A stretch of 64,000 nucleotides of DNA from Clostridia bacterium. GTDB taxonomy: Bacteria > Bacillota > Clostridia > Oscillospirales > CAG-382. The notes under the pieces were generated by a model. The model ran no database searches. It had not been told where the DNA came from and worked only from the letters and a program-made list of their open reading frames with translations. A program made the position numbers and the translations under genes. This document shows, in pieces, positions 1-64,000 of this stretch. The DNA lies in NCBI GenBank assembly GCA_017397955.1, contig JAFQHL010000008.1, positions 1 through 64,000 of the forward strand, in the 5' to 3' direction. How positions within the stretch are numbered: position 1 is the first letter of the stretch; each line of letters begins with the position of its first letter.

Positions 1-10
1 AAAATATACA

Positions 11-41
11 AAAATTTCGGGGAAATTTTCCCCGAAATTTT
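11..41. terminator. AT-flanked perfect hairpin, probable bidirectional terminator
   Basis: A 15-base arm (11-25) is exactly complementary to 27-41, with a GGGG/CCCC core and A-rich and T-rich outer ends. It would work as an intrinsic terminator in either direction. It most likely ends a gene lying to the left of the window. Confidence 0.65.
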
Positions 42-99
42 CACTTTATAGTAACCGTATTTTCTTTTTTCGTGTTCTGTGCCTTTGTCAGCGGTCTGA

Positions 100-119
100 G
101 GGCTGTCGCAAGACAGCCC
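100..119. other. Short GC-rich hairpin with GCAA loop
   Basis: GGGCTGTC (100-107) pairs perfectly with GACAGCCC (112-119) around a GCAA tetraloop. There is no U-tract on the 3' side in either direction, so it is not a convincing intrinsic terminator. Its function is unknown. Confidence 0.45.
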
Positions 120-130
120 CAAAAATAGCG

Positions 131-164
131 CAAAAGAACTCCCACCGTTGTCGGCGGGAGTTCT
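131..164 (-). terminator. Terminator of the phosphofructokinase gene
   Basis: The arms 135-147 and 152-164 pair with a single mismatch around a short loop. On the minus strand the stem is followed by a short U-run (complement of the A's at 132-135). It lies 17 bases past the stop codon of the PFK gene. Confidence 0.7.
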
Positions 165-180
165 GTAATTATATATCTGA

Positions 181-1413
181 TTATTCAGCCTTAACTTTGT
201 TAAGCTTAACAAATCTGGGAAGGCTGTCTTCCTTGGGAAGCTGGGTTTCGCCCTGAATAAGGGGAAGAGCGTAAGCGATAAACTTGTCGTTAAGACCGTC
301 CTTGGTCTTGTTCAACCAGCTCTTGGGAACCTTCTTTTCGGTGTTAGCAACAACGGAAAGGTCAAAGAGCTCGATAGCGCACTTGTAACCGCTCTTGGAC
401 TTCTTTCTCTTAAAGCCAACCATTTTATCGGTAACGCCTGCAACTGCACATTCAACAGCAGCCTTACCTGCGGAAAAGCTTTCGTCGATGTCGGTCTGGG
501 AAGCGCAGTGAGCAGCGCAACGCTGGAGGAGGGAAAGCTCAATGCCTCTAACCTTAGCGCCGGTAGCCTTCTCAAGCTTCTTAGCCAACAAAGCAGCAAG
601 ACCGCCGAGCTGAGGATGACCGAAGGAGTCCTTCTTGCCTGTATCGGAAACGAGTCTGCCCATTCTGTTGTGGATGCCTTCGGAAACGGCGATGATGCAA
701 TTGCCCTTTTCTTCGTAGATAGCCTTAACCTTAGCGATGAAGTCCTTCATATTGAAAGCAACTTCGGGGAGATAAATAAGGTCGGGACCGCAACCTTTGT
801 AGCTTGCAAGTGCAGCAGCAGCGGTAAGCCAGCCTGCGTTTCTGCCCATGATTTCAACAACGGTAATCATACCCTTGTCATAAACTCTTGCATCGTGGTA
901 GATTTCCATAAGAGAGGTAGCAATGTACTTAGCAGCAGAAGCATAGCCGGGGCAGTGGTCTGTGCCTGCCAAGTCGTTATCTATAGTCTTAGGAATGCCC
1001 ATAACGCGGCATTCATAGTTGTGTTCAAGCATAAACTTGGATATCTTGTTGCAGGTATCCATAGAGTCGTTACCGCCGTTGTAGAAGAAGTAACGAACGT
1101 CGTACTTTCTGAATATCTCAAGTATACGGTGATAGTCGGTATCATCAACATCAGCACTCTTAAGTTTATAACGGCAGCTACCCAAAGCAGAAGAGGGAGT
1201 GTACTTCATATACTCAAGCTCGTTGGGGTCTTCCTTACCCATATCAATAAGGTTATCATTAAGAACGCCCTTAATACCGTTAAGTGCACCGTAAACCTTG
1301 GTGATATTTTCGTTTTCCAAAGCAGTCTTAATACAACCGTAAGCAGAAGCGTTAATAACGGAGGTAGGACCGCCGGACTGACCTATAATGCATGCGCCTT
1401 TCAATGTGCTCAT
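181..1413 (-). CDS. pfp: Pyrophosphate-dependent 6-phosphofructokinase
   Basis: Phosphorylates fructose 6-phosphate to fructose 1,6-bisphosphate in glycolysis; it is cytoplasmic. The 410-residue protein shows the PFK fold from the N-terminal GQSGGPTSVIN loop. Two signatures separate PPi from ATP enzymes: GGNDS at 113-117, where ATP enzymes have GGDGS, and PKTIDND at 141-147, where ATP enzymes have PGTIDND. Both point to pyrophosphate as donor, and MGRNAGWL at 189-196 fits the sugar-phosphate site. The start ATG follows AAGGATG at usual spacing. It is divergent from class II aldolase, which takes its product, and has its own promoter and terminator. The PPi assignment comes from motif knowledge, not assay. 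If the enzyme is reversible, as the family usually is, it could also serve gluconeogenesis. Confidence 0.93.
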   Translation of the reverse strand: MSTLKGACIIGQSGGPTSVINASAYGCIKTALENENITKVYGALNGIKGVLNDNLIDMGKEDPNELEYMKYTPSSALGSCRYKLKSADVDDTDYHRILEIFRKYDVRYFFYNGGNDSMDTCNKISKFMLEHNYECRVMGIPKTIDNDLAGTDHCPGYASAAKYIATSLMEIYHDARVYDKGMITVVEIMGRNAGWLTAAAALASYKGCGPDLIYLPEVAFNMKDFIAKVKAIYEEKGNCIIAVSEGIHNRMGRLVSDTGKKDSFGHPQLGGLAALLAKKLEKATGAKVRGIELSLLQRCAAHCASQTDIDESFSAGKAAVECAVAGVTDKMVGFKRKKSKSGYKCAIELFDLSVVANTEKKVPKSWLNKTKDGLNDKFIAYALPLIQGETQLPKEDSLPRFVKLNKVKAE

Positions 1414-1449
1414 TTTAAAAACATCCTTTCAACATTTTATTTCCAAATA

Positions 1450-1478
1450 ACTATAACACAGTTTTTTCATAAAATCAA
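1450..1478 (-). promoter_or_regulatory. Sigma-A promoter of pfp
   Basis: On the minus strand, TTGATT (1473-1478), a 17-base spacer and TATAGT (1450-1455) with an upstream TG (extended -10). It lies 37 bases upstream of the pfp start and is back-to-back with the aldolase promoter. Confidence 0.7.
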
Positions 1479-1521
1479 TCATCTTTTTCGCTGATTTTAA
1501 CATTATTTTACCCCTAATCTC

Positions 1522-1550
1522 TTGACAACGCTTACAAATACTGCTAAACT
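1522..1550 (+). promoter_or_regulatory. Sigma-A promoter of fba
   Basis: TTGACA (1522-1527), a 17-base spacer, then TAAACT (1545-1550) with an extended TGC before it. The leader to the fba start is short, about 40 bases, and shows no riboswitch-like structure. Confidence 0.8.
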
Positions 1551-1594
1551 AAGCGGGTAAATTCAATTTTTTCTTATAAAGGAGAGATTTAGTT

Positions 1595-2533
1595 ATGGCA
1601 TTAGTTACTTCTGCTGAAATGTTCAAGAAGGCTTACGAAGGCGGCTACGCTATCGGTGCTTTCAACGTGAACAATATGGAAATTGTTCAGGGTATTACAG
1701 AAGCATGTAAGGAAGAAAAGGCTCCTGTTATACTTCAGGTTTCCAAGGGTGCGCGCGCTTATGCAAACCACACTTACCTTGTAAAGCTTGTTGAAGCTGC
1801 TGTTCTTGAATGTCCTGAAATTCCCGTTGTTCTTCACCTTGACCACGGTCCCGATTTCGAAACCTGTAAGTCTTGCATCGACGGCGGCTTTACCTCCGTT
1901 ATGATAGACGGTTCTTCTCACTCCTTCAAGGATAATATCGAGCTGACCAAGAAGGTTGTTGAATATGCACACGCACACGGCGTTGTTGTTGAAGGCGAAC
2001 TCGGTACCCTCGCAGGCATTGAAGATGACGTTCAGGTTTCCGCAGAGGATTCTTCTTATACACGTCCCGAAGAAGTTGAAGAATTTGTTTCCAAGACCGG
2101 TGTTGACTCTCTTGCTATCGCTATCGGTACCAGCCACGGCGCATACAAGTTCAAGCCCGGCACAGAACCTCAGCTCCGTTTCGATATTCTTGAAGACATT
2201 TCCAAGAGACTTCCCGGTTTCCCCATCGTTCTTCACGGTTCTTCTTCTGTTCCTCAGAATTATGTAACCATGATTAACGAAAACGGCGGTAAGATGCCCG
2301 GCGCTATCGGCGTTCCCGAAGACCAGCTCCGCAAGGCAGCTTCTCTCGCAGTTTGTAAGATAAACATTGACTCTGACCTCAGACTTGCTATGACCGGTAC
2401 CATTCGTCAGTTCTTCAACGAACATCCCGATAAGTTTGACCCCAGAGAATATCTTAAGCCCGCAAGAGCTAACATTAAGGAACTTGTTCGTCACAAGCTC
2501 GTTAACGTTCTCGGCTGCAACGGCAAGGCATAA
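1595..2533 (+). CDS. fba: Class II fructose-bisphosphate aldolase
   Basis: Cleaves fructose 1,6-bisphosphate into dihydroxyacetone phosphate and glyceraldehyde 3-phosphate. The 312-residue protein has the class II zinc-enzyme layout: LHLDHG supplies the first zinc-binding histidine, EGELGTLAG contains the conserved glutamates, and LHGSSSVP carries a later histidine. An NIDSDLR motif near the C-terminus marks the phosphate-binding strand. The start ATG has GGAGAG nine bases upstream. Codon choice is strongly biased (many GTT, CTT, AAG, TTC), as expected for an abundant enzyme. It is expressed alone from its own promoter and closed by a strong terminator. It works directly after the divergent PPi-PFK. 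Confidence 0.96.
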   Translation: MALVTSAEMFKKAYEGGYAIGAFNVNNMEIVQGITEACKEEKAPVILQVSKGARAYANHTYLVKLVEAAVLECPEIPVVLHLDHGPDFETCKSCIDGGFTSVMIDGSSHSFKDNIELTKKVVEYAHAHGVVVEGELGTLAGIEDDVQVSAEDSSYTRPEEVEEFVSKTGVDSLAIAIGTSHGAYKFKPGTEPQLRFDILEDISKRLPGFPIVLHGSSSVPQNYVTMINENGGKMPGAIGVPEDQLRKAASLAVCKINIDSDLRLAMTGTIRQFFNEHPDKFDPREYLKPARANIKELVRHKLVNVLGCNGKA

Positions 2534-2553
2534 GTACAGATATCAATATATAC

Positions 2554-2584
2554 AAAGCGGAAGGCGTAAGTCCTTCCGCTTTTT
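2554..2584 (+). terminator. Terminator of fba
   Basis: An 11-base perfect stem, AAAGCGGAAGG (2554-2564) with CCTTCCGCTTT (2572-2582), followed by further T's. It lies 20 bases after the fba stop. Confidence 0.9.
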
Positions 2585-2592
2585 GCTCTTTT

Positions 2593-2610
2593 GCTGAAAA
2601 ATTTTTCAGC
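2593..2610. promoter_or_regulatory. 18-base perfect palindrome upstream of adhE promoter
   Basis: An uninterrupted 18-base palindrome, GCTGAAAAATTTTTCAGC, ends two bases before the adhE -35 box. The position suits a repressor or activator operator. It does not match the Rex site TTGTTAANNNNTTAACAA that I would expect for a redox-controlled adhE. A residual terminator role is the alternative. Confidence 0.4.
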
Positions 2611-2612
2611 TA

Positions 2613-2641
2613 TTGACTTTGATAAAATATAGGAATAATAT
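2613..2641 (+). promoter_or_regulatory. Sigma-A promoter of adhE operon
   Basis: TTGACT (2613-2618), 17 bases, TAATAT (2636-2641). A perfect TATAAT with preceding TG also lies at 2649-2654, without a matching -35, so the exact -10 is uncertain. Either places the start of transcription shortly before the GGAGGTG of adhE. Confidence 0.65.
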
Positions 2642-2676
2642 TGTGGTGTATAATGATATACGGAGGTGCTTGTTAT

Positions 2677-5289
2677 ATGAGTAATTATCCTTATACGGAA
2701 GGCGTTGATAAGCTTAATGAACTTATCGCAAATGTACGCAAGGCTATGGAGAAATTCTCTACCTACAGTCAAGAGCAGGTAGATGCAATTTTTAAAGCCG
2801 CTGCTCTTGCCGCAGATAAGGCGCGTATTCCCTTGGCAAAAATGGCTGTGGAAGAAACGGGTATGGGCGTGGTGGAAGATAAGGTTATAAAGAACCATTA
2901 CGCCGCAGAATACATCTATAACGCATATAAGAATTCCAAGACCTGCGGTGTTATAGAAAGCGACCCTGTTTTCGGTATAAGCAAAATCGCAGAGCCCGTT
3001 GGCGTTCTTGCGGCAATTATCCCCACCACGAATCCCACCTCAACTGCAATATTTAAAACACTTATTGCTTTAAAAACCCGTAACGGTATTATTATAAGTC
3101 CCCATCCCAGAGCAAAGAACTCAACCATCGCCGCCGCAAAGGTGGTGCTGGAAGCGGCTGTTGCCGCAGGCGCCCCCGAGGGTATTATCGGTTGGATAGA
3201 TGTTCCTTCTCTGGATATGACCACCACACTTATGAAGGCGTCCGATACCATTCTTGCAACCGGCGGTCCCGGTATGGTTAAATCTGCGTACTCCAGCGGC
3301 AAGCCCGCCATCGGCGTAGGCGCGGGCAACACTCCCGCGATTATCCACGACAGTGCAGATGTCGTGCTTGCAGTTAACTCTATCATCCATTCCAAAACCT
3401 TTGATAATGGGATGATTTGTGCATCCGAACAGTCTGTGATTGTAATGGACAGTATATATGATGCTGTTAAGGCAGAGTTTGTCAAGCGCGGCGCATATTT
3501 CCTGAAAGAAGACCAACTTGATAATGTTCGTCACGCCATGATAATCAACGGCTCTCTCAACGCCGCTATTGTTGGTCAGAGCGCTTGCCGTATAGGCGAA
3601 ATAGCGGGGATAGAAGTTCCCGGTGGCAGTAAGGTTCTTATCGGCGAGGTTGAAAGCGTTGATATATCCGAAGCCTTTGCACACGAAAAACTTTCTCCCG
3701 TTCTTGCCATGTACAGGGCTAAGGATATCGAAGACGCGTTCTCTAAGGCAGAACAGCTTATTGCAGACGGCGGCTTCGGTCATACCTCTTCCATATACCT
3801 TAACACGCTTACCGAACGGGCGTTGCTTAACGATTTTGCAGAGCGTATGAAGACCTGTCGTATCGTAGTTAACACCCCTTCCTCTCACGGCGGTATAGGC
3901 GACCTTTACAACTTTGCTATGCGCCCCTCTCTCACTCTTGGCTGCGGTAGCTGGGGCGGCAACAGCGTTTCCGAAAATGTCGGTATTGAGCATATCCTTA
4001 ATATAAAGAATGTAGCGGAAAGGAGAGAAAATATGCTGTGGTTCAGAACACCTGAAAAGGTGTATCTCAAAAAAGGCTGTCTGCCTGTTGCTTTGACAGA
4101 ACTCGGTGATATAAGCAAAACAAAACGTGCTTTTATCGTTACCGATAGCTTTTTGTATCAGAACGGCTACACCAAGTGTGTGGAGCAGAAGCTTGACGAG
4201 CTGGGCATAATGCACACAACCTTCTCCGCCGTAGAGCCCGACCCTACACTTGCATGTGCAAAAGCAGGTGCTGAGCAGATGCGCGCTTTCCGCCCCGATG
4301 TAATCATCGCCTTGGGTGGCGGCTCTCCTATGGATGCCGCAAAGATTATGTGGGTGCTTTACGAGCATCCCGAGGCTGACTTTATGGATATGGCAATGCG
4401 CTTTATGGATATAAGAAAGCGTATCGCTCCTTTCCCCAAGATGGGCGAAAAAGCTTATTTCGTGGCTATCCCCACATCAGCTGGTACAGGCTCCGAGGTA
4501 ACTCCTTTTGCGGTAATAACAGACGAAAGCACAGGCGTTAAATATCCCTTGGCAGATTACGAGCTTATGCCTGACATGGCAATAGTGGATGCGGACCTTA
4601 TGATGAATGCACCCAAGGGGCTTACCTCTGCTTCCGGTATAGATGTGCTTGTTCACGCTTTGGAAGCGTACGCTTCTGTTATGGCAACCGACTTTACCGA
4701 CAGTATGGCGCTCAAGGCTTTAAAACTTGTGTTTGAATATCTGCCCCGCGCTTATGATAACGGCCCCAACGACCCTGAGGCAAGGGAACACATGGCTAAC
4801 GCCGCTACTATGGCTGGTATGGCTTTTGCAAACGCATTCCTCGGCGTGTGTCACTCTATGGCACACAAACTCGGTGCATTCCATCACCTTGCACACGGCT
4901 TGGCAAACGCTTTGCTTATTACCGAGGTTTTAAGGTTTAATTCTGCGGAAGTTCCTCCCAAAATGGGTACCTTCCCTCAGTATACACATCCTCACACTCT
5001 GCGCAGATATGCAGAGGTTGCGGAATACCTTGGCATAAAGGGCGATGATGACAGCGCCAAATTCCAAGGGCTTGTTGATGCAATAGAAGAACTCAAAGTC
5101 AAGGTGGGCGTAAAGGCTTCCGTTAAGGAATACGGCATAGACGAAAAAGACTTTCTTGAGCGTCTTGACGAAATGACCGAGCAAGCGTTTGACGACCAGT
5201 GTACCGGCGCCAACCCCCGTTATCCTCTCATGAGTGAGATAAAGCAGATGTATCTTAACGCATATTACGGAACAAAGGAGGAAGTGTAA
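2677..5289 (+). CDS. adhE: Bifunctional acetaldehyde-CoA/alcohol dehydrogenase AdhE
   Basis: Reduces acetyl-CoA to acetaldehyde and then ethanol with NADH, regenerating NAD+ during fermentation. It is 870 residues, the usual AdhE size. The N-terminal aldehyde dehydrogenase half (about 1-440) has NGMICASEQS with the catalytic cysteine at about 248. The C-terminal iron-dependent alcohol dehydrogenase half (about 450-870) has GGGSPMDAAK for NAD binding, then the metal-binding histidines in HALEAY and in GVCHSMAHKLGAFHHLAHG. I start at the ATG of MSNYPYTE because GGAGGTG sits eight bases before it; the open frame extends 12 codons upstream without support. AdhE typically forms cytoplasmic spirosomes. 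The stop codon overlaps the next gene by one base. Confidence 0.96.
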   Translation: MSNYPYTEGVDKLNELIANVRKAMEKFSTYSQEQVDAIFKAAALAADKARIPLAKMAVEETGMGVVEDKVIKNHYAAEYIYNAYKNSKTCGVIESDPVFGISKIAEPVGVLAAIIPTTNPTSTAIFKTLIALKTRNGIIISPHPRAKNSTIAAAKVVLEAAVAAGAPEGIIGWIDVPSLDMTTTLMKASDTILATGGPGMVKSAYSSGKPAIGVGAGNTPAIIHDSADVVLAVNSIIHSKTFDNGMICASEQSVIVMDSIYDAVKAEFVKRGAYFLKEDQLDNVRHAMIINGSLNAAIVGQSACRIGEIAGIEVPGGSKVLIGEVESVDISEAFAHEKLSPVLAMYRAKDIEDAFSKAEQLIADGGFGHTSSIYLNTLTERALLNDFAERMKTCRIVVNTPSSHGGIGDLYNFAMRPSLTLGCGSWGGNSVSENVGIEHILNIKNVAERRENMLWFRTPEKVYLKKGCLPVALTELGDISKTKRAFIVTDSFLYQNGYTKCVEQKLDELGIMHTTFSAVEPDPTLACAKAGAEQMRAFRPDVIIALGGGSPMDAAKIMWVLYEHPEADFMDMAMRFMDIRKRIAPFPKMGEKAYFVAIPTSAGTGSEVTPFAVITDESTGVKYPLADYELMPDMAIVDADLMMNAPKGLTSASGIDVLVHALEAYASVMATDFTDSMALKALKLVFEYLPRAYDNGPNDPEAREHMANAATMAGMAFANAFLGVCHSMAHKLGAFHHLAHGLANALLITEVLRFNSAEVPPKMGTFPQYTHPHTLRRYAEVAEYLGIKGDDDSAKFQGLVDAIEELKVKVGVKASVKEYGIDEKDFLERLDEMTEQAFDDQCTGANPRYPLMSEIKQMYLNAYYGTKEEV

Positions 5290-6044
5290 TGAACATTCAA
5301 AACGACCAAATCCTGGCTGTAAGACCTTCCAAGACCATTTACCGCGAGGGCAACACCGTTGTAAAATCCTTTAACGCCAGCTTTTCCAAGTCCGATGTTC
5401 TTAACGAGGCACTTAACCAGTCCCGCGTTGAGGAAACAGGGCTTAACATTCCCCGTATACTTGAGGTTATGACCATTGACGGTTGTTGGGCATTTCGTGC
5501 GGATTATATACCGGGCAAAACTCTTCAGCAGCTGATGACTGAAAACCCCGATAAGATGGATGCATATATGGAGCTGTTTGTTGACCTTCAGTTGGAAATG
5601 CATTCCAAAACTTGCCCCTTGCTTAATAAGCTAAAGGATAAGATGCACAGAAAGATAAGCGAAACGGATTTGGATGCCACCACCCGTTACGAATTGCACA
5701 CAAGGCTTGAGTCTATGCCTAAGCACACAAAGCTTTGCCATGGCGACTTCAACCCCTCTAATATAATAATCACCGACGAGGGTGTGCCTTATATTCTTGA
5801 CTGGTCTCACGCAACACAGGGTAACGCTTCTGCCGATGCGGCTCGCACATATCTGTTGTTCAAGCTTGCGGGCGCGGATAAGGAAGCCGAAATGTATTTG
5901 CGCATGTTCTGCAAGAAGAGCGATACCGCAATGCAGTATGTTCAAAAATGGATGCCCATCGTTGCCGCTTCACAGTCTGTTAAGCGTAAGGACAGCGAAA
6001 GAGAGCTTCTCCTCCGCTGGGCAAATGTTTGCGAATACGAATAA
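5289..6044 (+). CDS. APH/choline-kinase-type phosphotransferase
   Basis: A 251-residue small-molecule kinase-like protein of the aminoglycoside phosphotransferase/thiamine kinase/choline kinase superfamily. CHGDFNPSNIII carries the catalytic Asp and the metal-binding Asn of the HGDxxxxN Brenner motif, and YILDWSHA carries the second metal Asp (DFG-equivalent). The N-terminal part has FRADYIPGKTL, the linker between lobes. Substrate cannot be told from sequence; an ethanolamine/choline/thiamine-type small molecule or a metabolite repair role is as plausible as drug modification. It starts at an ATG sharing one base with the adhE TAA and is followed by a terminator, so it is the second gene of the adhE operon. 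That coupling is unusual. Confidence 0.8.
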   Translation: MNIQNDQILAVRPSKTIYREGNTVVKSFNASFSKSDVLNEALNQSRVEETGLNIPRILEVMTIDGCWAFRADYIPGKTLQQLMTENPDKMDAYMELFVDLQLEMHSKTCPLLNKLKDKMHRKISETDLDATTRYELHTRLESMPKHTKLCHGDFNPSNIIITDEGVPYILDWSHATQGNASADAARTYLLFKLAGADKEAEMYLRMFCKKSDTAMQYVQKWMPIVAASQSVKRKDSERELLLRWANVCEYE

Positions 6045-6050
6045 AAAGAT

Positions 6051-6082
6051 AGGAGCTATCAAAATCGGTAGCTCCTTTTTTG
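6051..6082 (+). terminator. Terminator of the adhE operon
   Basis: AGGAGCTA (6051-6058) pairs with TAGCTCCT (6069-6076), followed by a T-run. It begins six bases after the stop of the phosphotransferase gene. Confidence 0.85.
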
Positions 6083-6092
6083 TGTTTGCAAC

Positions 6093-6123
6093 AAAAAAAG
6101 AAAGCCCGCTTTAAAAGGGCTTT
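6093..6123 (-). terminator. Terminator of the 56-residue peptide gene
   Basis: AAAGCCC (6101-6107) pairs with GGGCTTT (6117-6123). Upstream on the plus strand is a run of A's (6093-6099) that becomes the U-tract on the minus strand. It faces the peptide gene, about 77 bases after its stop. Confidence 0.7.
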
Positions 6124-6199
6124 CCTGTTACACTCTAAATAGTGTCCGTTGGAGGGAACGGTAAACTTTGCGTTATGCTAAAACTAAACGGTAGAGGTA

Positions 6200-6370
6200 T
6201 TACCAATCGCCCCACCAGTTATCGTCTTCACTAGGCGCTTCGATTGCGCTGTTATCGCTTTCGTTTGGCGCGCAACTACTGGTAACGTCGCTGATAGTGG
6301 CAATGTCACCATCGAACAAAAAATGCTTAAGCGTAAGTTCGGGCTGTTCGTATGCTAATTTTTTACTCAT
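6200..6370 (-). CDS. 56-residue acidic, Trp-ending peptide; possible RiPP-like precursor
   Basis: I start at MSKKLAYEQPEL because a strong GGAGGGGG lies upstream at good spacing; the longer open frame has no site. The peptide has a short basic start, a YEQPEL segment, a hydrophobic stretch (LKHFLFDGDIATIS), one cysteine, and a very acidic tail ending EDDNWWGDW. There is no signal peptide or membrane segment. The YExPEL plus F..DGDIxTxS layout recalls short clostridial peptides sometimes proposed as leader/core precursors, but I see no modification enzyme or transporter next to it. It has its own consensus promoter with an overlapping palindrome and its own terminator, so it is a real, regulated monocistronic gene. 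Function unknown. Confidence 0.65.
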   Translation of the reverse strand: MSKKLAYEQPELTLKHFLFDGDIATISDVTSSCAPNESDNSAIEAPSEDDNWWGDW

Positions 6371-6423
6371 TTTATAAATATCCCCCTCCGGAAATTTTAT
6401 AACTGACAACAAAATACCATCAT

Positions 6424-6438
6424 TACTTACAGTAAGTA
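6424..6438. promoter_or_regulatory. 15-base operator-like palindrome overlapping peptide promoter
   Basis: TACTTACAGTAAGTA has two 7-base arms around one central base and overlaps the -10 box (6435-6440) of the minus-strand promoter. That placement is typical of a repressor operator. The regulator is not identifiable from the window. Confidence 0.5.
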
Positions 6439-6463
6439 TAACACCATTGAATTGACTTGTCAA
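6435..6463 (-). promoter_or_regulatory. Consensus sigma-A promoter of the peptide gene
   Basis: On the minus strand, TTGACA (6458-6463), 17 bases, TATACT (6435-6440). It is among the best promoter matches in the window, implying strong expression when not repressed. The leader to the start codon is about 58 bases. Confidence 0.8.
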
Positions 6464-6624
6464 TAGTTTTTGTAACAATTTACTTGTTGTTATGTAAAAG
6501 TTTTTAATAAAATTCTACCAAAAAAGTGTTTTATATTGTGGGTATTCTTTTTTTAATCAGGTAATTGTGTGTAAAAAACAGGGCGTTTTTAATAAATAAT
6601 GTGCGTAAAAATTCCATATTGCTC

Positions 6625-6653
6625 TTGAAAAACGTGTAAAAAAATGATATCAT
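6625..6653 (+). promoter_or_regulatory. Sigma-A promoter of the gltX gene series
   Basis: TTGAAA (6625-6630), 17 bases, TATCAT (6648-6653) with extended TGA before it. This is the only good promoter seen before a twelve-gene plus-strand run. Confidence 0.7.
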
Positions 6654-6693
6654 AAGTTATTATAGTATAAATAGGCAAAGTATGGAGGTCAAT

Positions 6694-8355
6694 ATGGATT
6701 ATTTAAAGTTGGCGGAGCTTCTTTTCCCCGATGTTGATAGAGATACAGACTATTACGAGGCGCAGTATCCCCCCCGCAATTTAAAAGAGGGGGCAGCCGT
6801 TACCCGTTTTGCACCCAGCCCTACAGGCTTTGTTCATTTTGGCGGGCTTTTCCCCGTTTTGGTTGGCGAAAGACTTGCACATCAGAGCGAAGGCGTATTC
6901 TATCTCAGAATAGAGGATACTGACTCTAAGCGTGAGGTTGAAGGTGCAGAAAACGATATTATAAAAGCTTTTGAAAGCTTTGGCATAAAATTTGACGAAA
7001 GCGTTGTTCACGGTGGCAACTACGGCCCCTACAGACAAAGCGATCGTCGTCCAATCTATCGTTGCTATGCTAAAAAGTTGGTTGCAGAGGGTAAGGCATA
7101 TCCCTGCTTTTGTACGGCCGAAGAACTTTCTGCACTCCGTGAAAAGCAGGAGGCAGCAAAGGTTATCCCCGGCTATTATGGTGAATATGTAAAATGCCGT
7201 GATTTGAGCTATGAGCAGGTAGAGGAAAATTTAAATGCGGGTAAGCCATTTGTGCTTCGCTTTAAGTCCTTTGGCTCTTCCGAAAATAAGGTTAAGTTTA
7301 CCGACCTTATTAAGGGTACAATAGAGATTACCGAAAACGATATAGATCACGTATTGCTTAAGAGTGACGGTATGCCTACCTATCATTTGGCGCACGCTGT
7401 TGATGACCACCTTATGCACACCACCCATGTTATAAGAGGTGAGGAGTGGTTACCCAGCTTGCCTTATCACATCCAGCTGTTTAAAGCGTTTGATTTTAAA
7501 ATTCCAAAATATTTGCACATTTCTCAGCTTATGAAGCTAGCTGAGGTAACGGAAGAAGACGGTAGCGTAAAGCTTGTAAAGAAAAAGCTTTCCAAACGCG
7601 ATAAAGGCGCAGGCCTCACTTCTTATATCAGTGACGGCTATGCACCCGAATGCGTTACCGAATATGTTATGACACTTCTTAATTCTAATTTTGAAGATTG
7701 GCGAAGGGCTAACCCCGATGCACCGCTTGATGAGTTTAAGTTTTCTATTAAGAAGATGAGCGCATCCGGCTCTTTGTTCGACCTTAAAAAGCTGGCAGAT
7801 GTTAGTAAAAATGTTCTCTCCCGTATGAGTGGGGAGGAAGTATATCGCCGTTTGGTTAACTGGACAGCCGAGGAAGATAAGGAATTCAACTCTTTGCTTA
7901 CTGCAGATGAAGACAAGTCTATCCGTATCCTCTCCATCGGCAGAGGCGGCGCAAAACCCCGTAAGGATTTTGGGCTTTACAGCGAGGTTAAGGGCTATAT
8001 CGGCTTCTTCTATGACGAATACTTTGAGTATATAGATGATATACCCGAAAACTTCAGTAAGGACGATGTTAAAAAGGCAATAGCTTTGTTTATCGAAAGC
8101 TACGATGAAAACGATGAGCAGAGTGTTTGGTTTGATAAGATAAAGGCAGTAGCCTCCGCAATAGGCTTTTCACCCGACATCAAGGCTTACAAAGCCAACC
8201 CCGATGCTTTCGGCGGGCATGTGGGCGACGTCAGCATGTTCCTAAGAATTGCGGTAACGGGCAAAATGAACAGCCCCGATATGTTTGAGGTTATGTCAAT
8301 CCTCGGCAAAGAAAAGGTTATAAGCCGTCTTACCGCTTTTGCGGATAAACTTTAA
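6694..8355 (+). CDS. gltX: Glutamyl-tRNA synthetase
   Basis: Charges tRNA-Glu with glutamate. It is a class I synthetase of 553 residues. FAPSPTGFVHFGG near residue 40 is the HIGH region, YLRIEDTDSKRE follows as in GluRS, and KKKLSKRDKG is the KMSKS loop. It is longer than the common 470-490 residues because of an N-terminal extension of about 35 residues and a larger C-terminal anticodon-binding part. The ATG at 6694 is chosen because GGAGG lies five bases upstream; an upstream in-frame ATG at 6682 precedes that site. It heads a long plus-strand gene series with glnS directly next. With GlnRS present it can be a discriminating GluRS, which is an inference. Confidence 0.95.
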   Translation: MDYLKLAELLFPDVDRDTDYYEAQYPPRNLKEGAAVTRFAPSPTGFVHFGGLFPVLVGERLAHQSEGVFYLRIEDTDSKREVEGAENDIIKAFESFGIKFDESVVHGGNYGPYRQSDRRPIYRCYAKKLVAEGKAYPCFCTAEELSALREKQEAAKVIPGYYGEYVKCRDLSYEQVEENLNAGKPFVLRFKSFGSSENKVKFTDLIKGTIEITENDIDHVLLKSDGMPTYHLAHAVDDHLMHTTHVIRGEEWLPSLPYHIQLFKAFDFKIPKYLHISQLMKLAEVTEEDGSVKLVKKKLSKRDKGAGLTSYISDGYAPECVTEYVMTLLNSNFEDWRRANPDAPLDEFKFSIKKMSASGSLFDLKKLADVSKNVLSRMSGEEVYRRLVNWTAEEDKEFNSLLTADEDKSIRILSIGRGGAKPRKDFGLYSEVKGYIGFFYDEYFEYIDDIPENFSKDDVKKAIALFIESYDENDEQSVWFDKIKAVASAIGFSPDIKAYKANPDAFGGHVGDVSMFLRIAVTGKMNSPDMFEVMSILGKEKVISRLTAFADKL

Positions 8356-8374
8356 TGTTTAGGAGAGCTTTTAT

Positions 8375-10033
8375 ATGGAAAACAGCAGTAACTATTTGTT
8401 TGATATTATAGAGGGTGACCTTGCAGAAGGTAAGGTTAATAAGGTTCATACCAGATTCCCTCCCGAACCTAACGGCTGTCTGCACATAGGCAGCGCAAAG
8501 GCAATATGCATTAACTACAGTGCCGCAAAAAAATTTGGCGGTGAGTTCAATCTTCGTTATGACGACACCAACCCCTCCAAGGAAGAAGACAGCTATGTAA
8601 AGTCCATTTACGAGGACCTTATGTGGCTTGGCGCTGTACCCAACAGAGTGCTTTACGGCTCTGACTATTTTGAAAAATGTTATGAGTTTGCAGTTCTCCT
8701 TATAAAGAAGGGACTTGCTTATGTGTGCGACCTTAACAGTGAAGAAATGCGCGAGTATCGCGGTACACTTACCGAGCCCGGCAAGGAAAGCCCTTACAGA
8801 AACCGTAGCGTGGAAGAGAATTTAGAGCTGTTTGAGAAGATGAAGAACGGAGAGTTTGCAGACGGCGCCTGCACCCTTAGGGCTAAGATAGATATGTCCT
8901 CTCCTAATATGAATATGCGCGACCCTGCCATCTACCGTATTCTCAGAGCCACCCATCACCGTCAGGGCGATAAGTGGTGCATCTATCCTCTTTATGACTT
9001 TGCTCATCCCATTCAGGATGCACTTGAGGGTATAACCCACTCCATGTGCTCTATAGAATTTGAAAACCACCGTCCGCTTTACGACTGGGTTGTGGAAAAT
9101 ATCGGCTTTGAACAGCCTCCTCATCAGTATGAGTTTGCCCGCCTTAACGTAACCAACACCGTTATGAGCAAGCGTTATCTCCGCAAGTTGGTTGAGGAAG
9201 GTTATGTTGACGGTTGGGACGACCCCCGTATGCCTACTCTTTCCGGTCTGCGCCGCAGGGGCTATACTCCCAGCAGTATTTTCAGCTTTGTGGAAAAGGC
9301 AGGCGTTGCAAAGAATTTCAGTATTGTAGATATCGCTTTGCTTGAGCATTGCCTTAGAGATGAACTCAATATGAATGCGCTTCGCAGGGTTGCAGTGCTT
9401 GAGCCTGTAAAGCTTGTTATCGATAACTACCCTGAAGGACAGACCGAGTATTTTGAGCTTCCCAATAACCCCAACGATGAATCCGCAGGTGTGCGTAAGA
9501 TTCCCTTTACCAAAGAGCTGTATATTGAGCGTGCAGACTTTTCTCTCACTCCTCCGCCCAAGTATTTCCGTCTTAAACCCGATGGGGAAGTAAGACTTAT
9601 GGGCGCGTATATTGTTAAGTATAAGGGCGTGGAAACCGACAGCGACGGTAAAGTTACCTGCATACACTGTGATGCGGACCTTATCAGCCGTAACGGTATG
9701 CCTCACGACGGCAGAAAAGTCAAGGGCACTATCCATTGGGTTTCCGCCACAAACTGTATTGATGCAGAGGTAAGACTTTACGATAAGCTCTTTACCATAG
9801 AAAACACAGGCGCTATCCCCGAAGATAAGACCTACGACGATTATCTTAACCCAGAAAGTCTTAAAGTTTATACAGGCTGTAAGCTTGAGCAGTCTTTGGC
9901 AGATGCCGAGCCCGGTGAGAAGTTCCAGTTTGTTCGTACCGGCTATTTCTGCAAGGATGTAAAGCACCCCAATGTTTATAACCGTACTGTGGAGCTTAAA
10001 GATTCCAAGCCTGTATCGGAGATGAAAAAGTAA
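8375..10033 (+). CDS. glnS: Glutaminyl-tRNA synthetase
   Basis: Charges tRNA-Gln directly with glutamine. The 552-residue protein has the class I HIGH region as PPEPNGCLHIGSAKA, then LRYDDTNPSKEED, both typical of GlnRS rather than GluRS. TNTVMSKRYL is the KMSKS loop, and the beta-barrel anticodon-binding half follows. Many Firmicutes lack GlnRS and use GatCAB amidation instead, so its presence is informative about lineage. It starts 19 bases after gltX with AGGAGAG ahead of the ATG, consistent with co-transcription. No frame damage is seen. Confidence 0.95.
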   Translation: MENSSNYLFDIIEGDLAEGKVNKVHTRFPPEPNGCLHIGSAKAICINYSAAKKFGGEFNLRYDDTNPSKEEDSYVKSIYEDLMWLGAVPNRVLYGSDYFEKCYEFAVLLIKKGLAYVCDLNSEEMREYRGTLTEPGKESPYRNRSVEENLELFEKMKNGEFADGACTLRAKIDMSSPNMNMRDPAIYRILRATHHRQGDKWCIYPLYDFAHPIQDALEGITHSMCSIEFENHRPLYDWVVENIGFEQPPHQYEFARLNVTNTVMSKRYLRKLVEEGYVDGWDDPRMPTLSGLRRRGYTPSSIFSFVEKAGVAKNFSIVDIALLEHCLRDELNMNALRRVAVLEPVKLVIDNYPEGQTEYFELPNNPNDESAGVRKIPFTKELYIERADFSLTPPPKYFRLKPDGEVRLMGAYIVKYKGVETDSDGKVTCIHCDADLISRNGMPHDGRKVKGTIHWVSATNCIDAEVRLYDKLFTIENTGAIPEDKTYDDYLNPESLKVYTGCKLEQSLADAEPGEKFQFVRTGYFCKDVKHPNVYNRTVELKDSKPVSEMKK

Positions 10034-10035
10034 TT

Positions 10036-10590
10036 ATGAATATGTATTTACAGCTGTTCCTTGCCTATATGAAGGTAGGGGCGGTGACCTTTGGCGGCGG
10101 CTATGCCATGCTTCCTATACTTAAACGGGAGCTGGTTGACCGCAGAGGCTGGGTTACGGAAGCTGACCTTATAGACTGCTACGCCATAGGGCAGTGCACT
10201 CCCGGTGTTATCGCTGTAAACGCCGCAACCCTTATCGGGCATCAGAAAAAAGGCGTTTTGGGCGCAGTTTGCGCTACCGTAGGCGTGGTGTTTGTTCCGG
10301 TACTGATTATAATGTCTATAGCAACGGTACTCCAGAAGTTTTCAGAAAACGTATACGTTCAGCACGCGCTTGCGGGTATGAGTGTTGCTATAGCTGCAAT
10401 TATTGCAGTAACAGTGGTAAAACTTATCAAAAAGACCTGTATAGATATCCCAACAACCATAATAGGTCTTACGGTGCTTGCACTTTCCGTGGTATTTGAT
10501 TTACCAACGGTGCTTATGGTAATTTCCGCCGCAATAGCGGGCGTAGTAATAAGTAACATAAAGGCACGCAAAAAGGGAGGTAACAAATAA
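10036..10590 (+). CDS. Chromate transporter family protein, first half-size subunit
   Basis: A 184-residue membrane protein of the ChrA (CHR) family. It carries the hallmark FGGGYAMLP near residue 20 and GQCTPGVIAVNAATLIG at about 55-70, followed by four or more hydrophobic segments. Full-size ChrA has two such domains in one chain; here they are split over two consecutive genes, the short-chain arrangement. The role may be chromate or sulfate-like anion export, but many family members in anaerobes are uncharacterized. It starts three bases after the glnS stop with a GGAG inside the end of glnS. Its stop shares one base with the start of the next gene, indicating coupled translation. Confidence 0.85.
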   Translation: MNMYLQLFLAYMKVGAVTFGGGYAMLPILKRELVDRRGWVTEADLIDCYAIGQCTPGVIAVNAATLIGHQKKGVLGAVCATVGVVFVPVLIIMSIATVLQKFSENVYVQHALAGMSVAIAAIIAVTVVKLIKKTCIDIPTTIIGLTVLALSVVFDLPTVLMVISAAIAGVVISNIKARKKGGNK

Positions 10591-11168
10591 TGCTTATTAC
10601 AACCCTTCTTTGGTGCTTTTGGGAGTATTTTCAAACAGGGCTTTTTGCCGTAGGCGGCGGTCTTGCTACAATCCCCTTTTTGGAGGATATGGCAGGTCGT
10701 CATCCCGATTGGTTTACCCTTGAAGAGCTTAGGAATTTTGTTGCTGTTTCAGAATCTACCCCCGGTCCCATAGGCATAAATATTGCAACCTATGCCGGCT
10801 ACAAAATAGCAGGTCCCTTGGGTTCTGTTGTCTGCGTGTTTGCTTTGGTTTTGCCCGCCTTTTTAATAATGGTCATCGTTGCTAAAATGCTGCAAAAGTT
10901 CAAAAACAGCAGCCTTGTAAACAACGCGTTTTACGGCATACGCCCCGCAACGACCGCTCTTATTTTAAGCGCAGTACTCTCAACATTTACTGAAGTGCTT
11001 ATAGATATGGATGCGGTAAGCTCTATCGGTAGCTTATTCACCGCTGTTGAAGTTAGAAATGTTATTCTGTTTGCCGTTATTTTGGCGGCAAGCTTGATAT
11101 TTAAAAAGCTGCACCCGATTGTGTTTATTGCCGCGGGTGCGGCGGCAGGCGTTATTTTTGCATTATAA
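10590..11168 (+). CDS. Chromate transporter family protein, second half-size subunit
   Basis: The 192-residue partner of the preceding gene, with the second CHR domain: FAVGGGLATIPFLEDMA near the start, then ESTPGPIGINIATYAGYKIAG, then several membrane segments and an alanine-rich C-terminus. AAGGGAGG lies before the ATG, which overlaps the previous TAA by one base. The pair would form a heteromeric transporter with antiparallel halves, as proposed for short-chain CHR pairs. Substrate is not evident from sequence. Confidence 0.85.
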   Translation: MLITTLLWCFWEYFQTGLFAVGGGLATIPFLEDMAGRHPDWFTLEELRNFVAVSESTPGPIGINIATYAGYKIAGPLGSVVCVFALVLPAFLIMVIVAKMLQKFKNSSLVNNAFYGIRPATTALILSAVLSTFTEVLIDMDAVSSIGSLFTAVEVRNVILFAVILAASLIFKKLHPIVFIAAGAAAGVIFAL

Positions 11169-11207
11169 CAGCGCCGCAACATTCATAGTATTAGGAGGTT
11201 TTACTTT

Positions 11208-12578
11208 ATGAACAGAATCGACCCCCATTTTTCAGAGGTTATTCCTGAAATAGAGGCACTTGCCAAACTTTGTGTGGAAAACGGCCATATCGACCCCGAG
11301 CTTTACGCCAAGTACGATGTTAAAAGAGGTCTTCGCGATGTCAGCGGACGAGGCGTGTTGACGGGTCTTACCGAAATTGCCGAGGTGCATTCTTACTCTA
11401 TTGTAGACGAAGAGCTTGTACCTTGCGAGGGTAAGCTCTTCTACAGAGGTATTGATATAGAGCAGATTGTAGACGGCTTTATCAACGACGGAAGATGCGG
11501 CTTTGAAGAGACCGTGTATCTTTTGCTTTTCGGCAACCTGCCCACCAAGGACGAGCTTGGCAATTTTACCGAACTTTTGTCCAGTTACCGCAGCTTGCCC
11601 AAGAACTTTTTGCGTGATGTTATTATGAAGGCGTCCAGCCGTGATTTGATGAACTCTCTTGCAAAAAGTATACTTACCCTTTATTCCTATGATGGCAACG
11701 CAGACGATACGAGTATCGGCAATATATTGCGTCAATCTTTGGAGCTTATCGCCATATTCCCCATGCTTGTTGTATACGGTTATCAGACCTATTCTTATTA
11801 CCATGACGGTAAGAGCCTTATAATCCACTCTCCCGACAAACAGCTCTCCACAGCAGAAAACCTGCTGTTGCTTTTGCGCGGAGAGGGTAATTATACCGAA
11901 CTTGAGGTTAAAATGCTTGACCTTGCCTTGGTGCTCCATGCAGACCACGGCGGCGGTAATAACTCTACATTTACCACCCGTGTTGTAACCTCTACGGGTA
12001 CTGATACTTATTCTGCCATAACCGCTGCGGTAGGCGCGCTTAAGGGTCCCCGTCACGGCGGTGCCAATATTAAGGTTGTTCAGATGTTTGATGATATGAA
12101 GAAGAATGTTTCCGATTGGACCGACGATGAACAGATAGGGGAATATCTTAAAAAGCTTTTGCATAAAGAAGCCTTCGATAAGAAAGGTCTTATCTACGGT
12201 ATGGGTCACGCGGTTTACTCCTTGTCCGACCCTCGTTCCAACCTCTTTAAGCGTTTTGTTAAAGAACTGGCAACGGAAAAGGGCAGACTTGATGAGCTTG
12301 AGCTTTACAGCAGAGTAGAGCGTCTTGCGCCTGAGGTTATTGCTTCCGAGCGCCGTATGTATAAGGGAATAAGCGCAAATATCGACTTTTACAGCGGATT
12401 TGTTTACAGTATGCTTGACCTGCCCAGAGAGCTTTACACGCCTATTTTTGCAGTTTCCAGAATAGCAGGCTGGTGCTCTCACAGGATAGAAGAACTTGTT
12501 AATACAAGTAAAATCATCAGACCTGCTTACAAAAATGTTAGTAAGCACAGACCCTATACACCCATTGACAAACGTTAA
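11208..12578 (+). CDS. gltA: Citrate synthase
   Basis: Condenses oxaloacetate with acetyl-CoA to citrate. At 456 residues it is longer than Bacillus-type enzymes, with an N-terminal extension common in clostridial citrate synthases. LHADHGGGNNSTF carries one active-site histidine, LKGPRHGGAN a second binding region, and GMGHAVYSLSDPRS the catalytic histidine region. AGGAGG precedes the ATG at ideal spacing. In a fermenter this most likely feeds an incomplete TCA branch toward 2-oxoglutarate and glutamate, which is an inference. No aconitase or isocitrate dehydrogenase gene is nearby. It is part of the gltX-to-PfkB gene series. Confidence 0.93.
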   Translation: MNRIDPHFSEVIPEIEALAKLCVENGHIDPELYAKYDVKRGLRDVSGRGVLTGLTEIAEVHSYSIVDEELVPCEGKLFYRGIDIEQIVDGFINDGRCGFEETVYLLLFGNLPTKDELGNFTELLSSYRSLPKNFLRDVIMKASSRDLMNSLAKSILTLYSYDGNADDTSIGNILRQSLELIAIFPMLVVYGYQTYSYYHDGKSLIIHSPDKQLSTAENLLLLLRGEGNYTELEVKMLDLALVLHADHGGGNNSTFTTRVVTSTGTDTYSAITAAVGALKGPRHGGANIKVVQMFDDMKKNVSDWTDDEQIGEYLKKLLHKEAFDKKGLIYGMGHAVYSLSDPRSNLFKRFVKELATEKGRLDELELYSRVERLAPEVIASERRMYKGISANIDFYSGFVYSMLDLPRELYTPIFAVSRIAGWCSHRIEELVNTSKIIRPAYKNVSKHRPYTPIDKR

Positions 12579-12579
12579 A

Positions 12580-13626
12580 ATGAGTTTTATGGTTAGATTA
12601 TTGTGCGTGCTTCTGGCGGTTATACTGCTTATGGGCGGTGTTTCTGTGTCGGCAACGGAGGATATACCCAAAAATATGGCATTGCTGGAGCTTGGCTCTG
12701 CCGCAGAGGGCAGCACGCTTAACTATTACGTACTGCGTGCAGTTGTGCAGTATTGTGATGCCGAAGGTATATGCAACGGCAAGCTGTTTGATGGGCTTGT
12801 GTTTGCACAGCCAAAAAACACAAACAGCCGTGAAAAAGCAGAAGCCTTTATGGATGAGCTGACCCGGCCCTCAGGTGTGTTTTCCGTTGTAGAACAGCTT
12901 GTCATTGATTTAAAAGACGGCGGCTTTTTGGATAAATCCTATATTTATCCGCTGTTTGTGGCATTTCCTAACGTAAGCACTTTTTCGCTTGAAGACCGCG
13001 AAAAGGAAGAGTTTTGCAGGTACTATGCAGACACCTTGTTTTATGCCGTTGAAATCGCAAAGTACAAACATATAGCCTTGGCAGGTGTATACTTTGACGA
13101 CAGCTACAGCGGCAACAGAAGCTTTAAAAACTACTGTATGTCTTTGGTTAAAGAAAAAGGACTGCTTGTAATAGAGTCTACAAGTAGTGAAAAAGATGCG
13201 CTTTCCGACCGAGCGTATTCTTGTTACGGCAGCAACTTAACACAAGGCGGTGCGGAAGTGTATTTTGCCGGTGTACCCACAGCCGAGGACGGAAGCGTGC
13301 TTGCGGATTTTTTAAGGCAGGTTTATGCAATTCCGCAAGAAAAACCTTTGCTTTTTACATTCGAGGCGTTTAATAATCTATACGACTGTGCTAGCGCTTT
13401 GTCACAGAATGAGCCTAATGAAAACGGCAGGCAGGCTTACGAATGTATTAACAGCATCCTAAGTGGGGATTATGATAAAACCCGTGAGGTTTACGGTAAA
13501 CTCACGGTAAATACATCAACAGACGAAAACGATAAGCTTCCCATAAGTATAATCGTATGTATAGCTATTTGCGTTGCTGGCTTGTTGTATATAGTTTATA
13601 TCCTTGTTAAGAAAGGCAAAAAATGA
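12580..13626 (+). CDS. Exported membrane-anchored protein of unknown function, weakly DUF4855-like
   Basis: Begins at an ATG one base after the gltA stop; a second ATG nine bases later is also possible. About 348 residues. Residues 1-25 form a signal-peptide-like hydrophobic stretch. The bulk is extracellular, and a C-terminal membrane helix (ISIIVCIAICVAGLLYIVYI) ends in KKGKK, giving a type I topology. Central motifs KLFDGLVFAQ, YIYPLFVAFPNV and HIALAGVYFDD recall the layout of DUF4855 proteins, but the match is weak and I would not assign a function. It overlaps the next gene by four bases (ATGA). Confidence 0.7.
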   Translation: MSFMVRLLCVLLAVILLMGGVSVSATEDIPKNMALLELGSAAEGSTLNYYVLRAVVQYCDAEGICNGKLFDGLVFAQPKNTNSREKAEAFMDELTRPSGVFSVVEQLVIDLKDGGFLDKSYIYPLFVAFPNVSTFSLEDREKEEFCRYYADTLFYAVEIAKYKHIALAGVYFDDSYSGNRSFKNYCMSLVKEKGLLVIESTSSEKDALSDRAYSCYGSNLTQGGAEVYFAGVPTAEDGSVLADFLRQVYAIPQEKPLLFTFEAFNNLYDCASALSQNEPNENGRQAYECINSILSGDYDKTREVYGKLTVNTSTDENDKLPISIIVCIAICVAGLLYIVYILVKKGKK

Positions 13627-14294
13627 TGGCTGATTTACAACACAATACACAAAGCCAAAAAGAAAAAGAAAAAAGCACCGTAAAAAAAGTATTACGTTAT
13701 GTGGTAATTGTTTTTGCAGCACTTGCTGTTTTGTTGGGTGTATTGTTTTTGATTGACAAGCTAATGGAGAAAGAAAAATTTGACTTTCGACAAAAGGCAG
13801 AGGGCGTATATTTCTTTCCTGCGGATTATAACGCCAACCCTGCGGACGACCCTGCATATATGGCAAAGGACAGAAGCATCTGGTTCAGCGATGACAAGGG
13901 CGTTGGTGCACCCTTAGAGCCTGCTGTGGCTTCCACAGACACCGTTCAGGCTCTTATGTATAAGTACTTTACATCCCTTATGGAGGGCGATGCAAAAACA
14001 CATTCAACCCTTCTTTCAAAGGCATATAACGAAAAATATGTAGTACAGGATAAGTTCACACCTCAAAAGGTGCATGATATCCGCATAAGTTTTAATCAAA
14101 GCGGAAATAGTGATAACGGTTACCATTGGTATTACAGGGTAAGCTATAAGATTTATGAGAATAACGGTACTTATCGCGCAGACATAGGCTCTGAAACGGC
14201 ACGAGTTATGAGCTTTGAGATAGTCTACGAGGATAATTGCTACAAAATCAACTCCATAGGTTATATAACGGCAAAGACCGACGGCGATAACTAA
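13623..14294 (+). CDS. Single-pass membrane protein of unknown function
   Basis: A 223-residue protein. The first 22 residues are hydrophilic and Lys/Gln-rich, then one membrane helix (YVVIVFAALAVLLGVLFLI), then an extracellular domain with many aromatics. The C-terminal half (YKYFTSLMEGDAKTH, then VSYKIYENNGTYRAD and EDNCYKINSIGYI) has the helix-plus-sheet pattern of an NTF2/SnoaL-like cone, which is a guess from pattern only. Its ATG overlaps the TGA of the preceding gene, so the two are likely partners at the membrane. Confidence 0.7.
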   Translation: MMADLQHNTQSQKEKEKSTVKKVLRYVVIVFAALAVLLGVLFLIDKLMEKEKFDFRQKAEGVYFFPADYNANPADDPAYMAKDRSIWFSDDKGVGAPLEPAVASTDTVQALMYKYFTSLMEGDAKTHSTLLSKAYNEKYVVQDKFTPQKVHDIRISFNQSGNSDNGYHWYYRVSYKIYENNGTYRADIGSETARVMSFEIVYEDNCYKINSIGYITAKTDGDN

Positions 14295-14314
14295 ATTTTA
14301 AAGGAGAATACGCA

Positions 14315-15271
14315 ATGAAATTTGTTAACCCTTATGATTACAAAAACGAATGTATAGCTATATGGAACAGCTATGTTGAAAGCGGAGAGGTTGTATTCAA
14401 GCCCTTGGATGAGAAGGGCTTTGACAGCCTGTTTCTTCGTAAGGATATAAATAACGTAAGCGCGGCTTATGCCGACGAAAACGGGCTTGCAGGTTTCGGC
14501 TTCGCTAATTATGCCGACGGTGCAATTGTTGCTTACATTACCTATATAGGCGTAAGAAAAGATGCGCGCGGTAAGGGCGTTGCGGAAAAAGTGTTGCAAT
14601 CCCTGGAAGAACAGCTTAAAAAGGAAAACCCCGCTCTTGAAAAGATAGAGCTTGTATTTTATAACCCCAGCCAGCTTGCTTGGTTCATCCCCAATGCCGC
14701 ACCCCATGATCACCCCGGTGCCCCCGGTGTGGATATGGCAAGCGACGCATACCGTTTCTTTGCTAAAGCTGGCTATGTAGATTACGCAATACAAAACGCA
14801 TATTATCTGCCCCTTTCCAACTATGTTTATCCCAATGCTATTGCAGAAGGCATAGAGCGTCTTAAGGCTAACGATATAGAAATAGGATATTATGATAACG
14901 AAAAGCATTACGGCTTCCCCGAATTTTTCGATAACATCAAAAACGAAGGCTGGCGCAAGCAGGTACTTGCCCGTCTTGACCAAAGAATAGTTGTAGCTAC
15001 TCATAAAGGCAAGGTCGTGGGATACACAGGTCCTCTTACCATATCCGAGGGCGGCAGAGGTATGTTCTGCGGTATAGGTGTACATACCGAGTACAGACAG
15101 CACGGTATAGGCAAAATTTTATTTGCCAATATGTGTAAGAGTCATTCCGAAACGGGTGCAACCTTTATGTCCCTGTTTACGGGTACAACTAATCCCGCAA
15201 GAAAAATATATGAAGGCGCCGGCTTCAGCATCGTTCGCAGTTTTGCTGATATGCGTAAGGTTTTAAATTGA
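14315..15271 (+). CDS. Tandem GNAT-domain acetyltransferase
   Basis: A 318-residue protein with two GNAT folds. The first has YIGVRKDARGKGVAEKVLQSLEEQL (about 73-97) with the acetyl-CoA-binding R-x-x-G-x-G/A motif. The second has CGIGVHTEYRQHGIGKILF (about 252-270) with the same motif and the typical YEGAGF near the C-terminus. Both copies appear intact. Two-domain GNAT proteins acetylate small molecules or peptides, but the acceptor cannot be predicted. AAGGAG precedes the ATG. The stop overlaps the TTG start of the next gene by four bases. Confidence 0.85.
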   Translation: MKFVNPYDYKNECIAIWNSYVESGEVVFKPLDEKGFDSLFLRKDINNVSAAYADENGLAGFGFANYADGAIVAYITYIGVRKDARGKGVAEKVLQSLEEQLKKENPALEKIELVFYNPSQLAWFIPNAAPHDHPGAPGVDMASDAYRFFAKAGYVDYAIQNAYYLPLSNYVYPNAIAEGIERLKANDIEIGYYDNEKHYGFPEFFDNIKNEGWRKQVLARLDQRIVVATHKGKVVGYTGPLTISEGGRGMFCGIGVHTEYRQHGIGKILFANMCKSHSETGATFMSLFTGTTNPARKIYEGAGFSIVRSFADMRKVLN

Positions 15272-16194
15272 AAAAGCCTCTTGTTTCGATAATAATGCCC
15301 GTTTACAACGGTGCAAATTATCTGGGTAAGGCCGTAGAAAGCGCCCTTGCTCAGGATTATGAAAACAAAGAAATAATAGTGGTTAACGACGGCTCTGATG
15401 ACGGCGGCGCAACCGCCGCCGTCATCAGGTCTTTCGGCAACAAAATTATCGCCGTTGAAAAAGAAAACGGCGGTGTTTCTTCTGCGCTCAATTTGGGCAT
15501 TTCTATGATGAAGGGTGAGTACTTTGCGTGGCTTTCCCATGACGATATGTATAAGCCCGATTATCTCAGCAGACAGATTGAGATTTTGGAAGAGAAAAAG
15601 CTAGCTGATGGCAATACGATTGTATGCTGTCAGACAAGTCTTATCGATGCTAAGGGCAAAAAGCTATTTCGCCCACACAAAACTCTAAGCGGAATGAAAA
15701 GCGGTGACGAAATATACCGCTTGCTTATATCAGGTGGCAACATTTGCTATTTCACTATGCTAATACCAAAAGCGGCTATTGATAAAGTCCCTCCGTTCAA
15801 CACGGAATTCAAATATGTGCAGGACAAGCTGTTTTGGAAAAGCCTTGCAAAAATCGGTTGCCGCTTCTTCTTTTATAAGGAGGAGCTCTGTCTGCTGAGG
15901 ACATACAGAGGTCAGCTTTCCGAAAAGCTAAAGCCTATTTATAAAGACGAAATGCTTTTGTATTTAAAGCCTGATATAGAGGCGCTGGAAACCAAGTTTG
16001 ACCCCGCACTTGCAAAGGGTATAATGTTTTACGCTTCAAAGAGGGATTTAAAATCGGTAAAAGAGCAGATGAAAGCCTTGCTTAAAGCTAAAAACGCTTA
16101 TAGCGCCGCTTTGGGTATTAAGTGCGCGTATATCCGTGTAAAATATCTTATACGGCAAACAATTAAAAAACTGTATATGTTGGGTAGAGGATAG
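15268..16194 (+). CDS. Family 2 glycosyltransferase
   Basis: A 308-residue GT-A fold enzyme. It opens with VSIIMPVYNGANYLGKAVESAL, then EIIVVNDGSDDGG (nucleotide-binding DGS) and AWLSHDDM with the DxD-equivalent metal site. There is no large membrane domain, so it is probably a soluble or peripheral enzyme. Donor and acceptor are unknown. It is translated from a TTG that overlaps the preceding stop, with AAGG upstream inside the GNAT gene. No other glycan biosynthesis genes adjoin it. Confidence 0.87.
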   Translation: MKKPLVSIIMPVYNGANYLGKAVESALAQDYENKEIIVVNDGSDDGGATAAVIRSFGNKIIAVEKENGGVSSALNLGISMMKGEYFAWLSHDDMYKPDYLSRQIEILEEKKLADGNTIVCCQTSLIDAKGKKLFRPHKTLSGMKSGDEIYRLLISGGNICYFTMLIPKAAIDKVPPFNTEFKYVQDKLFWKSLAKIGCRFFFYKEELCLLRTYRGQLSEKLKPIYKDEMLLYLKPDIEALETKFDPALAKGIMFYASKRDLKSVKEQMKALLKAKNAYSAALGIKCAYIRVKYLIRQTIKKLYMLGRG

Positions 16195-16197
16195 TTT

Positions 16198-16464
16198 ATG
16201 TGGTACTATTTAATAGCAATTTCTTTAATATCCGCAGTGCTTTGCATTTATGACAAGGTTTCCGCACAGCACCGCGGAAGGCGTGTGCCGGAAAAAACGC
16301 TTTTCGGCGTTTCTGCCATAGGCGGCGCATTTGTTATGTTTGTAACTATGCTTTTGATAAGGCATAAAACAAAGCATTTTAGTTTTATGTTTTTCGTACC
16401 CTTAATGGCGCTTATACATATTGCTTTGATAATATTCTTTGGCTCAAAACTCGGTTTGTTTTAG
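16198..16464 (+). CDS. DUF1294 small membrane protein
   Basis: Eighty-eight residues with three hydrophobic segments. The sequence pattern YDKVSAQHRGRRVPEKTLFGVSAIGGAFV is the DUF1294 (YsdA-like) signature, a basic loop followed by a glycine-rich helix. AGAGGA overlaps the end of the glycosyltransferase gene. Function is unknown in all members I know of. Confidence 0.85.
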   Translation: MWYYLIAISLISAVLCIYDKVSAQHRGRRVPEKTLFGVSAIGGAFVMFVTMLLIRHKTKHFSFMFFVPLMALIHIALIIFFGSKLGLF

Positions 16465-16481
16465 CTTTGGGAGGTGAAGGC

Positions 16482-18518
16482 TTGAAGAAGCCTGAATTGC
16501 TTGCGCCTGCAGGCGATATAGATGCTTTACGCGCGGCGGTATGGGCAGGTGCCGATGCCGTTTATTTTGGTGGAAAATCTTTTAATGCCCGCGCTTTTGC
16601 GGGCAATTTTGATATGTCTCAAATAGAGTCAGCAATAAATTTCTGCCGTATACACGATGTAAAAGTTTATATTGTTTTAAACACTTTGCTTTCTGACGGG
16701 GAAATAGAAAAAGCGCTTGATTATGTTGCTGAACTGGAAAATTCATTTCCACCTGATGCGTACATTGTGCAGGATTTAGGGCTTGTTAAGTGTTTAAAGC
16801 AGTCCTTCCCCGATTTACCCATCCACGCTTCAACCCAGATGCAACAGCACAGTGCAGACGGCGTTGAGATTTTAAAATCAATGGGTATAAGCCGTGTTGT
16901 GCTGGCAAGGGAGGCAAGTAAAGAAGATATAGCCGCGGTAGTTGATTCCGGTATCGAAACGGAAATTTTCGTCCACGGTGCTCTTTGCGTTTCCCAAAGC
17001 GGCGGTTGCCTTATGTCATCCTTTATCGGCGGCAGAAGCGGAAACAGGGGGCAGTGCGCCCAACCTTGCAGGCAATGCTACAGCGGCAAATATCCGCTCT
17101 CTTTAAAGGATTTGTGCTTGGCTAAGCGCATACCCGAAATTATCAAACTCGGCGTTGACTGCCTTAAAATAGAGGGCAGAATGAAAAGTGCTGAATATGT
17201 TTACGAGGTGGTAAGCATATATCGCCGACTGATAGACGAAAACCGTGTCGCTGACGATTTTGAGCTGGCAAGGCTTACAAACGCCTTTTCCCGCAGCGGA
17301 TTTACGGACGGATATTTTACGGGGCATATAGGAAAGGCAATGTTCGGTGTGCGAACTGAGGCAGATAAGGATAAAAGCCGCAACGCAGATATAAAAATTG
17401 AAGAGAAAAAGCCGGTTGCGGACATAAACTGTTTTATAAATAAAGGTGCTCCTGCTACAATAACTGCTTCTTACGGTGATTGTTATGTAACGGTACAGGG
17501 TGCTATCCCTCAGCTTGCCATAAACCGCCCGCTGAGTGCGGAAGAACTAAAAGCACGGCTTTCAAAAACAGGCGCAACGCCTTTTAGTGCTAATGTAGAG
17601 GTTAGTCTTGACGATGGGCTGATTATGCCTATGTCTGCAATTAACGAGCTGAGAAGAAGCGTACTTGATAAGCTTGCAAGTGAAATTATAGAAAGTAATA
17701 CTCCCAAGCGGGATTCGAAAAGAAAAGAACTGCCTGCGGTTGCCAAGGAAACGCCAAACGGCGTGCGTACCCTCGTTGCACGCTTTGAAGGTGGCGTGCC
17801 TTCGGATAAGGTGCTGTATGCGGCTATGCGTAGCTGTGTAAGGATAGAACTTCCCCTTTGGGCGGATATCCCTGAATGGGCGGTAGATGACAAGATTTCC
17901 CTTGTCTTGCCGCGTACGATTTTCCCCCGTGACAAAGAATCGGTAAAGGCTTTGATAGAAAAGGCGGGTGCCATGGGTGTAAGAGATTTAACGGTTTCCA
18001 ATTTTGCCCACCTTGAGTATTGCGACGGCTTTGTTATCCACGGTGATTATCCGCTTAATGTTACAAACAGTCATACCGCAGAGGTCTTGAATAATATGGG
18101 CATCCACAGTCTGTGTATTTCACCCGAGATAAATCCAAAGTGGGTACAATGTACCAACTCAGCCTATATTATTTACGGCAAAACACCGCTTATGCATACA
18201 GAAACCTGTATTATTGCAAATATAACGGGATGCAAAAAAAACGGCGTTTGTAAGGCGGAGCTAAAGGATAAAACCTCGGCGGTTTTCCCTGTAATCAGGG
18301 AGTACGGACACCGCAATATAATATACAACTCTGTACCCACATATCTTATTGATAAACTTGATATATTAACGAATGTTAACGAGTATATACTAATGTTTAC
18401 CGACGAAAGTGATGAAGAAATAATTTCGGTATTAAAATCTGTGGACGAGCGCAAAACGCCTATGGGTGCATACACTCGCGGCGGACTTAAAAGGGAAGGG
18501 AGCGTTTTTGGCAAATGA
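16482..18518 (+). CDS. U32 family peptidase (collagenase-like, DUF3656 C-terminus)
   Basis: A 678-residue protein of the U32 family, which includes proteins tied to tRNA and RNA base hydroxylation and to ubiquinone pathways as well as reported collagenases. The N-terminal barrel opens with KPELLAPAGDIDALRAAVWAGADAVYFGG. The family cysteines are in FVHGALCVSQSGGCLMSSFIGGRSGNRGQCAQPCRQ, an iron-sulfur-type cysteine set in some relatives. The C-terminal part matches the collagenase-like extension. I start at the TTG at 16482, because GGGAGGTG lies five bases ahead; an upstream TTG at 16467 precedes the site. The stop overlaps the next gene (ATGA). Confidence 0.88.
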   Translation: MKKPELLAPAGDIDALRAAVWAGADAVYFGGKSFNARAFAGNFDMSQIESAINFCRIHDVKVYIVLNTLLSDGEIEKALDYVAELENSFPPDAYIVQDLGLVKCLKQSFPDLPIHASTQMQQHSADGVEILKSMGISRVVLAREASKEDIAAVVDSGIETEIFVHGALCVSQSGGCLMSSFIGGRSGNRGQCAQPCRQCYSGKYPLSLKDLCLAKRIPEIIKLGVDCLKIEGRMKSAEYVYEVVSIYRRLIDENRVADDFELARLTNAFSRSGFTDGYFTGHIGKAMFGVRTEADKDKSRNADIKIEEKKPVADINCFINKGAPATITASYGDCYVTVQGAIPQLAINRPLSAEELKARLSKTGATPFSANVEVSLDDGLIMPMSAINELRRSVLDKLASEIIESNTPKRDSKRKELPAVAKETPNGVRTLVARFEGGVPSDKVLYAAMRSCVRIELPLWADIPEWAVDDKISLVLPRTIFPRDKESVKALIEKAGAMGVRDLTVSNFAHLEYCDGFVIHGDYPLNVTNSHTAEVLNNMGIHSLCISPEINPKWVQCTNSAYIIYGKTPLMHTETCIIANITGCKKNGVCKAELKDKTSAVFPVIREYGHRNIIYNSVPTYLIDKLDILTNVNEYILMFTDESDEEIISVLKSVDERKTPMGAYTRGGLKREGSVFGK

Positions 18519-19390
18519 AAATAACCGTTATCGGTCTTGGCGGCGACAGCTTGTTTATGAACGTTGACCATTTTCACCGAGAAGGTGAGACGCTTGCCGC
18601 CACAAGCTTTTTTTCCGAGCCGGGCGGTAAAGGCTACAATCAGGCGGTTGCCGCCGCAAGGCTTGGCGGCGATGTGTCGTTTCTGGGTGCTTTTGGCAAA
18701 GACAGCGGTTCTGATAAATGTGTAAACTTCCTTAAAAAAGAAGGCATAAAGCCCCTTGTGATATACAAGGATATCCCCTGCGCCTGCGCTTGTATTTTGA
18801 CAGATAAGACGGGTGAAAATCGCGTTACTGTTTTTGGCGGAGCTGCAGCTTTGTTAAACGCCGAGGATATAGAAGTCTTTAAGGCAGAAATCGGCGCATC
18901 GCAGATTTTGATATTGCAAAACGAGGTGCTTGCCGAAGCAAACCGCAGAGCGTTAGAAATAGCAAAAGCGGCAGGTGTTACTGTTGTATTTAACCCTGCT
19001 CCCGCAGTAGGGGTAGATAGGGAACTGCTTTTGTCAGCGGATGTTATTACTCCCAATAAACACGAAGCTCAGTTGCTTTTTGGTGACGATTATAAAAGCG
19101 GCATAGAAAACAGTGGTATTAAAACGGCTGTCGTTACCTTGGGCGGTGACGGTGCGGAGCTATATGAAAAAGGCAGGTGGACACACATTCCGCCCTACAA
19201 AGTTTCCCCCGTAGATACTACAGGCGGGGGAGATTGCTTCAACGGCGCCTTTGCGGTGGGGATATGTATGGGAAAAACCTTGGAAATGTCCTGTGATTTT
19301 GCCTGCAGAGCGGCATCTGTTGCGGTAAGTCGCCCACATGCAGTGGAGGCAATGCCTCATTTTGTTGACATTTCTTCCAAAAAACAGTAA
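18515..19390 (+). CDS. PfkB-family sugar kinase, ribokinase-like
   Basis: A 291-residue carbohydrate kinase. The N-terminal PfkB signature appears as EPGGKGYNQAVAAARLGGDVSFLGAFG, and the C-terminal signature DTTGGGDCFNGAFAVG holds the catalytic Asp of GxGD. VFNPAPA and TPNKHEA are typical of ribokinases. Ribokinase is the best guess; no ribose transporter is nearby to confirm. It is the last gene of the plus-strand series and starts in an ATGA overlap with the U32 gene. No terminator is visible before the next promoter. Confidence 0.87.
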   Translation: MKITVIGLGGDSLFMNVDHFHREGETLAATSFFSEPGGKGYNQAVAAARLGGDVSFLGAFGKDSGSDKCVNFLKKEGIKPLVIYKDIPCACACILTDKTGENRVTVFGGAAALLNAEDIEVFKAEIGASQILILQNEVLAEANRRALEIAKAAGVTVVFNPAPAVGVDRELLLSADVITPNKHEAQLLFGDDYKSGIENSGIKTAVVTLGGDGAELYEKGRWTHIPPYKVSPVDTTGGGDCFNGAFAVGICMGKTLEMSCDFACRAASVAVSRPHAVEAMPHFVDISSKKQ

Positions 19391-19417
19391 AAAACTGCAA
19401 AAACAGAAAAACACCTA

Positions 19418-19446
19418 TTGCAAAATATAAAAAAGGGTGGTACAAT
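19418..19446 (+). promoter_or_regulatory. Sigma-A promoter of the double-SIS gene
   Basis: TTGCAA (19418-19423), 17 bases, TACAAT (19441-19446). It gives the SIS gene separate expression from the preceding series. Confidence 0.7.
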
Positions 19447-19505
19447 AAACACAGAATGTGTAAATTCGTGCAAAAAATAATAGAATACGAAAGGGGTATT
19501 CAGTT

Positions 19506-21293
19506 TTGGAATACAAAAACATTACCAATTACAAGGACGCGGCTAAGGACTTTATCGACAATGAAAAGCAGTTTCATCTTGGCGTAATTCCTACCGAACA
19601 GTCCAACCCTCGCACCAGAAATCTCAGCGCAACAATAGCTAAGGATACTTCCGAAGGTATTAAGATGATACTTTCCGCTGACCTTGACATTGCTGACGTT
19701 GCAGCAAAGGCATTTGAGACCGAAAACTTTAAGGACCTTGTTAAGGACATTAAGCGCGTTATGGACCAGCGCAAGAAGTTCGTTTTCTCCAGCGTTGGTG
19801 CATCCGGCAGAATGGCTATTCAGCTTGATGGTGCTTGGCGTTTGTTCTGGAACTCTTTGGTTTCCAAGATCCCCGCAAAGGCTCAGACCTTCCTTGAAAT
19901 CTGTGAATGCTGCAACAGCTTTACCACCGGCGGTGACAGAGCTCTTGTTCGTTCCGTTGAAAACTTTGAAGACTATATGACCTTCGGTGCCCGTCAGGTT
20001 GTTGATGCAGGCATCGGTGAAGGTGATGTTCTTATAGGCCTTGCAGAATGTGGTCTTTCCGCAAGTATTAACGGCTCCGTTATCGAAGCTGATAAGCGCG
20101 GTTGCACTACTTATTACCTCTACTGCAATCCCAAGGAGATACTCTGCGAACACCTTGAAAGAGTTCGTATGGTATTTGCCAGACCCAACATTAAACCCAT
20201 CAGCATCTTTGTAGGTAACATGGCTGTTTCCGGTTCTACCAGAATGCAGGTTACCACCGTTGAACTCCTTACTGCAGGCGCTGCTCTCGAAATCGCAGCA
20301 GGTCAGTGGCTTAAGGAAAACCTCAGTGAAGAAGAATTTAAGGTTGTTGGCACTCCTGCACTCACCGCAGAAGAATACGCAGCTGAATTTAAGAAGCTTC
20401 GTGACACGCTTTCCAGCGGCGAAGCACTTGCAGGCCTCACCAAGGCAGTTGAACTTGAAACCGCTACCTATAAGGCAAACGGTCTCGTTACATACCTCAG
20501 CCATGATTATCTCCTTGATATGATGACTGACACCACAGAAAGACAGCCTACCTTTACATTGCCTCCTTTCAGAAAGTTCAAGGATACTGAAAGCGCAGTA
20601 AGCTGGGCTTACGTTAAGGATCCTCTTTATCCCAACGAAGTTGCATGGCAGCATGTATTCCGCCGTCCTATCGTTGGTCTTGATTGGACTGTTGAAGACT
20701 ATAAGCAGATGGAAGCTGCTCAGTCTATTATTGACAATCCTCCCAAGGTTGGCTCCGAAGAAGTTGAACAGTACTGCATCGGTAACGAAGAAGATGTTTC
20801 CCGTTACAGCCGCAAGCCTGCTAACCTTATCCTTATGGATATCAACGGCTCTGCTTGCAAGGAAGCTATTAACTGGTACAACAAGTATCTTCCCGATTAC
20901 GGCAACGGCGTAGTAATTCGTATTGGTCGTATTCCCGAAGGTAAGATTGCAGATAACGAAATCTACATCCCTGTAGACGTTCCCGCAACCTGCACTGAGC
21001 TTCTTTCCCACCTTATGATTAAACTTACCTTCAACCTTCTCAGTACCGCTACCATGGCTAAGATGGGTAAGGTATGGTCTAACTGGATGATTCAGGTTCT
21101 TCCCACCAACAAGAAGCTTATCGACAGAAGCGTTCGCGTAATAGCAGAGCTTGCAAAACTTGACTATCAGACCGCTTGTGAAGAATTCTTTAAGTCTTAT
21201 CTTAACAGAAAGCCCGAAGACGAATACAGAGAATCTTATGTTGTTGAAACTCTTAAGAGACTCGGTTTCGATCCCAACGCTGACGTTCAGTAA
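19506..21293 (+). CDS. Double SIS-domain protein, MurQ/glucokinase-regulator-like
   Basis: A 595-residue protein of the MurQ/GKRP group. The N-terminal TEQSNPRTRNLS, the SIS motif VGASGRM (98-103) and GSTRMQVTTVELLT (about 242) match MurQ landmarks. MurQ is about 300 residues with one SIS domain; here a second SIS-like half starts near 440 (LILMDINGS), the two-domain plan of eukaryotic GKRP. The glutamate that follows SGRxxxxDAxE in MurQ and is needed for etherase activity is replaced (LDGAWRLFW), so a sugar-phosphate binding or regulatory role is more likely than MurNAc-6-P cleavage. It starts at TTG, with AAGGGG nine bases upstream. Codon bias is as strong as in fba, suggesting abundance. 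It has its own promoter and terminator. Confidence 0.75.
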   Translation: MEYKNITNYKDAAKDFIDNEKQFHLGVIPTEQSNPRTRNLSATIAKDTSEGIKMILSADLDIADVAAKAFETENFKDLVKDIKRVMDQRKKFVFSSVGASGRMAIQLDGAWRLFWNSLVSKIPAKAQTFLEICECCNSFTTGGDRALVRSVENFEDYMTFGARQVVDAGIGEGDVLIGLAECGLSASINGSVIEADKRGCTTYYLYCNPKEILCEHLERVRMVFARPNIKPISIFVGNMAVSGSTRMQVTTVELLTAGAALEIAAGQWLKENLSEEEFKVVGTPALTAEEYAAEFKKLRDTLSSGEALAGLTKAVELETATYKANGLVTYLSHDYLLDMMTDTTERQPTFTLPPFRKFKDTESAVSWAYVKDPLYPNEVAWQHVFRRPIVGLDWTVEDYKQMEAAQSIIDNPPKVGSEEVEQYCIGNEEDVSRYSRKPANLILMDINGSACKEAINWYNKYLPDYGNGVVIRIGRIPEGKIADNEIYIPVDVPATCTELLSHLMIKLTFNLLSTATMAKMGKVWSNWMIQVLPTNKKLIDRSVRVIAELAKLDYQTACEEFFKSYLNRKPEDEYRESYVVETLKRLGFDPNADVQ

Positions 21294-21306
21294 TCAATAG
21301 CAACAT

Positions 21307-21333
21307 AAAGCCCTCCTATCGGAGGGCTTTTTT
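21307..21333 (+). terminator. Terminator of the double-SIS gene
   Basis: A ten-base perfect stem, AAAGCCCTCC with GGAGGGCTTT, TATC loop, followed by a T-run. It lies 13 bases past the stop. Confidence 0.92.
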
Positions 21334-21397
21334 ACGTTGTGCGATGCTTTTAATAGTGCGGGATATAAAACTTTGTGTTGCGGTTCCCTGAATGCAA

Positions 21398-21436
21398 ACA
21401 AAAAAGTGCCCCTTCAGCTATGTGCTGAAGGGGCGC
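21398..21436 (-). terminator. Terminator of the large amidase gene
   Basis: A 13-base stem (21406-21418 with 21424-21436, one wobble pair) around TATGT. The A-run at 21400-21405 gives the U-tract on the minus strand. It lies 13 bases after the amidase stop and is convergent with the SIS terminator. Confidence 0.88.
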
Positions 21437-21449
21437 AATTTAATTGGCT

Positions 21450-24400
21450 TTAAAGTTTTATGTCAGCTTTTAGTGCAACAATCAGCCAGTCGGGAGAAGC
21501 AAAGTTGATAGCAGAGCTGCTGAAGAAAACGTCTACGGTGTTAACACCGTTAGAGAATATCTCAACGCTTACTTCGTAAACACCGGCGCTTATTTCTGTT
21601 GCATTAACAGCGTTAGTGCTTATTGTGGTTAAACCGTTGCTGTGCTGATTGAATACATACAATCTGGAAGCAAAGTTTGCGCTGTCTGCACTTACCGTAA
21701 GTGTGATGGTTGCGTAGTTGTTTTCGTTTACAACTGTGCTTTCCGTTATAGCAACGGGTGCCGCTTTGAATACTGCGGTAATCGTTATATTTTTATCAAG
21801 CACGCTGTTAAGGTCAAGCACTTCGCCGTCTACGTACCAATTATCGAATACATAGCCTTCATCTGCCAAAGTGTAAGGAAGCTCTATCTCAGAAGCAAGG
21901 GTACCGGCTTCTACGCTTATTGTGTAGTTACCAACCACGGTTTCATCGTTATCTTTGTGGAGAATTACGCCATTTGTGCCACAAACAATGCTTATTGTAA
22001 TATTGCCTTTAAGGTCAAGAATTGCGGTGAATGTAAGATCTTCTGTAATAGCAGCGGGAGCGTCGATATCCCAACCTGCAAATACGTAGTTGCCTATACC
22101 CGTAACGGTAGGTGCAGTAATACCTGCATCTGCCCACGCAGTACCGGTAACGAAAGGACCAAAGCTGAGAGCGCCTGTGGCGGTTGCGTTTTCGGGGATT
22201 ATGTAGGTAACTGTAAACCATTGGGATTCATCATATTCAAAGCTTGCTGTTATGGTGATGTCTTTACTTATGGTGCCGCTTGTAATATCCCATGCTGCGA
22301 ATTTATAGCCTGCATCTGCAATAGCAAGAGGGTAGTTTAGGTTTTCGATGTCTGTGCCGTATTCAACCGTTACTTCGGTTTCGCCTTCCAAACTACCGTG
22401 TTCACCTGCAACAAAGGTAACGATGAAGGAGTTAATGCTCCAAGAAGCTGAAACGATGGTATCAGATGTAATGTTATCAAACGTCTTGTCCCAACCGCTG
22501 AAGGTGTAGCCTTCCTTAGTGCCAACATTGGGAGCGGTAGCCGCACTACCGTAGTTTACGGTCTGAGTATCAACGGTTTCACCGTCAACAACGAAGGTAA
22601 CCGTAAAGGTGTTAATATTCCAAGAGCCGCTTACAGTAAGGTTGGAGGTGACATTGTTAAACGTCTTGTCCCAACCGCTGAAGGTGTAGCCTTCCTTGGT
22701 ACCAACTTCGGGAGCAGTAGCCGCGCCGCCGTAGTTTACTGTCTGTGTATCAACGGTTTCACCGTCAACAACGAAGGTAACCGTAAAGGTATTGATATTC
22801 CAAGAGCCGCTTACAGTAAGGTTGGAGGTGATATTGTTAAATGCCTTGTCCCAACCGCTGAAGGTGTAGCCTTCCTTGGTACCAACTTCGGGAGCAGTAG
22901 CCGCGCCGCCGTAGTTTACGGTCTGAGTATCAACGGTTTCACCGTCAACAACAAAGGTAACTGTAAAGGTATTGATATTCCAAGAGCCGCTTACAGTAAG
23001 GTTGGAGGTGACATTGTTAAACGTCTTGTCCCAACCGCTGAAGGTGTAACCTTCCTTAGTGCCAACATTGGGAGCGGTAGCCGCACTACCGTAGTTAACG
23101 GTCTGAGTATCAACGGTTTCACCGTCAACAACAAAGGTAACTGTAAAGGTATTGATGCTGTACTGTGCGGTAACGGTTGTGTCACCAGTTATATTATTGA
23201 ATGCTTTGTCCCAACCGGTAAATGTGTAACCTATTCTGGAAGGAGCGGAAGGAGCGGTTGCGCTACCGCCTTCAGTAACGGTCTGAGTAGAAAGCACTGT
23301 GCCGTCCCAGTCCTTAAAGGTTACGGTGTACTGTGCGGGAGCGGTATCGTTAACTGTCAGGTTTATTGTAGCAACATCAAAGGTCTGGGTGTACTTTGTT
23401 GTGGAATCCCAAACGGTGGTACCCCTAACCTTTATTGTGTAGTTACCTGCTGCCCAGCCTTCGGTGCTAATTGTGCTGCTATAGCCGCTGTTCGCCTTGT
23501 TGGGGTAATTGGTGTAAGCACCAAGCTCACCGCTGCGGTTGGAAAGTGAAAGTGCGGTCCATGCGCCGCCGTTGATGCTGTATTCCATCTTTTCAACGCC
23601 GTAGCTGTGAAGCATCCAACCTCTTATATCAAACTTAGCATCGCTGCCGTAGTTGCCGACAGAGGCAGAAACCGTAGTTGCGGCACCGGAAACAGCGGCA
23701 GATGCAGGAGCATCGATATAGCCCGTGTATCCAACGGTGTGCCCCAGATATTTAATAATACTTCTCGCAGAGGCTTGTGCAGTTTCGTTAAAATATGTAT
23801 CAAACTTGGTGTTTTCGTCGGGGTTGTTAATAAAGCCAAGCTCTATAAGTGCGGCAGGGAAGGAGGTTTGTGTAAGAACAACATACGATGCTGTTTTAAC
23901 ACCCCTGTTCTTCCAAATGCCGTCGGCAACAAATTCTGTATTAAACGCATTTGCCAAAGGTTGGGAGATGGTTTCTCCTGTTTGATAATAATACTCTACA
24001 CCTTCTGCCAAAGAGGTGGCAGAATTTCTGTGGAAGCTGACAAAAGCTCTGAAGTTGCCTGCTTCACCCTTTGCCGCTTTTACATAAATACTGTCAAATA
24101 CATCCGTTGTGCGGGTGTATGCAACAGAAAAGCCTGCTTCTTCAAGTAATTGACCCACAGCAAGTGTCATTCTTAGGGTGTCGTCTGCTTCTTCTCTGGG
24201 GTCAAGCATAGCACCGGGGTCGGAACCGCCGTGACCGGCATCAAGAATAACATCCGCGCTTGTCACAGGTGTTCCTGATGAATTGGTGGGCTTGTTTACG
24301 TAAAGGAACTCAAACGCTGCGGAAGCGTCAGAATCGCTCTTGCCGCTGCCCTTAGCTACAACAGTTACACTTTCGCATGAGCGTTGACCGGTTCTTCCGT

Positions 24401-25742
24401 AAAGCTCGAAGGGGGTGAGACCTGTGGGGGTATAGGAACGGGATGTTGTATCGGAAACAACCTTTGTGCCGTTAAGATAAACATCGTACTTTTCGGCACC
24501 TTCTACAGCGTTCCAGGTGATTGTAGGAACGGTGTAGGTTGCTCTGCCGGTAGAACCTGTAAGTGTGGGAGGAGAAAGCTTGTCGGCGCTTACCGAAGTA
24601 ATAATTTGGACTTCGGTAAGAGCTATAACGGAAACATTTGTGGGAATGGTCATTTCGAAGACAACATAATTACCTGCGGCAGAACCCTTTGCAGTGTATT
24701 TTCTAACACCTGCATTGTAAGAAGTATAAGAAGTTGTGCCGAGAAGGGTGCCGACAGATTCGCTGTTACTTACGTAAATGTTAAATGGATCGGGATAGCC
24801 TCTGTTTGTGCTGTTAGAACGTATATTTGCATATGCGTTAACTTCGCAAACAGTAGCGTATTCAGGCAACTTGAAGTAAACGTAAACTTTACCGACAGCA
24901 AAGCTATCAAGGTATATTTCTACGTTTTGTCCCTGTGTGGATTCGGAATATGTAGAAGCGATAACACCGTCGTTAAGCTTACCTGCATGGTAAGTGGTCC
25001 AATTGGCTTCGCCGTAGTTGCCCGTACCGTTTGCGTTGGTACCGGTAGCGCCCTTGTAGGTAACACCGGAAGAAACATCCTGAGTACCAACGGAGCCCTG
25101 AAGTATCTGTACTTCTGTAACGCCAATAACGCCGTCGCCCGCTGTAGTACTGGAATTGGTTGCGGTGGTGTTCATTTTAATGATTACATAAGTACCGGAT
25201 TTGGCAGTGCCTGTAACGGTATATTTTTTAACATAGCCGTCAGAACTATGTGTTGTGCTGTTTGCTTCAGCAACAGTGCCCAAAAGGGTAGCAGAGGAAA
25301 CATCGGATTCGCTGTTGCCGACATATACGCTGATGGAGTCGGGATGTCCTCTATACGCATTATCACGCCTATTGGTATAAACCTCAACACTGCCTACAAC
25401 AGATGCGGAGGAAAGTTTAAAATAAAGGATTACATCGCCTTTTACAACAGATGCAATTTCACCAACGCACATTTCAACGGTGTTAGTGGTAGTGCTTGTT
25501 TTTGCGTTGGCAATAGTACCGTCATTTAACTTGCCGGTATGATAAGAATTCCAACTTGTGCCGTCACCGTAGTTACCTGTACCGTTGGTGCCGATACCGT
25601 CAGCTCCTCTATAGGTTGCGGACAAAGCAAGATTTGTTGCTGCGGCAACCTCTAAGGGTTTAATTGCTGCGGGAACTGCTACAATCATACCTAAAACCAT
25701 TGCCATGGATAACAGGGTGGAAATAATTCGTTTCATTTTCAA
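21450..25742 (-). CDS. Giant secreted N-acetylmuramoyl-L-alanine amidase with discoidin-like domains and B-repeats
   Basis: 1430 residues, exported. A signal peptide occupies about 1-34 (STLLSMAMVLGMIVAVPAA). Two related discoidin-like beta domains follow (about 36-213 and 218-380), each with a GxGNYG...YHxGKLNDG motif. A fibronectin-III-like stretch (about 390-470) comes next, then a type 3 amidase catalytic domain (about 493-667) with zinc ligands in LDAGHGG, the Glu in DPREEADD, FVSFHRNS and the catalytic Glu in ALIELGF. The C-terminal half holds Listeria-Bacteroides type B-repeats (about 800-1105, four nearly identical), further divergent repeats, and an unassigned beta domain. There is no LPXTG or SLH anchor. 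Start is TTG at 25742, with GGAGG nine bases upstream; the ATG two codons on is too far from it. It is monocistronic and likely acts in peptidoglycan remodelling. Confidence 0.88.
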   Translation of the reverse strand: MKMKRIISTLLSMAMVLGMIVAVPAAIKPLEVAAATNLALSATYRGADGIGTNGTGNYGDGTSWNSYHTGKLNDGTIANAKTSTTTNTVEMCVGEIASVVKGDVILYFKLSSASVVGSVEVYTNRRDNAYRGHPDSISVYVGNSESDVSSATLLGTVAEANSTTHSSDGYVKKYTVTGTAKSGTYVIIKMNTTATNSSTTAGDGVIGVTEVQILQGSVGTQDVSSGVTYKGATGTNANGTGNYGEANWTTYHAGKLNDGVIASTYSESTQGQNVEIYLDSFAVGKVYVYFKLPEYATVCEVNAYANIRSNSTNRGYPDPFNIYVSNSESVGTLLGTTSYTSYNAGVRKYTAKGSAAGNYVVFEMTIPTNVSVIALTEVQIITSVSADKLSPPTLTGSTGRATYTVPTITWNAVEGAEKYDVYLNGTKVVSDTTSRSYTPTGLTPFELYGRTGQRSCESVTVVAKGSGKSDSDASAAFEFLYVNKPTNSSGTPVTSADVILDAGHGGSDPGAMLDPREEADDTLRMTLAVGQLLEEAGFSVAYTRTTDVFDSIYVKAAKGEAGNFRAFVSFHRNSATSLAEGVEYYYQTGETISQPLANAFNTEFVADGIWKNRGVKTASYVVLTQTSFPAALIELGFINNPDENTKFDTYFNETAQASARSIIKYLGHTVGYTGYIDAPASAAVSGAATTVSASVGNYGSDAKFDIRGWMLHSYGVEKMEYSINGGAWTALSLSNRSGELGAYTNYPNKANSGYSSTISTEGWAAGNYTIKVRGTTVWDSTTKYTQTFDVATINLTVNDTAPAQYTVTFKDWDGTVLSTQTVTEGGSATAPSAPSRIGYTFTGWDKAFNNITGDTTVTAQYSINTFTVTFVVDGETVDTQTVNYGSAATAPNVGTKEGYTFSGWDKTFNNVTSNLTVSGSWNINTFTVTFVVDGETVDTQTVNYGGAATAPEVGTKEGYTFSGWDKAFNNITSNLTVSGSWNINTFTVTFVVDGETVDTQTVNYGGAATAPEVGTKEGYTFSGWDKTFNNVTSNLTVSGSWNINTFTVTFVVDGETVDTQTVNYGSAATAPNVGTKEGYTFSGWDKTFDNITSDTIVSASWSINSFIVTFVAGEHGSLEGETEVTVEYGTDIENLNYPLAIADAGYKFAAWDITSGTISKDITITASFEYDESQWFTVTYIIPENATATGALSFGPFVTGTAWADAGITAPTVTGIGNYVFAGWDIDAPAAITEDLTFTAILDLKGNITISIVCGTNGVILHKDNDETVVGNYTISVEAGTLASEIELPYTLADEGYVFDNWYVDGEVLDLNSVLDKNITITAVFKAAPVAITESTVVNENNYATITLTVSADSANFASRLYVFNQHSNGLTTISTNAVNATEISAGVYEVSVEIFSNGVNTVDVFFSSSAINFASPDWLIVALKADIKL
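22441..23160 (-). repeat. Four tandem 180-base coding repeats in the amidase gene
   Basis: Units 22441-22620, 22621-22800, 22801-22980 and 22981-23160 each encode one 60-residue B-repeat (core TFVVDGETVDTQTVNYG). Copies are nearly identical in DNA. The outer copies (1 and 4) share one variant in the ACATTGGG...GCACTACC segment; the inner two share another (ACTTCGGG...GCGCCGCC), a mosaic suggesting recombination or gene conversion. The last unit in each direction diverges toward the flanks. Confidence 0.92.
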
Positions 25743-25814
25743 AATAGAACGCCTCCCGTTTGTTAAAAATATTCACAAATGAACATATATCTCAATATAA
25801 ATTTGTGCAAGCTT

Positions 25815-25843
25815 ATTATAACATTATTTTTATATGCAGTCAA
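25815..25843 (-). promoter_or_regulatory. Strong sigma-A promoter of the amidase gene
   Basis: On the minus strand, TTGACT (25838-25843), 17 bases, TATAAT (25815-25820), with TG before the -10. The leader is about 65 bases. Confidence 0.82.
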
Positions 25844-25878
25844 GAGAAAACACAGTAATAAAAGGTAAAAAAATAACA

Positions 25879-25912
25879 AAAACGCTTTTTGTGAAGTCAC
25901 AAAAAGCGTTTT
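25879..25912 (-). terminator. Terminator of the FAD-MATE-LTA synthase operon
   Basis: A 16-base perfect stem (25879-25894 with 25897-25912), ending in A-rich and T-rich flanks. It lies just after the LTA-synthase stop and upstream of the amidase promoter, so the two transcription units are insulated. Confidence 0.9.
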
Positions 25913-25919
25913 ATATGCA

Positions 25920-28244
25920 TTATTCTTCTTTTAAAGTAATTTCTTTCGGTGTTTTATTGCGTTTGCTTTTGCAAAGCTTTATAAAAACAGTAACAGCGGT
26001 AACAATAACAATTATCATTGCAACGATTATAATAGCCAATTTAAAAGTGAAATGGAAGCCTGCTTTGCCCTTATTTGCGGTAAGCTTTTCGCCGGACGGC
26101 AGGTCGCCAACATAGAATTCTTCACTTTGGTCAAGCAACACTAAGTCTTTTGTCAGCAAGCGAACACTTATTTTATCGCCGTTTTCAATTGTAACTTGTT
26201 CCGTTACTTCCAACAGCTCGCTACTTATGTATTCGGTTGAATAACGCCCGCCGTTTATATACACAAAAGATGAAGGATTAAATCCTACGCCTTTTACAAA
26301 CAAAGTACCTGTTTCCGGGTCGGTTTCATATCCCGTTACCGCTGCAGGAATAAGACCTACTGAGGTATCTATTTTTTTGTAGGGAGATTTGCCCTCGAAG
26401 TAATAGTTTTCGCCCTCCAAAAAGTCATAAGCCAAGGCGTTACGGTATTCAATAAGCATTTCATCGCTAAGCCCCGCGTGGTACAAACGTGCTATATTGC
26501 CCGTACGTATACCTGCCAAATCCAAAGCGTAAGCGGTTAGCTCGTATGATTTTATATCCCTTATGCGTTCATATCCCTCTTTAAGGTTTATACCGTCGGT
26601 GTGCCATATCACATATTCGGAGTTGTATTTTGCGTTCGGATTTTCGCCGTCGTTATAATCCACAAGCTGTTCACTGCCCTCGATAAAGGTGGGTAAGTGG
26701 TCGCCGTACATCATAACTATGGTTTCTTCATCAAGACTTTCCAAATACGTAAGCAGTTCTTTTATGAATATATCTTCCTCGCGCGCCATTGCGGCGTAAT
26801 ACAAAAGCATATTCGTGTAAACTTCGTCTTCTTCAAAACCGCCAACCTCAACGGGATAATCAAAGTCCTCAAGATATCTTGTGTGATATTTGCTGTGGCA
26901 CTGTACGGTTACCGTCAACAGCATATCAACGCCCTCAGACAAACTCATCGCGCCTTTAATCTGGTCAAGCAAAATTTCATCTCTTGCCCAGTATTTGGAA
27001 TAGGTGTAGTCCTCCTCGGTAAGCTCACCAAAGGCTTCCAAAGGTATAAATCTGTCAAAGCCCAAGTTGGTGTAAGCCTCATTTCTACCGTAAAAACCGC
27101 CGTTGTGGTTGTGTATAGCGGTTGTGGTATAGCCAATATTTCTAAGATTATATGCAATGGATTCCATACTGTTGTTCTGCAAAAAGCTCAAATAAGGGTA
27201 GTCATCAAATCCATAGCTTCTTATGTCCGTACCTGTAAGCACCTCGTACTCCACATTGGCTGTACAAGACCCCAATGCGTTTACGGTAAGCATACCGCTG
27301 GGATATTTTTCTTTAAGTTCGGAAAAATAGGGGTGGGGATTTTCTGAAAATTCTATACCTTCAATACGGTTCATATCCATAAAAGATTCAAGCTGCAGAA
27401 CAATAACATTTGGTAATTCCTCAGGTATTGTTTCTTTAACGGAGTCTACTACAAGCTTTATGTCGTCAATGGTGGATTTGTCATAACCGTCAGGTTTGTC
27501 AATGCCGGAATCCACAATACCGTATAGCAGACAGTATACAAATCCGCAGTTATTGTAGTCTTCAGGCAATCTTTGATTGGGAGATACCACTTTGTATATG
27601 GAGAATACGCTTGCAAGCCCACCTACAAGAAATGCCACGCAAAGTGTAAACGCAACGGAGCGCTTGTAATTTACAGGTTCACGCGGGGACTTTTTATAAA
27701 GAAATACCAATCCCACAATAAACGTTATAACTGTTATCGAAAGCAAAATAATGGTGGGTATGGTTAAATACATAGTAGAAAGGCTCATCCCCGACCGCAT
27801 TATCTTAAAATCTATAAGCATTAAGGGATTGGCGCGGTTAAGCAGCATACTTACGTTGCTTATGCCCAACGAAATCCAAACAACCAGCACCACGCTGTAT
27901 ACAAACAACCTTCTTTTAAACAGCATAGATAAGCAAAAGCTTAATGCAATAACCGAAGACCCAAACAGAAACATAGGGAAGTTATCCACAACGTGTAACA
28001 TCAGTCTTGAAAACGAACGTCGGGATGCTAACTCTATGATAAAATTAACAACGATAGCGGTAACCAAGCACAAAAGAAACTTGTGCTTGTAGAAAGCAAC
28101 AAGAGGGCTGATTATATACTTGTACAACCACTTGGAAAAGGAAGTGTTTTTAAAACGGTTGAATTTTTCAACGGCAAAATCTTTTGCTTTGCAAAGCCAT
28201 TTAAGGCATTTGCTGCGAATTTTACCGTTTGATTTGTTTTTCAT
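25920..28244 (-). CDS. LTA synthase-family phosphoglycerol transferase with extra C-terminal domain
   Basis: 774-residue membrane enzyme of the LtaS/alkaline-phosphatase superfamily, which transfers glycerol phosphate from phosphatidylglycerol to a glycolipid or glycan at the outer face. After a basic N-terminus there are about five membrane helices (55-230). The extracellular catalytic domain follows: QLESFMD metal site, GSCTANVEYEVLTG with the nucleophile Thr at about 328, HNHNGGFYGRN, and MYGDHLP with metal-binding Asp-His. LtaS usually ends there; this protein adds about 150 residues with an IPT/TIG-like strand pattern (FVKGVGFNPSSFVYINGG) and one more membrane helix near the end (LAIIIVAMIIVIVTAVTVFI). 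AGGAGG precedes the ATG. It is the third gene of an operon after a FAD protein and a MATE transporter. Confidence 0.88.
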   Translation of the reverse strand: MKNKSNGKIRSKCLKWLCKAKDFAVEKFNRFKNTSFSKWLYKYIISPLVAFYKHKFLLCLVTAIVVNFIIELASRRSFSRLMLHVVDNFPMFLFGSSVIALSFCLSMLFKRRLFVYSVVLVVWISLGISNVSMLLNRANPLMLIDFKIMRSGMSLSTMYLTIPTIILLSITVITFIVGLVFLYKKSPREPVNYKRSVAFTLCVAFLVGGLASVFSIYKVVSPNQRLPEDYNNCGFVYCLLYGIVDSGIDKPDGYDKSTIDDIKLVVDSVKETIPEELPNVIVLQLESFMDMNRIEGIEFSENPHPYFSELKEKYPSGMLTVNALGSCTANVEYEVLTGTDIRSYGFDDYPYLSFLQNNSMESIAYNLRNIGYTTTAIHNHNGGFYGRNEAYTNLGFDRFIPLEAFGELTEEDYTYSKYWARDEILLDQIKGAMSLSEGVDMLLTVTVQCHSKYHTRYLEDFDYPVEVGGFEEDEVYTNMLLYYAAMAREEDIFIKELLTYLESLDEETIVMMYGDHLPTFIEGSEQLVDYNDGENPNAKYNSEYVIWHTDGINLKEGYERIRDIKSYELTAYALDLAGIRTGNIARLYHAGLSDEMLIEYRNALAYDFLEGENYYFEGKSPYKKIDTSVGLIPAAVTGYETDPETGTLFVKGVGFNPSSFVYINGGRYSTEYISSELLEVTEQVTIENGDKISVRLLTKDLVLLDQSEEFYVGDLPSGEKLTANKGKAGFHFTFKLAIIIVAMIIVIVTAVTVFIKLCKSKRNKTPKEITLKEE

Positions 28245-28284
28245 AAAGAGTAAACCTCCTGGGATAAAAACAGCAAATATGGCA

Positions 28285-29721
28285 TCAATTTATAACAGAC
28301 ATAAGTTTTTTGCTTTTTAGATGAAAAAATTTATAATACACCAAGGTGGCGGTGCAACAAACAAACCATCCCGCAGGATAACTGAATGCCACAGGCAAAA
28401 TATCGTTGGAGATGTAATTGGAAACAACGAACAAATATACCTGTCTGAAAGCAACAAAAGAACCAAGCATTATAAACATGGGCGCTTTTGTGTTACCTGC
28501 ACCGCGCATTGATGCGGAAAAGACCTGGTTAACACAACAGAAAAGATAAAACGGCGTTAAGTTATACAACAAAATCTTTGCATAATATACCACCTGCGGC
28601 TCTGAATTAAAAACTGCCGCCAGCCAAGGTGTGAATAACAAGACTACGCTTATTACCGTAACTGTAACAATAATAGCCATATAAAACGCAATGCGCGTAC
28701 CTTCTTTTGCCCTGTCTCTGTTGCCGCAACCTAAATTTTGCCCTACAAAGGTTGTTACGCCTAAGGAGATGGCTTGCACCGGTAAAAAGATAAACTGGTC
28801 GATTTTGGAGTAAGATGTCCATCCTGCAAGACAATGGGAGGTGGTTGCTTGGTTTACGTTTGCCACATAGGATTGAACAAATACGTTTGAAAACGCGGTT
28901 ATTGACATTTGAATGGCGGCAGGAAACCCTATAATAGCTATTCTTTTTATCATTTCGCCATCCCATTTTATGTCTTTTATTATCAATTTTACCACGCTGT
29001 CCGTTCGTAAAAGGGTTATTATGGTTAACGCGCCTGATAGCCCTTGGGCGATAACGGTAGCCAATGCTACACCCTCTACGCCCATATCAAAAGCAAAAAC
29101 AAACAGAAAGTCCAACACGATATTTGTTAATGCAGAAATAACCAAAAAGTAGAAGGGTCGCTTGGAGTCACCAACAGCTCTCAGTATTCCCGCACCTGTG
29201 TTGTAAACCATCATTGTGGAGATGCCTGCAAAGTATATGGTAAGGTACTTTAACGCATGGGGGTATATGTTTTCCATATTGGAATCGGAACGCAACATCA
29301 GCTTCAGCATGAACGGAGCACCCGCAACACCCAAAAAGGTAAATACAACGGAAAGTGCCAGAGTGAGGAACATAAAGGAGTGTACGGAGTCGTGCACCTT
29401 TTTCTTATCTTTTGCACCGTAATGGTGAGAAATAACGATTCCCGCGCCGCTGGCAAGACCGGTGAACACACCGATAAGGATGTTTATAATAGGCCCTACC
29501 GTGCCAACTGCAGAAAATGCATCATTGTTGCCCATCCTGCCTATTACCCAGGTATCTACCATATTGTAAAGCTGCTGGAAAAGGTTTCCTATCATCAAAG
29601 GCAGTGCAAACCAAAAGATATTTTTATAAATACTGCCAACGGTCATATCCACGTCTTTTCCCTTGCTTTGGACAAAAAACGCTTTAATTCCGCGGCGAAT
29701 CTTGTTGTTTCCTTCAGTCAT
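28285..29721 (-). CDS. MATE family efflux/export transporter
   Basis: 478 residues, twelve predicted membrane helices. It opens with the MATE pattern IFWFALPLMIGNLFQQLYNMVDTWVIGRMG and has GTVGPIINILIGVFTGLASGAGIVIS in the first repeat, with the corresponding GFPAAIQMSITAFSNVFVQSYV in the second. It exports drugs or metabolites by Na+ or H+ antiport; substrate unknown. It starts 16 bases after the FAD oxidoreductase stop, with only a weak ribosome site, which suggests coupled translation. LTA synthase follows 40 bases later. Confidence 0.9.
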   Translation of the reverse strand: MTEGNNKIRRGIKAFFVQSKGKDVDMTVGSIYKNIFWFALPLMIGNLFQQLYNMVDTWVIGRMGNNDAFSAVGTVGPIINILIGVFTGLASGAGIVISHHYGAKDKKKVHDSVHSFMFLTLALSVVFTFLGVAGAPFMLKLMLRSDSNMENIYPHALKYLTIYFAGISTMMVYNTGAGILRAVGDSKRPFYFLVISALTNIVLDFLFVFAFDMGVEGVALATVIAQGLSGALTIITLLRTDSVVKLIIKDIKWDGEMIKRIAIIGFPAAIQMSITAFSNVFVQSYVANVNQATTSHCLAGWTSYSKIDQFIFLPVQAISLGVTTFVGQNLGCGNRDRAKEGTRIAFYMAIIVTVTVISVVLLFTPWLAAVFNSEPQVVYYAKILLYNLTPFYLFCCVNQVFSASMRGAGNTKAPMFIMLGSFVAFRQVYLFVVSNYISNDILPVAFSYPAGWFVCCTATLVYYKFFHLKSKKLMSVIN

Positions 29722-29737
29722 AATGAGTACTAAAACA

Positions 29738-31111
29738 TTAGTCTTTTTGATTTAATATATGCCTTGCAACGTAAACGCCGCTGGCTGAAGCGTGGGACAG
29801 AGAATGGGTAACTCCGCTGCAATCGCCGATTACGTAAAGTCCTTTGTTTTTGGTTTGTAAGTTGTTGTCGATTTCAACCTCCATATTGTAGAACTTAACT
29901 TCTACACCGTAAAGGAGCGTATCATCGTTGGCTGTGCCGGGTGCAATTTTATCAAGCGCGTAAATCATTTCAATAATACCGTCAAGGATTCGCTTGGGCA
30001 TTACAAGGCTAAGGTCGCCGGGTGTTGCCGCAAGGGTGGGGGTAACATAGCTTTCGTTAATACGCGCTTCGTTACTGCGTCTGCCCCTTACAAGGTCACC
30101 AAAACGCTGCACTATAACACCGCCGCCCAACATATTTGAAAGTCTGGCAATGCTTTCGCCGTATCCGTTGCTGTCCTTAAACGGCTCGGAAAAATGCTTG
30201 CTTACCAAAAGCGCAAAATTTGTATTTTCCGTATGCTTGGACTTATCTTCGTAGCTGTGCCCGTTTACCGTAACAATGCCGTTGGTGTTTTCGTTAACAA
30301 CAACGCCGTTGGGATTCATACAGAAGGTACGCACCAGGTCTTCAAATTTCTCGGTGCGGTATACAATTTTACTTTCATAAAGCTCATCGGTAAGATGTGA
30401 GAATACAACGGCAGGCAACTCCACTCTTACACCTATGTCAACTCTGTTGGATTTGGTGGGAATGTCCATGGATTTACATACTCCCTCCATCCATTTGCTT
30501 CCGCTTCTCCCTACGGAGATAACGCATTTTTCGCAGGTATAAACGGTATCTTTGGTGTGCACTTCGTAGTTACCGTAATTGCCGCTGACGGAGTCAACGG
30601 GAGTGTTAAAGTGAAAATCGACTTTATCTTTCAACTCGTTATAAAGATTCTCCAAAACAATATAGTTAATATCGGTACCCAAATGTCTTACCTTTGCATC
30701 TAGCAAATGCAATCCGTTTTCAAGGCAACGTTTTTTTATTTCCGTATTGGCGGTAGAATAAAGTTTTGTGCCTTTGCCACCGTATGCAAGGTTTATATCG
30801 TCAACGTATCGCATAAGCTCAATGGCTTCGTTACTGCCTATGTGCTGGTACAAAGTGCCGCCAAAACGATTGGTTATATTGTATTTGCCGTCAGAAAAAG
30901 CACCGGCACCGCCGAACCCGCTCATAATGGCGCAGGTGGGACACTTAATACAGCTTTTAATTTTTTTGCCGTCAATGGGACATTTGCGCTTGCCTAAAGG
31001 ATTGCCCAGTTCAAAAACCGCAATCTTAATGTTTTCGTTAGCACGCGTAAGCTCATACGCTGTGAAAATACCGCCGGGACCGGCACCTATTATAATAACG
31101 TCATATTTCAT
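29738..31111 (-). CDS. FAD-dependent oxidoreductase, COG2509 type
   Basis: 457 residues. The N-terminal DVIIIGAGPGGIFTAYEL is the FAD-binding Rossmann motif. The family cysteine cluster is in KCPIDGKKIKSCIKCPTCAIMSGFGGAGAFSDGK. The C-terminal GLYVIGDCSGVTHSLSHASASGVYVA closes the FAD site. These features match the uncharacterized FAD-dependent dehydrogenases (COG2509), whose substrate I do not know. The start is set at MKYDVII, with AGAGG upstream; the frame runs 23 codons further without support and into the promoter. It is the first gene of the operon with MATE and LTA synthase. Confidence 0.87.
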   Translation of the reverse strand: MKYDVIIIGAGPGGIFTAYELTRANENIKIAVFELGNPLGKRKCPIDGKKIKSCIKCPTCAIMSGFGGAGAFSDGKYNITNRFGGTLYQHIGSNEAIELMRYVDDINLAYGGKGTKLYSTANTEIKKRCLENGLHLLDAKVRHLGTDINYIVLENLYNELKDKVDFHFNTPVDSVSGNYGNYEVHTKDTVYTCEKCVISVGRSGSKWMEGVCKSMDIPTKSNRVDIGVRVELPAVVFSHLTDELYESKIVYRTEKFEDLVRTFCMNPNGVVVNENTNGIVTVNGHSYEDKSKHTENTNFALLVSKHFSEPFKDSNGYGESIARLSNMLGGGVIVQRFGDLVRGRRSNEARINESYVTPTLAATPGDLSLVMPKRILDGIIEMIYALDKIAPGTANDDTLLYGVEVKFYNMEVEIDNNLQTKNKGLYVIGDCSGVTHSLSHASASGVYVARHILNQKD

Positions 31112-31170
31112 TTCAATCGCCTCTTTATTCAATCTTATTATCTGGTTTTGCACATCAAATACCAAACTAT

Positions 31171-31199
31171 AGAATAGCACAACGCAAATATTTTGTCAA
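31171..31199 (-). promoter_or_regulatory. Sigma-A promoter of the FAD-MATE-LTA synthase operon
   Basis: On the minus strand, TTGACA (31194-31199), 17 bases, TATTCT (31171-31176), extended by TGC. It is back-to-back with the promoter of the CARF gene. Confidence 0.75.
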
Positions 31200-31234
31200 T
31201 AAGTGAAGGACAATAAAGCGGCACAAATATAATG

Positions 31235-31263
31235 TTGACAAAACAGGTCGAATGTTATAGAAT
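31235..31263 (+). promoter_or_regulatory. Sigma-A promoter of the CARF nuclease operon
   Basis: TTGACA (31235-31240), 17 bases, TAGAAT (31258-31263). The transcript start would lie only about 15 bases before the GTG/ATG start region, so the leader is very short. Confidence 0.75.
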
Positions 31264-31284
31264 ATCACAAAGAGGTGTGTGCTT

Positions 31285-32508
31285 ATGACGGTTGTGGAAT
31301 TTTTTGCCTGCGCCCCCATAGAGAATATGGTAAGCTGCTTTTTGTTAAAACCGGATAAAGTAATATTTATCGGCGGCGGCAGACGTGCAAAACGCAGGAT
31401 GCATGCATACGGTGAGCTTGCACGTAGAAAGGGAATAAACGCTGTTTTTGAGCACCGCGCCGTCCTCGGAAATTCTATTAACAGTATAGCGGATTGCCTT
31501 GTGGATATAGTAGAAACCGAGGAAGAGTGTTGCTTTGACCTTACAGGCGGTGATGATTTGGCACTGGTTGCCATGGGACTGGTGTATGAGCGTTACAGAG
31601 GTGTAAAAAAATTGCAGATGCACCGCTATAACTTCAACAGTAGAAAAATGACCGATTGTGACGGCGATGGCTTTATAAGCAAATCTATGCCGTTTTCTGA
31701 GCTTACGGTTGATGAAAATATTGCTTTGCACGGCGGCACGGTTGCAGGTGGCCTTCGTAAGGATAAACTTGGCGAAAGAAAAGATATAGAAGACTTGTGG
31801 ACTGTGTGCAAAGCCGCACCCTTTGATTGGAACAGAAGCACCGCCGCTCTTTCGGAGTTGATTTGCGTGGCACGTTTTTCTTCCGACGGACTTAAGGTGT
31901 CTATCGAAAGTGAAGAGGCCAAGCGTCGTTTTACGGATTATGAAAAACGCAAGAACAATGCGCTTCGTTTTTTAAGCAAGCTTAGTAAAGCGGGGATTGT
32001 ATACAACATTGTAGAAAGCAAAAATCATTTTTCATTTTTTTATAAAAATTCTTTTGTAAAAAAAGCACTCTCCAAGTCGGGTAACGTCCTTGAATATAAA
32101 ATGCTTTCACTTGCTTCGGAGGCAAAGGACAAAAATTTATCTCCCTTGTTTACCGACTGTGTCGGAGGCGTGGTTATTGATTGGGATGGGCTTATTGCAG
32201 GTGCAGGCGTATCCTTTGGCGGGACCGTTAACGAAGTGGACTTGATTTTAATGAAAGGGCTTATACCTGTTTTTGTTTCCTGCAAAAACGGCGGAGTAGC
32301 GGAGGAAGAGCTTTATAAGCTAAACACCGTTGCCGCCAGATTCGGTAACAGGTATGCAAAGAAAGTGCTTGTAGCCTCCGGTCTTAACAAAAAAGGGCAA
32401 GGCCTTGAATATTTTAAAGCGAGAGCGGCAGAAATGGGAATAGTGCTTGTGGAAAAGGCTCACAGGATGACAGACAAAGAGCTTTTGGAAGTTTTGTTAA
32501 AAATATAA
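31285..32508 (+). CDS. CARF-domain endonuclease, Card1/Can2 (DUF1887) type
   Basis: 407 residues. The N-terminal half (about 1-150) is a CARF-like Rossmann domain with VIFIGGGRRAKRR and the ligand-loop motif DLTGGDD (85-91). The C-terminal half (about 265-407) is a PD-(D/E)xK-type nuclease: VLEYKM with Glu270, the metal Asp in NEVDL (316-320, Asp319), then FVSCKNG with Lys334, then EEELYKL (341-347). In family knowledge, cyclic tetra-adenylate from type III CRISPR complexes activates such enzymes to cut RNA and single-stranded or supercoiled DNA. The usual Glu of ExK is Ser332 here, while a helix Glu (340-342) may stand in. No cas gene or array is in the window. I start at the ATG at 31285 (GAGG nine bases upstream); a GTG at 31279 is possible. 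It is followed in operon by UPF0237 and UPF0210 genes. Confidence 0.85.
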   Translation: MTVVEFFACAPIENMVSCFLLKPDKVIFIGGGRRAKRRMHAYGELARRKGINAVFEHRAVLGNSINSIADCLVDIVETEEECCFDLTGGDDLALVAMGLVYERYRGVKKLQMHRYNFNSRKMTDCDGDGFISKSMPFSELTVDENIALHGGTVAGGLRKDKLGERKDIEDLWTVCKAAPFDWNRSTAALSELICVARFSSDGLKVSIESEEAKRRFTDYEKRKNNALRFLSKLSKAGIVYNIVESKNHFSFFYKNSFVKKALSKSGNVLEYKMLSLASEAKDKNLSPLFTDCVGGVVIDWDGLIAGAGVSFGGTVNEVDLILMKGLIPVFVSCKNGGVAEEELYKLNTVAARFGNRYAKKVLVASGLNKKGQGLEYFKARAAEMGIVLVEKAHRMTDKELLEVLLKI

Positions 32509-32528
32509 TCAAAATAGAGGTGTTTTAA

Positions 32529-32798
32529 ATGAATGCGGTTATAACCGTAACAGGAAAAGATAATAAGGGCATTATAGCCAAGGTAAGTGCTGTGTGCACA
32601 GAGCATGGGGTAAATATCATAGATATTTCTCAAAGCGTACTAAGGGATTATTTTGTAATGTTTATGATAGCTGATATCGGTGAGATGAAGATAAAACTTG
32701 CTGATTTTGTTGATGTTATGAATGCATTGGCGGATGAAAATGCTTTGAAGATACAGACGATGCATGAAGATATTTTTAATGCAATGCACAGAATATAG
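32529..32798 (+). CDS. ACT-domain protein, UPF0237 family
   Basis: 89 residues comprising a single ACT domain: [21 protein letters not shown] starts it, and [21 protein letters not shown] follows as the second strand-helix unit. ACT domains bind amino acids or related ligands. UPF0237 genes are commonly next to a UPF0210 gene, as here (11 bases apart), so the two are probably functional partners. AGAGGTG precedes the ATG. The gap after the CARF nuclease is 20 bases with no terminator. Confidence 0.9.
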
Positions 32799-32809
32799 GG
32801 GGTAGCGCA

Positions 32810-34165
32810 GTGATTAACATAGGCGATATTCTCGAAACCGTTAATATGATAAGCAACGACCACCTTGATATACGAACAATAACAATGGGTATATCTTTGT
32901 TGGATTGCGGCGGCAGCGGCGCATTGTTTGCAGATAAAATATACGATAAAATTACCCGCAGAGCAGAAAGACTTGTTGCTGTTGGTGAAGAGATAGAAAA
33001 AGAATACGGTATTCCCATAATAAATAAGCGCGTGTCCGTAACTCCTATCGCTATTGCGGGCGCAGGTTTGGATGTGGAAGGCTTTGTTTCTGCTGCTAAA
33101 GCAATGGACAGAGCTGCCGAGACCTTGGGTATTAACTTTATAGGTGGCTACAGTGCTTTGGTGCAAAAAGGTATGACCGATGCAGACAGAGCTTTGATTG
33201 CATCCATACCTCAAGCTTTGGCAGAAACTGCAAGGGTGTGCTCTTCCGTGAATATTGGCTCAACAAAATCCGGTATAAATATGGATGCAGTAAAGGAGCT
33301 TGGCGAAATTATTCTTAAAACCGCGTATCTTACAAAGGACAGCAGCTCTATTGGTTGTGCAAAGCTTGTGGTTTTTGCCAACGCACCCGATGATAATCCC
33401 TTTATGGCAGGTGCTTTCCACGGCGTGGGAGAGGGGGAGACAATACTTAATGTCGGCGTTTCCGGTCCGGGTGTTGTTAAAACTGCGGTCGAAAAACTTA
33501 GTGGCGGTGATTTGGAGAAACTGTCCGAAGAGATAAAGCGCACGGCATTTAAAATCACAAGAGTTGGTCAACTTGTAGCTCTTGAAGCAAGTCGCAGATT
33601 GGGTGTACCCTTTGGTATTGTTGACCTGTCTTTGGCGCCTACGCCCGCTGTAGGCGATTCCGTTGCCGAAATCCTTGAAGCGATGGGTATAGGTCAATGC
33701 GGCGGTTGCGGCACTACCGCGGCACTTGCCATGCTTAACGATGCGGTTAAAAAAGGTGGCGTAATGGCATCATCTAAGGTTGGGGGGCTTTCCGGTGCCT
33801 TTATTCCCGTATCCGAGGATGCAGGTATGATAAAAGCCGTAAACGACGGCGTGCTTTCTTTGGAAAAGCTGGAGGCTATGACTGCAGTATGCTCTGTAGG
33901 ACTTGATATGATAGCAGTCCCCGGAGATACGCCTGCTGCAGTGCTTTCAGCAATGATAGCGGATGAAGCTGCAATAGGTGTTATAAACTCCAAAACAACT
34001 GCTGTAAGAGTTATTCCTGCTTACGGCAAGTCTGTTGGCGACAGCGTGGATTTCGGCGGCTTGCTTGGCAGTGCGCCTGTTATGAGAATCAGTTCTTGCG
34101 ATCCCTCCGTCTTTGTTAACAGGGGCGGTATAATCCCTGCGCCAATACATTCGCTTAAGAATTGA
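32810..34165 (+). CDS. UPF0210 (DUF711, PFL-like) protein
   Basis: 451 residues, beginning [32 protein letters not shown] and containing [15 protein letters not shown], both typical of DUF711/UPF0210, whose fold resembles pyruvate formate-lyase but which lacks a known radical-activating context. Near the C-terminus lie [22 protein letters not shown] and AVPGDTPA. Start is GTG with a purine-rich GGGGGTAG ahead. It ends the operon (strong terminator). Function is unknown; a regulatory partnership with the ACT protein is the usual suggestion. Confidence 0.9.
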
Positions 34166-34217
34166 TTTTTGACAATCTTTTTATAAAAATATTAGAATCG
34201 GAAAATTGCACAGTTTT

Positions 34218-34252
34218 AAAAACGCTGACAGGGTTAAAATGTCGGCGTTTTT
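34218..34252 (+). terminator. Terminator of the CARF-UPF0237-UPF0210 operon
   Basis: A 13-base stem (34218-34230 with 34240-34252, one wobble pair) ending in TTTTT. It lies about 50 bases past the stop. Confidence 0.88.
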
Positions 34253-34383
34253 GTGCATTGTGACAAAAACGTATTTTTTTGACAATAGTTTTTTATTCTT
34301 AATGCATTGTTCATAATAAAGTATTATACTTACCATTGATAATTTGCGGGTATGTATGTCCACTGCCCGAGCAAGGAGAGTAA

Positions 34384-37300
34384 TTGGATATGAGTTTCAA
34401 ACAAAGGCTATCTGCGTTTTTAGCTGTTTCAATGATACTGTCGTTGTTTACCGCCTACCCGGTTATAAGCGGTTCTGCGGCAAGCACTCTTGAAAGTACG
34501 GTCTATTACATAGACCATAGTGCAGGTTTTGTATATGATGTTGACGATGGCACAACCGTTGCCCAGCTTAAGCAAAACTTGGAAAATAGCGCCGGTGATT
34601 TAACCGTTTACGATTTGAGCGGTGAAGAGCTTGGCGATACTTACCGTGTTTCTACGGGCTTTACCGTTTCATGCAGTGGTGAAACTGCCACTATTTTGGT
34701 AAAGGGTGATAATAACAGCGACGGTGTTATCTCCACGGTAGACGTTCTTTCCGTTTCTCGCTACTTGTCGGGTTATGAGATTTTTAACGATGCTTTGGAT
34801 GCCGCATCCGATGTTGACTATGATGGTATAGTATCTACTACCGACTTTGCTATTATGCGTAATCACTTGGCAGGCAAGGGCGATATTGGTGACTTTAAGC
34901 ATCCCAAGACCCCCACAGGCGGCGGATCCGACAGTTCTGAAGACAGTATTGAAGAAAGCAGTACAGTTGTTAAGAATTATACTGTAAGCTTTTCTGCGGA
35001 AGAAGGCGGTGCTTTGTCCGGCAACACTCAGCAGGTGGTTGCTTCCGGCACAAGCTTTTCCGCTATTACCGTACCTACCGTTTCTTGCGATGCGGGGTAT
35101 ATTTTTACGGGTTGGACCCCCGATTTCCCGGATGTGGTTACCTCCGATTTAAGTTTTACCGCAAACTTTGAAAAGGGCGTAATATCCACTGAAGAACTTA
35201 ACTACGCCAGCGCGGATATGGGCGGTCAGTATATGTTTACTGTAGGTGCGCCTTACGACCCCTTGCTTGATTCTTTTGATGCGGCTGAAGAATACGGCAG
35301 CGGTTATCTTAACGACGGCATCATGCTAACCGATACCGACGATGATTGGGTTGAGGCATCTCGCTCCAACTCCCAGATAGTTATAACCGTTAAACTGGCG
35401 CAGACCGTTACCGTAACTAAGGCGGTTATAAACTGCGGTTTGCTGAAATGGGCAACAAACCGTGTTCTTCCCGATAGTGTTACCGTTTATACAGGTGTTG
35501 ATGGCGGGGAAGATGTGTACTATGGTACGACTTCCGCGTATACAGCTATCGGCGATTATGGCTATACTGCTACCATCGTTCCTCAGGGAGAAGCTGTTCA
35601 GGCAGACTATGTTAAGTTTGTTTGCCCTATGAGTGCTTTTATAGGCAGATTTGGCGAAGTGGAAGTTTACGGTATCGGCAACGGAACTGCCTCCTACGAT
35701 ATAAGCTTTGTTGCAGGTGAAAACGGTACACTTCAAGGCACGTATGAGTACACTGTTGACGGTGGTACACTTTGGAGTGAGATAACCGTTCCCACGCCCG
35801 TTGCGGCCAGTGGCTACAAGTTTGTCGGCTGGTCTCCCGCACTTCCTTCAAATGGTTCTGCGATTAACGCCGATGCTACATACATCGCACAGTTTGATGT
35901 TGATGACAGCCAGTATGTAACCGTTAACTTTGTTGCAGGTGCAAACGGTACAGTAAATGGCCAAAGCAGCTTTACCGTTATTAAGGGTACTGCGTGGTCT
36001 GAAATTTCCGTTCCCACACCTACGGCAAACGCAGGCTACAAGTTCAGTGCTTGGTCTCCTGTATTCCCTGCAAAGGTAACAGAAGATGCAACCTATACAG
36101 CTCAATTTGTTTACGATGAAACTCAATATGCTACCATAAACTTTGTTGCAGGCGCAAACGGCACAATCAGCGGCACGACAAGCGTTACCGCGCTTATAGG
36201 CAGCTCGTTTGCCGATATTACGCTTCCTGCAACTAATGCAAACACAGGTTATAAATTCAGTGGTTGGTCTCCCGCACTTCCTGACAAGGTAACGGGCGAT
36301 GCAACTTATACCGCAGAATTCGTAGTTGACGAAAGTCAGTATGCAACCATTACCTTTGTTGCAGGTGCAAACGGCACAATCAGCGGTACAAAGACCTTCA
36401 CCGTGCTCAAGGGTACTGAATGGAGCAAAATTACCGTTCCTTCCTATCAAGCAAATGATGGTTATAAGTTCGTTTCCTGGTCTCCTGCGTTCCCCGCAAC
36501 CATAAATGAGGATGCTACATATACGGCAACCTTCGCTGTTGATAACGCGCAGTACGCAACTGTAGTATTTGTTGCAGGCGCAAACGGCACAATCAGCGGC
36601 ACCAACACATTTACCGTTCTCAAGGGCACTTCTTGGAACGATATAGATGTTCCCACGCCCGTTGCAAACGCAGGTTATAAATTTGACGGTTGGTCTGCTT
36701 CTTTCCCCGCAACAATCAACGACGATGCAACCTTTACAGCTAACTTTGTATACGATGCAAGCCAGTACGCAACCGTTACCTTCGTTGCAGGTGCAAACGG
36801 TACAATCGGCGGTACAAGCACATTTACAGTTCTCAAGGGGACTGCTTGGTCTGCAATTACCGTTCCCACAACAACTGCAAACGCAGGCTATAAGTTTAGC
36901 GCTTGGTCGCCTTCATTCCCTGCAACGGTAACAGCAGATGCTACTTATACAGCTAACTTCGTTTACGATGCTTCTCAGTACGCAACCGTTACATTTGTTG
37001 CCGGTGCAAACGGTACAATCAGCGGCACAAAGACTTTCACCGTACTTAAGGGTACTGCTTGGTCTGCAATCACCGTTCCTACCGCCACCGCTAATGTGGG
37101 CTATAAGTTCAGCGCGTGGTCGCCGTCCTTCCCCGCAACGGTAACGGAAGACGCTACTTATACAGCAAACTTTGTTTACGATGCAAGCCAGTTTGCTACA
37201 ATTACCTTCGTAGCCGGCTCTAACGGTACAATCAGCGGAACAAGCACATTCACAGTGCTCAAGGGCTCCGCATGGTCTGTAATCACCGTTCCTTCTGCAA

Positions 37301-40300
37301 CAGCAAACGCAGGCTACAAGTTTAGCGCTTGGTCGCCTTCCTTCCCCACAACAATAACCACAAGCGCAACCTATACCGCAAACTTTGAATATGATGCAAC
37401 GCAGTACGCAACAGTAAGCTTTGCAGCAGGTGAAAACGGTAGCCTCAGCGGCGCAACCGCGTTCACCGTTCTAAAGGGCACCGCTTGGTCAGCTATATCT
37501 GTTCCTTCTCCCGTTGCAAACGATGGCTACAGATTCAGCGATTGGAGCGGCACATTCCCCTCAACAATTACTGCGGATGTAAGCTTTACAGCAAGATTTG
37601 AGAAGATACCTACATATTCCATCGTATTCGTAGCAGGTTCTAACGGCTCTTTGGTGGGCACTTGGGCGTTTGATGATGTTGAAGAAGGTACAATATGGAG
37701 TAACGCAATTACAGTTCCTACTCCTGTTGCAAACGCAGGTTATGTATTTGACAGTTGGACACCTGCGCTTCCTTCCGATGACAGCACAATCAACGCAAGC
37801 GTAACCTACACAGCACTGTTCGTTATCGAAGAGGTTGGTTCTTACCGTGAGAACTATGCTTCTGCCGCAAACGGCGGTACCTATGCATACTATGTAGGCA
37901 CTAAGCTTGATACCTACGACGACACAATCTTCGAAACCAAGAGCACCGAATCTATGAGAGTAAGCTTTTCCTCTACTACATTGAGCTTCGGTAACGGTTA
38001 TCTTAACGACAATTCACAGGTTATTCTCAGCGACGGCAACTGGGTAGAGCGTGCCCGCGGTTCAACGGGCGGTTTCCAAAGCCAGAGCAATGTAATTATC
38101 ATTATTGTTAAGCTTGAATCTGCTAAGTCTGATATAGAACAGGTTGTAATCAACCTCGGTACACCTGCAGCTTCCGGTAACAGAGGTTTGCCCGATAATG
38201 TTACCGTTAAGTACACCACAAGAACATCGCTCAGCAGCAATGTTTCGTGGACAACCATGGGCAGCACGGTTACAAACTACGAACATATAAGCGGTTACGG
38301 ATATCAGGCTGTTATTGAGAACGATGCGACAAACAGGTCTATTAAGTACCTGCAAATTACAATGTCCATGAGCACCTATTACGCTGCAAGAATCGGCGAA
38401 ATAGAAGTTCTGGGCCCCGAAGTTAACACAACGGTTCACAGTGTAAACTTTGTTGCGGGCGCAAATGGTAAACTCAGCGGCACTACCTCCTTCGGTGTTC
38501 CCGACGGTGATACCTTCGCTTCCGTTACCGTTCCCACTCCCGTAGCAAACGATGGCTACAGATTCTCTCACTGGTCTCCCGAACTTCCTTCCACTTCTTC
38601 TGAGGTAACTGCTTCTGCTGTTTATACAGCTGTGTTTACCGAAAAGATTGGCGGCGAAGAACTTAACTATGCTTTAGACAAAAACGGCGGCCAGTACATG
38701 GTTACCACAGGTACTGTACAGACCGGATTCCCCGATTCCTTCGATTCGGGCTCTGCTTATGGCAGCGGTTACCTCAACGACGGCAAGTGGTTGGAAAACA
38801 CAGATGATGCTTGGGTAGAAGTTTCCAGAAGCAGCAATATTATAGGCGTAACATTCAAGCTTTCTGCTCCCATCACAATGACCAGTACGGTTATGAACTT
38901 TGGCTTGAGAGAAGGGTCTGGAAACCGTGCACTTCCCGATAGTGTTACCGTTTATGTAGGTTCTTCCGCAAGTAACATATCAACAGTGTTTGGTACAACC
39001 TCAAACTTTACTGCAAACTCCGATTACGGATATACAGCAACCGTTAACGGTACTGCTGAAGAAGTTTCTTATGTATACTTCGAATGTACCATGAGCCAGT
39101 ATATAGGCAGACTTGGCGAATTTGAAATCTGGGGTGCAGAAGGCGAAGTTGTTCCCACCTATACAGTAAGCTTTAACGCAGGTACTAACGGTACGGTAAC
39201 TGGTGAAACCTATCATACCGTTGCAGAAGGCACTTTGTGGAGCGAGATTGAAGTTCCCACCGCAACCGCAAAACCCGGTTATGTATTCAGCGGTTGGACA
39301 CCTTCTCTTCCTGCAGATAACGAAGCTATTACAGGCAACCTCAGCTTTACCGCAACCTTCACCTATGACGCTTCTCAGTGGCGTACGGTAACTTTCGTAG
39401 CAGGTGCCGGCGGTACACTCAGCGGCACGACAAGCGTTTCCGTTCCTACAGGCACCGCTTGGTCCACCATTACCGTTCCTACTGTTGTGGAAAATGACGG
39501 CTACACATTCACAGGTTGGTCTCCCGAATTCCCCACAACCATCACTGCAAACGCAACCTATACCGCAAACTTTATCGTTACCCCTGCCGACCAGTATGTA
39601 ATCACATTCAAGGCGGGCACAGGCGGTAAGCTCAGCGGCACCACGGTTATCAGTGTTGATGAAGGCACACTCTGGAGCACAATCACATTGCCCACACCTG
39701 TGGCAAACAGCGGTTATGTGTTCACATCATGGACACCCAGCCTGCCCGACGGCACAATGGAAATAACCGATAATCTTACATTCACCGCAAACTTCGCTGT
39801 TGACAACGGTCAGACTCTTGAAGGCGTAATTTATATCAACGGCGTTAACGCAAGCCAGTACATCTCCGGCGGTTCCCATATTTACACCCTCAACTACGGT
39901 TCTGCATTTACAGCTACCTATTGGGAAGTTTATGTTGCAGGCTATTCCGAAGCTAAGGGCGGCTATATAGTAACCGAAAAATATGCAACAGGCACTACAA
40001 AATCTGTTGAGGTTCCCGCAAACGGTATAGTAATCGCCGTTCACATGGGCACCCAGACCCAGGCAGCTTGTGCTTATGTTGATGTGGGCGACTTGCTTGT
40101 TCTTACCGAGGACATTAACCTCACCAGCGCTACTTGCGTGGCAGGTTCGTCCTATGTGGCTATCTATACCGGCGACGGTACCCAGCCCGACGGCAGCGGA
40201 AGCACCGACGAGCCCGAAAACCCGTCCGTTGACCCCAGTGAATATCAGCAGCTTAACTACTCTCATGTTAAGGGCATGTGGCTGTCTCAGTTCGACCTCA

Positions 40301-41439
40301 GCAATGTGTTTATGTCAAACTCTGCTCAGCGTTCCGAGGCAAGCTATAGATCTCTCATGACTACAATTCTTGATAATTGTAAGAATATCGGCATAAATAC
40401 ACTGTTCGTTCAGGTAAGACCTAACGGTGACAGTATGTATCCCTCCGAATACTATACCGCAAGTAAGTATGTTGTAGGCGCATACGGCAGGACACACTCC
40501 TATGACCCGTTCGCTATCATCATAGAACTGGCACACGCTCGCGATATGTCTGTTCAGGCGTGGATCAACCCTCTCAGACTTATGAGCTCTACCGATATAG
40601 CTAATGTAAGCACCAGCTTTAAGGTAGGCGAGTGGTATCAGAGTTCCACTTACAACGGCAAGTATGTTGTTCTTTATAGCAGCTACTATTACCTTAACCC
40701 CGCTTATGCAGATGTTCGTCAGCTTATTATCGACGGTGCAAAGGAAATTTGTACTCTCTATAATGTAGACGGCGTTCACATGGACGACTACTTCTATCCC
40801 ACCACAGCTAGCTCCTTCGACTCTGCGGCGTATAACGAATACTCCGGCAGTCTGTCTCTTGCTAACTGGCGCAGAGATAATCTTAACAAGTTGGTAAGCG
40901 GCATTTACAGCGCAGTTAAGTCTGTGGATCAGGACATCCTGTTCGGTATTTCTCCCGCTGGTAATATGAGTACCGTTTACAACTCTCAGTATGCAGATGT
41001 TTACACATGGTGCTCTACCTCCGGATATATCGATTATATCTGTCCTCAGGTATACTTCGGTATGCTTCACAATTCTCAAGGCTTCGGCTCTTGCTCTACA
41101 GGTTGGTCTAACATTGTCAAGACTTCCTCCGTAACTCTTTACACTGGTTTGACTCTTGGTAAGGCTTTGGATGGCTACAGCGGTACCATTGATACTTACG
41201 CAGGCTCTACCGAAGCACAGTATGAGTGGGTTAACAACCGAGATGTTATCAAGTCTTCGCTCGAATATGTTCGCGACAGCTTGCCTAAGTGCACAGGCGT
41301 AGTATTCTTTTGTTATCAGTACTTCTATTCGCCTACGACGGGCTCTGCAATAGCAGCAACAGCCGAAGAACGCGCTAATATGCAACCTGTACTGGATGCA
41401 TTGTTCCCAAACACTACTGTAAAAAGTAATGTAGAATAA
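34384..41439 (+). CDS. Giant secreted GHL10 glycosidase-like protein with dockerin-like module, 15 B-repeats and discoidin-like domains
   Basis: 2351 residues. A signal peptide covers about 1-33. A dockerin-like pair of calcium loops lies at about 107-165 (DNNSDGVISTVDVL and DVDYDGIVSTTDFA). Fifteen InlB-type B-repeats (core FVAGANGTISG...W), eight of them consecutive, separate three discoidin-like domains at about 270-430, 1150-1343 and 1423-1585, each with SGYLNDG or NGYLND. The C-terminal domain (about 1958-2320) is GHL10 (YngK-like): VKGMWLSQFD, TLFVQVRPNGDSMYPS, VDGVHMDDYFYP and DYICPQVYFG. It likely acts on cell-surface or host glycans. No sorting signal is present. Start is TTG (34384, GGAG five bases before) or ATG 34390. 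Upstream, TTGACA (34279) and TATACT (34325) are out of register, so the promoter is unresolved. Confidence 0.88.
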   Translation: MDMSFKQRLSAFLAVSMILSLFTAYPVISGSAASTLESTVYYIDHSAGFVYDVDDGTTVAQLKQNLENSAGDLTVYDLSGEELGDTYRVSTGFTVSCSGETATILVKGDNNSDGVISTVDVLSVSRYLSGYEIFNDALDAASDVDYDGIVSTTDFAIMRNHLAGKGDIGDFKHPKTPTGGGSDSSEDSIEESSTVVKNYTVSFSAEEGGALSGNTQQVVASGTSFSAITVPTVSCDAGYIFTGWTPDFPDVVTSDLSFTANFEKGVISTEELNYASADMGGQYMFTVGAPYDPLLDSFDAAEEYGSGYLNDGIMLTDTDDDWVEASRSNSQIVITVKLAQTVTVTKAVINCGLLKWATNRVLPDSVTVYTGVDGGEDVYYGTTSAYTAIGDYGYTATIVPQGEAVQADYVKFVCPMSAFIGRFGEVEVYGIGNGTASYDISFVAGENGTLQGTYEYTVDGGTLWSEITVPTPVAASGYKFVGWSPALPSNGSAINADATYIAQFDVDDSQYVTVNFVAGANGTVNGQSSFTVIKGTAWSEISVPTPTANAGYKFSAWSPVFPAKVTEDATYTAQFVYDETQYATINFVAGANGTISGTTSVTALIGSSFADITLPATNANTGYKFSGWSPALPDKVTGDATYTAEFVVDESQYATITFVAGANGTISGTKTFTVLKGTEWSKITVPSYQANDGYKFVSWSPAFPATINEDATYTATFAVDNAQYATVVFVAGANGTISGTNTFTVLKGTSWNDIDVPTPVANAGYKFDGWSASFPATINDDATFTANFVYDASQYATVTFVAGANGTIGGTSTFTVLKGTAWSAITVPTTTANAGYKFSAWSPSFPATVTADATYTANFVYDASQYATVTFVAGANGTISGTKTFTVLKGTAWSAITVPTATANVGYKFSAWSPSFPATVTEDATYTANFVYDASQFATITFVAGSNGTISGTSTFTVLKGSAWSVITVPSATANAGYKFSAWSPSFPTTITTSATYTANFEYDATQYATVSFAAGENGSLSGATAFTVLKGTAWSAISVPSPVANDGYRFSDWSGTFPSTITADVSFTARFEKIPTYSIVFVAGSNGSLVGTWAFDDVEEGTIWSNAITVPTPVANAGYVFDSWTPALPSDDSTINASVTYTALFVIEEVGSYRENYASAANGGTYAYYVGTKLDTYDDTIFETKSTESMRVSFSSTTLSFGNGYLNDNSQVILSDGNWVERARGSTGGFQSQSNVIIIIVKLESAKSDIEQVVINLGTPAASGNRGLPDNVTVKYTTRTSLSSNVSWTTMGSTVTNYEHISGYGYQAVIENDATNRSIKYLQITMSMSTYYAARIGEIEVLGPEVNTTVHSVNFVAGANGKLSGTTSFGVPDGDTFASVTVPTPVANDGYRFSHWSPELPSTSSEVTASAVYTAVFTEKIGGEELNYALDKNGGQYMVTTGTVQTGFPDSFDSGSAYGSGYLNDGKWLENTDDAWVEVSRSSNIIGVTFKLSAPITMTSTVMNFGLREGSGNRALPDSVTVYVGSSASNISTVFGTTSNFTANSDYGYTATVNGTAEEVSYVYFECTMSQYIGRLGEFEIWGAEGEVVPTYTVSFNAGTNGTVTGETYHTVAEGTLWSEIEVPTATAKPGYVFSGWTPSLPADNEAITGNLSFTATFTYDASQWRTVTFVAGAGGTLSGTTSVSVPTGTAWSTITVPTVVENDGYTFTGWSPEFPTTITANATYTANFIVTPADQYVITFKAGTGGKLSGTTVISVDEGTLWSTITLPTPVANSGYVFTSWTPSLPDGTMEITDNLTFTANFAVDNGQTLEGVIYINGVNASQYISGGSHIYTLNYGSAFTATYWEVYVAGYSEAKGGYIVTEKYATGTTKSVEVPANGIVIAVHMGTQTQAACAYVDVGDLLVLTEDINLTSATCVAGSSYVAIYTGDGTQPDGSGSTDEPENPSVDPSEYQQLNYSHVKGMWLSQFDLSNVFMSNSAQRSEASYRSLMTTILDNCKNIGINTLFVQVRPNGDSMYPSEYYTASKYVVGAYGRTHSYDPFAIIIELAHARDMSVQAWINPLRLMSSTDIANVSTSFKVGEWYQSSTYNGKYVVLYSSYYYLNPAYADVRQLIIDGAKEICTLYNVDGVHMDDYFYPTTASSFDSAAYNEYSGSLSLANWRRDNLNKLVSGIYSAVKSVDQDILFGISPAGNMSTVYNSQYADVYTWCSTSGYIDYICPQVYFGMLHNSQGFGSCSTGWSNIVKTSSVTLYTGLTLGKALDGYSGTIDTYAGSTEAQYEWVNNRDVIKSSLEYVRDSLPKCTGVVFFCYQYFYSPTTGSAIAATAEERANMQPVLDALFPNTTVKSNVE
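35914..37617 (+). repeat. Eight tandem 213-base B-repeat units inside the GHL10 gene
   Basis: Eight consecutive copies of a 71-residue unit, with starts near 35917, 36127, 36340, 36553, 36766, 36979, 37192 and 37405. They show the pattern YATVTFVAGANGTISG, TVLKGTAWS, GYKFSAWSP and ATYTANFVYD. DNA identity between neighbours 36766-37190 is high, indicating recent duplication; outer copies diverge. All are in frame. Confidence 0.9.
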
Positions 41440-41446
41440 TAAAAAC

Positions 41447-41478
41447 TGACGGCGGCTACCGTATGGTAGCCGCCGTCA
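41447..41478 (+). terminator. Terminator hairpin after the GHL10 gene
   Basis: A 14-base perfect GC-rich stem, TGACGGCGGCTACC with its complement around GTAT. The plus-strand U-tract is weak (CATTTCTG), while A's at 41441-41445 would serve the minus strand, so it may act in both directions. Confidence 0.8.
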
Positions 41479-41516
41479 CATTTCTGCAAAATCTCAGAAC
41501 ACAAAAATACAGTTTT

Positions 41517-41552
41517 ATAAAAAATGCGGCTGCTTTTACAAGTAGCCGCATT
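41517..41552 (-). terminator. Terminator of the ABC importer operon
   Basis: A 13-base stem with one wobble pair (41523-41535 with 41540-41552), preceded on the plus strand by an A-run that becomes the U-tract for the minus strand. It ends seven bases before the ATPase stop. Confidence 0.85.
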
Positions 41553-41558
41553 CGTGTG

Positions 41559-42149
41559 CTATTCAATTATATTTCCGAGTTTATCTAACAACATAATCCG
41601 CGCATTAAGTTTTTCTGCTTCGTCTTTTTGGTGTGTAACCACAACAACCGTTTTGCCCTCCAACCGTTCTTTTACAAAAGCAATAACTTCGTCCTTTGTG
41701 TCCTCGTCCAAACCTTTAAAAGGTTCGTCCAGAACATAAAAATCGGCTTCGATTGCCAACGCGCGTGCTATAGCCACTCTGCGCTTCATACCTCCGGAAA
41801 GTTTGCGCACGGGCTTTTTTAAGTCTTCTATGCCTAAAGCATTAAGAATTGCTGCACAGTGCTCTTTATCTTGTCGCGGCGGTATTATTGCTTCGACATT
41901 CGACAGGGCGGAGAATTCCTCAAAAAGCCTGTCTTCCTGAAAAACTACACTTGCCTTTTTAGGTACGCTTATTTTGCCGCTGTCGGGTTTGAGAGAACCT
42001 AATATAAGATTCAAAATGGTGGTCTTTCCGCAACCGGAAGGTCCCATTATGGCAAGCATTTCTCTTTGTTTCACTTCGAAGGAAAGGGAGGAGAGCACAT
42101 TTTTGCCGTCAAAGCTTTTTGTAACATTTTCAAAAACAATGCAGCTCAT
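41559..42149 (-). CDS. ABC transporter ATP-binding protein (SsuB/TauB-like)
   Basis: A compact ATPase of 196 residues against about 250 for typical SsuB/TauB. Walker A is GPSGCGKTT, the Q-loop VVFQEDRLF, the signature LSGGMKRR, Walker B FYVLDEP and the switch histidine VVTHQ. The short C-terminus ends soon after the H-loop, as in minimal importers of this class. Its start overlaps the permease stop by four bases. It energizes the importer encoded by the two preceding genes. Confidence 0.93.
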   Translation of the reverse strand: MSCIVFENVTKSFDGKNVLSSLSFEVKQREMLAIMGPSGCGKTTILNLILGSLKPDSGKISVPKKASVVFQEDRLFEEFSALSNVEAIIPPRQDKEHCAAILNALGIEDLKKPVRKLSGGMKRRVAIARALAIEADFYVLDEPFKGLDEDTKDEVIAFVKERLEGKTVVVVTHQKDEAEKLNARIMLLDKLGNIIE

Positions 42150-42898
42150 AGCTTTTCCACCCCCATATACGCCAATTTTATAGCGCCCACCATCAATTTT
42201 TCAAAAACAAAACTTATTACTATCAGAACCAATGTCCACGCAAACAAATCAACGCTTTCAAAGTAGATCTTGGAGTAATAAAGGCTTTCGCCTATAGAAT
42301 TCAACGGCAAAGCTATAAACTCTGCGGCAACACCCGATTTCCAAGCCAAACCAAAAGAGGTAGAACAGGCGGAAATTATGAAAGGCTTCATTTCCGGGAG
42401 AAAAATGTAAACAAATTGTTTGTAAAAAGGAAGGTTAAATACTTTTGCTACCTCAAGCTTTTTGGGGTCTATACTTTTATATCCCTCCAAAATATTATTA
42501 TAAACAATTGGGAATACCATCAAGAACGATATGAAGATTGATAAATCGTCCGTTGGAATCCATAACAACGCAATTATTATAAAAGAGGCTACAGGTACGG
42601 ATTTTATGGTTATCATATAGGGCCATAAAAGCTCTCTGATAATACGAAATCTGCCTGCCAATACTGCAAATATTGCTCCTGCAAAGAATCCCCAAAGAAA
42701 TCCTCTGATAATGTTAGAGAAGGTGGTTATTACAGCCAAATAAAACATTTGACCCTCTTGCACGGAGAAAAATCCTTCGATAACCTCAATTGGCGAGGGC
42801 AATAAAATTGGAAGGTTTGTAAAATGGGCAGCCGCCTGCCACGCAAAAAGTGCAAGCAGGACGGCTACAAATTTGTAAATAAAATTTTTAAGCTTCAT
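42146..42898 (-). CDS. ABC transporter permease (SsuC/TauC-like)
   Basis: 250 residues, about six membrane helices. The coupling (EAA) loop is represented by EGYKSIDPKKLEVAKVFNLPFYKQFVYIFLPEMKPFIISA, with the conserved glycine-like turn altered to FNLP. The family pattern KSVPVASFIIIALLWIP is typical of nitrate/sulfonate/taurine-type permeases. It overlaps the substrate-binding gene by 11 bases and the ATPase gene by four, so the three form one operon. Confidence 0.9.
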   Translation of the reverse strand: MKLKNFIYKFVAVLLALFAWQAAAHFTNLPILLPSPIEVIEGFFSVQEGQMFYLAVITTFSNIIRGFLWGFFAGAIFAVLAGRFRIIRELLWPYMITIKSVPVASFIIIALLWIPTDDLSIFISFLMVFPIVYNNILEGYKSIDPKKLEVAKVFNLPFYKQFVYIFLPEMKPFIISACSTSFGLAWKSGVAAEFIALPLNSIGESLYYSKIYFESVDLFAWTLVLIVISFVFEKLMVGAIKLAYMGVEKL

Positions 42899-43931
42899 AA
42901 TAGAAATCGTCAGCAGGTAATTTTCCGCCTATGGACTGAGGATTTTGTTCAAACAAAACGGAAAGATAACCACCGAGTTTTGCTTTCATATCAGCACCTG
43001 TAATCAGGCTAATGTTGCAGTAGGGAATGGCTTTTTCAGCAATAGCTGCTTTAACCCCAATTTTTTCTTCAACCCAAGGTGCCGCTTCAGCAGGATTTGC
43101 AACTATAAATTCTGCAGATGCCTTGTATTCGGTAAGGAACGCTTCAATCAGCTCAGGGTGCGCTTCTGCAAATTCCTTGCGTACAATCGTAACACCTGTC
43201 ACCATAGAGGTGTTTTCATCTGCCGCATCCCACTCATTGTTAAGATTAAGCACTATTTCAAGGTCGTTTATCTTACTTTGAGCAACGGTTACATAGGGTT
43301 GGGGAAGCATGGCTACGCCGCCTTCAGTGTTTGCAAGCTGTGCAACAACCTCGTTTGCCTCGGTCTTCCATACTATCTCAACATCCTTATCCGGGTCAAT
43401 ACCGTTTTGGCTGAGGATATAACGTAGGCTGTATTCAGGGGTTGTGCCCTTGCCCGTTGCGTATATGGTCTTGCCCTTAAGGTCCGCAATCGATTCGATG
43501 CTAAGTCCGCGTTCAACAATATAAAGCACTCCCAGCGTGTTAATACCAAGTACCTGTACGCCGCCGTTTGTCTTGTTATAAAGTACGGATGCTACATTTG
43601 CAGGTATAGCTACCATATCCAGATCACCCTTTATAAGCAGGGGGGTGATGGCATCAGCTGCTGCTTCCACCTTGAAATTGTAATTACATACTGCGTTATC
43701 GCTTTCAAAATCGTGCATAAGCTTTACAAGCCCCATTGTGGTTGGGCCTTTTAAACCGCCTATGCGTATAACGGTTTCGTCGGTTCCGCTTTCGTCAGTA
43801 CCGGTTGCGGCGTTGCTATTGCTTTCGGTATTGCTTTGTGCTTCGCTTTCTTCTTTGCCGCAAGCCCAAAAGGCAGACAGTACCATAATTACAGCAAGTG
43901 CCAAAACTAAAATATTTTTTGTTGTTTTCAT
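42888..43931 (-). CDS. ABC transporter substrate-binding lipoprotein (NMT1/SsuA-like)
   Basis: 347 residues. The N-terminus is a lipoprotein signal with ILVLALAVIMVLSAFWACGKEE; the cysteine is clear although the residues before it (FWA) are an unusual lipobox. A Ser/Asn/Thr/Glu-rich linker follows, then a periplasmic-binding fold (IRIGGLKGPTTMGLVKL, then LKGKTIYATGKGTTPEY and VAMLPQPYVTVAQ). This resembles SsuA/ThiY/NMT1 binders; the ligand could be an organosulfur compound, a pyrimidine precursor or something else. The ATG at 43931 is chosen from GGAGG at good spacing; an upstream extension lacks a site. It is the first gene of the importer operon. Confidence 0.88.
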   Translation of the reverse strand: MKTTKNILVLALAVIMVLSAFWACGKEESEAQSNTESNSNAATGTDESGTDETVIRIGGLKGPTTMGLVKLMHDFESDNAVCNYNFKVEAAADAITPLLIKGDLDMVAIPANVASVLYNKTNGGVQVLGINTLGVLYIVERGLSIESIADLKGKTIYATGKGTTPEYSLRYILSQNGIDPDKDVEIVWKTEANEVVAQLANTEGGVAMLPQPYVTVAQSKINDLEIVLNLNNEWDAADENTSMVTGVTIVRKEFAEAHPELIEAFLTEYKASAEFIVANPAEAAPWVEEKIGVKAAIAEKAIPYCNISLITGADMKAKLGGYLSVLFEQNPQSIGGKLPADDFYYEA

Positions 43932-43969
43932 AAATAATACCTCCGTTTGTGCTTTTTCTTTACAAAAAT

Positions 43970-44010
43970 AGTATACATACGTACCGCCAAAATTCTGTTG
44001 CCTAGGCAAC
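43970..44010 (-). promoter_or_regulatory. Candidate regulated promoter with 14-base palindrome upstream of the ABC importer
   Basis: On the minus strand a TATACT -10 box lies at 43970-43975, but there is no acceptable -35 at 16-18 bases. Instead a perfect palindrome GTTGCCTAGGCAAC (43997-44010) covers the -35 position. A promoter dependent on a bound regulator is the simplest reading. The regulator is not identified. Confidence 0.5.
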
Positions 44011-44074
44011 GAATGCAGCTGTTTAAATTGCCGGATGCTTTATATAAATATTTACAAAGCTGTATAAAATTTTA

Positions 44075-44103
44075 TTGACAGCAATATTAAATGATGGTAT
44101 CAT
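44075..44103 (+). promoter_or_regulatory. Sigma-A promoter of the flavin-reductase-like gene
   Basis: TTGACA (44075-44080), 17 bases, TATCAT (44098-44103), with extended TGG. It is divergent from the ABC importer. Confidence 0.78.
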
Positions 44104-44134
44104 ACCGGTATAAACTTTGTACGGAGTGTGCATT

Positions 44135-44734
44135 ATGAAAGAGAGATGGAAGGGTTCGGTTTTACTCGCACCGTTGCCTGCAGTTCTTGTAAGTTGCGGT
44201 AACGGCGAAAATAAAAACATTTTCACCGTAGCGTGGACAGGTATAGTTTGCAGCCATCCACCCAAAACATACATATCGGTACGAAAAGAACGCCATTCCT
44301 ACGGTATTATTAAAGAAAGCGGCGTGTTTACCATAAATCTGCCAAGCAGTTCTCTGGTAAAAGCAACAGACTTTTGCGGTGTTAAAAGCGGCAGGGAAGT
44401 AGACAAATTTGCAGAAACGGGTCTTACGCCGGAACCGTGCTTTGATATTGACACCGTGTCAATAAAAGAATGTCCCGTCGGCTTGGAATGTAAAGTTACG
44501 GACATTATTTCTTTGGGGTCTCACGATATGTTTTTGGCAGACATAGTTTCGGTTGCCGTTGATGACGAATATCTTGTTGATGGTAAACTGTGTCTTGATG
44601 AATGTAAGCTTTTTGCTTATTCTCACGGTGAGTATTATGAGCTTGGCAAAAAATTGGGTAGCTTCGGCTATTCTGTGATGAAAAAATCTACTAGAAAGAA
44701 GCAGGCCGCAAAGGCCAAAAGTAAAAATAAATAA
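44135..44734 (+). CDS. Flavin reductase-like domain flavoprotein
   Basis: 199 residues of the FMN-binding split-barrel flavin reductase-like family. LLAPLPAVLVSCGNGENKNIFTVAWTGIVCSHPPKTYISVRKERHSY is the FMN-binding beginning (T-V-A-W and the P-P-K turn), and GVFTINLPSSSLVKATDFCG follows as in the family. The C-terminus is lysine-rich (STRKKQAAKAKSKNK), perhaps a nucleic-acid or surface-binding tail. Start ATG at 44135 has GGAGTG upstream. The substrate is unknown; clostridial members often act in electron transfer. It has its own promoter and terminator. Confidence 0.88.
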   Translation: MKERWKGSVLLAPLPAVLVSCGNGENKNIFTVAWTGIVCSHPPKTYISVRKERHSYGIIKESGVFTINLPSSSLVKATDFCGVKSGREVDKFAETGLTPEPCFDIDTVSIKECPVGLECKVTDIISLGSHDMFLADIVSVAVDDEYLVDGKLCLDECKLFAYSHGEYYELGKKLGSFGYSVMKKSTRKKQAAKAKSKNK

Positions 44735-44741
44735 ACATGAT

Positions 44742-44774
44742 AAAAGCCGAGCGAACAAGTCACTCGGCTTTTGT
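44742..44774. terminator. Bidirectional terminator between flavin-reductase gene and clpX
   Basis: AAAAGCCGAG (44742-44751) pairs with CTCGGCTTTT (44763-44772). It ends the plus-strand gene and also serves the converging clpX transcript. A second, imperfect hairpin (about 44783-44815) lies nearer clpX. Confidence 0.85.
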
Positions 44775-44826
44775 TGTCGGGGTCTCCCAAGAAGTCGATA
44801 GTTTTCTTTGGGGGATTTTGCCTAGC

Positions 44827-46104
44827 TTAAAATTTAATTTGTTCTTTGTCAATGACCAGCTTTTTGATTTCCTTGTCAGAGGGCACGGTATACATAAAGC
44901 TTTGCATTAGCTTTTCCATAATCGCCCTAAGTCCTCTTGCACCGGTATTGAGCTCGTGTGCTTTTTCCGCAATCATTTTTGCTGCTTCGGGTGTGAATTC
45001 AAGCTCTACTCCGTCAAGCTCAAACAGCTTTTTGTATTGCTTAAACAGGCTGTTTTTGGGCTCTGTCAGTATGCGTACAAAAGCGTCAGCATCCAACGGC
45101 TCTAAAGAGGTTATAACAGGTATACGCCCAACAAGCTCGGGTATAATACCATACTTAACCAAGTCGTGGGGTGTAACCTCTTTAAGCACACGGCTTTTAT
45201 CATAGGTGGAGGAGGCAAGTGTGCTGTTAAAGCCAACAAGTTGTTTTCCCATACGCTTTTCAATAATACCGTCAAGCCCGTCAAAAGCACCACCGCAGAT
45301 AAACAAAATGTTTTTGGTGTTTATCTGTATAAACTCTTGGTTTGGATGTTTTCTGCCGCCCTGAGGAGGCACATTGGAAACGGTACCCTCAATTATCTTA
45401 AGAAGTGCCTGCTGAACACCCTCGCCTGAAACGTCACGGGTTATGGAACGGTTCTCGCTTCTTCTGGATATTTTATCAATCTCGTCGATATATATAATAC
45501 CCATCTCCGCTTTCTTAATGTCAAAGTCGGCGGCTTGGATTAAGCGAAGCAGGATATTCTCAACGTCTTCACCTACATAGCCTGCTTCCGTTAAGGTGGT
45601 TGCATCGGCTATTGCAAAGGGAACGTCAAGCATTCTTGCCAAGGATTGCGCCAAAAGAGTTTTACCAACACCTGTTGGACCTAAAAGCAATACATTGCTC
45701 TTTTCAAGTTCCACAGTATCGGTATCAGCTAAAGGTTTTGCTTTACCGTTGCTTTGCAGAGAAAGCACTCGCTTGTAATGATTATATACGGCAACTGAAA
45801 GAACGGTCTTGGCATCGTCCTGTCCAATAACGTACTTATCCAAATGCGCTTTTATTTCCATAGGCTTAGGCATAGTCTTAAAGGTAAGTCCGATGCCGCT
45901 ACTGCCTTTACGGTTGATATAGGTGTCATTAAAAGCGTTGTATACTGTAAAAGACGTGTTCAAACAGTCTTCGCATATAAATACGTGGTGCTTCTCCAAC
46001 AGTATGTCTACCAGCGGCACACCGGAAACACCGCATACTTCACAGCACTTGCTGTCATCAAGTGTAGTTTTTATTCCGCCGCGCCCGTTTGTTCTGTTAG
46101 CCAT
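44827..46104 (-). CDS. clpX: ATP-dependent Clp protease ATP-binding subunit ClpX
   Basis: 425 residues. A zinc-binding N-terminal domain has cysteines in CCEVCG and ICEDC. AAA+ elements are Walker A GPTGVGKT, Walker [11 protein letters not shown], the sensor and the [13 protein letters not shown] segment typical of ClpX. It unfolds substrates and feeds them to ClpP; the neighbour clpP is encoded four bases upstream. The order tig-clpP-clpX is a common conserved arrangement. Confidence 0.97.
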
Positions 46105-46108
46105 AAAC

Positions 46109-46690
46109 TTATCTCTTTTCCATTACCTTATCTATTAAACCGTACTCAAGTGCCTGCTCGGCAGACATAAAGTTATCTCTGTCCGTGTCTCTTTCAATGA
46201 CGTCAAGAGGCTGCCCCGTTGCTTTGGAAAGCAAAGCGTTAAGCTTTTCCTTTGTTCTTTGCAACCAAGCGGCGTGGATACGCACATCGCTTGCTTGACC
46301 TCTGGCACCGCCAAGGGGCTGGTGTATCATAATCTCACTGTTAGGCAGGGCATATCTCTTACCCTTTGCGCCTGCCGCAAGAAGGAAAGCGCCCATGCTT
46401 GCCGCCATGCCTATACAGGTCGTTGAAACATCACATTTGATAAAGTTCATTGTATCATAAATAGCCATACCCGCGGTAACACTGCCGCCGGGGCTGTTTA
46501 TATATAGGAATATGTCCTTATCGGGGTCTTGTGCTTCAAGGAAAAGAAGCTGTGCTACCACAAGGGAAGCGGTGGTATCGTTAACCTCGTCAGACAATAT
46601 AACTATTCTGTCGCTAAGTAAGCGGGAATAAATGTCGTAAGAGCGCTCACCTCTGTCGGTTTGCTCTACAACCATTGGAACTAATGCCAT
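46109..46690 (-). CDS. clpP: ATP-dependent Clp protease proteolytic subunit ClpP
   Basis: 193 residues, normal size. The catalytic triad is visible: Ser in [11 protein letters not shown], His in [14 protein letters not shown], Asp in [34 protein letters not shown] is the usual N-terminus. It forms the tetradecameric protease chamber with ClpX. It lies 47 bases downstream of tig and just before clpX. Confidence 0.97.
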
Positions 46691-46737
46691 GATAATTTTC
46701 CTTTCGATGTGTCTATGTTTTGCTTAGGTGAAGGAAA

Positions 46738-48012
46738 CTATTTTGCGGCATTTTCCTTAATAAGGTCAACAGCCTTTCTCAAAACAATATCCTTAACCAA
46801 GGTGTCGGCAGAAAGGGTAGCCTTAACCTTTTCAAGGTCGGTCTTGTATCCTTCTGCTATCTTCTTGTATTCTGCTTCGATGTCTTCTTCGGAAGCTTCG
46901 ATGTTTTCAGTTGCAACAACGCTTTCAAGCGCAAGTCTTATCTTAAGCTGTCTTTCAGACTGGGGTCTGAAACTTTCACGAAGCTGTTCCATAGTTTGAC
47001 CGGTATACTGGAAGAACATCTGGAGGTTACCGCCCTGCATTTGCAGTCTGTACTCATAATCTCTAACGTTCATATCTATTTCGTCTTCAACCATAGGGGC
47101 GGGAAGGTCAAGTTCGGTATTTGCAAGGAGGTCGTCAAGCAGACCTTCTTCGTATGCATACTCAGCAGCCTTTTCCTTTTTCGCTTCTATCTTAGCCTTA
47201 ATGTCAGCCTTATATTCATCAACGGTATCAAATTCAGATACGTCCTTAACAAAATCTTCATCAAGCTCAGGAAGCTCGGTACGTTTGATTTCGTGAAGAA
47301 CTATCTTAAATATAGCATCCTTGCCTGCAAGGTTTTCTGCGCCGTATTCTTCGGGGAATTTAACGGAAATATCAAAGTTTTCGCCAACAGATTTACCAAC
47401 TATCTGTTCTTCAAAGCCGGGGATAAAGCTACCGGATCCCAGTTTAAGGGGATACTTTTCACCCTTGCCGCCTTCAAATGCAACGCCGTCAACAAAGCCT
47501 TCAAAGTCAATAACAGCTTCGTCGCCGTTTTCAGCAGTGCCTTCGGTAATGGTGCTTACTCTTGCAAGACGCTTTCTTGCAGCTTCTATATCAGCATCAA
47601 TTTCGCTGTCTTCAACGGTAACAGCTTCTTTTTCTGCGCTAAGGCCCTTGTATTTGTTAACCTTAACTTCGGGTTTAACATATACCTTAGCCTTAAGAAC
47701 AACACCGTTTTCGTCTATGGATTCAAGCTCAACTTCGGGTCTGGAAACGACCTCAAGACCTGCTTCTTTAACTGCGGCTTCATAATATTCAGGGAAAAGT
47801 GCATCAAGCGCATCAGCGTGGAAGAAGGACTGACCATACATCTTTTCAATAATATGCTTGGGAGCTTTACCTCTTCTAAAGCCGGGTACGCTTATCTTGG
47901 AAACCTGCTTGCGGTAAACTTTCATTACCTCAGCATCGAAAGCTTCTTTGTCGATAGACAAGGTTAATTCACGAAGATTCTTTTCGATTTCCTTTACTTC
48001 TTTCAAACTCAT
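46738..48012 (-). CDS. tig: Trigger factor, ribosome-associated chaperone and PPIase
   Basis: 424 residues. The N-terminal ribosome-binding domain has PGFRRGKAP (signature loop). The FKBP-type PPIase domain spans about 155-235 (DEAVIDFEGFVDG and YPLKLGSGSFIPGFE), and a helical C-terminal chaperone domain follows. I start at MSLKEVKEIEKN because GGAGG lies just ahead; the frame extends five codons upstream. It heads the tig-clpP-clpX operon, joining folding of nascent chains with degradation. Confidence 0.96.
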   Translation of the reverse strand: MSLKEVKEIEKNLRELTLSIDKEAFDAEVMKVYRKQVSKISVPGFRRGKAPKHIIEKMYGQSFFHADALDALFPEYYEAAVKEAGLEVVSRPEVELESIDENGVVLKAKVYVKPEVKVNKYKGLSAEKEAVTVEDSEIDADIEAARKRLARVSTITEGTAENGDEAVIDFEGFVDGVAFEGGKGEKYPLKLGSGSFIPGFEEQIVGKSVGENFDISVKFPEEYGAENLAGKDAIFKIVLHEIKRTELPELDEDFVKDVSEFDTVDEYKADIKAKIEAKKEKAAEYAYEEGLLDDLLANTELDLPAPMVEDEIDMNVRDYEYRLQMQGGNLQMFFQYTGQTMEQLRESFRPQSERQLKIRLALESVVATENIEASEEDIEAEYKKIAEGYKTDLEKVKATLSADTLVKDIVLRKAVDLIKENAAK

Positions 48013-48056
48013 TTTAAATACCTCCAAATAAAATAAGATATAATCCTAACATTACT

Positions 48057-48084
48057 ATTGTATACATTTTACGGAAATTGTCAA
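48057..48084 (-). promoter_or_regulatory. Sigma-A promoter of tig-clpP-clpX
   Basis: On the minus strand, TTGACA (48079-48084), 16 bases, TACAAT (48057-48062). No CIRCE or CtsR-type repeat is evident. Confidence 0.72.
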
Positions 48085-48091
48085 CCAAAAA

Positions 48092-48106
48092 TTTCACATT
48101 GTGAAA
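48092..48106. promoter_or_regulatory. Inverted repeat between tig and sortase promoters
   Basis: TTTCACATTGTGAAA, six-base arms around three bases, lies just upstream of the tig -35 box and 40 bases from the sortase -35. It may be an operator for either gene; no factor can be named. Confidence 0.35.
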
Positions 48107-48145
48107 ATTTAGGGTTAATTTCAGCAAAAAAATAATAATATAGTA

Positions 48146-48174
48146 TTGAAAAACACTTGTTGTTTGGGTATAAT
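48146..48174 (+). promoter_or_regulatory. Sigma-A promoter of the sortase gene
   Basis: TTGAAA (48146-48151), 17 bases, perfect TATAAT (48169-48174). Confidence 0.8.
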
Positions 48175-48208
48175 ATATATCAATCACGGATGTTAAAGGG
48201 GTGATTAG

Positions 48209-49294
48209 GTGGCAAAAAAAATAAATGATTATGAAATGCAAGAGTTTTTTATAAAAAAAACACAGGAAATTGTCGTTGAAAAAAGTGATGTGCAGCAAGA
48301 AGCAGTTGCGGCCGATACCGTGGACGAAGCTGTTGCTTGTGGACCTACGGTGTTTGAAGAATCGTTACTTAAGTATTCATCTGCCAATGTACCAAAGAGG
48401 AAACGCAGAAGGAAAAAGAAGGTTGGTACAGATGCGGTAGTGCGTCTTATGGCGTTGCTTTTATGCTTTGGCGTTCTTGCTTTTTCCGTTATAAGTATTA
48501 TTCAACGGTCAAGGGAGCTTGATGCTGCTAAAAAAGCCCATGAATCTTCTTCACTTGCAACGCGTAAAGCCGAGGGCGACCAGTCGATGAAACGAACAAA
48601 ACGCCCCGATGAGCTTATGGATTTACTTTCCTATTTAGGTAGCTCTTTGGGCGGTCTTGAGATGTTTGAGGCTTTGGACACGGATACGCAGGTTTATTAT
48701 GAAACTTTGCGCGAAATTGTTTTTGATAAGAAAAAAATCAATCCTGACTGTTGGGGCTATGTCGTAATGTCTCATTCTCAGATTGCTGAGCCGATTATGA
48801 AAGGTAAGGATAATTATGAGTATTTGTACAGGCTGGATGACAGAACTGCTAACAGAAGCGGCTCTGTTTTCGCGGATTCGTATTTGAAGGACGATTACGA
48901 AAAGAACCGAAACGTAGTGCTTTACGGTCATTGTATGACTGACGGTACCAGATTCAGAGGGATTAAGCTGTTTTTTGACGATGAAAACAGATACAGTATG
49001 GCACAGGATTTGGAAATTACCGTTGTAACCGAGGATGCGGTTTACGTGTACGAGTATTTTTCCGGATACCGCGCGGAAGGTGATAGGTTTGCGACCTGTT
49101 ATTCCACAAATACAAGCTCCGCAAGTTTTTATCAGTTTTTAACCGAGAGGCGCAGGCTTAATACAATAAGCAAGGATGTAAGTTATGATGAAAACTCCAA
49201 GATAATTACGCTTATAACCTGTACCAATCTTTCGTCCAAGCCTTCGGAGCGTTATGTACTCCACGGCATTCTTAAAAACACATATTACTTTTAA
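48209..49294 (+). CDS. Class B-type sortase with long cytoplasmic N-terminus
   Basis: 361 residues. Sortases join surface proteins to the wall or to pilins. The catalytic triad is His241 in VVLYGHCM, Cys338 in LITCTNL and Arg348 in SERYVLHG, and the spacing and long insertion before Cys fit class B. It has about 70 residues before the membrane helix (VRLMALLLCFGVLAFSVISII) ending in a basic run, KRKRRRKKK, which is longer than the few residues usual for SrtB. The start is GTG with GGGGTG five bases ahead. No protein in the window has a sorting signal, so substrates are elsewhere. It is monocistronic. Confidence 0.9.
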   Translation: MAKKINDYEMQEFFIKKTQEIVVEKSDVQQEAVAADTVDEAVACGPTVFEESLLKYSSANVPKRKRRRKKKVGTDAVVRLMALLLCFGVLAFSVISIIQRSRELDAAKKAHESSSLATRKAEGDQSMKRTKRPDELMDLLSYLGSSLGGLEMFEALDTDTQVYYETLREIVFDKKKINPDCWGYVVMSHSQIAEPIMKGKDNYEYLYRLDDRTANRSGSVFADSYLKDDYEKNRNVVLYGHCMTDGTRFRGIKLFFDDENRYSMAQDLEITVVTEDAVYVYEYFSGYRAEGDRFATCYSTNTSSASFYQFLTERRRLNTISKDVSYDENSKIITLITCTNLSSKPSERYVLHGILKNTYYF

Positions 49295-49303
49295 GCAAAA
49301 AAG

Positions 49304-49336
49304 AACTCGGATGCAGAAAACGCATCCGAGTTGCTT
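49304..49336. terminator. Bidirectional terminator between sortase and acyl carrier protein genes
   Basis: An 11-base stem, AACTCGGATGC (49304-49314) with GCATCCGAGTT (49322-49332), has A-rich left and T-rich right flanks. The acp stop lies immediately to the right. Confidence 0.88.
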
Positions 49337-49337
49337 T

Positions 49338-49562
49338 TTATTTGTTGTTTTCTATGTAGTTTATTACGTCTTTTACAGTAAGTAGGTGGGGAAGCTCTTC
49401 TTCGTCAAATTCAATATCAAAAGTATCTTCGCAAAGAACAACAAGGTCTGCAAGCTCTAAGGAATTAAAGCCAAGGTCGTTAACAAAAGAAGAGTCAAGG
49501 GATATGTCATCGGGGTTTATGCTCATTTCTTCAGCTAAAAGTTCTTTAAATTTTTCAAACAT
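49338..49562 (-). CDS. Acyl carrier protein
   Basis: 74 residues. DLGFNSLELADLV contains the phosphopantetheine-attachment Ser at 34. It is acidic, four-helix sized, and slightly divergent from housekeeping AcpP, which usually has DSLD; here it reads NSLEL. It follows an AMP-forming acyl-activating enzyme by 50 bases on the same strand, so it is likely the dedicated acceptor for that enzyme rather than the FAS II carrier. This is an inference from context. Confidence 0.9.
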   Translation of the reverse strand: MFEKFKELLAEEMSINPDDISLDSSFVNDLGFNSLELADLVVLCEDTFDIEFDEEELPHLLTVKDVINYIENNK

Positions 49563-49612
49563 AATTAAGTAACGGGTAAAAACCGTATCTCCTTTACTGT
49601 TTTAGTGTGTAT

Positions 49613-51340
49613 TTAAAGCATAAAACGCTTTATTTTTTGGGATGATGTTTTTTCAAATTCGTTACGTCTTATTTCAACGTTGCGTATTTGCTTAAAGGAA
49701 GGCAGTTGGCTGTTAACAGAAAGTATACCCTCCTTTATTTTTTCTTGTATCGCGTTTTCATCTTCTAAATCTAAAACGCCTTGCTCAGGTAGAATCACCG
49801 CAGTGACAACAGCTTCGCCCAAATTGTTTTTCCTTGCTATAACGGCACATTCTTTAACCGTGTCAAGGCGCATAAGGTATTCTTCAATTTCTTCGGGATA
49901 TACGTTCTTGCCGTTAGAGAGAATGATAAGGTTCTTCTTTCTGCCCGTTATATAAATATAACCTTCTTCGTCAACCTTGCCAAAATCGCCGGTAAGAAAA
50001 TATCCGTCATCGGTAAATACGGCCTTTGTAGCAGCTTCGTTGTCATAATACCCCAACATTACATTGTCACCTTTAACGGCTATCTCGCCTATATCACCCG
50101 TCTCAACCTCGTTTCCGTCATCGTCAAGAATCTTCACTTCGCAACAGGGAATGGCAGGCCCCACAGAGCCGGTTTTGGAGTGGGTATAAAGGTCAACGGA
50201 AACCAGTGGCGAGCACTCTGTTATACCATAGCCTTGGTATATGTTTATACCCATATTTTGAAAGCTTTGTACAAGCTCGGGGTCAAGGGCGGCACCGCCG
50301 CAAATTATAGTCTTTAACCTACCGCCGAGGGAATTTATAACTTCGTTAAATAAGGGTCGCCTAAGGTCTATCTTAACCTTTCGCAAGCCTTTTGTAAGCT
50401 TAATTGCCTTGTCAAAAGTGCCCTGCTTGCCTTTTTTCTTTATCTCATCAAGTATGCGTTTGTGTATGGTCTGTACAAACAACGGTACCAAAACAAAGCC
50501 GGTAGGCTTAAATATTTTAAGGTTACGTAATACATATTTGATACTGTTATTTATGCATATTGTAGCACCGATATGGAGTATTGCTAAGTCTATTGTTGTT
50601 TCGTAGGTGTGGTGCATTGGCAACACGGAAAGGAACACATCATTTCCGCCGAAAGGAGTGCTGTTTGCACATTGAGCGGCAGTTGAAAGCAAATTTTTAT
50701 GGGAAAGCATAACGCCCTTGCTTGTGCCGGTGGTGCCGCTTGTAAACAAAATGGATGCCAGAGCATCTAAATCGTAACCAAGGTTGTATATACCCATATA
50801 GCCAACAGAAAGCAAATGTTGACCGTATGCAATCAGTTCGTAAAAGTTTATTTCCTTTTTTGCAGAAAAGTCTTCATAACTGCCTTCATAGGGAATATAG
50901 TTTGCTTCGTCCAGGTCAAAGACGTAATTAAGCTTTGCGGCGGTAAGCAAGTCTCCTATCTTCTTTTTGTAATCGGGAGAAATGAAGATTGCGGAACAAT
51001 CTGCCATTTCCAAAAAACCGATTATTTGTTCGGGCATAAGTTCTTTATCCAAGGGTACAACCACCGCTTTTGCACAAAGGGTAGCCAAATATGCCTGTAG
51101 CCATTCCGGTCTTGACTCAGAAAGTATGGCGATCTTCTTATCTTTTAGGTTAAGGGCGTATAACGCCGTAGCTGTATTTATTATATTTTCTGAAAAGGTT
51201 TTGTAAGAAAGTTCTTTAACCTCGTTTTTGTTAATTAAATATTTATATAATGTTTTATCGCCAAACTTTCCGCATGCGGTAACCAATGCGCGCACATCAG
51301 AAAATACGGCAACTTTTTCTTTAGGTAAATAATTTTTCAT
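49613..51340 (-). CDS. AMP-forming acyl-CoA/acyl-ACP synthetase
   Basis: 575 residues of the ANL superfamily. The P-loop is LFTSGTTGTSKGVMLSH, the A5 motif GYGITECSPL, then YFLTGDFGKVDEEGYIYITGRKKNLIILSNGKNVYP and the C-terminal lysine domain. It is similar to long-chain acyl-CoA ligases and acyl-ACP synthetases. With the ACP gene directly downstream, loading of fatty acid onto that ACP is a reasonable guess. AGGAGG precedes the ATG. It is read from a consensus promoter with a leader of about 75 bases. Confidence 0.88.
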   Translation of the reverse strand: MKNYLPKEKVAVFSDVRALVTACGKFGDKTLYKYLINKNEVKELSYKTFSENIINTATALYALNLKDKKIAILSESRPEWLQAYLATLCAKAVVVPLDKELMPEQIIGFLEMADCSAIFISPDYKKKIGDLLTAAKLNYVFDLDEANYIPYEGSYEDFSAKKEINFYELIAYGQHLLSVGYMGIYNLGYDLDALASILFTSGTTGTSKGVMLSHKNLLSTAAQCANSTPFGGNDVFLSVLPMHHTYETTIDLAILHIGATICINNSIKYVLRNLKIFKPTGFVLVPLFVQTIHKRILDEIKKKGKQGTFDKAIKLTKGLRKVKIDLRRPLFNEVINSLGGRLKTIICGGAALDPELVQSFQNMGINIYQGYGITECSPLVSVDLYTHSKTGSVGPAIPCCEVKILDDDGNEVETGDIGEIAVKGDNVMLGYYDNEAATKAVFTDDGYFLTGDFGKVDEEGYIYITGRKKNLIILSNGKNVYPEEIEEYLMRLDTVKECAVIARKNNLGEAVVTAVILPEQGVLDLEDENAIQEKIKEGILSVNSQLPSFKQIRNVEIRRNEFEKTSSQKIKRFML

Positions 51341-51423
51341 TTGTTTGCCTCCTTGCGTTTTCGTATGCTTAGCGTAGCAATTTATCTATACGCATACCCC
51401 CACAAACTAAAATTACATCGTAT

Positions 51424-51452
51424 ATTATACTGTACATGCTAAAAAAAGTCAA
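51424..51452 (-). promoter_or_regulatory. Consensus sigma-A promoter of the acyl synthetase-ACP operon
   Basis: On the minus strand, TTGACT (51447-51452), 17 bases, TATAAT (51424-51429). The leader contains an inverted repeat, GTATGC (51363-51368) with GCATAC (51392-51397). Confidence 0.82.
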
Positions 51453-51461
51453 TAGCCCAAG

Positions 51462-51490
51462 GAATAAATAAAGTTTTCCAAGACAAAATA
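51462..51490 (+). promoter_or_regulatory. Possible sigma-G/F-type promoter of spoVA genes
   Basis: GAATA (51462-51466), 17 bases, CAAAATA (51484-51490), which resembles the forespore pattern GHATR-N17/18-CATNHTA with one mismatch in the -10. No sigma-A promoter is seen before spoVAC. Tentative. Confidence 0.45.
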
Positions 51491-51509
51491 TGGATGAGGT
51501 GACAAAATT

Positions 51510-51947
51510 ATGAATGACAGCTACAAAAAATATGTAGAAGATAGAGCAAAACGCTCACCTTGCTTTGTTAATACTCTAAAGGCTTTATGTGTGGGTGGCT
51601 TGATTTGCTGTGTCGGTAAAGCGATAACAGAACTGTACACGTTTATGGGTGCAGAGCTAAAAAACGCGCAAACTTTAAGTACAGTAACACTTGTTTTCAT
51701 CGCAGGACTGCTTACGGGTATAGGCTGGTTTAGTGCAATGGGCAAGTTTTCCGGCGCGGGAACCCTTGTGCCAATAACCGGATTTGCAAACGCAATAGCT
51801 TCACCCGCCATAGAGAACAAGACAGAAGGACTTATATACGGTACTTGTGCAAAAATGTTCGTAATAGCCGGTCCCGTTATAGTTTTCGGTACCTTAGCCT
51901 CTTCATTGTACGGAGTGATATATTATGTTGTGGAAAAGGTGATGTGA
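51510..51947 (+). CDS. spoVAC: Stage V sporulation protein AC
   Basis: 145 residues. It has a hydrophilic N-terminus, then membrane helices with the family sequence LCVGGLICCVGKAITELY and FSGAGTLVPITGFANAIASPAIE. SpoVAC is a mechanosensitive-type channel component for dipicolinic acid movement in the forespore inner membrane. GAGGTGA precedes the ATG. Followed after one base by spoVAD. Confidence 0.96.
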   Translation: MNDSYKKYVEDRAKRSPCFVNTLKALCVGGLICCVGKAITELYTFMGAELKNAQTLSTVTLVFIAGLLTGIGWFSAMGKFSGAGTLVPITGFANAIASPAIENKTEGLIYGTCAKMFVIAGPVIVFGTLASSLYGVIYYVVEKVM

Positions 51948-51948
51948 T

Positions 51949-52944
51949 TTGAACAAAATTTTTGCGTTTGACAATGTTTGTATAAACGGCTTTGCTTCTG
52001 TGGTAGGCAAAACAGAAAAAGCAGGCCCCTTGTCCTATTGCTTTGATATGTGTGAGGAAGACGAATACTTCGGCAAAGATACCTGGGAAGAAGCAGAAAG
52101 CGAGATGGTTCACCGATGCATAAACATATTGCTTAACAAAACGGGACGCGCTCCTGACAGCTTAAATCTCATTTGCGGCGGGGATTTGCTTAACCAGTGC
52201 GTTGCAAGCAGTTTCGGCGTCAAAGAATGGGGCGTGCCGTATTTGGGCTTGTACGGTGCCTGCTCTACCTTTGGAGAGGCAATGCTTGTGGGCGGCGGAA
52301 TGGTTTCCGGCGGTTTTGCGAAAAACGCTTTAGGTTTTGCCAGCTCTCATTTCTGCTCCGCGGAAAAGCAATACCGTTTCCCCTTGGAATACGGCGGCCA
52401 GCGCACGCCTACAGCCCAGAATACCGTTACGGGGTGCGGTGCGGTCCTGCTTGAGAAAGGGCAGGGGAAGATTATGCTGAAAGACGGACTTGTGGGCAGA
52501 ATCGTGGATGCCGGCATAACAGATGTCAATAATATGGGCGCGGCAATGGCAAAAGCAGCGGCGGATACCTTAAGGCGGTATTTTGCATTAAGCGGCAAAT
52601 CTCCAAGCGATTTTGATATAATCGCAACCGGAGACCTTGGCAGAGAGGGCTATGAGCTTTGCTGTGAGCTGCTAGGCGATGCCTATGAGAAAATAAAGGA
52701 TAGGTATACAGACTGCGGTATGATGATTTTTGATATGGAAGGACAGGATGTCCACTCAGGTGGGTCGGGTTGTGGGTGTAGTGCTTCCGTTACTGCAGGT
52801 TATTTTCTGCCGCGGCTGAAAAAAGGCGAGCTTAAAAGAGTACTGCTGGTCCCCACAGGCGCGCTTATGAATCCAACCACGGTGTTTCAAGGACAAAGCA
52901 TAGCGGGTATAGCCCATGCAATATGCTTTGAAAGGCAGGGCTGA
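51949..52944 (+). CDS. spoVAD: Stage V sporulation protein AD
   Basis: 331 residues, thiolase-like fold. Landmarks are LICGGDLLNQCVASSFGVKEWGVPYLGLYGACSTFGEAM and VHSGGSGCGCSA near the C-terminus. SpoVAD binds dipicolinic acid. Start is TTG two bases after the spoVAC stop, with AAAGGTG ahead. Together with spoVAC and spoVAE it marks the organism as spore-forming or of spore-forming ancestry. Confidence 0.96.
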   Translation: MNKIFAFDNVCINGFASVVGKTEKAGPLSYCFDMCEEDEYFGKDTWEEAESEMVHRCINILLNKTGRAPDSLNLICGGDLLNQCVASSFGVKEWGVPYLGLYGACSTFGEAMLVGGGMVSGGFAKNALGFASSHFCSAEKQYRFPLEYGGQRTPTAQNTVTGCGAVLLEKGQGKIMLKDGLVGRIVDAGITDVNNMGAAMAKAAADTLRRYFALSGKSPSDFDIIATGDLGREGYELCCELLGDAYEKIKDRYTDCGMMIFDMEGQDVHSGGSGCGCSASVTAGYFLPRLKKGELKRVLLVPTGALMNPTTVFQGQSIAGIAHAICFERQG

Positions 52945-52945
52945 T

Positions 52946-53305
52946 ATGTTTATAGAATATTTAAAGGTGTTTTTGGTAGGCGGCATAATCTGTGCAATAG
53001 CACAGGTGCTTATCGACAAGACTGCAATGACAGGTGCACGTATTCTGGTTTCCTTTGTGGTGGCAGGCGTGGTGCTTACGGGCATAGGCGTGTACCAACG
53101 GCTTGTGGATTTTGCCAGCGCGGGCGCAACGGTGCCCATAGTGGGCTTTGGTTATACGCTGGCAACCGCAACCAAAGAAGCCGTTGATAAGGAAGGTCTG
53201 CTCGGCGCGCTGACGGGCGGGCTGACTGGCACCGCCGCAGGAATAACCGCCGCCGTGGTCTTCGCCTTTATATGGTCGCTTGTCTTTAAAAGTAAGCAGA
53301 AATAA
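52946..53305 (+). CDS. spoVAE: Stage V sporulation protein AE (SpoVAEb)
   Basis: 119 residues, four membrane segments, with LKVFLVGGIICAIAQVLIDKT and AGATVPIVGFGYTLATAT typical of SpoVAEb. I start at the ATG one base after the spoVAD stop; the longer frame would overlap spoVAD by 29 bases. It completes the minimal AC-AD-AE set; the wider operon genes are not next to it. Confidence 0.95.
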   Translation: MFIEYLKVFLVGGIICAIAQVLIDKTAMTGARILVSFVVAGVVLTGIGVYQRLVDFASAGATVPIVGFGYTLATATKEAVDKEGLLGALTGGLTGTAAGITAAVVFAFIWSLVFKSKQK

Positions 53306-53338
53306 TAAAGGAATAAGTGTAAATATTAAGTGAATAAA

Positions 53339-53375
53339 CCATCCCCCTGTAAGCGTGTCGCCTACAGGGGGATGG
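53339..53375. repeat. Repeated palindromic hairpin, copy 1
   Basis: A 13-base perfect stem (53339-53351 with 53363-53375), continuing with one mismatch to a TGT loop. The core 53341-53373 recurs at 57127-57159 with one base changed in the loop (T to C). It could serve as the spoVA terminator, although the following sequence is not a clean U-tract. Confidence 0.85.
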
Positions 53376-53410
53376 CTTGTGTGGAACGTTGTATTCAGAA
53401 TTTTGTACGC

Positions 53411-55648
53411 TTAAAACTCGGTAATAAGCTGTGCATCAAACTTTAATATTTGTGCCGCATCAAGGCTGTTAACTACGCCGTCGCCGTTAATGTCAGCCGC
53501 CGCAAGTCCTTCACCTGCAAGAGTAATGAGCTGTGCATCGTGCTTAAGCACCTGAGCAGCATCAAGGCTGTTGACTATACCGTCGCCGTTGACTTCTCCT
53601 ATGAGTCGGCAGGATTCCTCTTCAGTGTTGATTGAATCGATTTCCATGATAAAACCTTTAATATTTGCATTCGCTTCGTTAAAATCGTTCCATTCAAAGG
53701 GAAACGTTCCCAAATACATTTCCACGCCGTCCATGTAGTTTGGTTCTCCTTGGAGCCAATACGTATATTCAAAAGGTTCGCCGGTTACCCACTCCCATAT
53801 CCCGTCTTGATCTTCATCCGAAGCTCCGAGCCATAAAGGTACGCCCTCTATGTTTAATGAATCTATATCCGCCTGTTCATTTTCATCAGAAACGGTCAAA
53901 AGATGACCGCCATTAGCTTCACAAAATTCTTTAGCAGCCCTCCACGAAATATTTTCGTCGTCCACACGGTACAATATGCACACACGACCGTCAAAGTCCT
54001 CTTGACTTCGCACTTCATAGATTCTGGAATAATATCGCGCTGTGACAGTAAGGTCAGAGGTTATGTTACTGTAATCGACATCCCATTCTATAAAGGTGCA
54101 ACCTGAATGATAAGGGGGGACGGGAGCTATTGCGGCAGAACCATAAGCAACTGTTTGTGTGCTTATAACGGTGTTGTCCCAATCCATAAATGTTACGGTG
54201 TATGAGCTTGTAGCGTAAACTGCCGTTGTGACGATGTCGGTTGTGACGTTTGTATAAGGAGTATCCCAATAAGAGAAAGTATAGCCTTCGCTTGTGGGAT
54301 TGGCAGGAGGTGTAGCGGAACCGCCGTAGGGAACGGTTTCTGTTTTAAGTACTACGCCGTTGTAATCCGTAAAGGTAACGGTGTAAGCCGCAGGCGCCCA
54401 CACTGCGTAAAGGGTTGTATTTCTGTTGTAAGTAAAACTGCTCCCTGCATAGTATGCAGGATATGTGGAATTTGGATTTTCAGACCACCCGAGGAATACA
54501 TAGCCGTCACGGGTGGGGTGAGTAGTGCTTAATATAAGCTCTTCGTCATAGTTTTTCACTTGCATCGATGGTGCGCCGTACCCGCCGTTCGCATCGTAGG
54601 CAACCGTACTTTGTACTGACCAAATTTGGTTATTACTTCCGGTATAAGTTTGAACGATTACGTTTTGATTGGATTCAACCGTCATAGCGCAGCTTGTATT
54701 CATAACGTTGCGTATTACGTAGCCGCCGCTTACTTTTTCAAAATACCACCACTCAGAGGTCTCGCCGAGATCATCGTAAATGTTAACGTTACAGCCGCTT
54801 GATACAGTGTTTCCGTAAGAGTTTATGACTCTTGAAACACATAACTCAGGTCTAAGCTTGTATGCACCGTTGCTATTGACATTTATAAAATTCATTTGGA
54901 ATTCAACAGGCTCGTTTACGGAAGGGAAAGAAAGCTGCCAAGTTCCAACGTTTTGTGTTTGCGCATCTTTGCAACCATTAACGGATAAGTATAGGCCATC
55001 ATAATTGTTCTTAATGTAGTACATACCTTCGGCAAAGGTGGAGTAGGTGGGGGAAGGAGTTTGCTGCGAATTAAAAACTGAATCATACGAAGTTGCGTGG
55101 TAAATTTTTTGTATAGATACTTTTGATTTTGCAAGTGCATAATTATATAAAACTTTATTCGTAGTGCCAGAATCTCCGTTTGAATGGTAAATGTAATAAT
55201 AAGTAGCGTCTTCTCCTAAATATATAAAATAATGGTTACCGCCCGTTGATTTCCATTTCATATGAACGGCATCTCCAACAGAGGGGGATGAAACAACAGT
55301 TGCAGTTCTCCAGTTTTGACCAAAGATATAACCAAAACAATATGTAACAAAACCGTTGCAGGAATGTCCATTTCCAATACCCATATTTAGTATATCTCGG
55401 CCAGAAGGAAGACCACCACGAGAGGGTATTTCGGACATACTGTCTTCGCAATCGTATGCAGGATATGTACACCCTGCATCATCAAATGCGTTTCCGCTTC
55501 TTGTAAAATATGAACCTGTTGGATAAACTGCCACTAAATCATTAATTTTAGACTGAACTCCGTTTGTCGCGCTTGCGTTTAACGTACTAAAAGAAACGAG
55601 AGTGATTAACAGAACTAGTGTGAGCAACAAAGAAATGATTTTTTTCAT
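53411..55648 (-). CDS. Secreted papain-like hydrolase/lectin protein with B-repeats, C-type lectin and dockerin
   Basis: 745 residues. The signal peptide ends near 27 (LNASA). The N-terminal domain has GHSCNGFVTYC with Cys97 and GGNHYFIYLGED with His139, the Cys-His arrangement of CHAP/NlpC-type amidases or peptidases. A ricin-type beta-trefoil lectin region (about 205-345) follows, ending NQIWSVQ. Three Listeria-Bacteroides repeats come next (about 350-550), then a C-type lectin-like domain (about 560-680; GGHLLTVSDENEQ, then WLGASDEDQDGIWEWVTGEPF). The last 60 residues are a type I dockerin with two calcium loops (VNGDGIVNSLDAAQ and INGDGVVNSLDAAQ). It suggests assembly onto a cohesin scaffold not in this window. 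GGAG precedes the ATG. Confidence 0.88.
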   Translation of the reverse strand: MKKIISLLLTLVLLITLVSFSTLNASATNGVQSKINDLVAVYPTGSYFTRSGNAFDDAGCTYPAYDCEDSMSEIPSRGGLPSGRDILNMGIGNGHSCNGFVTYCFGYIFGQNWRTATVVSSPSVGDAVHMKWKSTGGNHYFIYLGEDATYYYIYHSNGDSGTTNKVLYNYALAKSKVSIQKIYHATSYDSVFNSQQTPSPTYSTFAEGMYYIKNNYDGLYLSVNGCKDAQTQNVGTWQLSFPSVNEPVEFQMNFINVNSNGAYKLRPELCVSRVINSYGNTVSSGCNVNIYDDLGETSEWWYFEKVSGGYVIRNVMNTSCAMTVESNQNVIVQTYTGSNNQIWSVQSTVAYDANGGYGAPSMQVKNYDEELILSTTHPTRDGYVFLGWSENPNSTYPAYYAGSSFTYNRNTTLYAVWAPAAYTVTFTDYNGVVLKTETVPYGGSATPPANPTSEGYTFSYWDTPYTNVTTDIVTTAVYATSSYTVTFMDWDNTVISTQTVAYGSAAIAPVPPYHSGCTFIEWDVDYSNITSDLTVTARYYSRIYEVRSQEDFDGRVCILYRVDDENISWRAAKEFCEANGGHLLTVSDENEQADIDSLNIEGVPLWLGASDEDQDGIWEWVTGEPFEYTYWLQGEPNYMDGVEMYLGTFPFEWNDFNEANANIKGFIMEIDSINTEEESCRLIGEVNGDGIVNSLDAAQVLKHDAQLITLAGEGLAAADINGDGVVNSLDAAQILKFDAQLITEF

Positions 55649-55697
55649 AAGAAATCTCCTTTTTAAATTTTATTTAACACTTGAATATTGAAGATGT

Positions 55698-56330
55698 TTA
55701 CTTTAGTTTGAATGATTCGTGCATAGGAGGTGTAATATCTTGCTCAAGTAATATTTTTACCCAATCATCGTATATGTCAAAACATCCCTTATAATACTCT
55801 GGGTACTCATTAAGCTCAAGCTCTTGAACCGCCGGATTGTTTACTGCTATAAAATATCGATATGACATTAAATCATCTATGGTTCGTATTTGTATAACTT
55901 TGTTCTTCACAAGGGCAGCAATTCCTTCTAAATGAACAAGGTAGTTGACAAGATGTTGACGGCTTTTTTGCTCAATGTTGAATTTCTTTTTAAAGTTGGT
56001 TATATCTTCTTCAGATAATTCACCATTCCGATGCTTGTTGTAAAATTTTTCAAGCTCCCACTCGATTGTATACATTTTTTCGTTGCTAACAAACTGTTGA
56101 TTTAGCTCAGTTATGAATTGGGCTTCGTTTAACAATTTGTTTTCTCTGTATTCCAGCCAAAAAGCAACTGCAGAAATTATGGTTACGATTGTAACAACTG
56201 TTTCGGTTATCCAGTTCCATTTAAAATAGTATTGACCGCACAAATAGAAACAAACGATGCTTAACATTAATAGTACAAATATCGTTTTTCTTATACCGTT
56301 GCGTTCTTTAATTTTTCTCTTTTTTATCAC
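55698..56330 (-). CDS. Two-helix membrane protein of unknown function
   Basis: 210 residues. A basic N-terminus (KKRKIKERNGIRK) is followed by two closely spaced membrane helices (FVLLMLSIVCFYLCG and TVVTIVTIISAVAFW), then a long cytoplasmic helical domain rich in Glu, Lys and aromatics. I do not recognise a family. Start is GTG with AGGAG six bases ahead. It lies between the secreted protein (49 bases downstream) and the small beta-rich gene, inside the hairpin-bounded block. A lone TATAAT-like box upstream has no clear -35. Confidence 0.65.
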   Translation of the reverse strand: MIKKRKIKERNGIRKTIFVLLMLSIVCFYLCGQYYFKWNWITETVVTIVTIISAVAFWLEYRENKLLNEAQFITELNQQFVSNEKMYTIEWELEKFYNKHRNGELSEEDITNFKKKFNIEQKSRQHLVNYLVHLEGIAALVKNKVIQIRTIDDLMSYRYFIAVNNPAVQELELNEYPEYYKGCFDIYDDWVKILLEQDITPPMHESFKLK

Positions 56331-56393
56331 TATTTACTCCTAAAATTATCATAAATTTCACTCAATTATAGGCGTCGGTAAATAATTATCGGC

Positions 56394-56759
56394 CTAATCG
56401 TTGGATTTTGTATAATCACCTGCGCCAACCGTTATGCCCCAAAAGTTTATGTATTCCCCGTTTAGATCATAGCTTACGGTCATTACGTCGTTTTCTATTG
56501 AAATGTGGCAGGTGCCGGTATTTAAGAAAGAGTCTAAAAATTCAAATGAGCCTTTTCCGTTGGTCAGGCGCAAGGTGCCGTTACAGTCGGCAATGCTGTA
56601 AGCTTGCCCTCTGATAGTAGTAATCGTAACTTTTATCACGTCGCCTTGTTGTTCAGTTACGTTTACCGTGTATACATCACCGTGTTCTGTATGCTTCCAC
56701 AAACCGGTATAATCGGGCACAACAGTAGTAGGGGAATAATCTTTTTCATAATTTAACAA
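56394..56759 (-). CDS. Small beta-rich protein of unknown function
   Basis: 121 residues, no signal peptide. Strand-rich, alternating pattern (TGLWKHTEHGDVYTVNVTEQQGD, then CHISIENDVMTVSYD) that would suit a lipocalin-like or small beta-barrel fold; this is a guess from pattern. AAGGAA precedes the ATG. It has its own consensus promoter, divergent from the XRE regulator gene. The family is not recognised. Confidence 0.65.
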   Translation of the reverse strand: MLNYEKDYSPTTVVPDYTGLWKHTEHGDVYTVNVTEQQGDVIKVTITTIRGQAYSIADCNGTLRLTNGKGSFEFLDSFLNTGTCHISIENDVMTVSYDLNGEYINFWGITVGAGDYTKSND

Positions 56760-56789
56760 TTCCTTCTATAAATTAAATCTAATGTACAC

Positions 56790-56818
56790 AGTATATAACG
56801 TAAAGGTCTATTTGTCAA
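56790..56818 (-). promoter_or_regulatory. Consensus promoter of the small beta-rich protein gene
   Basis: On the minus strand, TTGACA (56813-56818), 17 bases, TATACT (56790-56795). Confidence 0.8.
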
Positions 56819-56839
56819 CTAAAATTTTGGTATATAATT

Positions 56840-56868
56840 TTTACATTAGATATTTTACGCATTATATA
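56840..56868 (+). promoter_or_regulatory. Candidate promoter of the XRE regulator gene
   Basis: TTTACA (56840-56845), 17 bases, TATATA (56863-56868). A perfect TATAAT at 56833-56838 is an alternative -10 but only 15 bases from TTGTCA. The sequence is AT-rich, so the assignment is uncertain. Confidence 0.45.
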
Positions 56869-56895
56869 ACAAAACATTTTGAGGGTGTGGTTGAA

Positions 56896-57123
56896 ATGAA
56901 GCTTAGAATTGATGAGATTTTGAAAGAAAAGGGGAAGACAAAATATTGGCTTTATATACAGCTTGGACTCAGTTATCAGAACTTTAACAAGATAATAAAT
57001 AATCAGACCAAGGCTATAAAATTTGAGAATCTTAAGACAATATGCGACATATTGGAATGCACCCCCAACGATCTGTTTGACATATATTATAAGCCCAAGT
57101 CCGAAACACCCTCCGAACAGTAA
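56896..57123 (+). CDS. Short XRE/Cro-type HTH regulator
   Basis: 75 residues, almost entirely one helix-turn-helix domain: MKLRIDEILKEKGKTKYWLY, the turn GLSYQNFNKIIN, and IKFENLKTICDILECTPNDLFD, the HTH_26/YozG pattern. No sensor or dimer extension is present, and the tail is short and charged. The ATG at 56896 follows GAGGGTGTGG. The longer frame reaches into the promoter region. Divergent position suggests it controls the small beta-rich gene or the whole block. Confidence 0.85.
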   Translation: MKLRIDEILKEKGKTKYWLYIQLGLSYQNFNKIINNQTKAIKFENLKTICDILECTPNDLFDIYYKPKSETPSEQ

Positions 57124-57126
57124 AAC

Positions 57127-57159
57127 ATCCCCCTGTAAGCGTGCCGCCTACAGGGGGAT
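57127..57159. repeat. Repeated palindromic hairpin, copy 2
   Basis: Same 33-base hairpin as 53341-53373 except one loop base (C for T). It begins four bases after the XRE stop and 15 bases before the recR stop, so it can terminate both converging transcripts. Confidence 0.85.
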
Positions 57160-57173
57160 AAATTATACATAAA

Positions 57174-57761
57174 TTAAAGCTCTGTTCTGCGTTCTATTGC
57201 TTTGGATAGGGTAGAAACATCTGCATATTCCAGTGTTGCGCCCACCTGCAACCCGTAGGCAAGGCGGGTCACCTTGATTCCGTGGGGAGATATCAGCTTT
57301 TTGAGATACATCGCGGTTGATTCGCCCTCTATGCTGGGGTTGGTTGCCACAATAATCTCCTTAACGCTGCCGTCAAGGCGGCGCACCAGCTCTTTAACCG
57401 TAAGCTGCTCAGGACCGATGCCGTCCAGCGGAGAGATAACGCCGCCGAGCACATGGTAAACACCGCTGAATTCACGGGTTTCCTCAATAGCGCTCATGCT
57501 GCGTGAATCCTCAACTACGCAGATAACACTTGTGTCCCTGCGCTCGTCGGAACAAACATCGCATTTATCGTATTCGCTAAGCGTGCCGCAGACTTTGCAT
57601 AGCTTAATACAGCCTTTTGCACCCGTAAGCGCGGCTGCAAACTCTTTGACTTCGGTTTCGGGCAGAGAAAGTACATGGTAAGCCAAACGGGTTGCGGTTT
57701 TTCTGCCTATGCCGGGCAGCTTGGAAAACTGGTTTACAAGCCGTTCAAGTGACGGGGTCAT
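57174..57761 (-). CDS. recR: Recombination protein RecR
   Basis: 195 residues. Helix-hairpin-helix at the N-terminus (PGIGRKTATRLAYH), a four-cysteine zinc site (CKVCG and CDVC), then a Toprim domain (ICVVEDSRSMSAIE and ATNPSIEGESTAMYL). With RecF/RecO it loads RecA at gaps. It starts two bases after ybaB, in the conserved dnaX-ybaB-recR order. Confidence 0.97.
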   Translation of the reverse strand: MTPSLERLVNQFSKLPGIGRKTATRLAYHVLSLPETEVKEFAAALTGAKGCIKLCKVCGTLSEYDKCDVCSDERRDTSVICVVEDSRSMSAIEETREFSGVYHVLGGVISPLDGIGPEQLTVKELVRRLDGSVKEIIVATNPSIEGESTAMYLKKLISPHGIKVTRLAYGLQVGATLEYADVSTLSKAIERRTEL

Positions 57762-57763
57762 AA

Positions 57764-58111
57764 TTAAAACAGACCGGGCATACTAACATTGCCCGTAACC
57801 TTGGACATCGCCTCGCTGTTGGTGGTTTCCACCGTCTTGTATGCCTCATTAAATGCGGCAACCAAAACATCCTGCAGTGTTTCTATATCATCGGGGTCAA
57901 CAATAGCAGGGTCGATATCAACAGACTTTACAACCTTGTCGCCGCCGATAACAACGGTAACCACGCCGCCGCCTGCTTTTACTGTATATTCTTTTTCTTC
58001 AAGCTCTGCCTGCAGTTTCTCCATATCCTCCTGCATCTTCTGCGCCTGCCTAATCATTGCGTTCATATTCTGGGGGCCGCCGCCCATACCTTGAGGAAGT
58101 CTAACTTTCAT
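57764..58111 (-). CDS. ybaB: YbaB/EbfC nucleoid-associated protein
   Basis: 115 residues. An N-terminal Gly/Gln/Met-rich stretch, a helix of the coiled-coil type (QKMQEDMEKLQAELEEKEY), a beta section with GGGVVTVVIGGDK and the conserved C-terminal helix (DVLVAAFNEAYK). It forms DNA-binding dimers. Located between dnaX and recR as in most bacteria. Confidence 0.95.
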   Translation of the reverse strand: MKVRLPQGMGGGPQNMNAMIRQAQKMQEDMEKLQAELEEKEYTVKAGGGVVTVVIGGDKVVKSVDIDPAIVDPDDIETLQDVLVAAFNEAYKTVETTNSEAMSKVTGNVSMPGLF

Positions 58112-58126
58112 TGTCCTTGTACTCCT

Positions 58127-59665
58127 TTATAATAATTCTTCAAACAACATACTTGTCTGCACCGTGGTTTTGGGTGCCTTTTCTATCTTAACCACGGTGG
58201 GTGCGCGCATTACTTCATGCGCACAGGCTGTAATAAGTTCTAAAGCCTTGGGTGAGGAAAGCTTATCCTCGGCTATATCGCTGTCGGGCGTTATGCACAA
58301 GGTACCGTCCTTTAATGTAAAGCTTGCCGTGGAAGCAAAGGCGTATACCGTGCCGGCGCCCTTTCTTGAAAGGGATTCCAAAAACTCTGCGCGTTTGCTG
58401 AAGGGGGTAGATTTCACTTCGGCAGGAGCCGCCTTCGGTGCAGGTGTTTCTGCAATCTTGGGCTTTTCCACGGGTGTGGTCTTGGGCTGTGCGGGCTTGA
58501 CGGGTACGCCTGCTTCAAGCGCGGAAACCCTTGCACGCAAAGCATCCACGCCGCCTACCAGCAGGGGAGTGGACAGCTTGATAACCGCCATCTCTGCCAC
58601 AAGCTTTTTGTTCTGTGCAGAATATCCAAGCCGTGACTGCGCTTCCGAAAGCACCTCAAAGAAATATAACAGTTGTTCTTTCGTTACCTGCTTTGCAAGA
58701 CTGCACAGCTCTTCAAACATAGATTTGCTGAAACAGAAGGAACTGCCAAGCTTGTTAAGCCCGATGCCGGGCAGGCTTTGGATAACCATCAAGTCGCGTG
58801 TCAGGTAGTTTAGTTGTCCTACAAGTGTTGCTAAATCTCTGGAGTTGCGGTACAGCTTATCCAGTATCCCCATAGCCTCGGAAACATTGCCCTCAGCCGC
58901 ATAGCGGAGTAGGGAAACGACCTCTTCATTGTTAGCTATACCGAGCTGTCTTTCCGTGGAGGCGTATTCTATTTTTCCGTCGCCAAGCGCAGCTGTGCAG
59001 GACTCCAAAAGACTCAGTGCATCTCTCATTGCACCGTCGGAGAGTCTTGCTATAAGATTTACGGATTCTTCATCAATATCAATGTTTTCTTCGTTGCAAA
59101 CGTGCTTGACTCTGTCGCCTATAACCTCGGCATCAATACGTCTGAATTCAAAACGCTGACAACGGGAGATAATGGTGGATGGGATTTTTTGAAGTTCCGT
59201 TGTAGCAAGCACGAACATTACGTATTCGGGTGGTTCTTCCAAGGTTTTTAGTAATGCGTTGTTTGCACTGTCCGTAAGCATATGAACTTCGTCCACGATA
59301 TAAACACGCTTTTTTAGGGAAGAAGGCGGGTATACTACCTCGTCTCTAATAGCGCGAATACTGTCAACACCGTTGTTGCTGGCTGCGTCTATCTCCAGCA
59401 CGTCTGTTGCTGTGCCGCTGTCGATAGCTATACAAGACGAACACTTTCCGCAAGGACTGCCGTCTGTTGGGGCTTCGCAATTTACGGCTTTCGCAAGTAT
59501 TTTCGCACAAGTGGTCTTTCCCGTGCCGTGTGTGCCGCAAAACAGATAGGCGTGGGATACTGTAGAAGAAAGCACTTGGTTCTTAAGTACGGTGGTGATG
59601 TGCTCTTGTCCGCAAACTTCATCAAAAGCACGGGGACGCCATTTTCTGTATAAAGCCCTGTACAC
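58127..59665 (-). CDS. dnaX: DNA polymerase III subunits gamma and tau
   Basis: 512 residues. Walker A is GTHGTGKTT (44-52), a zinc module has C's in CEAPTDGSPCGKCSSC, Walker B reads YIVDEVHML and the sensor LATTELQKIPSTIISRCQRF. The C-terminal tau part is short and has an Ala/Pro-rich linker (TPVEKPKIAETPAPKAAPAE). The clamp-loader subunit starts from GTG with GGAGG ahead, 25 bases after the SRP RNA. I saw no obvious slippery site for gamma formation. Confidence 0.95.
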   Translation of the reverse strand: MYRALYRKWRPRAFDEVCGQEHITTVLKNQVLSSTVSHAYLFCGTHGTGKTTCAKILAKAVNCEAPTDGSPCGKCSSCIAIDSGTATDVLEIDAASNNGVDSIRAIRDEVVYPPSSLKKRVYIVDEVHMLTDSANNALLKTLEEPPEYVMFVLATTELQKIPSTIISRCQRFEFRRIDAEVIGDRVKHVCNEENIDIDEESVNLIARLSDGAMRDALSLLESCTAALGDGKIEYASTERQLGIANNEEVVSLLRYAAEGNVSEAMGILDKLYRNSRDLATLVGQLNYLTRDLMVIQSLPGIGLNKLGSSFCFSKSMFEELCSLAKQVTKEQLLYFFEVLSEAQSRLGYSAQNKKLVAEMAVIKLSTPLLVGGVDALRARVSALEAGVPVKPAQPKTTPVEKPKIAETPAPKAAPAEVKSTPFSKRAEFLESLSRKGAGTVYAFASTASFTLKDGTLCITPDSDIAEDKLSSPKALELITACAHEVMRAPTVVKIEKAPKTTVQTSMLFEELL

Positions 59666-59689
59666 GGTAAAACCTCCGTCTTATAAAAT

Positions 59690-59990
59690 CAAATATACAG
59701 AATATGACCATACGCCCACCGTCGAACAAAATGAACACGCGTTAATCTAACTCCGGCTTCAAAACAGGCAACCCCACGGCACATCGAAGACACCGCTTAA
59801 TGCTGCTTGGTTCCCCACCTGACATGGTTCACGGCTTTCAATTGCGTAAGACCCATTCATCAACAGCCTTTGATAGATGCAGCCGCACCCACAAAGCCCT
59901 CAAAGTGGACATCACCCCTGCTATAGCGGATTGCAGGTACAAGGCACCGCTAACTCCCCGGATAGTATGGCCATATTCTGTATATCTGTA
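59690..59990 (-). ncRNA. ffs: Signal recognition particle RNA, large Firmicutes type
   Basis: About 300 bases, minus strand. The 5' and 3' ends pair (AGAATATGGCCATAC with GTATGGTCATATTCT). The Alu part has GGGGAGTTAGCGGTGCC and CCTGCAATCCGCTATAGCAGGG. The helix 8 core reads GTCAGGTGGGGAACCAAGCAGC; the GGAA tetraloop is at 59811-59814. Compared with Bacillus, the closing pairs CC/GG are swapped to GG/CC, a compensatory change. It is the RNA of the SRP with Ffh, guiding membrane protein export. The gene sits directly upstream of dnaX, the standard Firmicutes position. Ends are approximate. Confidence 0.93.
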
Positions 59991-59996
59991 GCACTC

Positions 59997-60025
59997 ATTA
60001 TAACAGAAAAGTTTTTGTTTTGCAA
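59997..60025 (-). promoter_or_regulatory. Promoter of the SRP RNA
   Basis: On the minus strand, TTGCAA (60020-60025), 17 bases, TATAAT (59997-60002) with extended TGT. It fits a start at about 59990. Confidence 0.82.
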
Positions 60026-60048
60026 TAGTGTTTTTAAAATATTTTCGG

Positions 60049-60077
60049 TTGACAAAACTATTTAATTAGAGTATAAT
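60049..60077 (+). promoter_or_regulatory. Perfect-consensus promoter of the DUF2812-mnmA-hprK-ROK series
   Basis: TTGACA (60049-60054), 17 bases, TATAAT (60072-60077), exact consensus at both boxes and spacer. It is divergent from the SRP RNA promoter. Confidence 0.88.
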
Positions 60078-60128
60078 CGTATTTGGTATATAAGTGCGAA
60101 AATATGACTTATTTTGGAGGTTATTGCT

Positions 60129-60890
60129 TTGAATAAATCTGTTGATAAAAACCTTATAAAATTAAGTGACGGTACAGAGGCTTTTTTGCAGGGCAACGGC
60201 GTGTACTGCATAAACAAAGTTTTCTTTTCTTCCGTTAACGAGGAAAAGTGGTTGAATTTTGTGGCATCGCAGGGGCTGGAGCTTTGCGGCAGAGCCTTTG
60301 GCAAATATTTCTTCAACAAAAACACTCAGGCGGACAGATACTACTATTCCGTTGGCTACTCTTTAGTGTCTTCTTCGCAGGGAGAACTGTGTGATATAAC
60401 CGAAAAGGAAGTAAATCAGCGCGCAGAAGAGAATTGCTTGTTGGTTTGCACCTATTGTACCAAGGTTTATTATAAAACCCTTGTAGGCGGCGCAGGTGCA
60501 AGAGGTGTTGCGTCCGATGCACCCGCTAAGGATGCGGCATCCAAACGTTGCCACGTCAGAAACCGTTTCGTTTTTAACTTAGTGCTGTTTTGCTTTTCTT
60601 TAGGTCTTCTTTGTTACAACCTTATGTACTGGGTGCGTTTTAACGCAAGTAATTATTTTGTAAGGTTCACAAAGGATATGCTTCACGACTATCAGGAAAA
60701 AGAGTTTTCGATTTGGGATGTGACAATAGATTTGCGCGGCTGGTTTGGCGAATTTTCTTGTGTTCCGCACATATCGTTGTTCTTGTTCTTGTCTTTGATT
60801 TTACTGCCATTTGTTGTGTACTATTTTGACCAATATATGTATGCAAGAAGTTTTGAAAAAAGTATGATGAAAAAATGGGCGAAAAAATAA
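60129..60890 (+). CDS. DUF2812-like two-helix membrane protein with CxxC motif
   Basis: 253 residues. The N-terminal part NEEKWLNFVASQGLELCGRAFGKYFF has the EKWLNxMAxxGxxL...YxF pattern of DUF2812. Next a CxxC (CTYCTKVYYKT), then two membrane helices (FVFNLVLFCFSLGLLCYNLMYWV and HISLFLFLSLILLPFVVYYF) around an extracellular loop. Function is unknown; many DUF2812 genes associate with PadR regulators, but none is adjacent here. TTG start chosen with GGAGG eight bases ahead. It overlaps mnmA by 16 bases. Confidence 0.7.
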   Translation: MNKSVDKNLIKLSDGTEAFLQGNGVYCINKVFFSSVNEEKWLNFVASQGLELCGRAFGKYFFNKNTQADRYYYSVGYSLVSSSQGELCDITEKEVNQRAEENCLLVCTYCTKVYYKTLVGGAGARGVASDAPAKDAASKRCHVRNRFVFNLVLFCFSLGLLCYNLMYWVRFNASNYFVRFTKDMLHDYQEKEFSIWDVTIDLRGWFGEFSCVPHISLFLFLSLILLPFVVYYFDQYMYARSFEKSMMKKWAKK

Positions 60891-61897
60891 TTCTCGGGCT
60901 TTCCGGTGGTATGGACAGTGCTTATGTTGCCATACAGCTTCTGGAAGCAGGATATGATGTAACAGGGGTATACGCATTGATGCACGACAGCTGCGACGGT
61001 ACGGATGAAGCTAAGAGACTTGCACGGGCTTTGGGGATTGAGTTGAAGACCGTTGATGCACGCCCAAGCTTTGAAAAAGAGGTGGTTTTGCCTTTTGTAT
61101 CGGATTACGTAAGCGGTCGTACTCCCAACCCCTGTGTGATGTGTAACCCCGCTGTTAAATTTAAAACACTACTTGATGTTGCAGACAGCCTTGGAATTGA
61201 AAAAATTGCAACGGGGCACTATGCAAAGCCGTGTATTTACAACGAAAGGTACAGCTTTGCTCCCTCTGCGGATAAAACAAAAGACCAGTGCTACTTTCTG
61301 TATGGGTTAAGTCAGGAGACGATAAAGCGTACGCTTATGCCTTTGGCACAGGTACTGAAAAATGATATAAAGCAATTCTTTGCCGTTAATAACATATATA
61401 ATTTTACAAAAGGCGAAAGCACGGATATATGCTTTGCCGCCAATGGTTATCGAAGTGTTATCGCTGCCCATACAGAATTACCGCCGGATGGCGATTTCGT
61501 AGACACGCAAGGTCGTGTGTTGGGCAGACACAAAGGTTTACATAATTATACAGTTGGGCAAAGGAAGGGGCTTGGCATTGCTTTGGGTAAGCCTGCTTTT
61601 GTAAAATCACTTGACGGAGCAAATAATAGGGTGGTTTTATCATTTGCCGAGGGGTTTGTAGCAGATGCGTTTAAAGTAAGAGACATTAACTGCGTTGCCG
61701 CATCAGAGGTAAAAGCAGGGGATAGTTATGAGGTTAAAGTAAGGTACAGGGCTGCTGCCGTAAAATGCACCGTGGAATCTGTAGATAAGGGTGTGGTAAC
61801 AGTCAGTTTTGCACAACCGCAAAAGCCGCCCGCGGCGGGGCAGTCTGCGGTTTTTTATATCGATGGCGTTGTAGCGTTTGGCGGTATAATTTGTTAA
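60875..61897 (+). CDS. mnmA: tRNA 2-thiouridylase MnmA (somewhat divergent)
   Basis: 340 residues, slightly short for MnmA. ATP pyrophosphatase P-loop is LGLSGGMDSAYVA. Cysteines are in TPNPCVMCNPAVKFK and ESTDICF, fitting the two active-site Cys of MnmA, and ATGHYAK plus KDQCYFLYGLSQ also match. The C-terminal domain has HNYTVGQRKGLG and a final beta-barrel. Expected reaction: 2-thiolation of U34 of Lys, Glu and Gln tRNAs. Departures such as ICFA for ICFI leave room for a paralog with another role. The 5' end overlaps the preceding gene. Confidence 0.82.
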   Translation: MGEKIILGLSGGMDSAYVAIQLLEAGYDVTGVYALMHDSCDGTDEAKRLARALGIELKTVDARPSFEKEVVLPFVSDYVSGRTPNPCVMCNPAVKFKTLLDVADSLGIEKIATGHYAKPCIYNERYSFAPSADKTKDQCYFLYGLSQETIKRTLMPLAQVLKNDIKQFFAVNNIYNFTKGESTDICFAANGYRSVIAAHTELPPDGDFVDTQGRVLGRHKGLHNYTVGQRKGLGIALGKPAFVKSLDGANNRVVLSFAEGFVADAFKVRDINCVAASEVKAGDSYEVKVRYRAAAVKCTVESVDKGVVTVSFAQPQKPPAAGQSAVFYIDGVVAFGGIIC

Positions 61898-61916
61898 TTA
61901 CGGAGGATGGTTTATT

Positions 61917-62846
61917 ATGGAAGAATACAGCGTTCCCCTTAAACAACTTGTAGAGGAGTTTTCGCTTGAAGGCGTGTTTGTGCCTACAAACATAAACGAT
62001 ATATGCGTAGTGCGTTCCGATGTAAGCCGTCCGGGTCTTCCTCTTTGCGGCTTTTTTGAATATTTTGAGGGTGGACGTATACAGATAATGGGTAAAATGG
62101 AGCTTAGTTACCTGTTTGGCTTGTCTAAAGAAGAACGCAAAAAATCAATTACCGCGTTCCTTTCTCGCAATGTGGTCTGCGTTGTTGTTACAACGGGACT
62201 TGATATACCCGAAGAAATGATAGATTATTTCAGGCAATACAATACTCCGCTTTACAGAACGGCATCAAACACTTCCGATTTTATGGCTGCGCTTATTGCA
62301 TCTCTTAATATACATTTGGCAGAGCGAGTTTCGGTGCATGGTGTTCTGGTAGAGGTTTACGGCGAGGGTGTGCTGTTGCTGGGCGACAGCGGTATGGGTA
62401 AAAGTGAAACAGCGATAGAGCTTGTAAAACGCGGTCACCGTCTTATAGCGGATGATTCCGTTGATATCAAAAGGGTGTCCGCTAAAACACTTGTAGGCTC
62501 CGCACCGGAGCTTATAAGACATTACGTGGAGATGCGAGGTATAGGTATTGTGGACATCCGCCGCATTTTCGGTATGGGTTCCGTAAAACTTAGTGAGAAA
62601 ATAGACTTGATTATAAATATAGAAAACTGGGTCGAGGGCAAAATGTATGAACGTTTTGGGCTTGACGATGAATATACCGATATACTTGGTATTAAAATTC
62701 CGTCCATAACCGTTCCGGTAACCCCGGGACGTAATCTTGCTGTAATAATAGAGATTGCAGCAATGAATCACAGACAAAAAAAGATGGGTTATAACACGGC
62801 AGAAGAGTTTAATAAAAAACTTATGAGTATGTACGGAGAGGGATAA
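61917..62846 (+). CDS. hprK: HPr kinase/phosphorylase
   Basis: 309 residues. P-loop is GDSGMGKS (156-163), preceded by catalytic-region His141 in SVHGVLVEVYG. The HprK signature EMRGIGIVDIRRIFG follows, and the C-terminal PVTPGRNLAVIIEIAAMNHRQK completes the family. It phosphorylates HPr at Ser46 for CcpA-mediated carbon control. GGAGG precedes the ATG; the ROK kinase follows after three bases. Confidence 0.96.
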   Translation: MEEYSVPLKQLVEEFSLEGVFVPTNINDICVVRSDVSRPGLPLCGFFEYFEGGRIQIMGKMELSYLFGLSKEERKKSITAFLSRNVVCVVVTTGLDIPEEMIDYFRQYNTPLYRTASNTSDFMAALIASLNIHLAERVSVHGVLVEVYGEGVLLLGDSGMGKSETAIELVKRGHRLIADDSVDIKRVSAKTLVGSAPELIRHYVEMRGIGIVDIRRIFGMGSVKLSEKIDLIINIENWVEGKMYERFGLDDEYTDILGIKIPSITVPVTPGRNLAVIIEIAAMNHRQKKMGYNTAEEFNKKLMSMYGEG

Positions 62847-62849
62847 TTT

Positions 62850-63806
62850 ATGTATACAATAGGTATAGATTTAGGCGGAACAAACATAAAAGCAGGGCTC
62901 TGTGATAGGGAAGGAAAACTTTTAAAAAAAATGTCTTTGCCCACAAACAGAGAAGCAACCGCAGACAGTATAACGGATGCTATGGCAAAGCTTTGCTATA
63001 TGCTTTTGGACGAAACGGGTATAACTGCAGAACAGGTTGATTGGGTTGGTATCGCCGCTCCCGGCACGGTGGATTTGGAAAAAGGGCTGGTTGTGTTTTG
63101 CAACAATATTCCGTTCTTCAATTATCCTATGGAAAAAGAATTTTGTAAAAGATTTCCGGCAAAGAAGCTGTTTTTGGAGAACGATGCTAACGCTGCTGCA
63201 TTGGGTGAAGTTATTTGCGGTGGTGCCAAAGGTGTGAAAAACGCGGTTATTGTAACATTAGGCACCGGCGTAGGCAGTGGTATAATAATCGATGGTAAAA
63301 TATATTCGGGATTCAACTATGCAGGCGGAGAAATCGGTCATATTGTTATTCAAATGAACGGCAGGGATTGTACTTGCGGAAGAAAGGGCTGTTTTGAGGC
63401 TTATTCTTCTGCAACGGGTCTTATAAAAACCACAAAAGAGGCGATGGATGCCAATAACGATTCTGCTATGTGGGCTGTTGCTGAGGAGAACGGCGGAAAA
63501 GTAAACGGGCAAACAGCATTTATTGCGGCACGCAAAGGTGATGCTGCTGCAAAGCAGGTGGTTGACAGTTATATAGAATCTCTTGCTTGCGGTATTATCA
63601 ATATAATCAATATATTCCAACCGGAAGTTATTTGTATAGGCGGCGGTGTTTCCAACGAAGGCGATAATTTGTTTTTGCCGCTTATGGAATATGTTGACAA
63701 AGAACAGTACTCCAGATACTGTGATAAAACAACCGATATACGCATTGCACTTTTGGGCAATGATGCAGGTATAATCGGTGCCGCAATGCTGGGTAATCAG
63801 CAGTAA
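62850..63806 (+). CDS. ROK family glucokinase
   Basis: 318 residues. The phosphate-binding GIDLGGTNIKAGL lies at the N-terminus, then IAAPGTVD, ENDANAAALGE with the catalytic Asp, and the ROK zinc motif CTCGRKGCFE. It matches clostridial ROK glucokinases that phosphorylate glucose with ATP. The context with hprK agrees with sugar uptake control. GAGAGG precedes the ATG. Lon follows 26 bases later. Confidence 0.93.
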   Translation: MYTIGIDLGGTNIKAGLCDREGKLLKKMSLPTNREATADSITDAMAKLCYMLLDETGITAEQVDWVGIAAPGTVDLEKGLVVFCNNIPFFNYPMEKEFCKRFPAKKLFLENDANAAALGEVICGGAKGVKNAVIVTLGTGVGSGIIIDGKIYSGFNYAGGEIGHIVIQMNGRDCTCGRKGCFEAYSSATGLIKTTKEAMDANNDSAMWAVAEENGGKVNGQTAFIAARKGDAAAKQVVDSYIESLACGIINIINIFQPEVICIGGGVSNEGDNLFLPLMEYVDKEQYSRYCDKTTDIRIALLGNDAGIIGAAMLGNQQ

Positions 63807-63832
63807 ATTTGTAAGGAGTAAACATTATATAC

Positions 63833-64000
63833 ATGCAAAAGATAACCGAGTATGTGGAAAAACAGGTGTTGCCCGCCATAGCGTTGCGCGGGATTGTTGT
63901 TTTTCCAAATATAGTTACAAGCTTTGAATTGGCACGAAAACAATCCATCTGTGCTCTCAAGCGTGCCGAAAACGGCGATAGAAGAATTTTCCTTGTAGCG
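63833..64000 (+). CDS. lon: ATP-dependent Lon protease, N-terminal fragment (runs off window)
   Basis: Fifty-six codons are visible to the window edge. The reading, EKQVLPAIALRGIVVFPNI followed by SFELARKQSICALKRAENGD, is the Lon N-terminal substrate-binding domain (compare LPxLxLRGxVVFPxM...F.vgRxxSixAl). GGAG lies 14 bases before the ATG, which is long; an in-frame ATT nearer the site is a less usual alternative. The rest of the gene lies outside. Confidence 0.85.
   Translation, partial: MQKITEYVEKQVLPAIALRGIVVFPNIVTSFELARKQSICALKRAENGDRRIFLVA

Follow-up and report, generated by a model that had tools for sequence, protein, structure and literature searches.

We begin with the closest described relatives of the protein considered here. 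In the type III CRISPR effector Can2, the cA4 contacts that are common to Can1 and Can2 are made by Ser19, Thr42, Lys99 and Tyr118 in Can2 numbering (PMC7969007). VC1899, an orphan with the same contacts lost, is not regulated by cA4 (PMC7969007), and for CARF families without a Lys or Arg after strand 4 other ligands have been suggested (PMC4012209). CARF proteins outside CRISPR are already known, while their ligands mostly are not. A second signal has been described in type III-B systems: in B. fragilis, SAM-AMP is what the CorA effector responds to. According to PMC10600005, SAM-AMP is the signal made by CorA-1 type III-B systems, and the Cas10s that use SAM have acidic residues where the ATP-using ones have basic residues, SAM taking the place of the triphosphate. 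Some CorA clades may use cA6 (PMC11229360).

The gene of interest lies in a 64-kb stretch of DNA (the window, meaning the whole stretch that was analysed) from a MAG of 1.9 Mb in 70 contigs, 91% complete, where it is present in a single copy. Its reading frame runs on the plus strand from an ATG at 31285 to a stop codon ending at 32508 and encodes 407 residues; the coordinates and all the motifs named in the original prediction, DLTGGDD (residues 85-91), Glu270, NEVDL (316-320) and SCK (332-334), are found in it exactly. The features of the locus are collected in Table 1.

Table 1. Features of the CARF nuclease locus and of related operons; positions refer to the window unless a locus is named.
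Feature	Position	Strand	Basis or remark
FAD-dependent oxidoreductase-like neighbour, divergent	29741..31114	-	context only
Sigma-70-like promoter, TTGACA-17-TAGAAT, 11/12	31235..31263	+	pattern match only
E-type CARF4/DUF1887 CARF-PD-(D/E)xK nuclease, 407 aa	31285..32508	+	profile and fold matches
CARF (Rossmann) domain, ~residues 1-152	31285..31740	+	alignment to Can2; boundary approximate
Nuclease catalytic residues E270, D291, E317/D319, S332-C333-K334	32092..32290	+	family conservation
ACT-domain protein, 89 aa, 20 bp downstream of the nuclease gene	32529..32798	+	synteny kept in genus
DUF711 (PF05167) protein, 451 aa, co-directional, 11 bp after the ACT gene	32810..34165	+	synteny kept in genus
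E-type CARF nucleases in type III-B Cmr operons	L112:4433-13387, L138:2770-13006, L139:1611-9800		two with CorA-like genes

The two halves that had been read from the motifs, a Rossmann half and a nuclease half, are borne out by several comparisons. The PADLOC CARF4--CARF_PDDEXK models cover residues 2-395 of the window protein (E=2.2e-22), and a profile of the 34-member family matches Can2 (7bdv, 1.4e-16) and VC1899 (1xmx, 1.5e-16) in the PDB, both over nearly their full length, as well as chains 8bao and 8z4i (Cdn1). A separate hhalign alignment to Can2 gives the same register as the profile search. A Pfam search with the window protein alone returns no match, whereas 29 of the 34 family members do match Pfam Card1_endonuc. 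The AlphaFold2 model of the window protein, of low confidence (pLDDT 58.6), retrieves both Card1 and Can2: its top 11 PDB folds, the only strong ones, are VC1899, Can2, Card1 and related chains. At that pLDDT the model is too weak for pocket geometry. The likeness to the CARF-nuclease family is beyond chance, and the window protein is a member of DUF1887/CARF4, with an N-terminal CARF Rossmann domain and a C-terminal PD-(D/E)xK nuclease.

We turn to the ligand pocket. In the aligned register, Can2 Ser19, Thr42, Lys99 and Tyr118 correspond to A8, G31, D91 and R114 of the window protein, the Can2 TGGTK segment that contains Lys99 lying opposite T87-G88-G89-D90-D91. All four cA4-contact residues are replaced, and where Can2 has the lysine that grips phosphate the window protein has Asp91. 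At position 91, 35 of 42 family members have an acidic residue (22 Glu, 13 Asp), and 32 have Asp at position 8. Four residues of the CARF half, E5, N14, G89 and G150, are invariant across the same 42, which suggests that a function is retained there. In the nuclease half, E270, E317 and D319 are present in 42/42 members and D291 in 39/42, and S332 and K334 occur in all 41 members where the position is present. The dN/dS of the window gene against its relative L001 is ~0.12, with synonymous sites near saturation. Judged from the invariant nuclease residues and the changed but conserved pocket positions, the predicted nuclease site is kept and the predicted ligand site is altered yet conserved. 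With its sensing pocket changed, the protein probably answers a different signal, most likely one other than cA4. The original prediction had allowed for a response to a cyclic oligoadenylate and had named a pocket lacking ligand residues as counter-evidence; since all four conserved cA4 ligand residues are missing, such a response is disfavoured. A Lys or Arg stands at position 90 in ten members and R114 recurs in many, and either of these might still grip phosphate.

The phylogeny places the window protein within the E-type clade and not with Can2 and the G-T-K relatives. The E-type sequences form one clade apart from the Can2, G-T-K and LSNG sequences (branch 100/99, and 80/99 in a larger tree), in trees that include Can2 and not Card1 itself. 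Within the clade, long branches leave the deep placement uncertain. By these trees E-type is a distinct, well-supported branch of the DUF1887/CARF4 family, and the earlier assignment to the "Card1/Can2 type" fits the fold and the family but misses the subtype. A further orphan-like group is also seen (L096, L098, L099, L101 and the divergent L095), in which LSNGNP or LSNGHP replaces TGGTK, with LAGG in L095; no strong Cas10 match is found in the genomes of this five-member intermediate LSNG-like group.

The next question is whether CRISPR components accompany the gene. Cas10 (PF22335), Cas1 (PF01867) and Cas3_HD have no match in the 91%-complete window genome, while control genomes are positive; the Cas10 cyclase that would mark a cA4-activated effector of the Can2/Card1 kind is absent within the limits of this MAG. 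The SMODS profile (PF18144) likewise has no match in the genome, and CBASS based on this CD-NTase family is not indicated. The 64-kb window has no array-like direct repeats, and none of its 20 other large ORFs has a PADLOC match below 1e-10. The absence of CRISPR near the gene, on which the original prediction rested its orphan status, stands. The orphan reading is supported for the whole available genome and also for the 15 other family-level carriers of the gene, three from the genus and twelve from the family, none of which has Cas10. Two 68-nt direct repeats (79%) with a spacing of 102 nt occur at 53421-53590, inside a minus-strand ORF. A defence island was considered and rejected, as the window contains no defence genes and the neighbours of homologs are mostly housekeeping genes; a phage-borne origin was also set aside, since the family profile found no relative in a single scan of viral_contigs.

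Across the class, 45 of 391 genomes carry a match, and in the family 16 of 63 do; 33 class genomes have strong matches (E <1e-18) and make up the E-type genomes. PF22335 also draws short GGDEF-like matches at weak E-values, and for this reason only strong matches with full coverage are counted as Cas10. By hand counts of this kind, Cas10 is present in 2/33 E-type genomes against 44/358 of the others (Fisher p=0.40), and in both of the former (G139 and G161) it lies on a different contig from the nuclease gene. The more distant canonical G-T-K relatives, which serve as a positive control, have a Cas10 match in 7 of 7 cases, on the same contig and within ~18 kb. E-type genomes thus show no enrichment of Cas10, and the E-type branch lives mostly without CRISPR.

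The clade is not wholly free of CRISPR, since three E-type members of one other family (G760, G843 and G1009) form a 100/100 subclade whose genes all lie within type III-B operons, a sub-lineage that the earlier reading did not foresee. In G760 the genes run CARF nuclease, CorA-like, Cmr1, Cas10, Cmr3, Cmr4, Cmr6, a small protein and Cas6, and G843 has the same order. The small protein before Cas6 in G760 has a DEDD-like look by eye, on which Pfam is silent. G1009 has Cmr genes, Cas6 and the CARF nuclease, and CorA is absent from the stretch examined. A degraded remnant of a CARF nuclease with Cas6 is seen at a lost type III locus in another genome (G840, L140:10231-11016).

In the window, the nuclease gene probably heads a short operon, because the ACT gene follows at 20 bp and the DUF711 gene a further 11 bp on. 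The original prediction had the gene promoted separately; a good sigma-70-like site does precede it, but the spacing downstream speaks for transcription together with the two genes. Among homologs, the genus keeps ACT-DUF711, while relatives outside it have other neighbours. Most genes beside E-type members serve metabolism, the envelope or information processing, and no partner recurs; among them are genes for D-aminoacyl-tRNA deacylase, RNase H-like and threonyl-tRNA synthetase proteins (all named by eye). As the neighbours differ outside the genus, the nuclease gene probably acts alone. ACT-DUF711 was rejected as a functional partner, the linkage being confined to the genus and DUF711 being present also in family genomes where no CARF gene is detected; ACT adjoins DUF711 in one of the two such genomes checked. 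In G291 (L053:6576-9059) the reading frame of an E-type CARF nuclease continues into that of a CCA tRNA nucleotidyltransferase-like protein, 827 aa in all, through a fusion or a lost stop. Further along the window, 34384-41439 encodes a protein of 2351 aa that combines a dockerin-like domain, numerous InlB-type repeats and, at its C-terminus, a GHL10 domain.

The altered pocket, the orphan status and the type III-B sub-lineage lead us to propose that the window gene encodes a chromosomal, CRISPR-independent, ligand-gated nuclease of the E-type branch whose ligand would be other than cA4, a reading that we hold at odds of about two in three and that leans on analogy with Can2 and Card1. By that analogy, the protein would work as a dimer, a small ligand bound across the two CARF domains would open the PD-(D/E)xK cleft, and the opened cleft would nick DNA and/or cut RNA, by which the cell would be slowed or killed. 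The ligand would be a small molecule, probably containing adenine; that it is made without Cas10 in the window genome is supported within the limits of the MAG. Alternatively, the protein could be a routine ancillary effector, activated by cyclic oligoadenylate, of a type III CRISPR system elsewhere in the genome. The fold family is that of Can2 and Card1, a locus could be missing from a 91%-complete MAG, and Cas10 does occur, on a contig other than that of the nuclease gene, in G139 and G161; against this, the searches for Cas10, Cas1 and Cas3_HD are negative, all fifteen related carriers are without Cas10, and the cA4 contacts are lost, which makes this role very unlikely.

It is also conceivable, though unlikely, that the nuclease has lost its ligand gating and performs a low-activity or housekeeping role in nucleic-acid repair or RNA turnover, much like VC1899, which has residual cA4-independent RNase activity (PMC7969007). 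The non-defence neighbourhoods, the genes named by eye above and the in-frame join in G291 fit such a role, while the patchy spread over family and class is unlike that of a housekeeping gene and the four invariant CARF residues suggest a function for that half. A different ligand is the subject of another, rather improbable, alternative: E-type CARFs may sense SAM-AMP or a cationic adenosyl nucleotide related to it, and in the orphans a SAM-derived or SAM-AMP-like molecule would be made, or have been lost, without Cas10. Every E-type member linked to CRISPR belongs to a type III-B operon; two of these operons encode CorA and the DEDD-like small protein, and in G1009, whose stretch has no CorA gene, the E-type nuclease is the visible effector candidate. 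CorA-1 systems of this type make SAM-AMP, and the Lys-to-acid change parallels the acidic residues of SAM-using Cas10s (PMC10600005), a parallel that is suggestive, nothing more. On the other side, the DEDD identity was assigned by eye and is unconfirmed by Pfam, some CorA clades may use cA6 (PMC11229360), and the acidic residue is clade-wide, including genomes without a known SAM-AMP maker. Excerpts of the SAM-AMP/CorA literature searched describe no CARF nuclease as a SAM-AMP effector. A SAM-AMP-like ligand is possible. Speculatively, and with low expectation, E-type could even be a separate sensor class for SAM-AMP or another cationic adenosyl nucleotide, which would stand beside or replace CorA in type III-B systems and would serve CRISPR-free Clostridia as a defence or stress system of one gene, set off by a SAM-linked nucleotide that is produced outside CRISPR.

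Returning to the ligand-gated nuclease, the E-type clade offers a clear test set: dozens of orphans share a conserved altered pocket, and for the three relatives in type III-B operons the product of Cas10 is open to preparation and assay. Should the CRISPR-linked members prove to respond to SAM-AMP, the CARF fold would have a new class of ligand, and the existence of the orphans would imply a signalling enzyme that is still to be discovered.

Finally, we compare the window protein with the known systems. With the DUF1887 type III effectors Can2 (7bdv) and Card1 (6wxw, 6xl1) it has in common the CARF plus PD-(D/E)xK architecture, the NExD..xCK nuclease motif and the overall fold; it differs in the loss of the S19/T42/K99/Y118 contacts, in having no Cas10 partner and in belonging to a separate clade. 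The CorA/SAM-AMP type III-B systems are linked to it through the three relatives encoded in such operons, two with CorA; among the relatives, Cas10 and CorA occur together in G760 and G843 only, whereas no Cas10 is detected in the window genome. The RtcR and Rv2818 CARF families are also without the canonical Lys/Arg and are thought to read other ligands (PMC4012209), but RtcR is a transcription activator and the window protein a predicted nuclease. The orphan DUF1887 protein VC1899 (1xmx) is the best fold match and joint-best sequence match, and like the window protein it is without type III CRISPR and has lost the cA4 pocket but kept the nuclease; where Can2 has the Lys, VC1899 retains Arg96, and in the tree it falls with Can2, whereas the window protein groups with the E-type clade.
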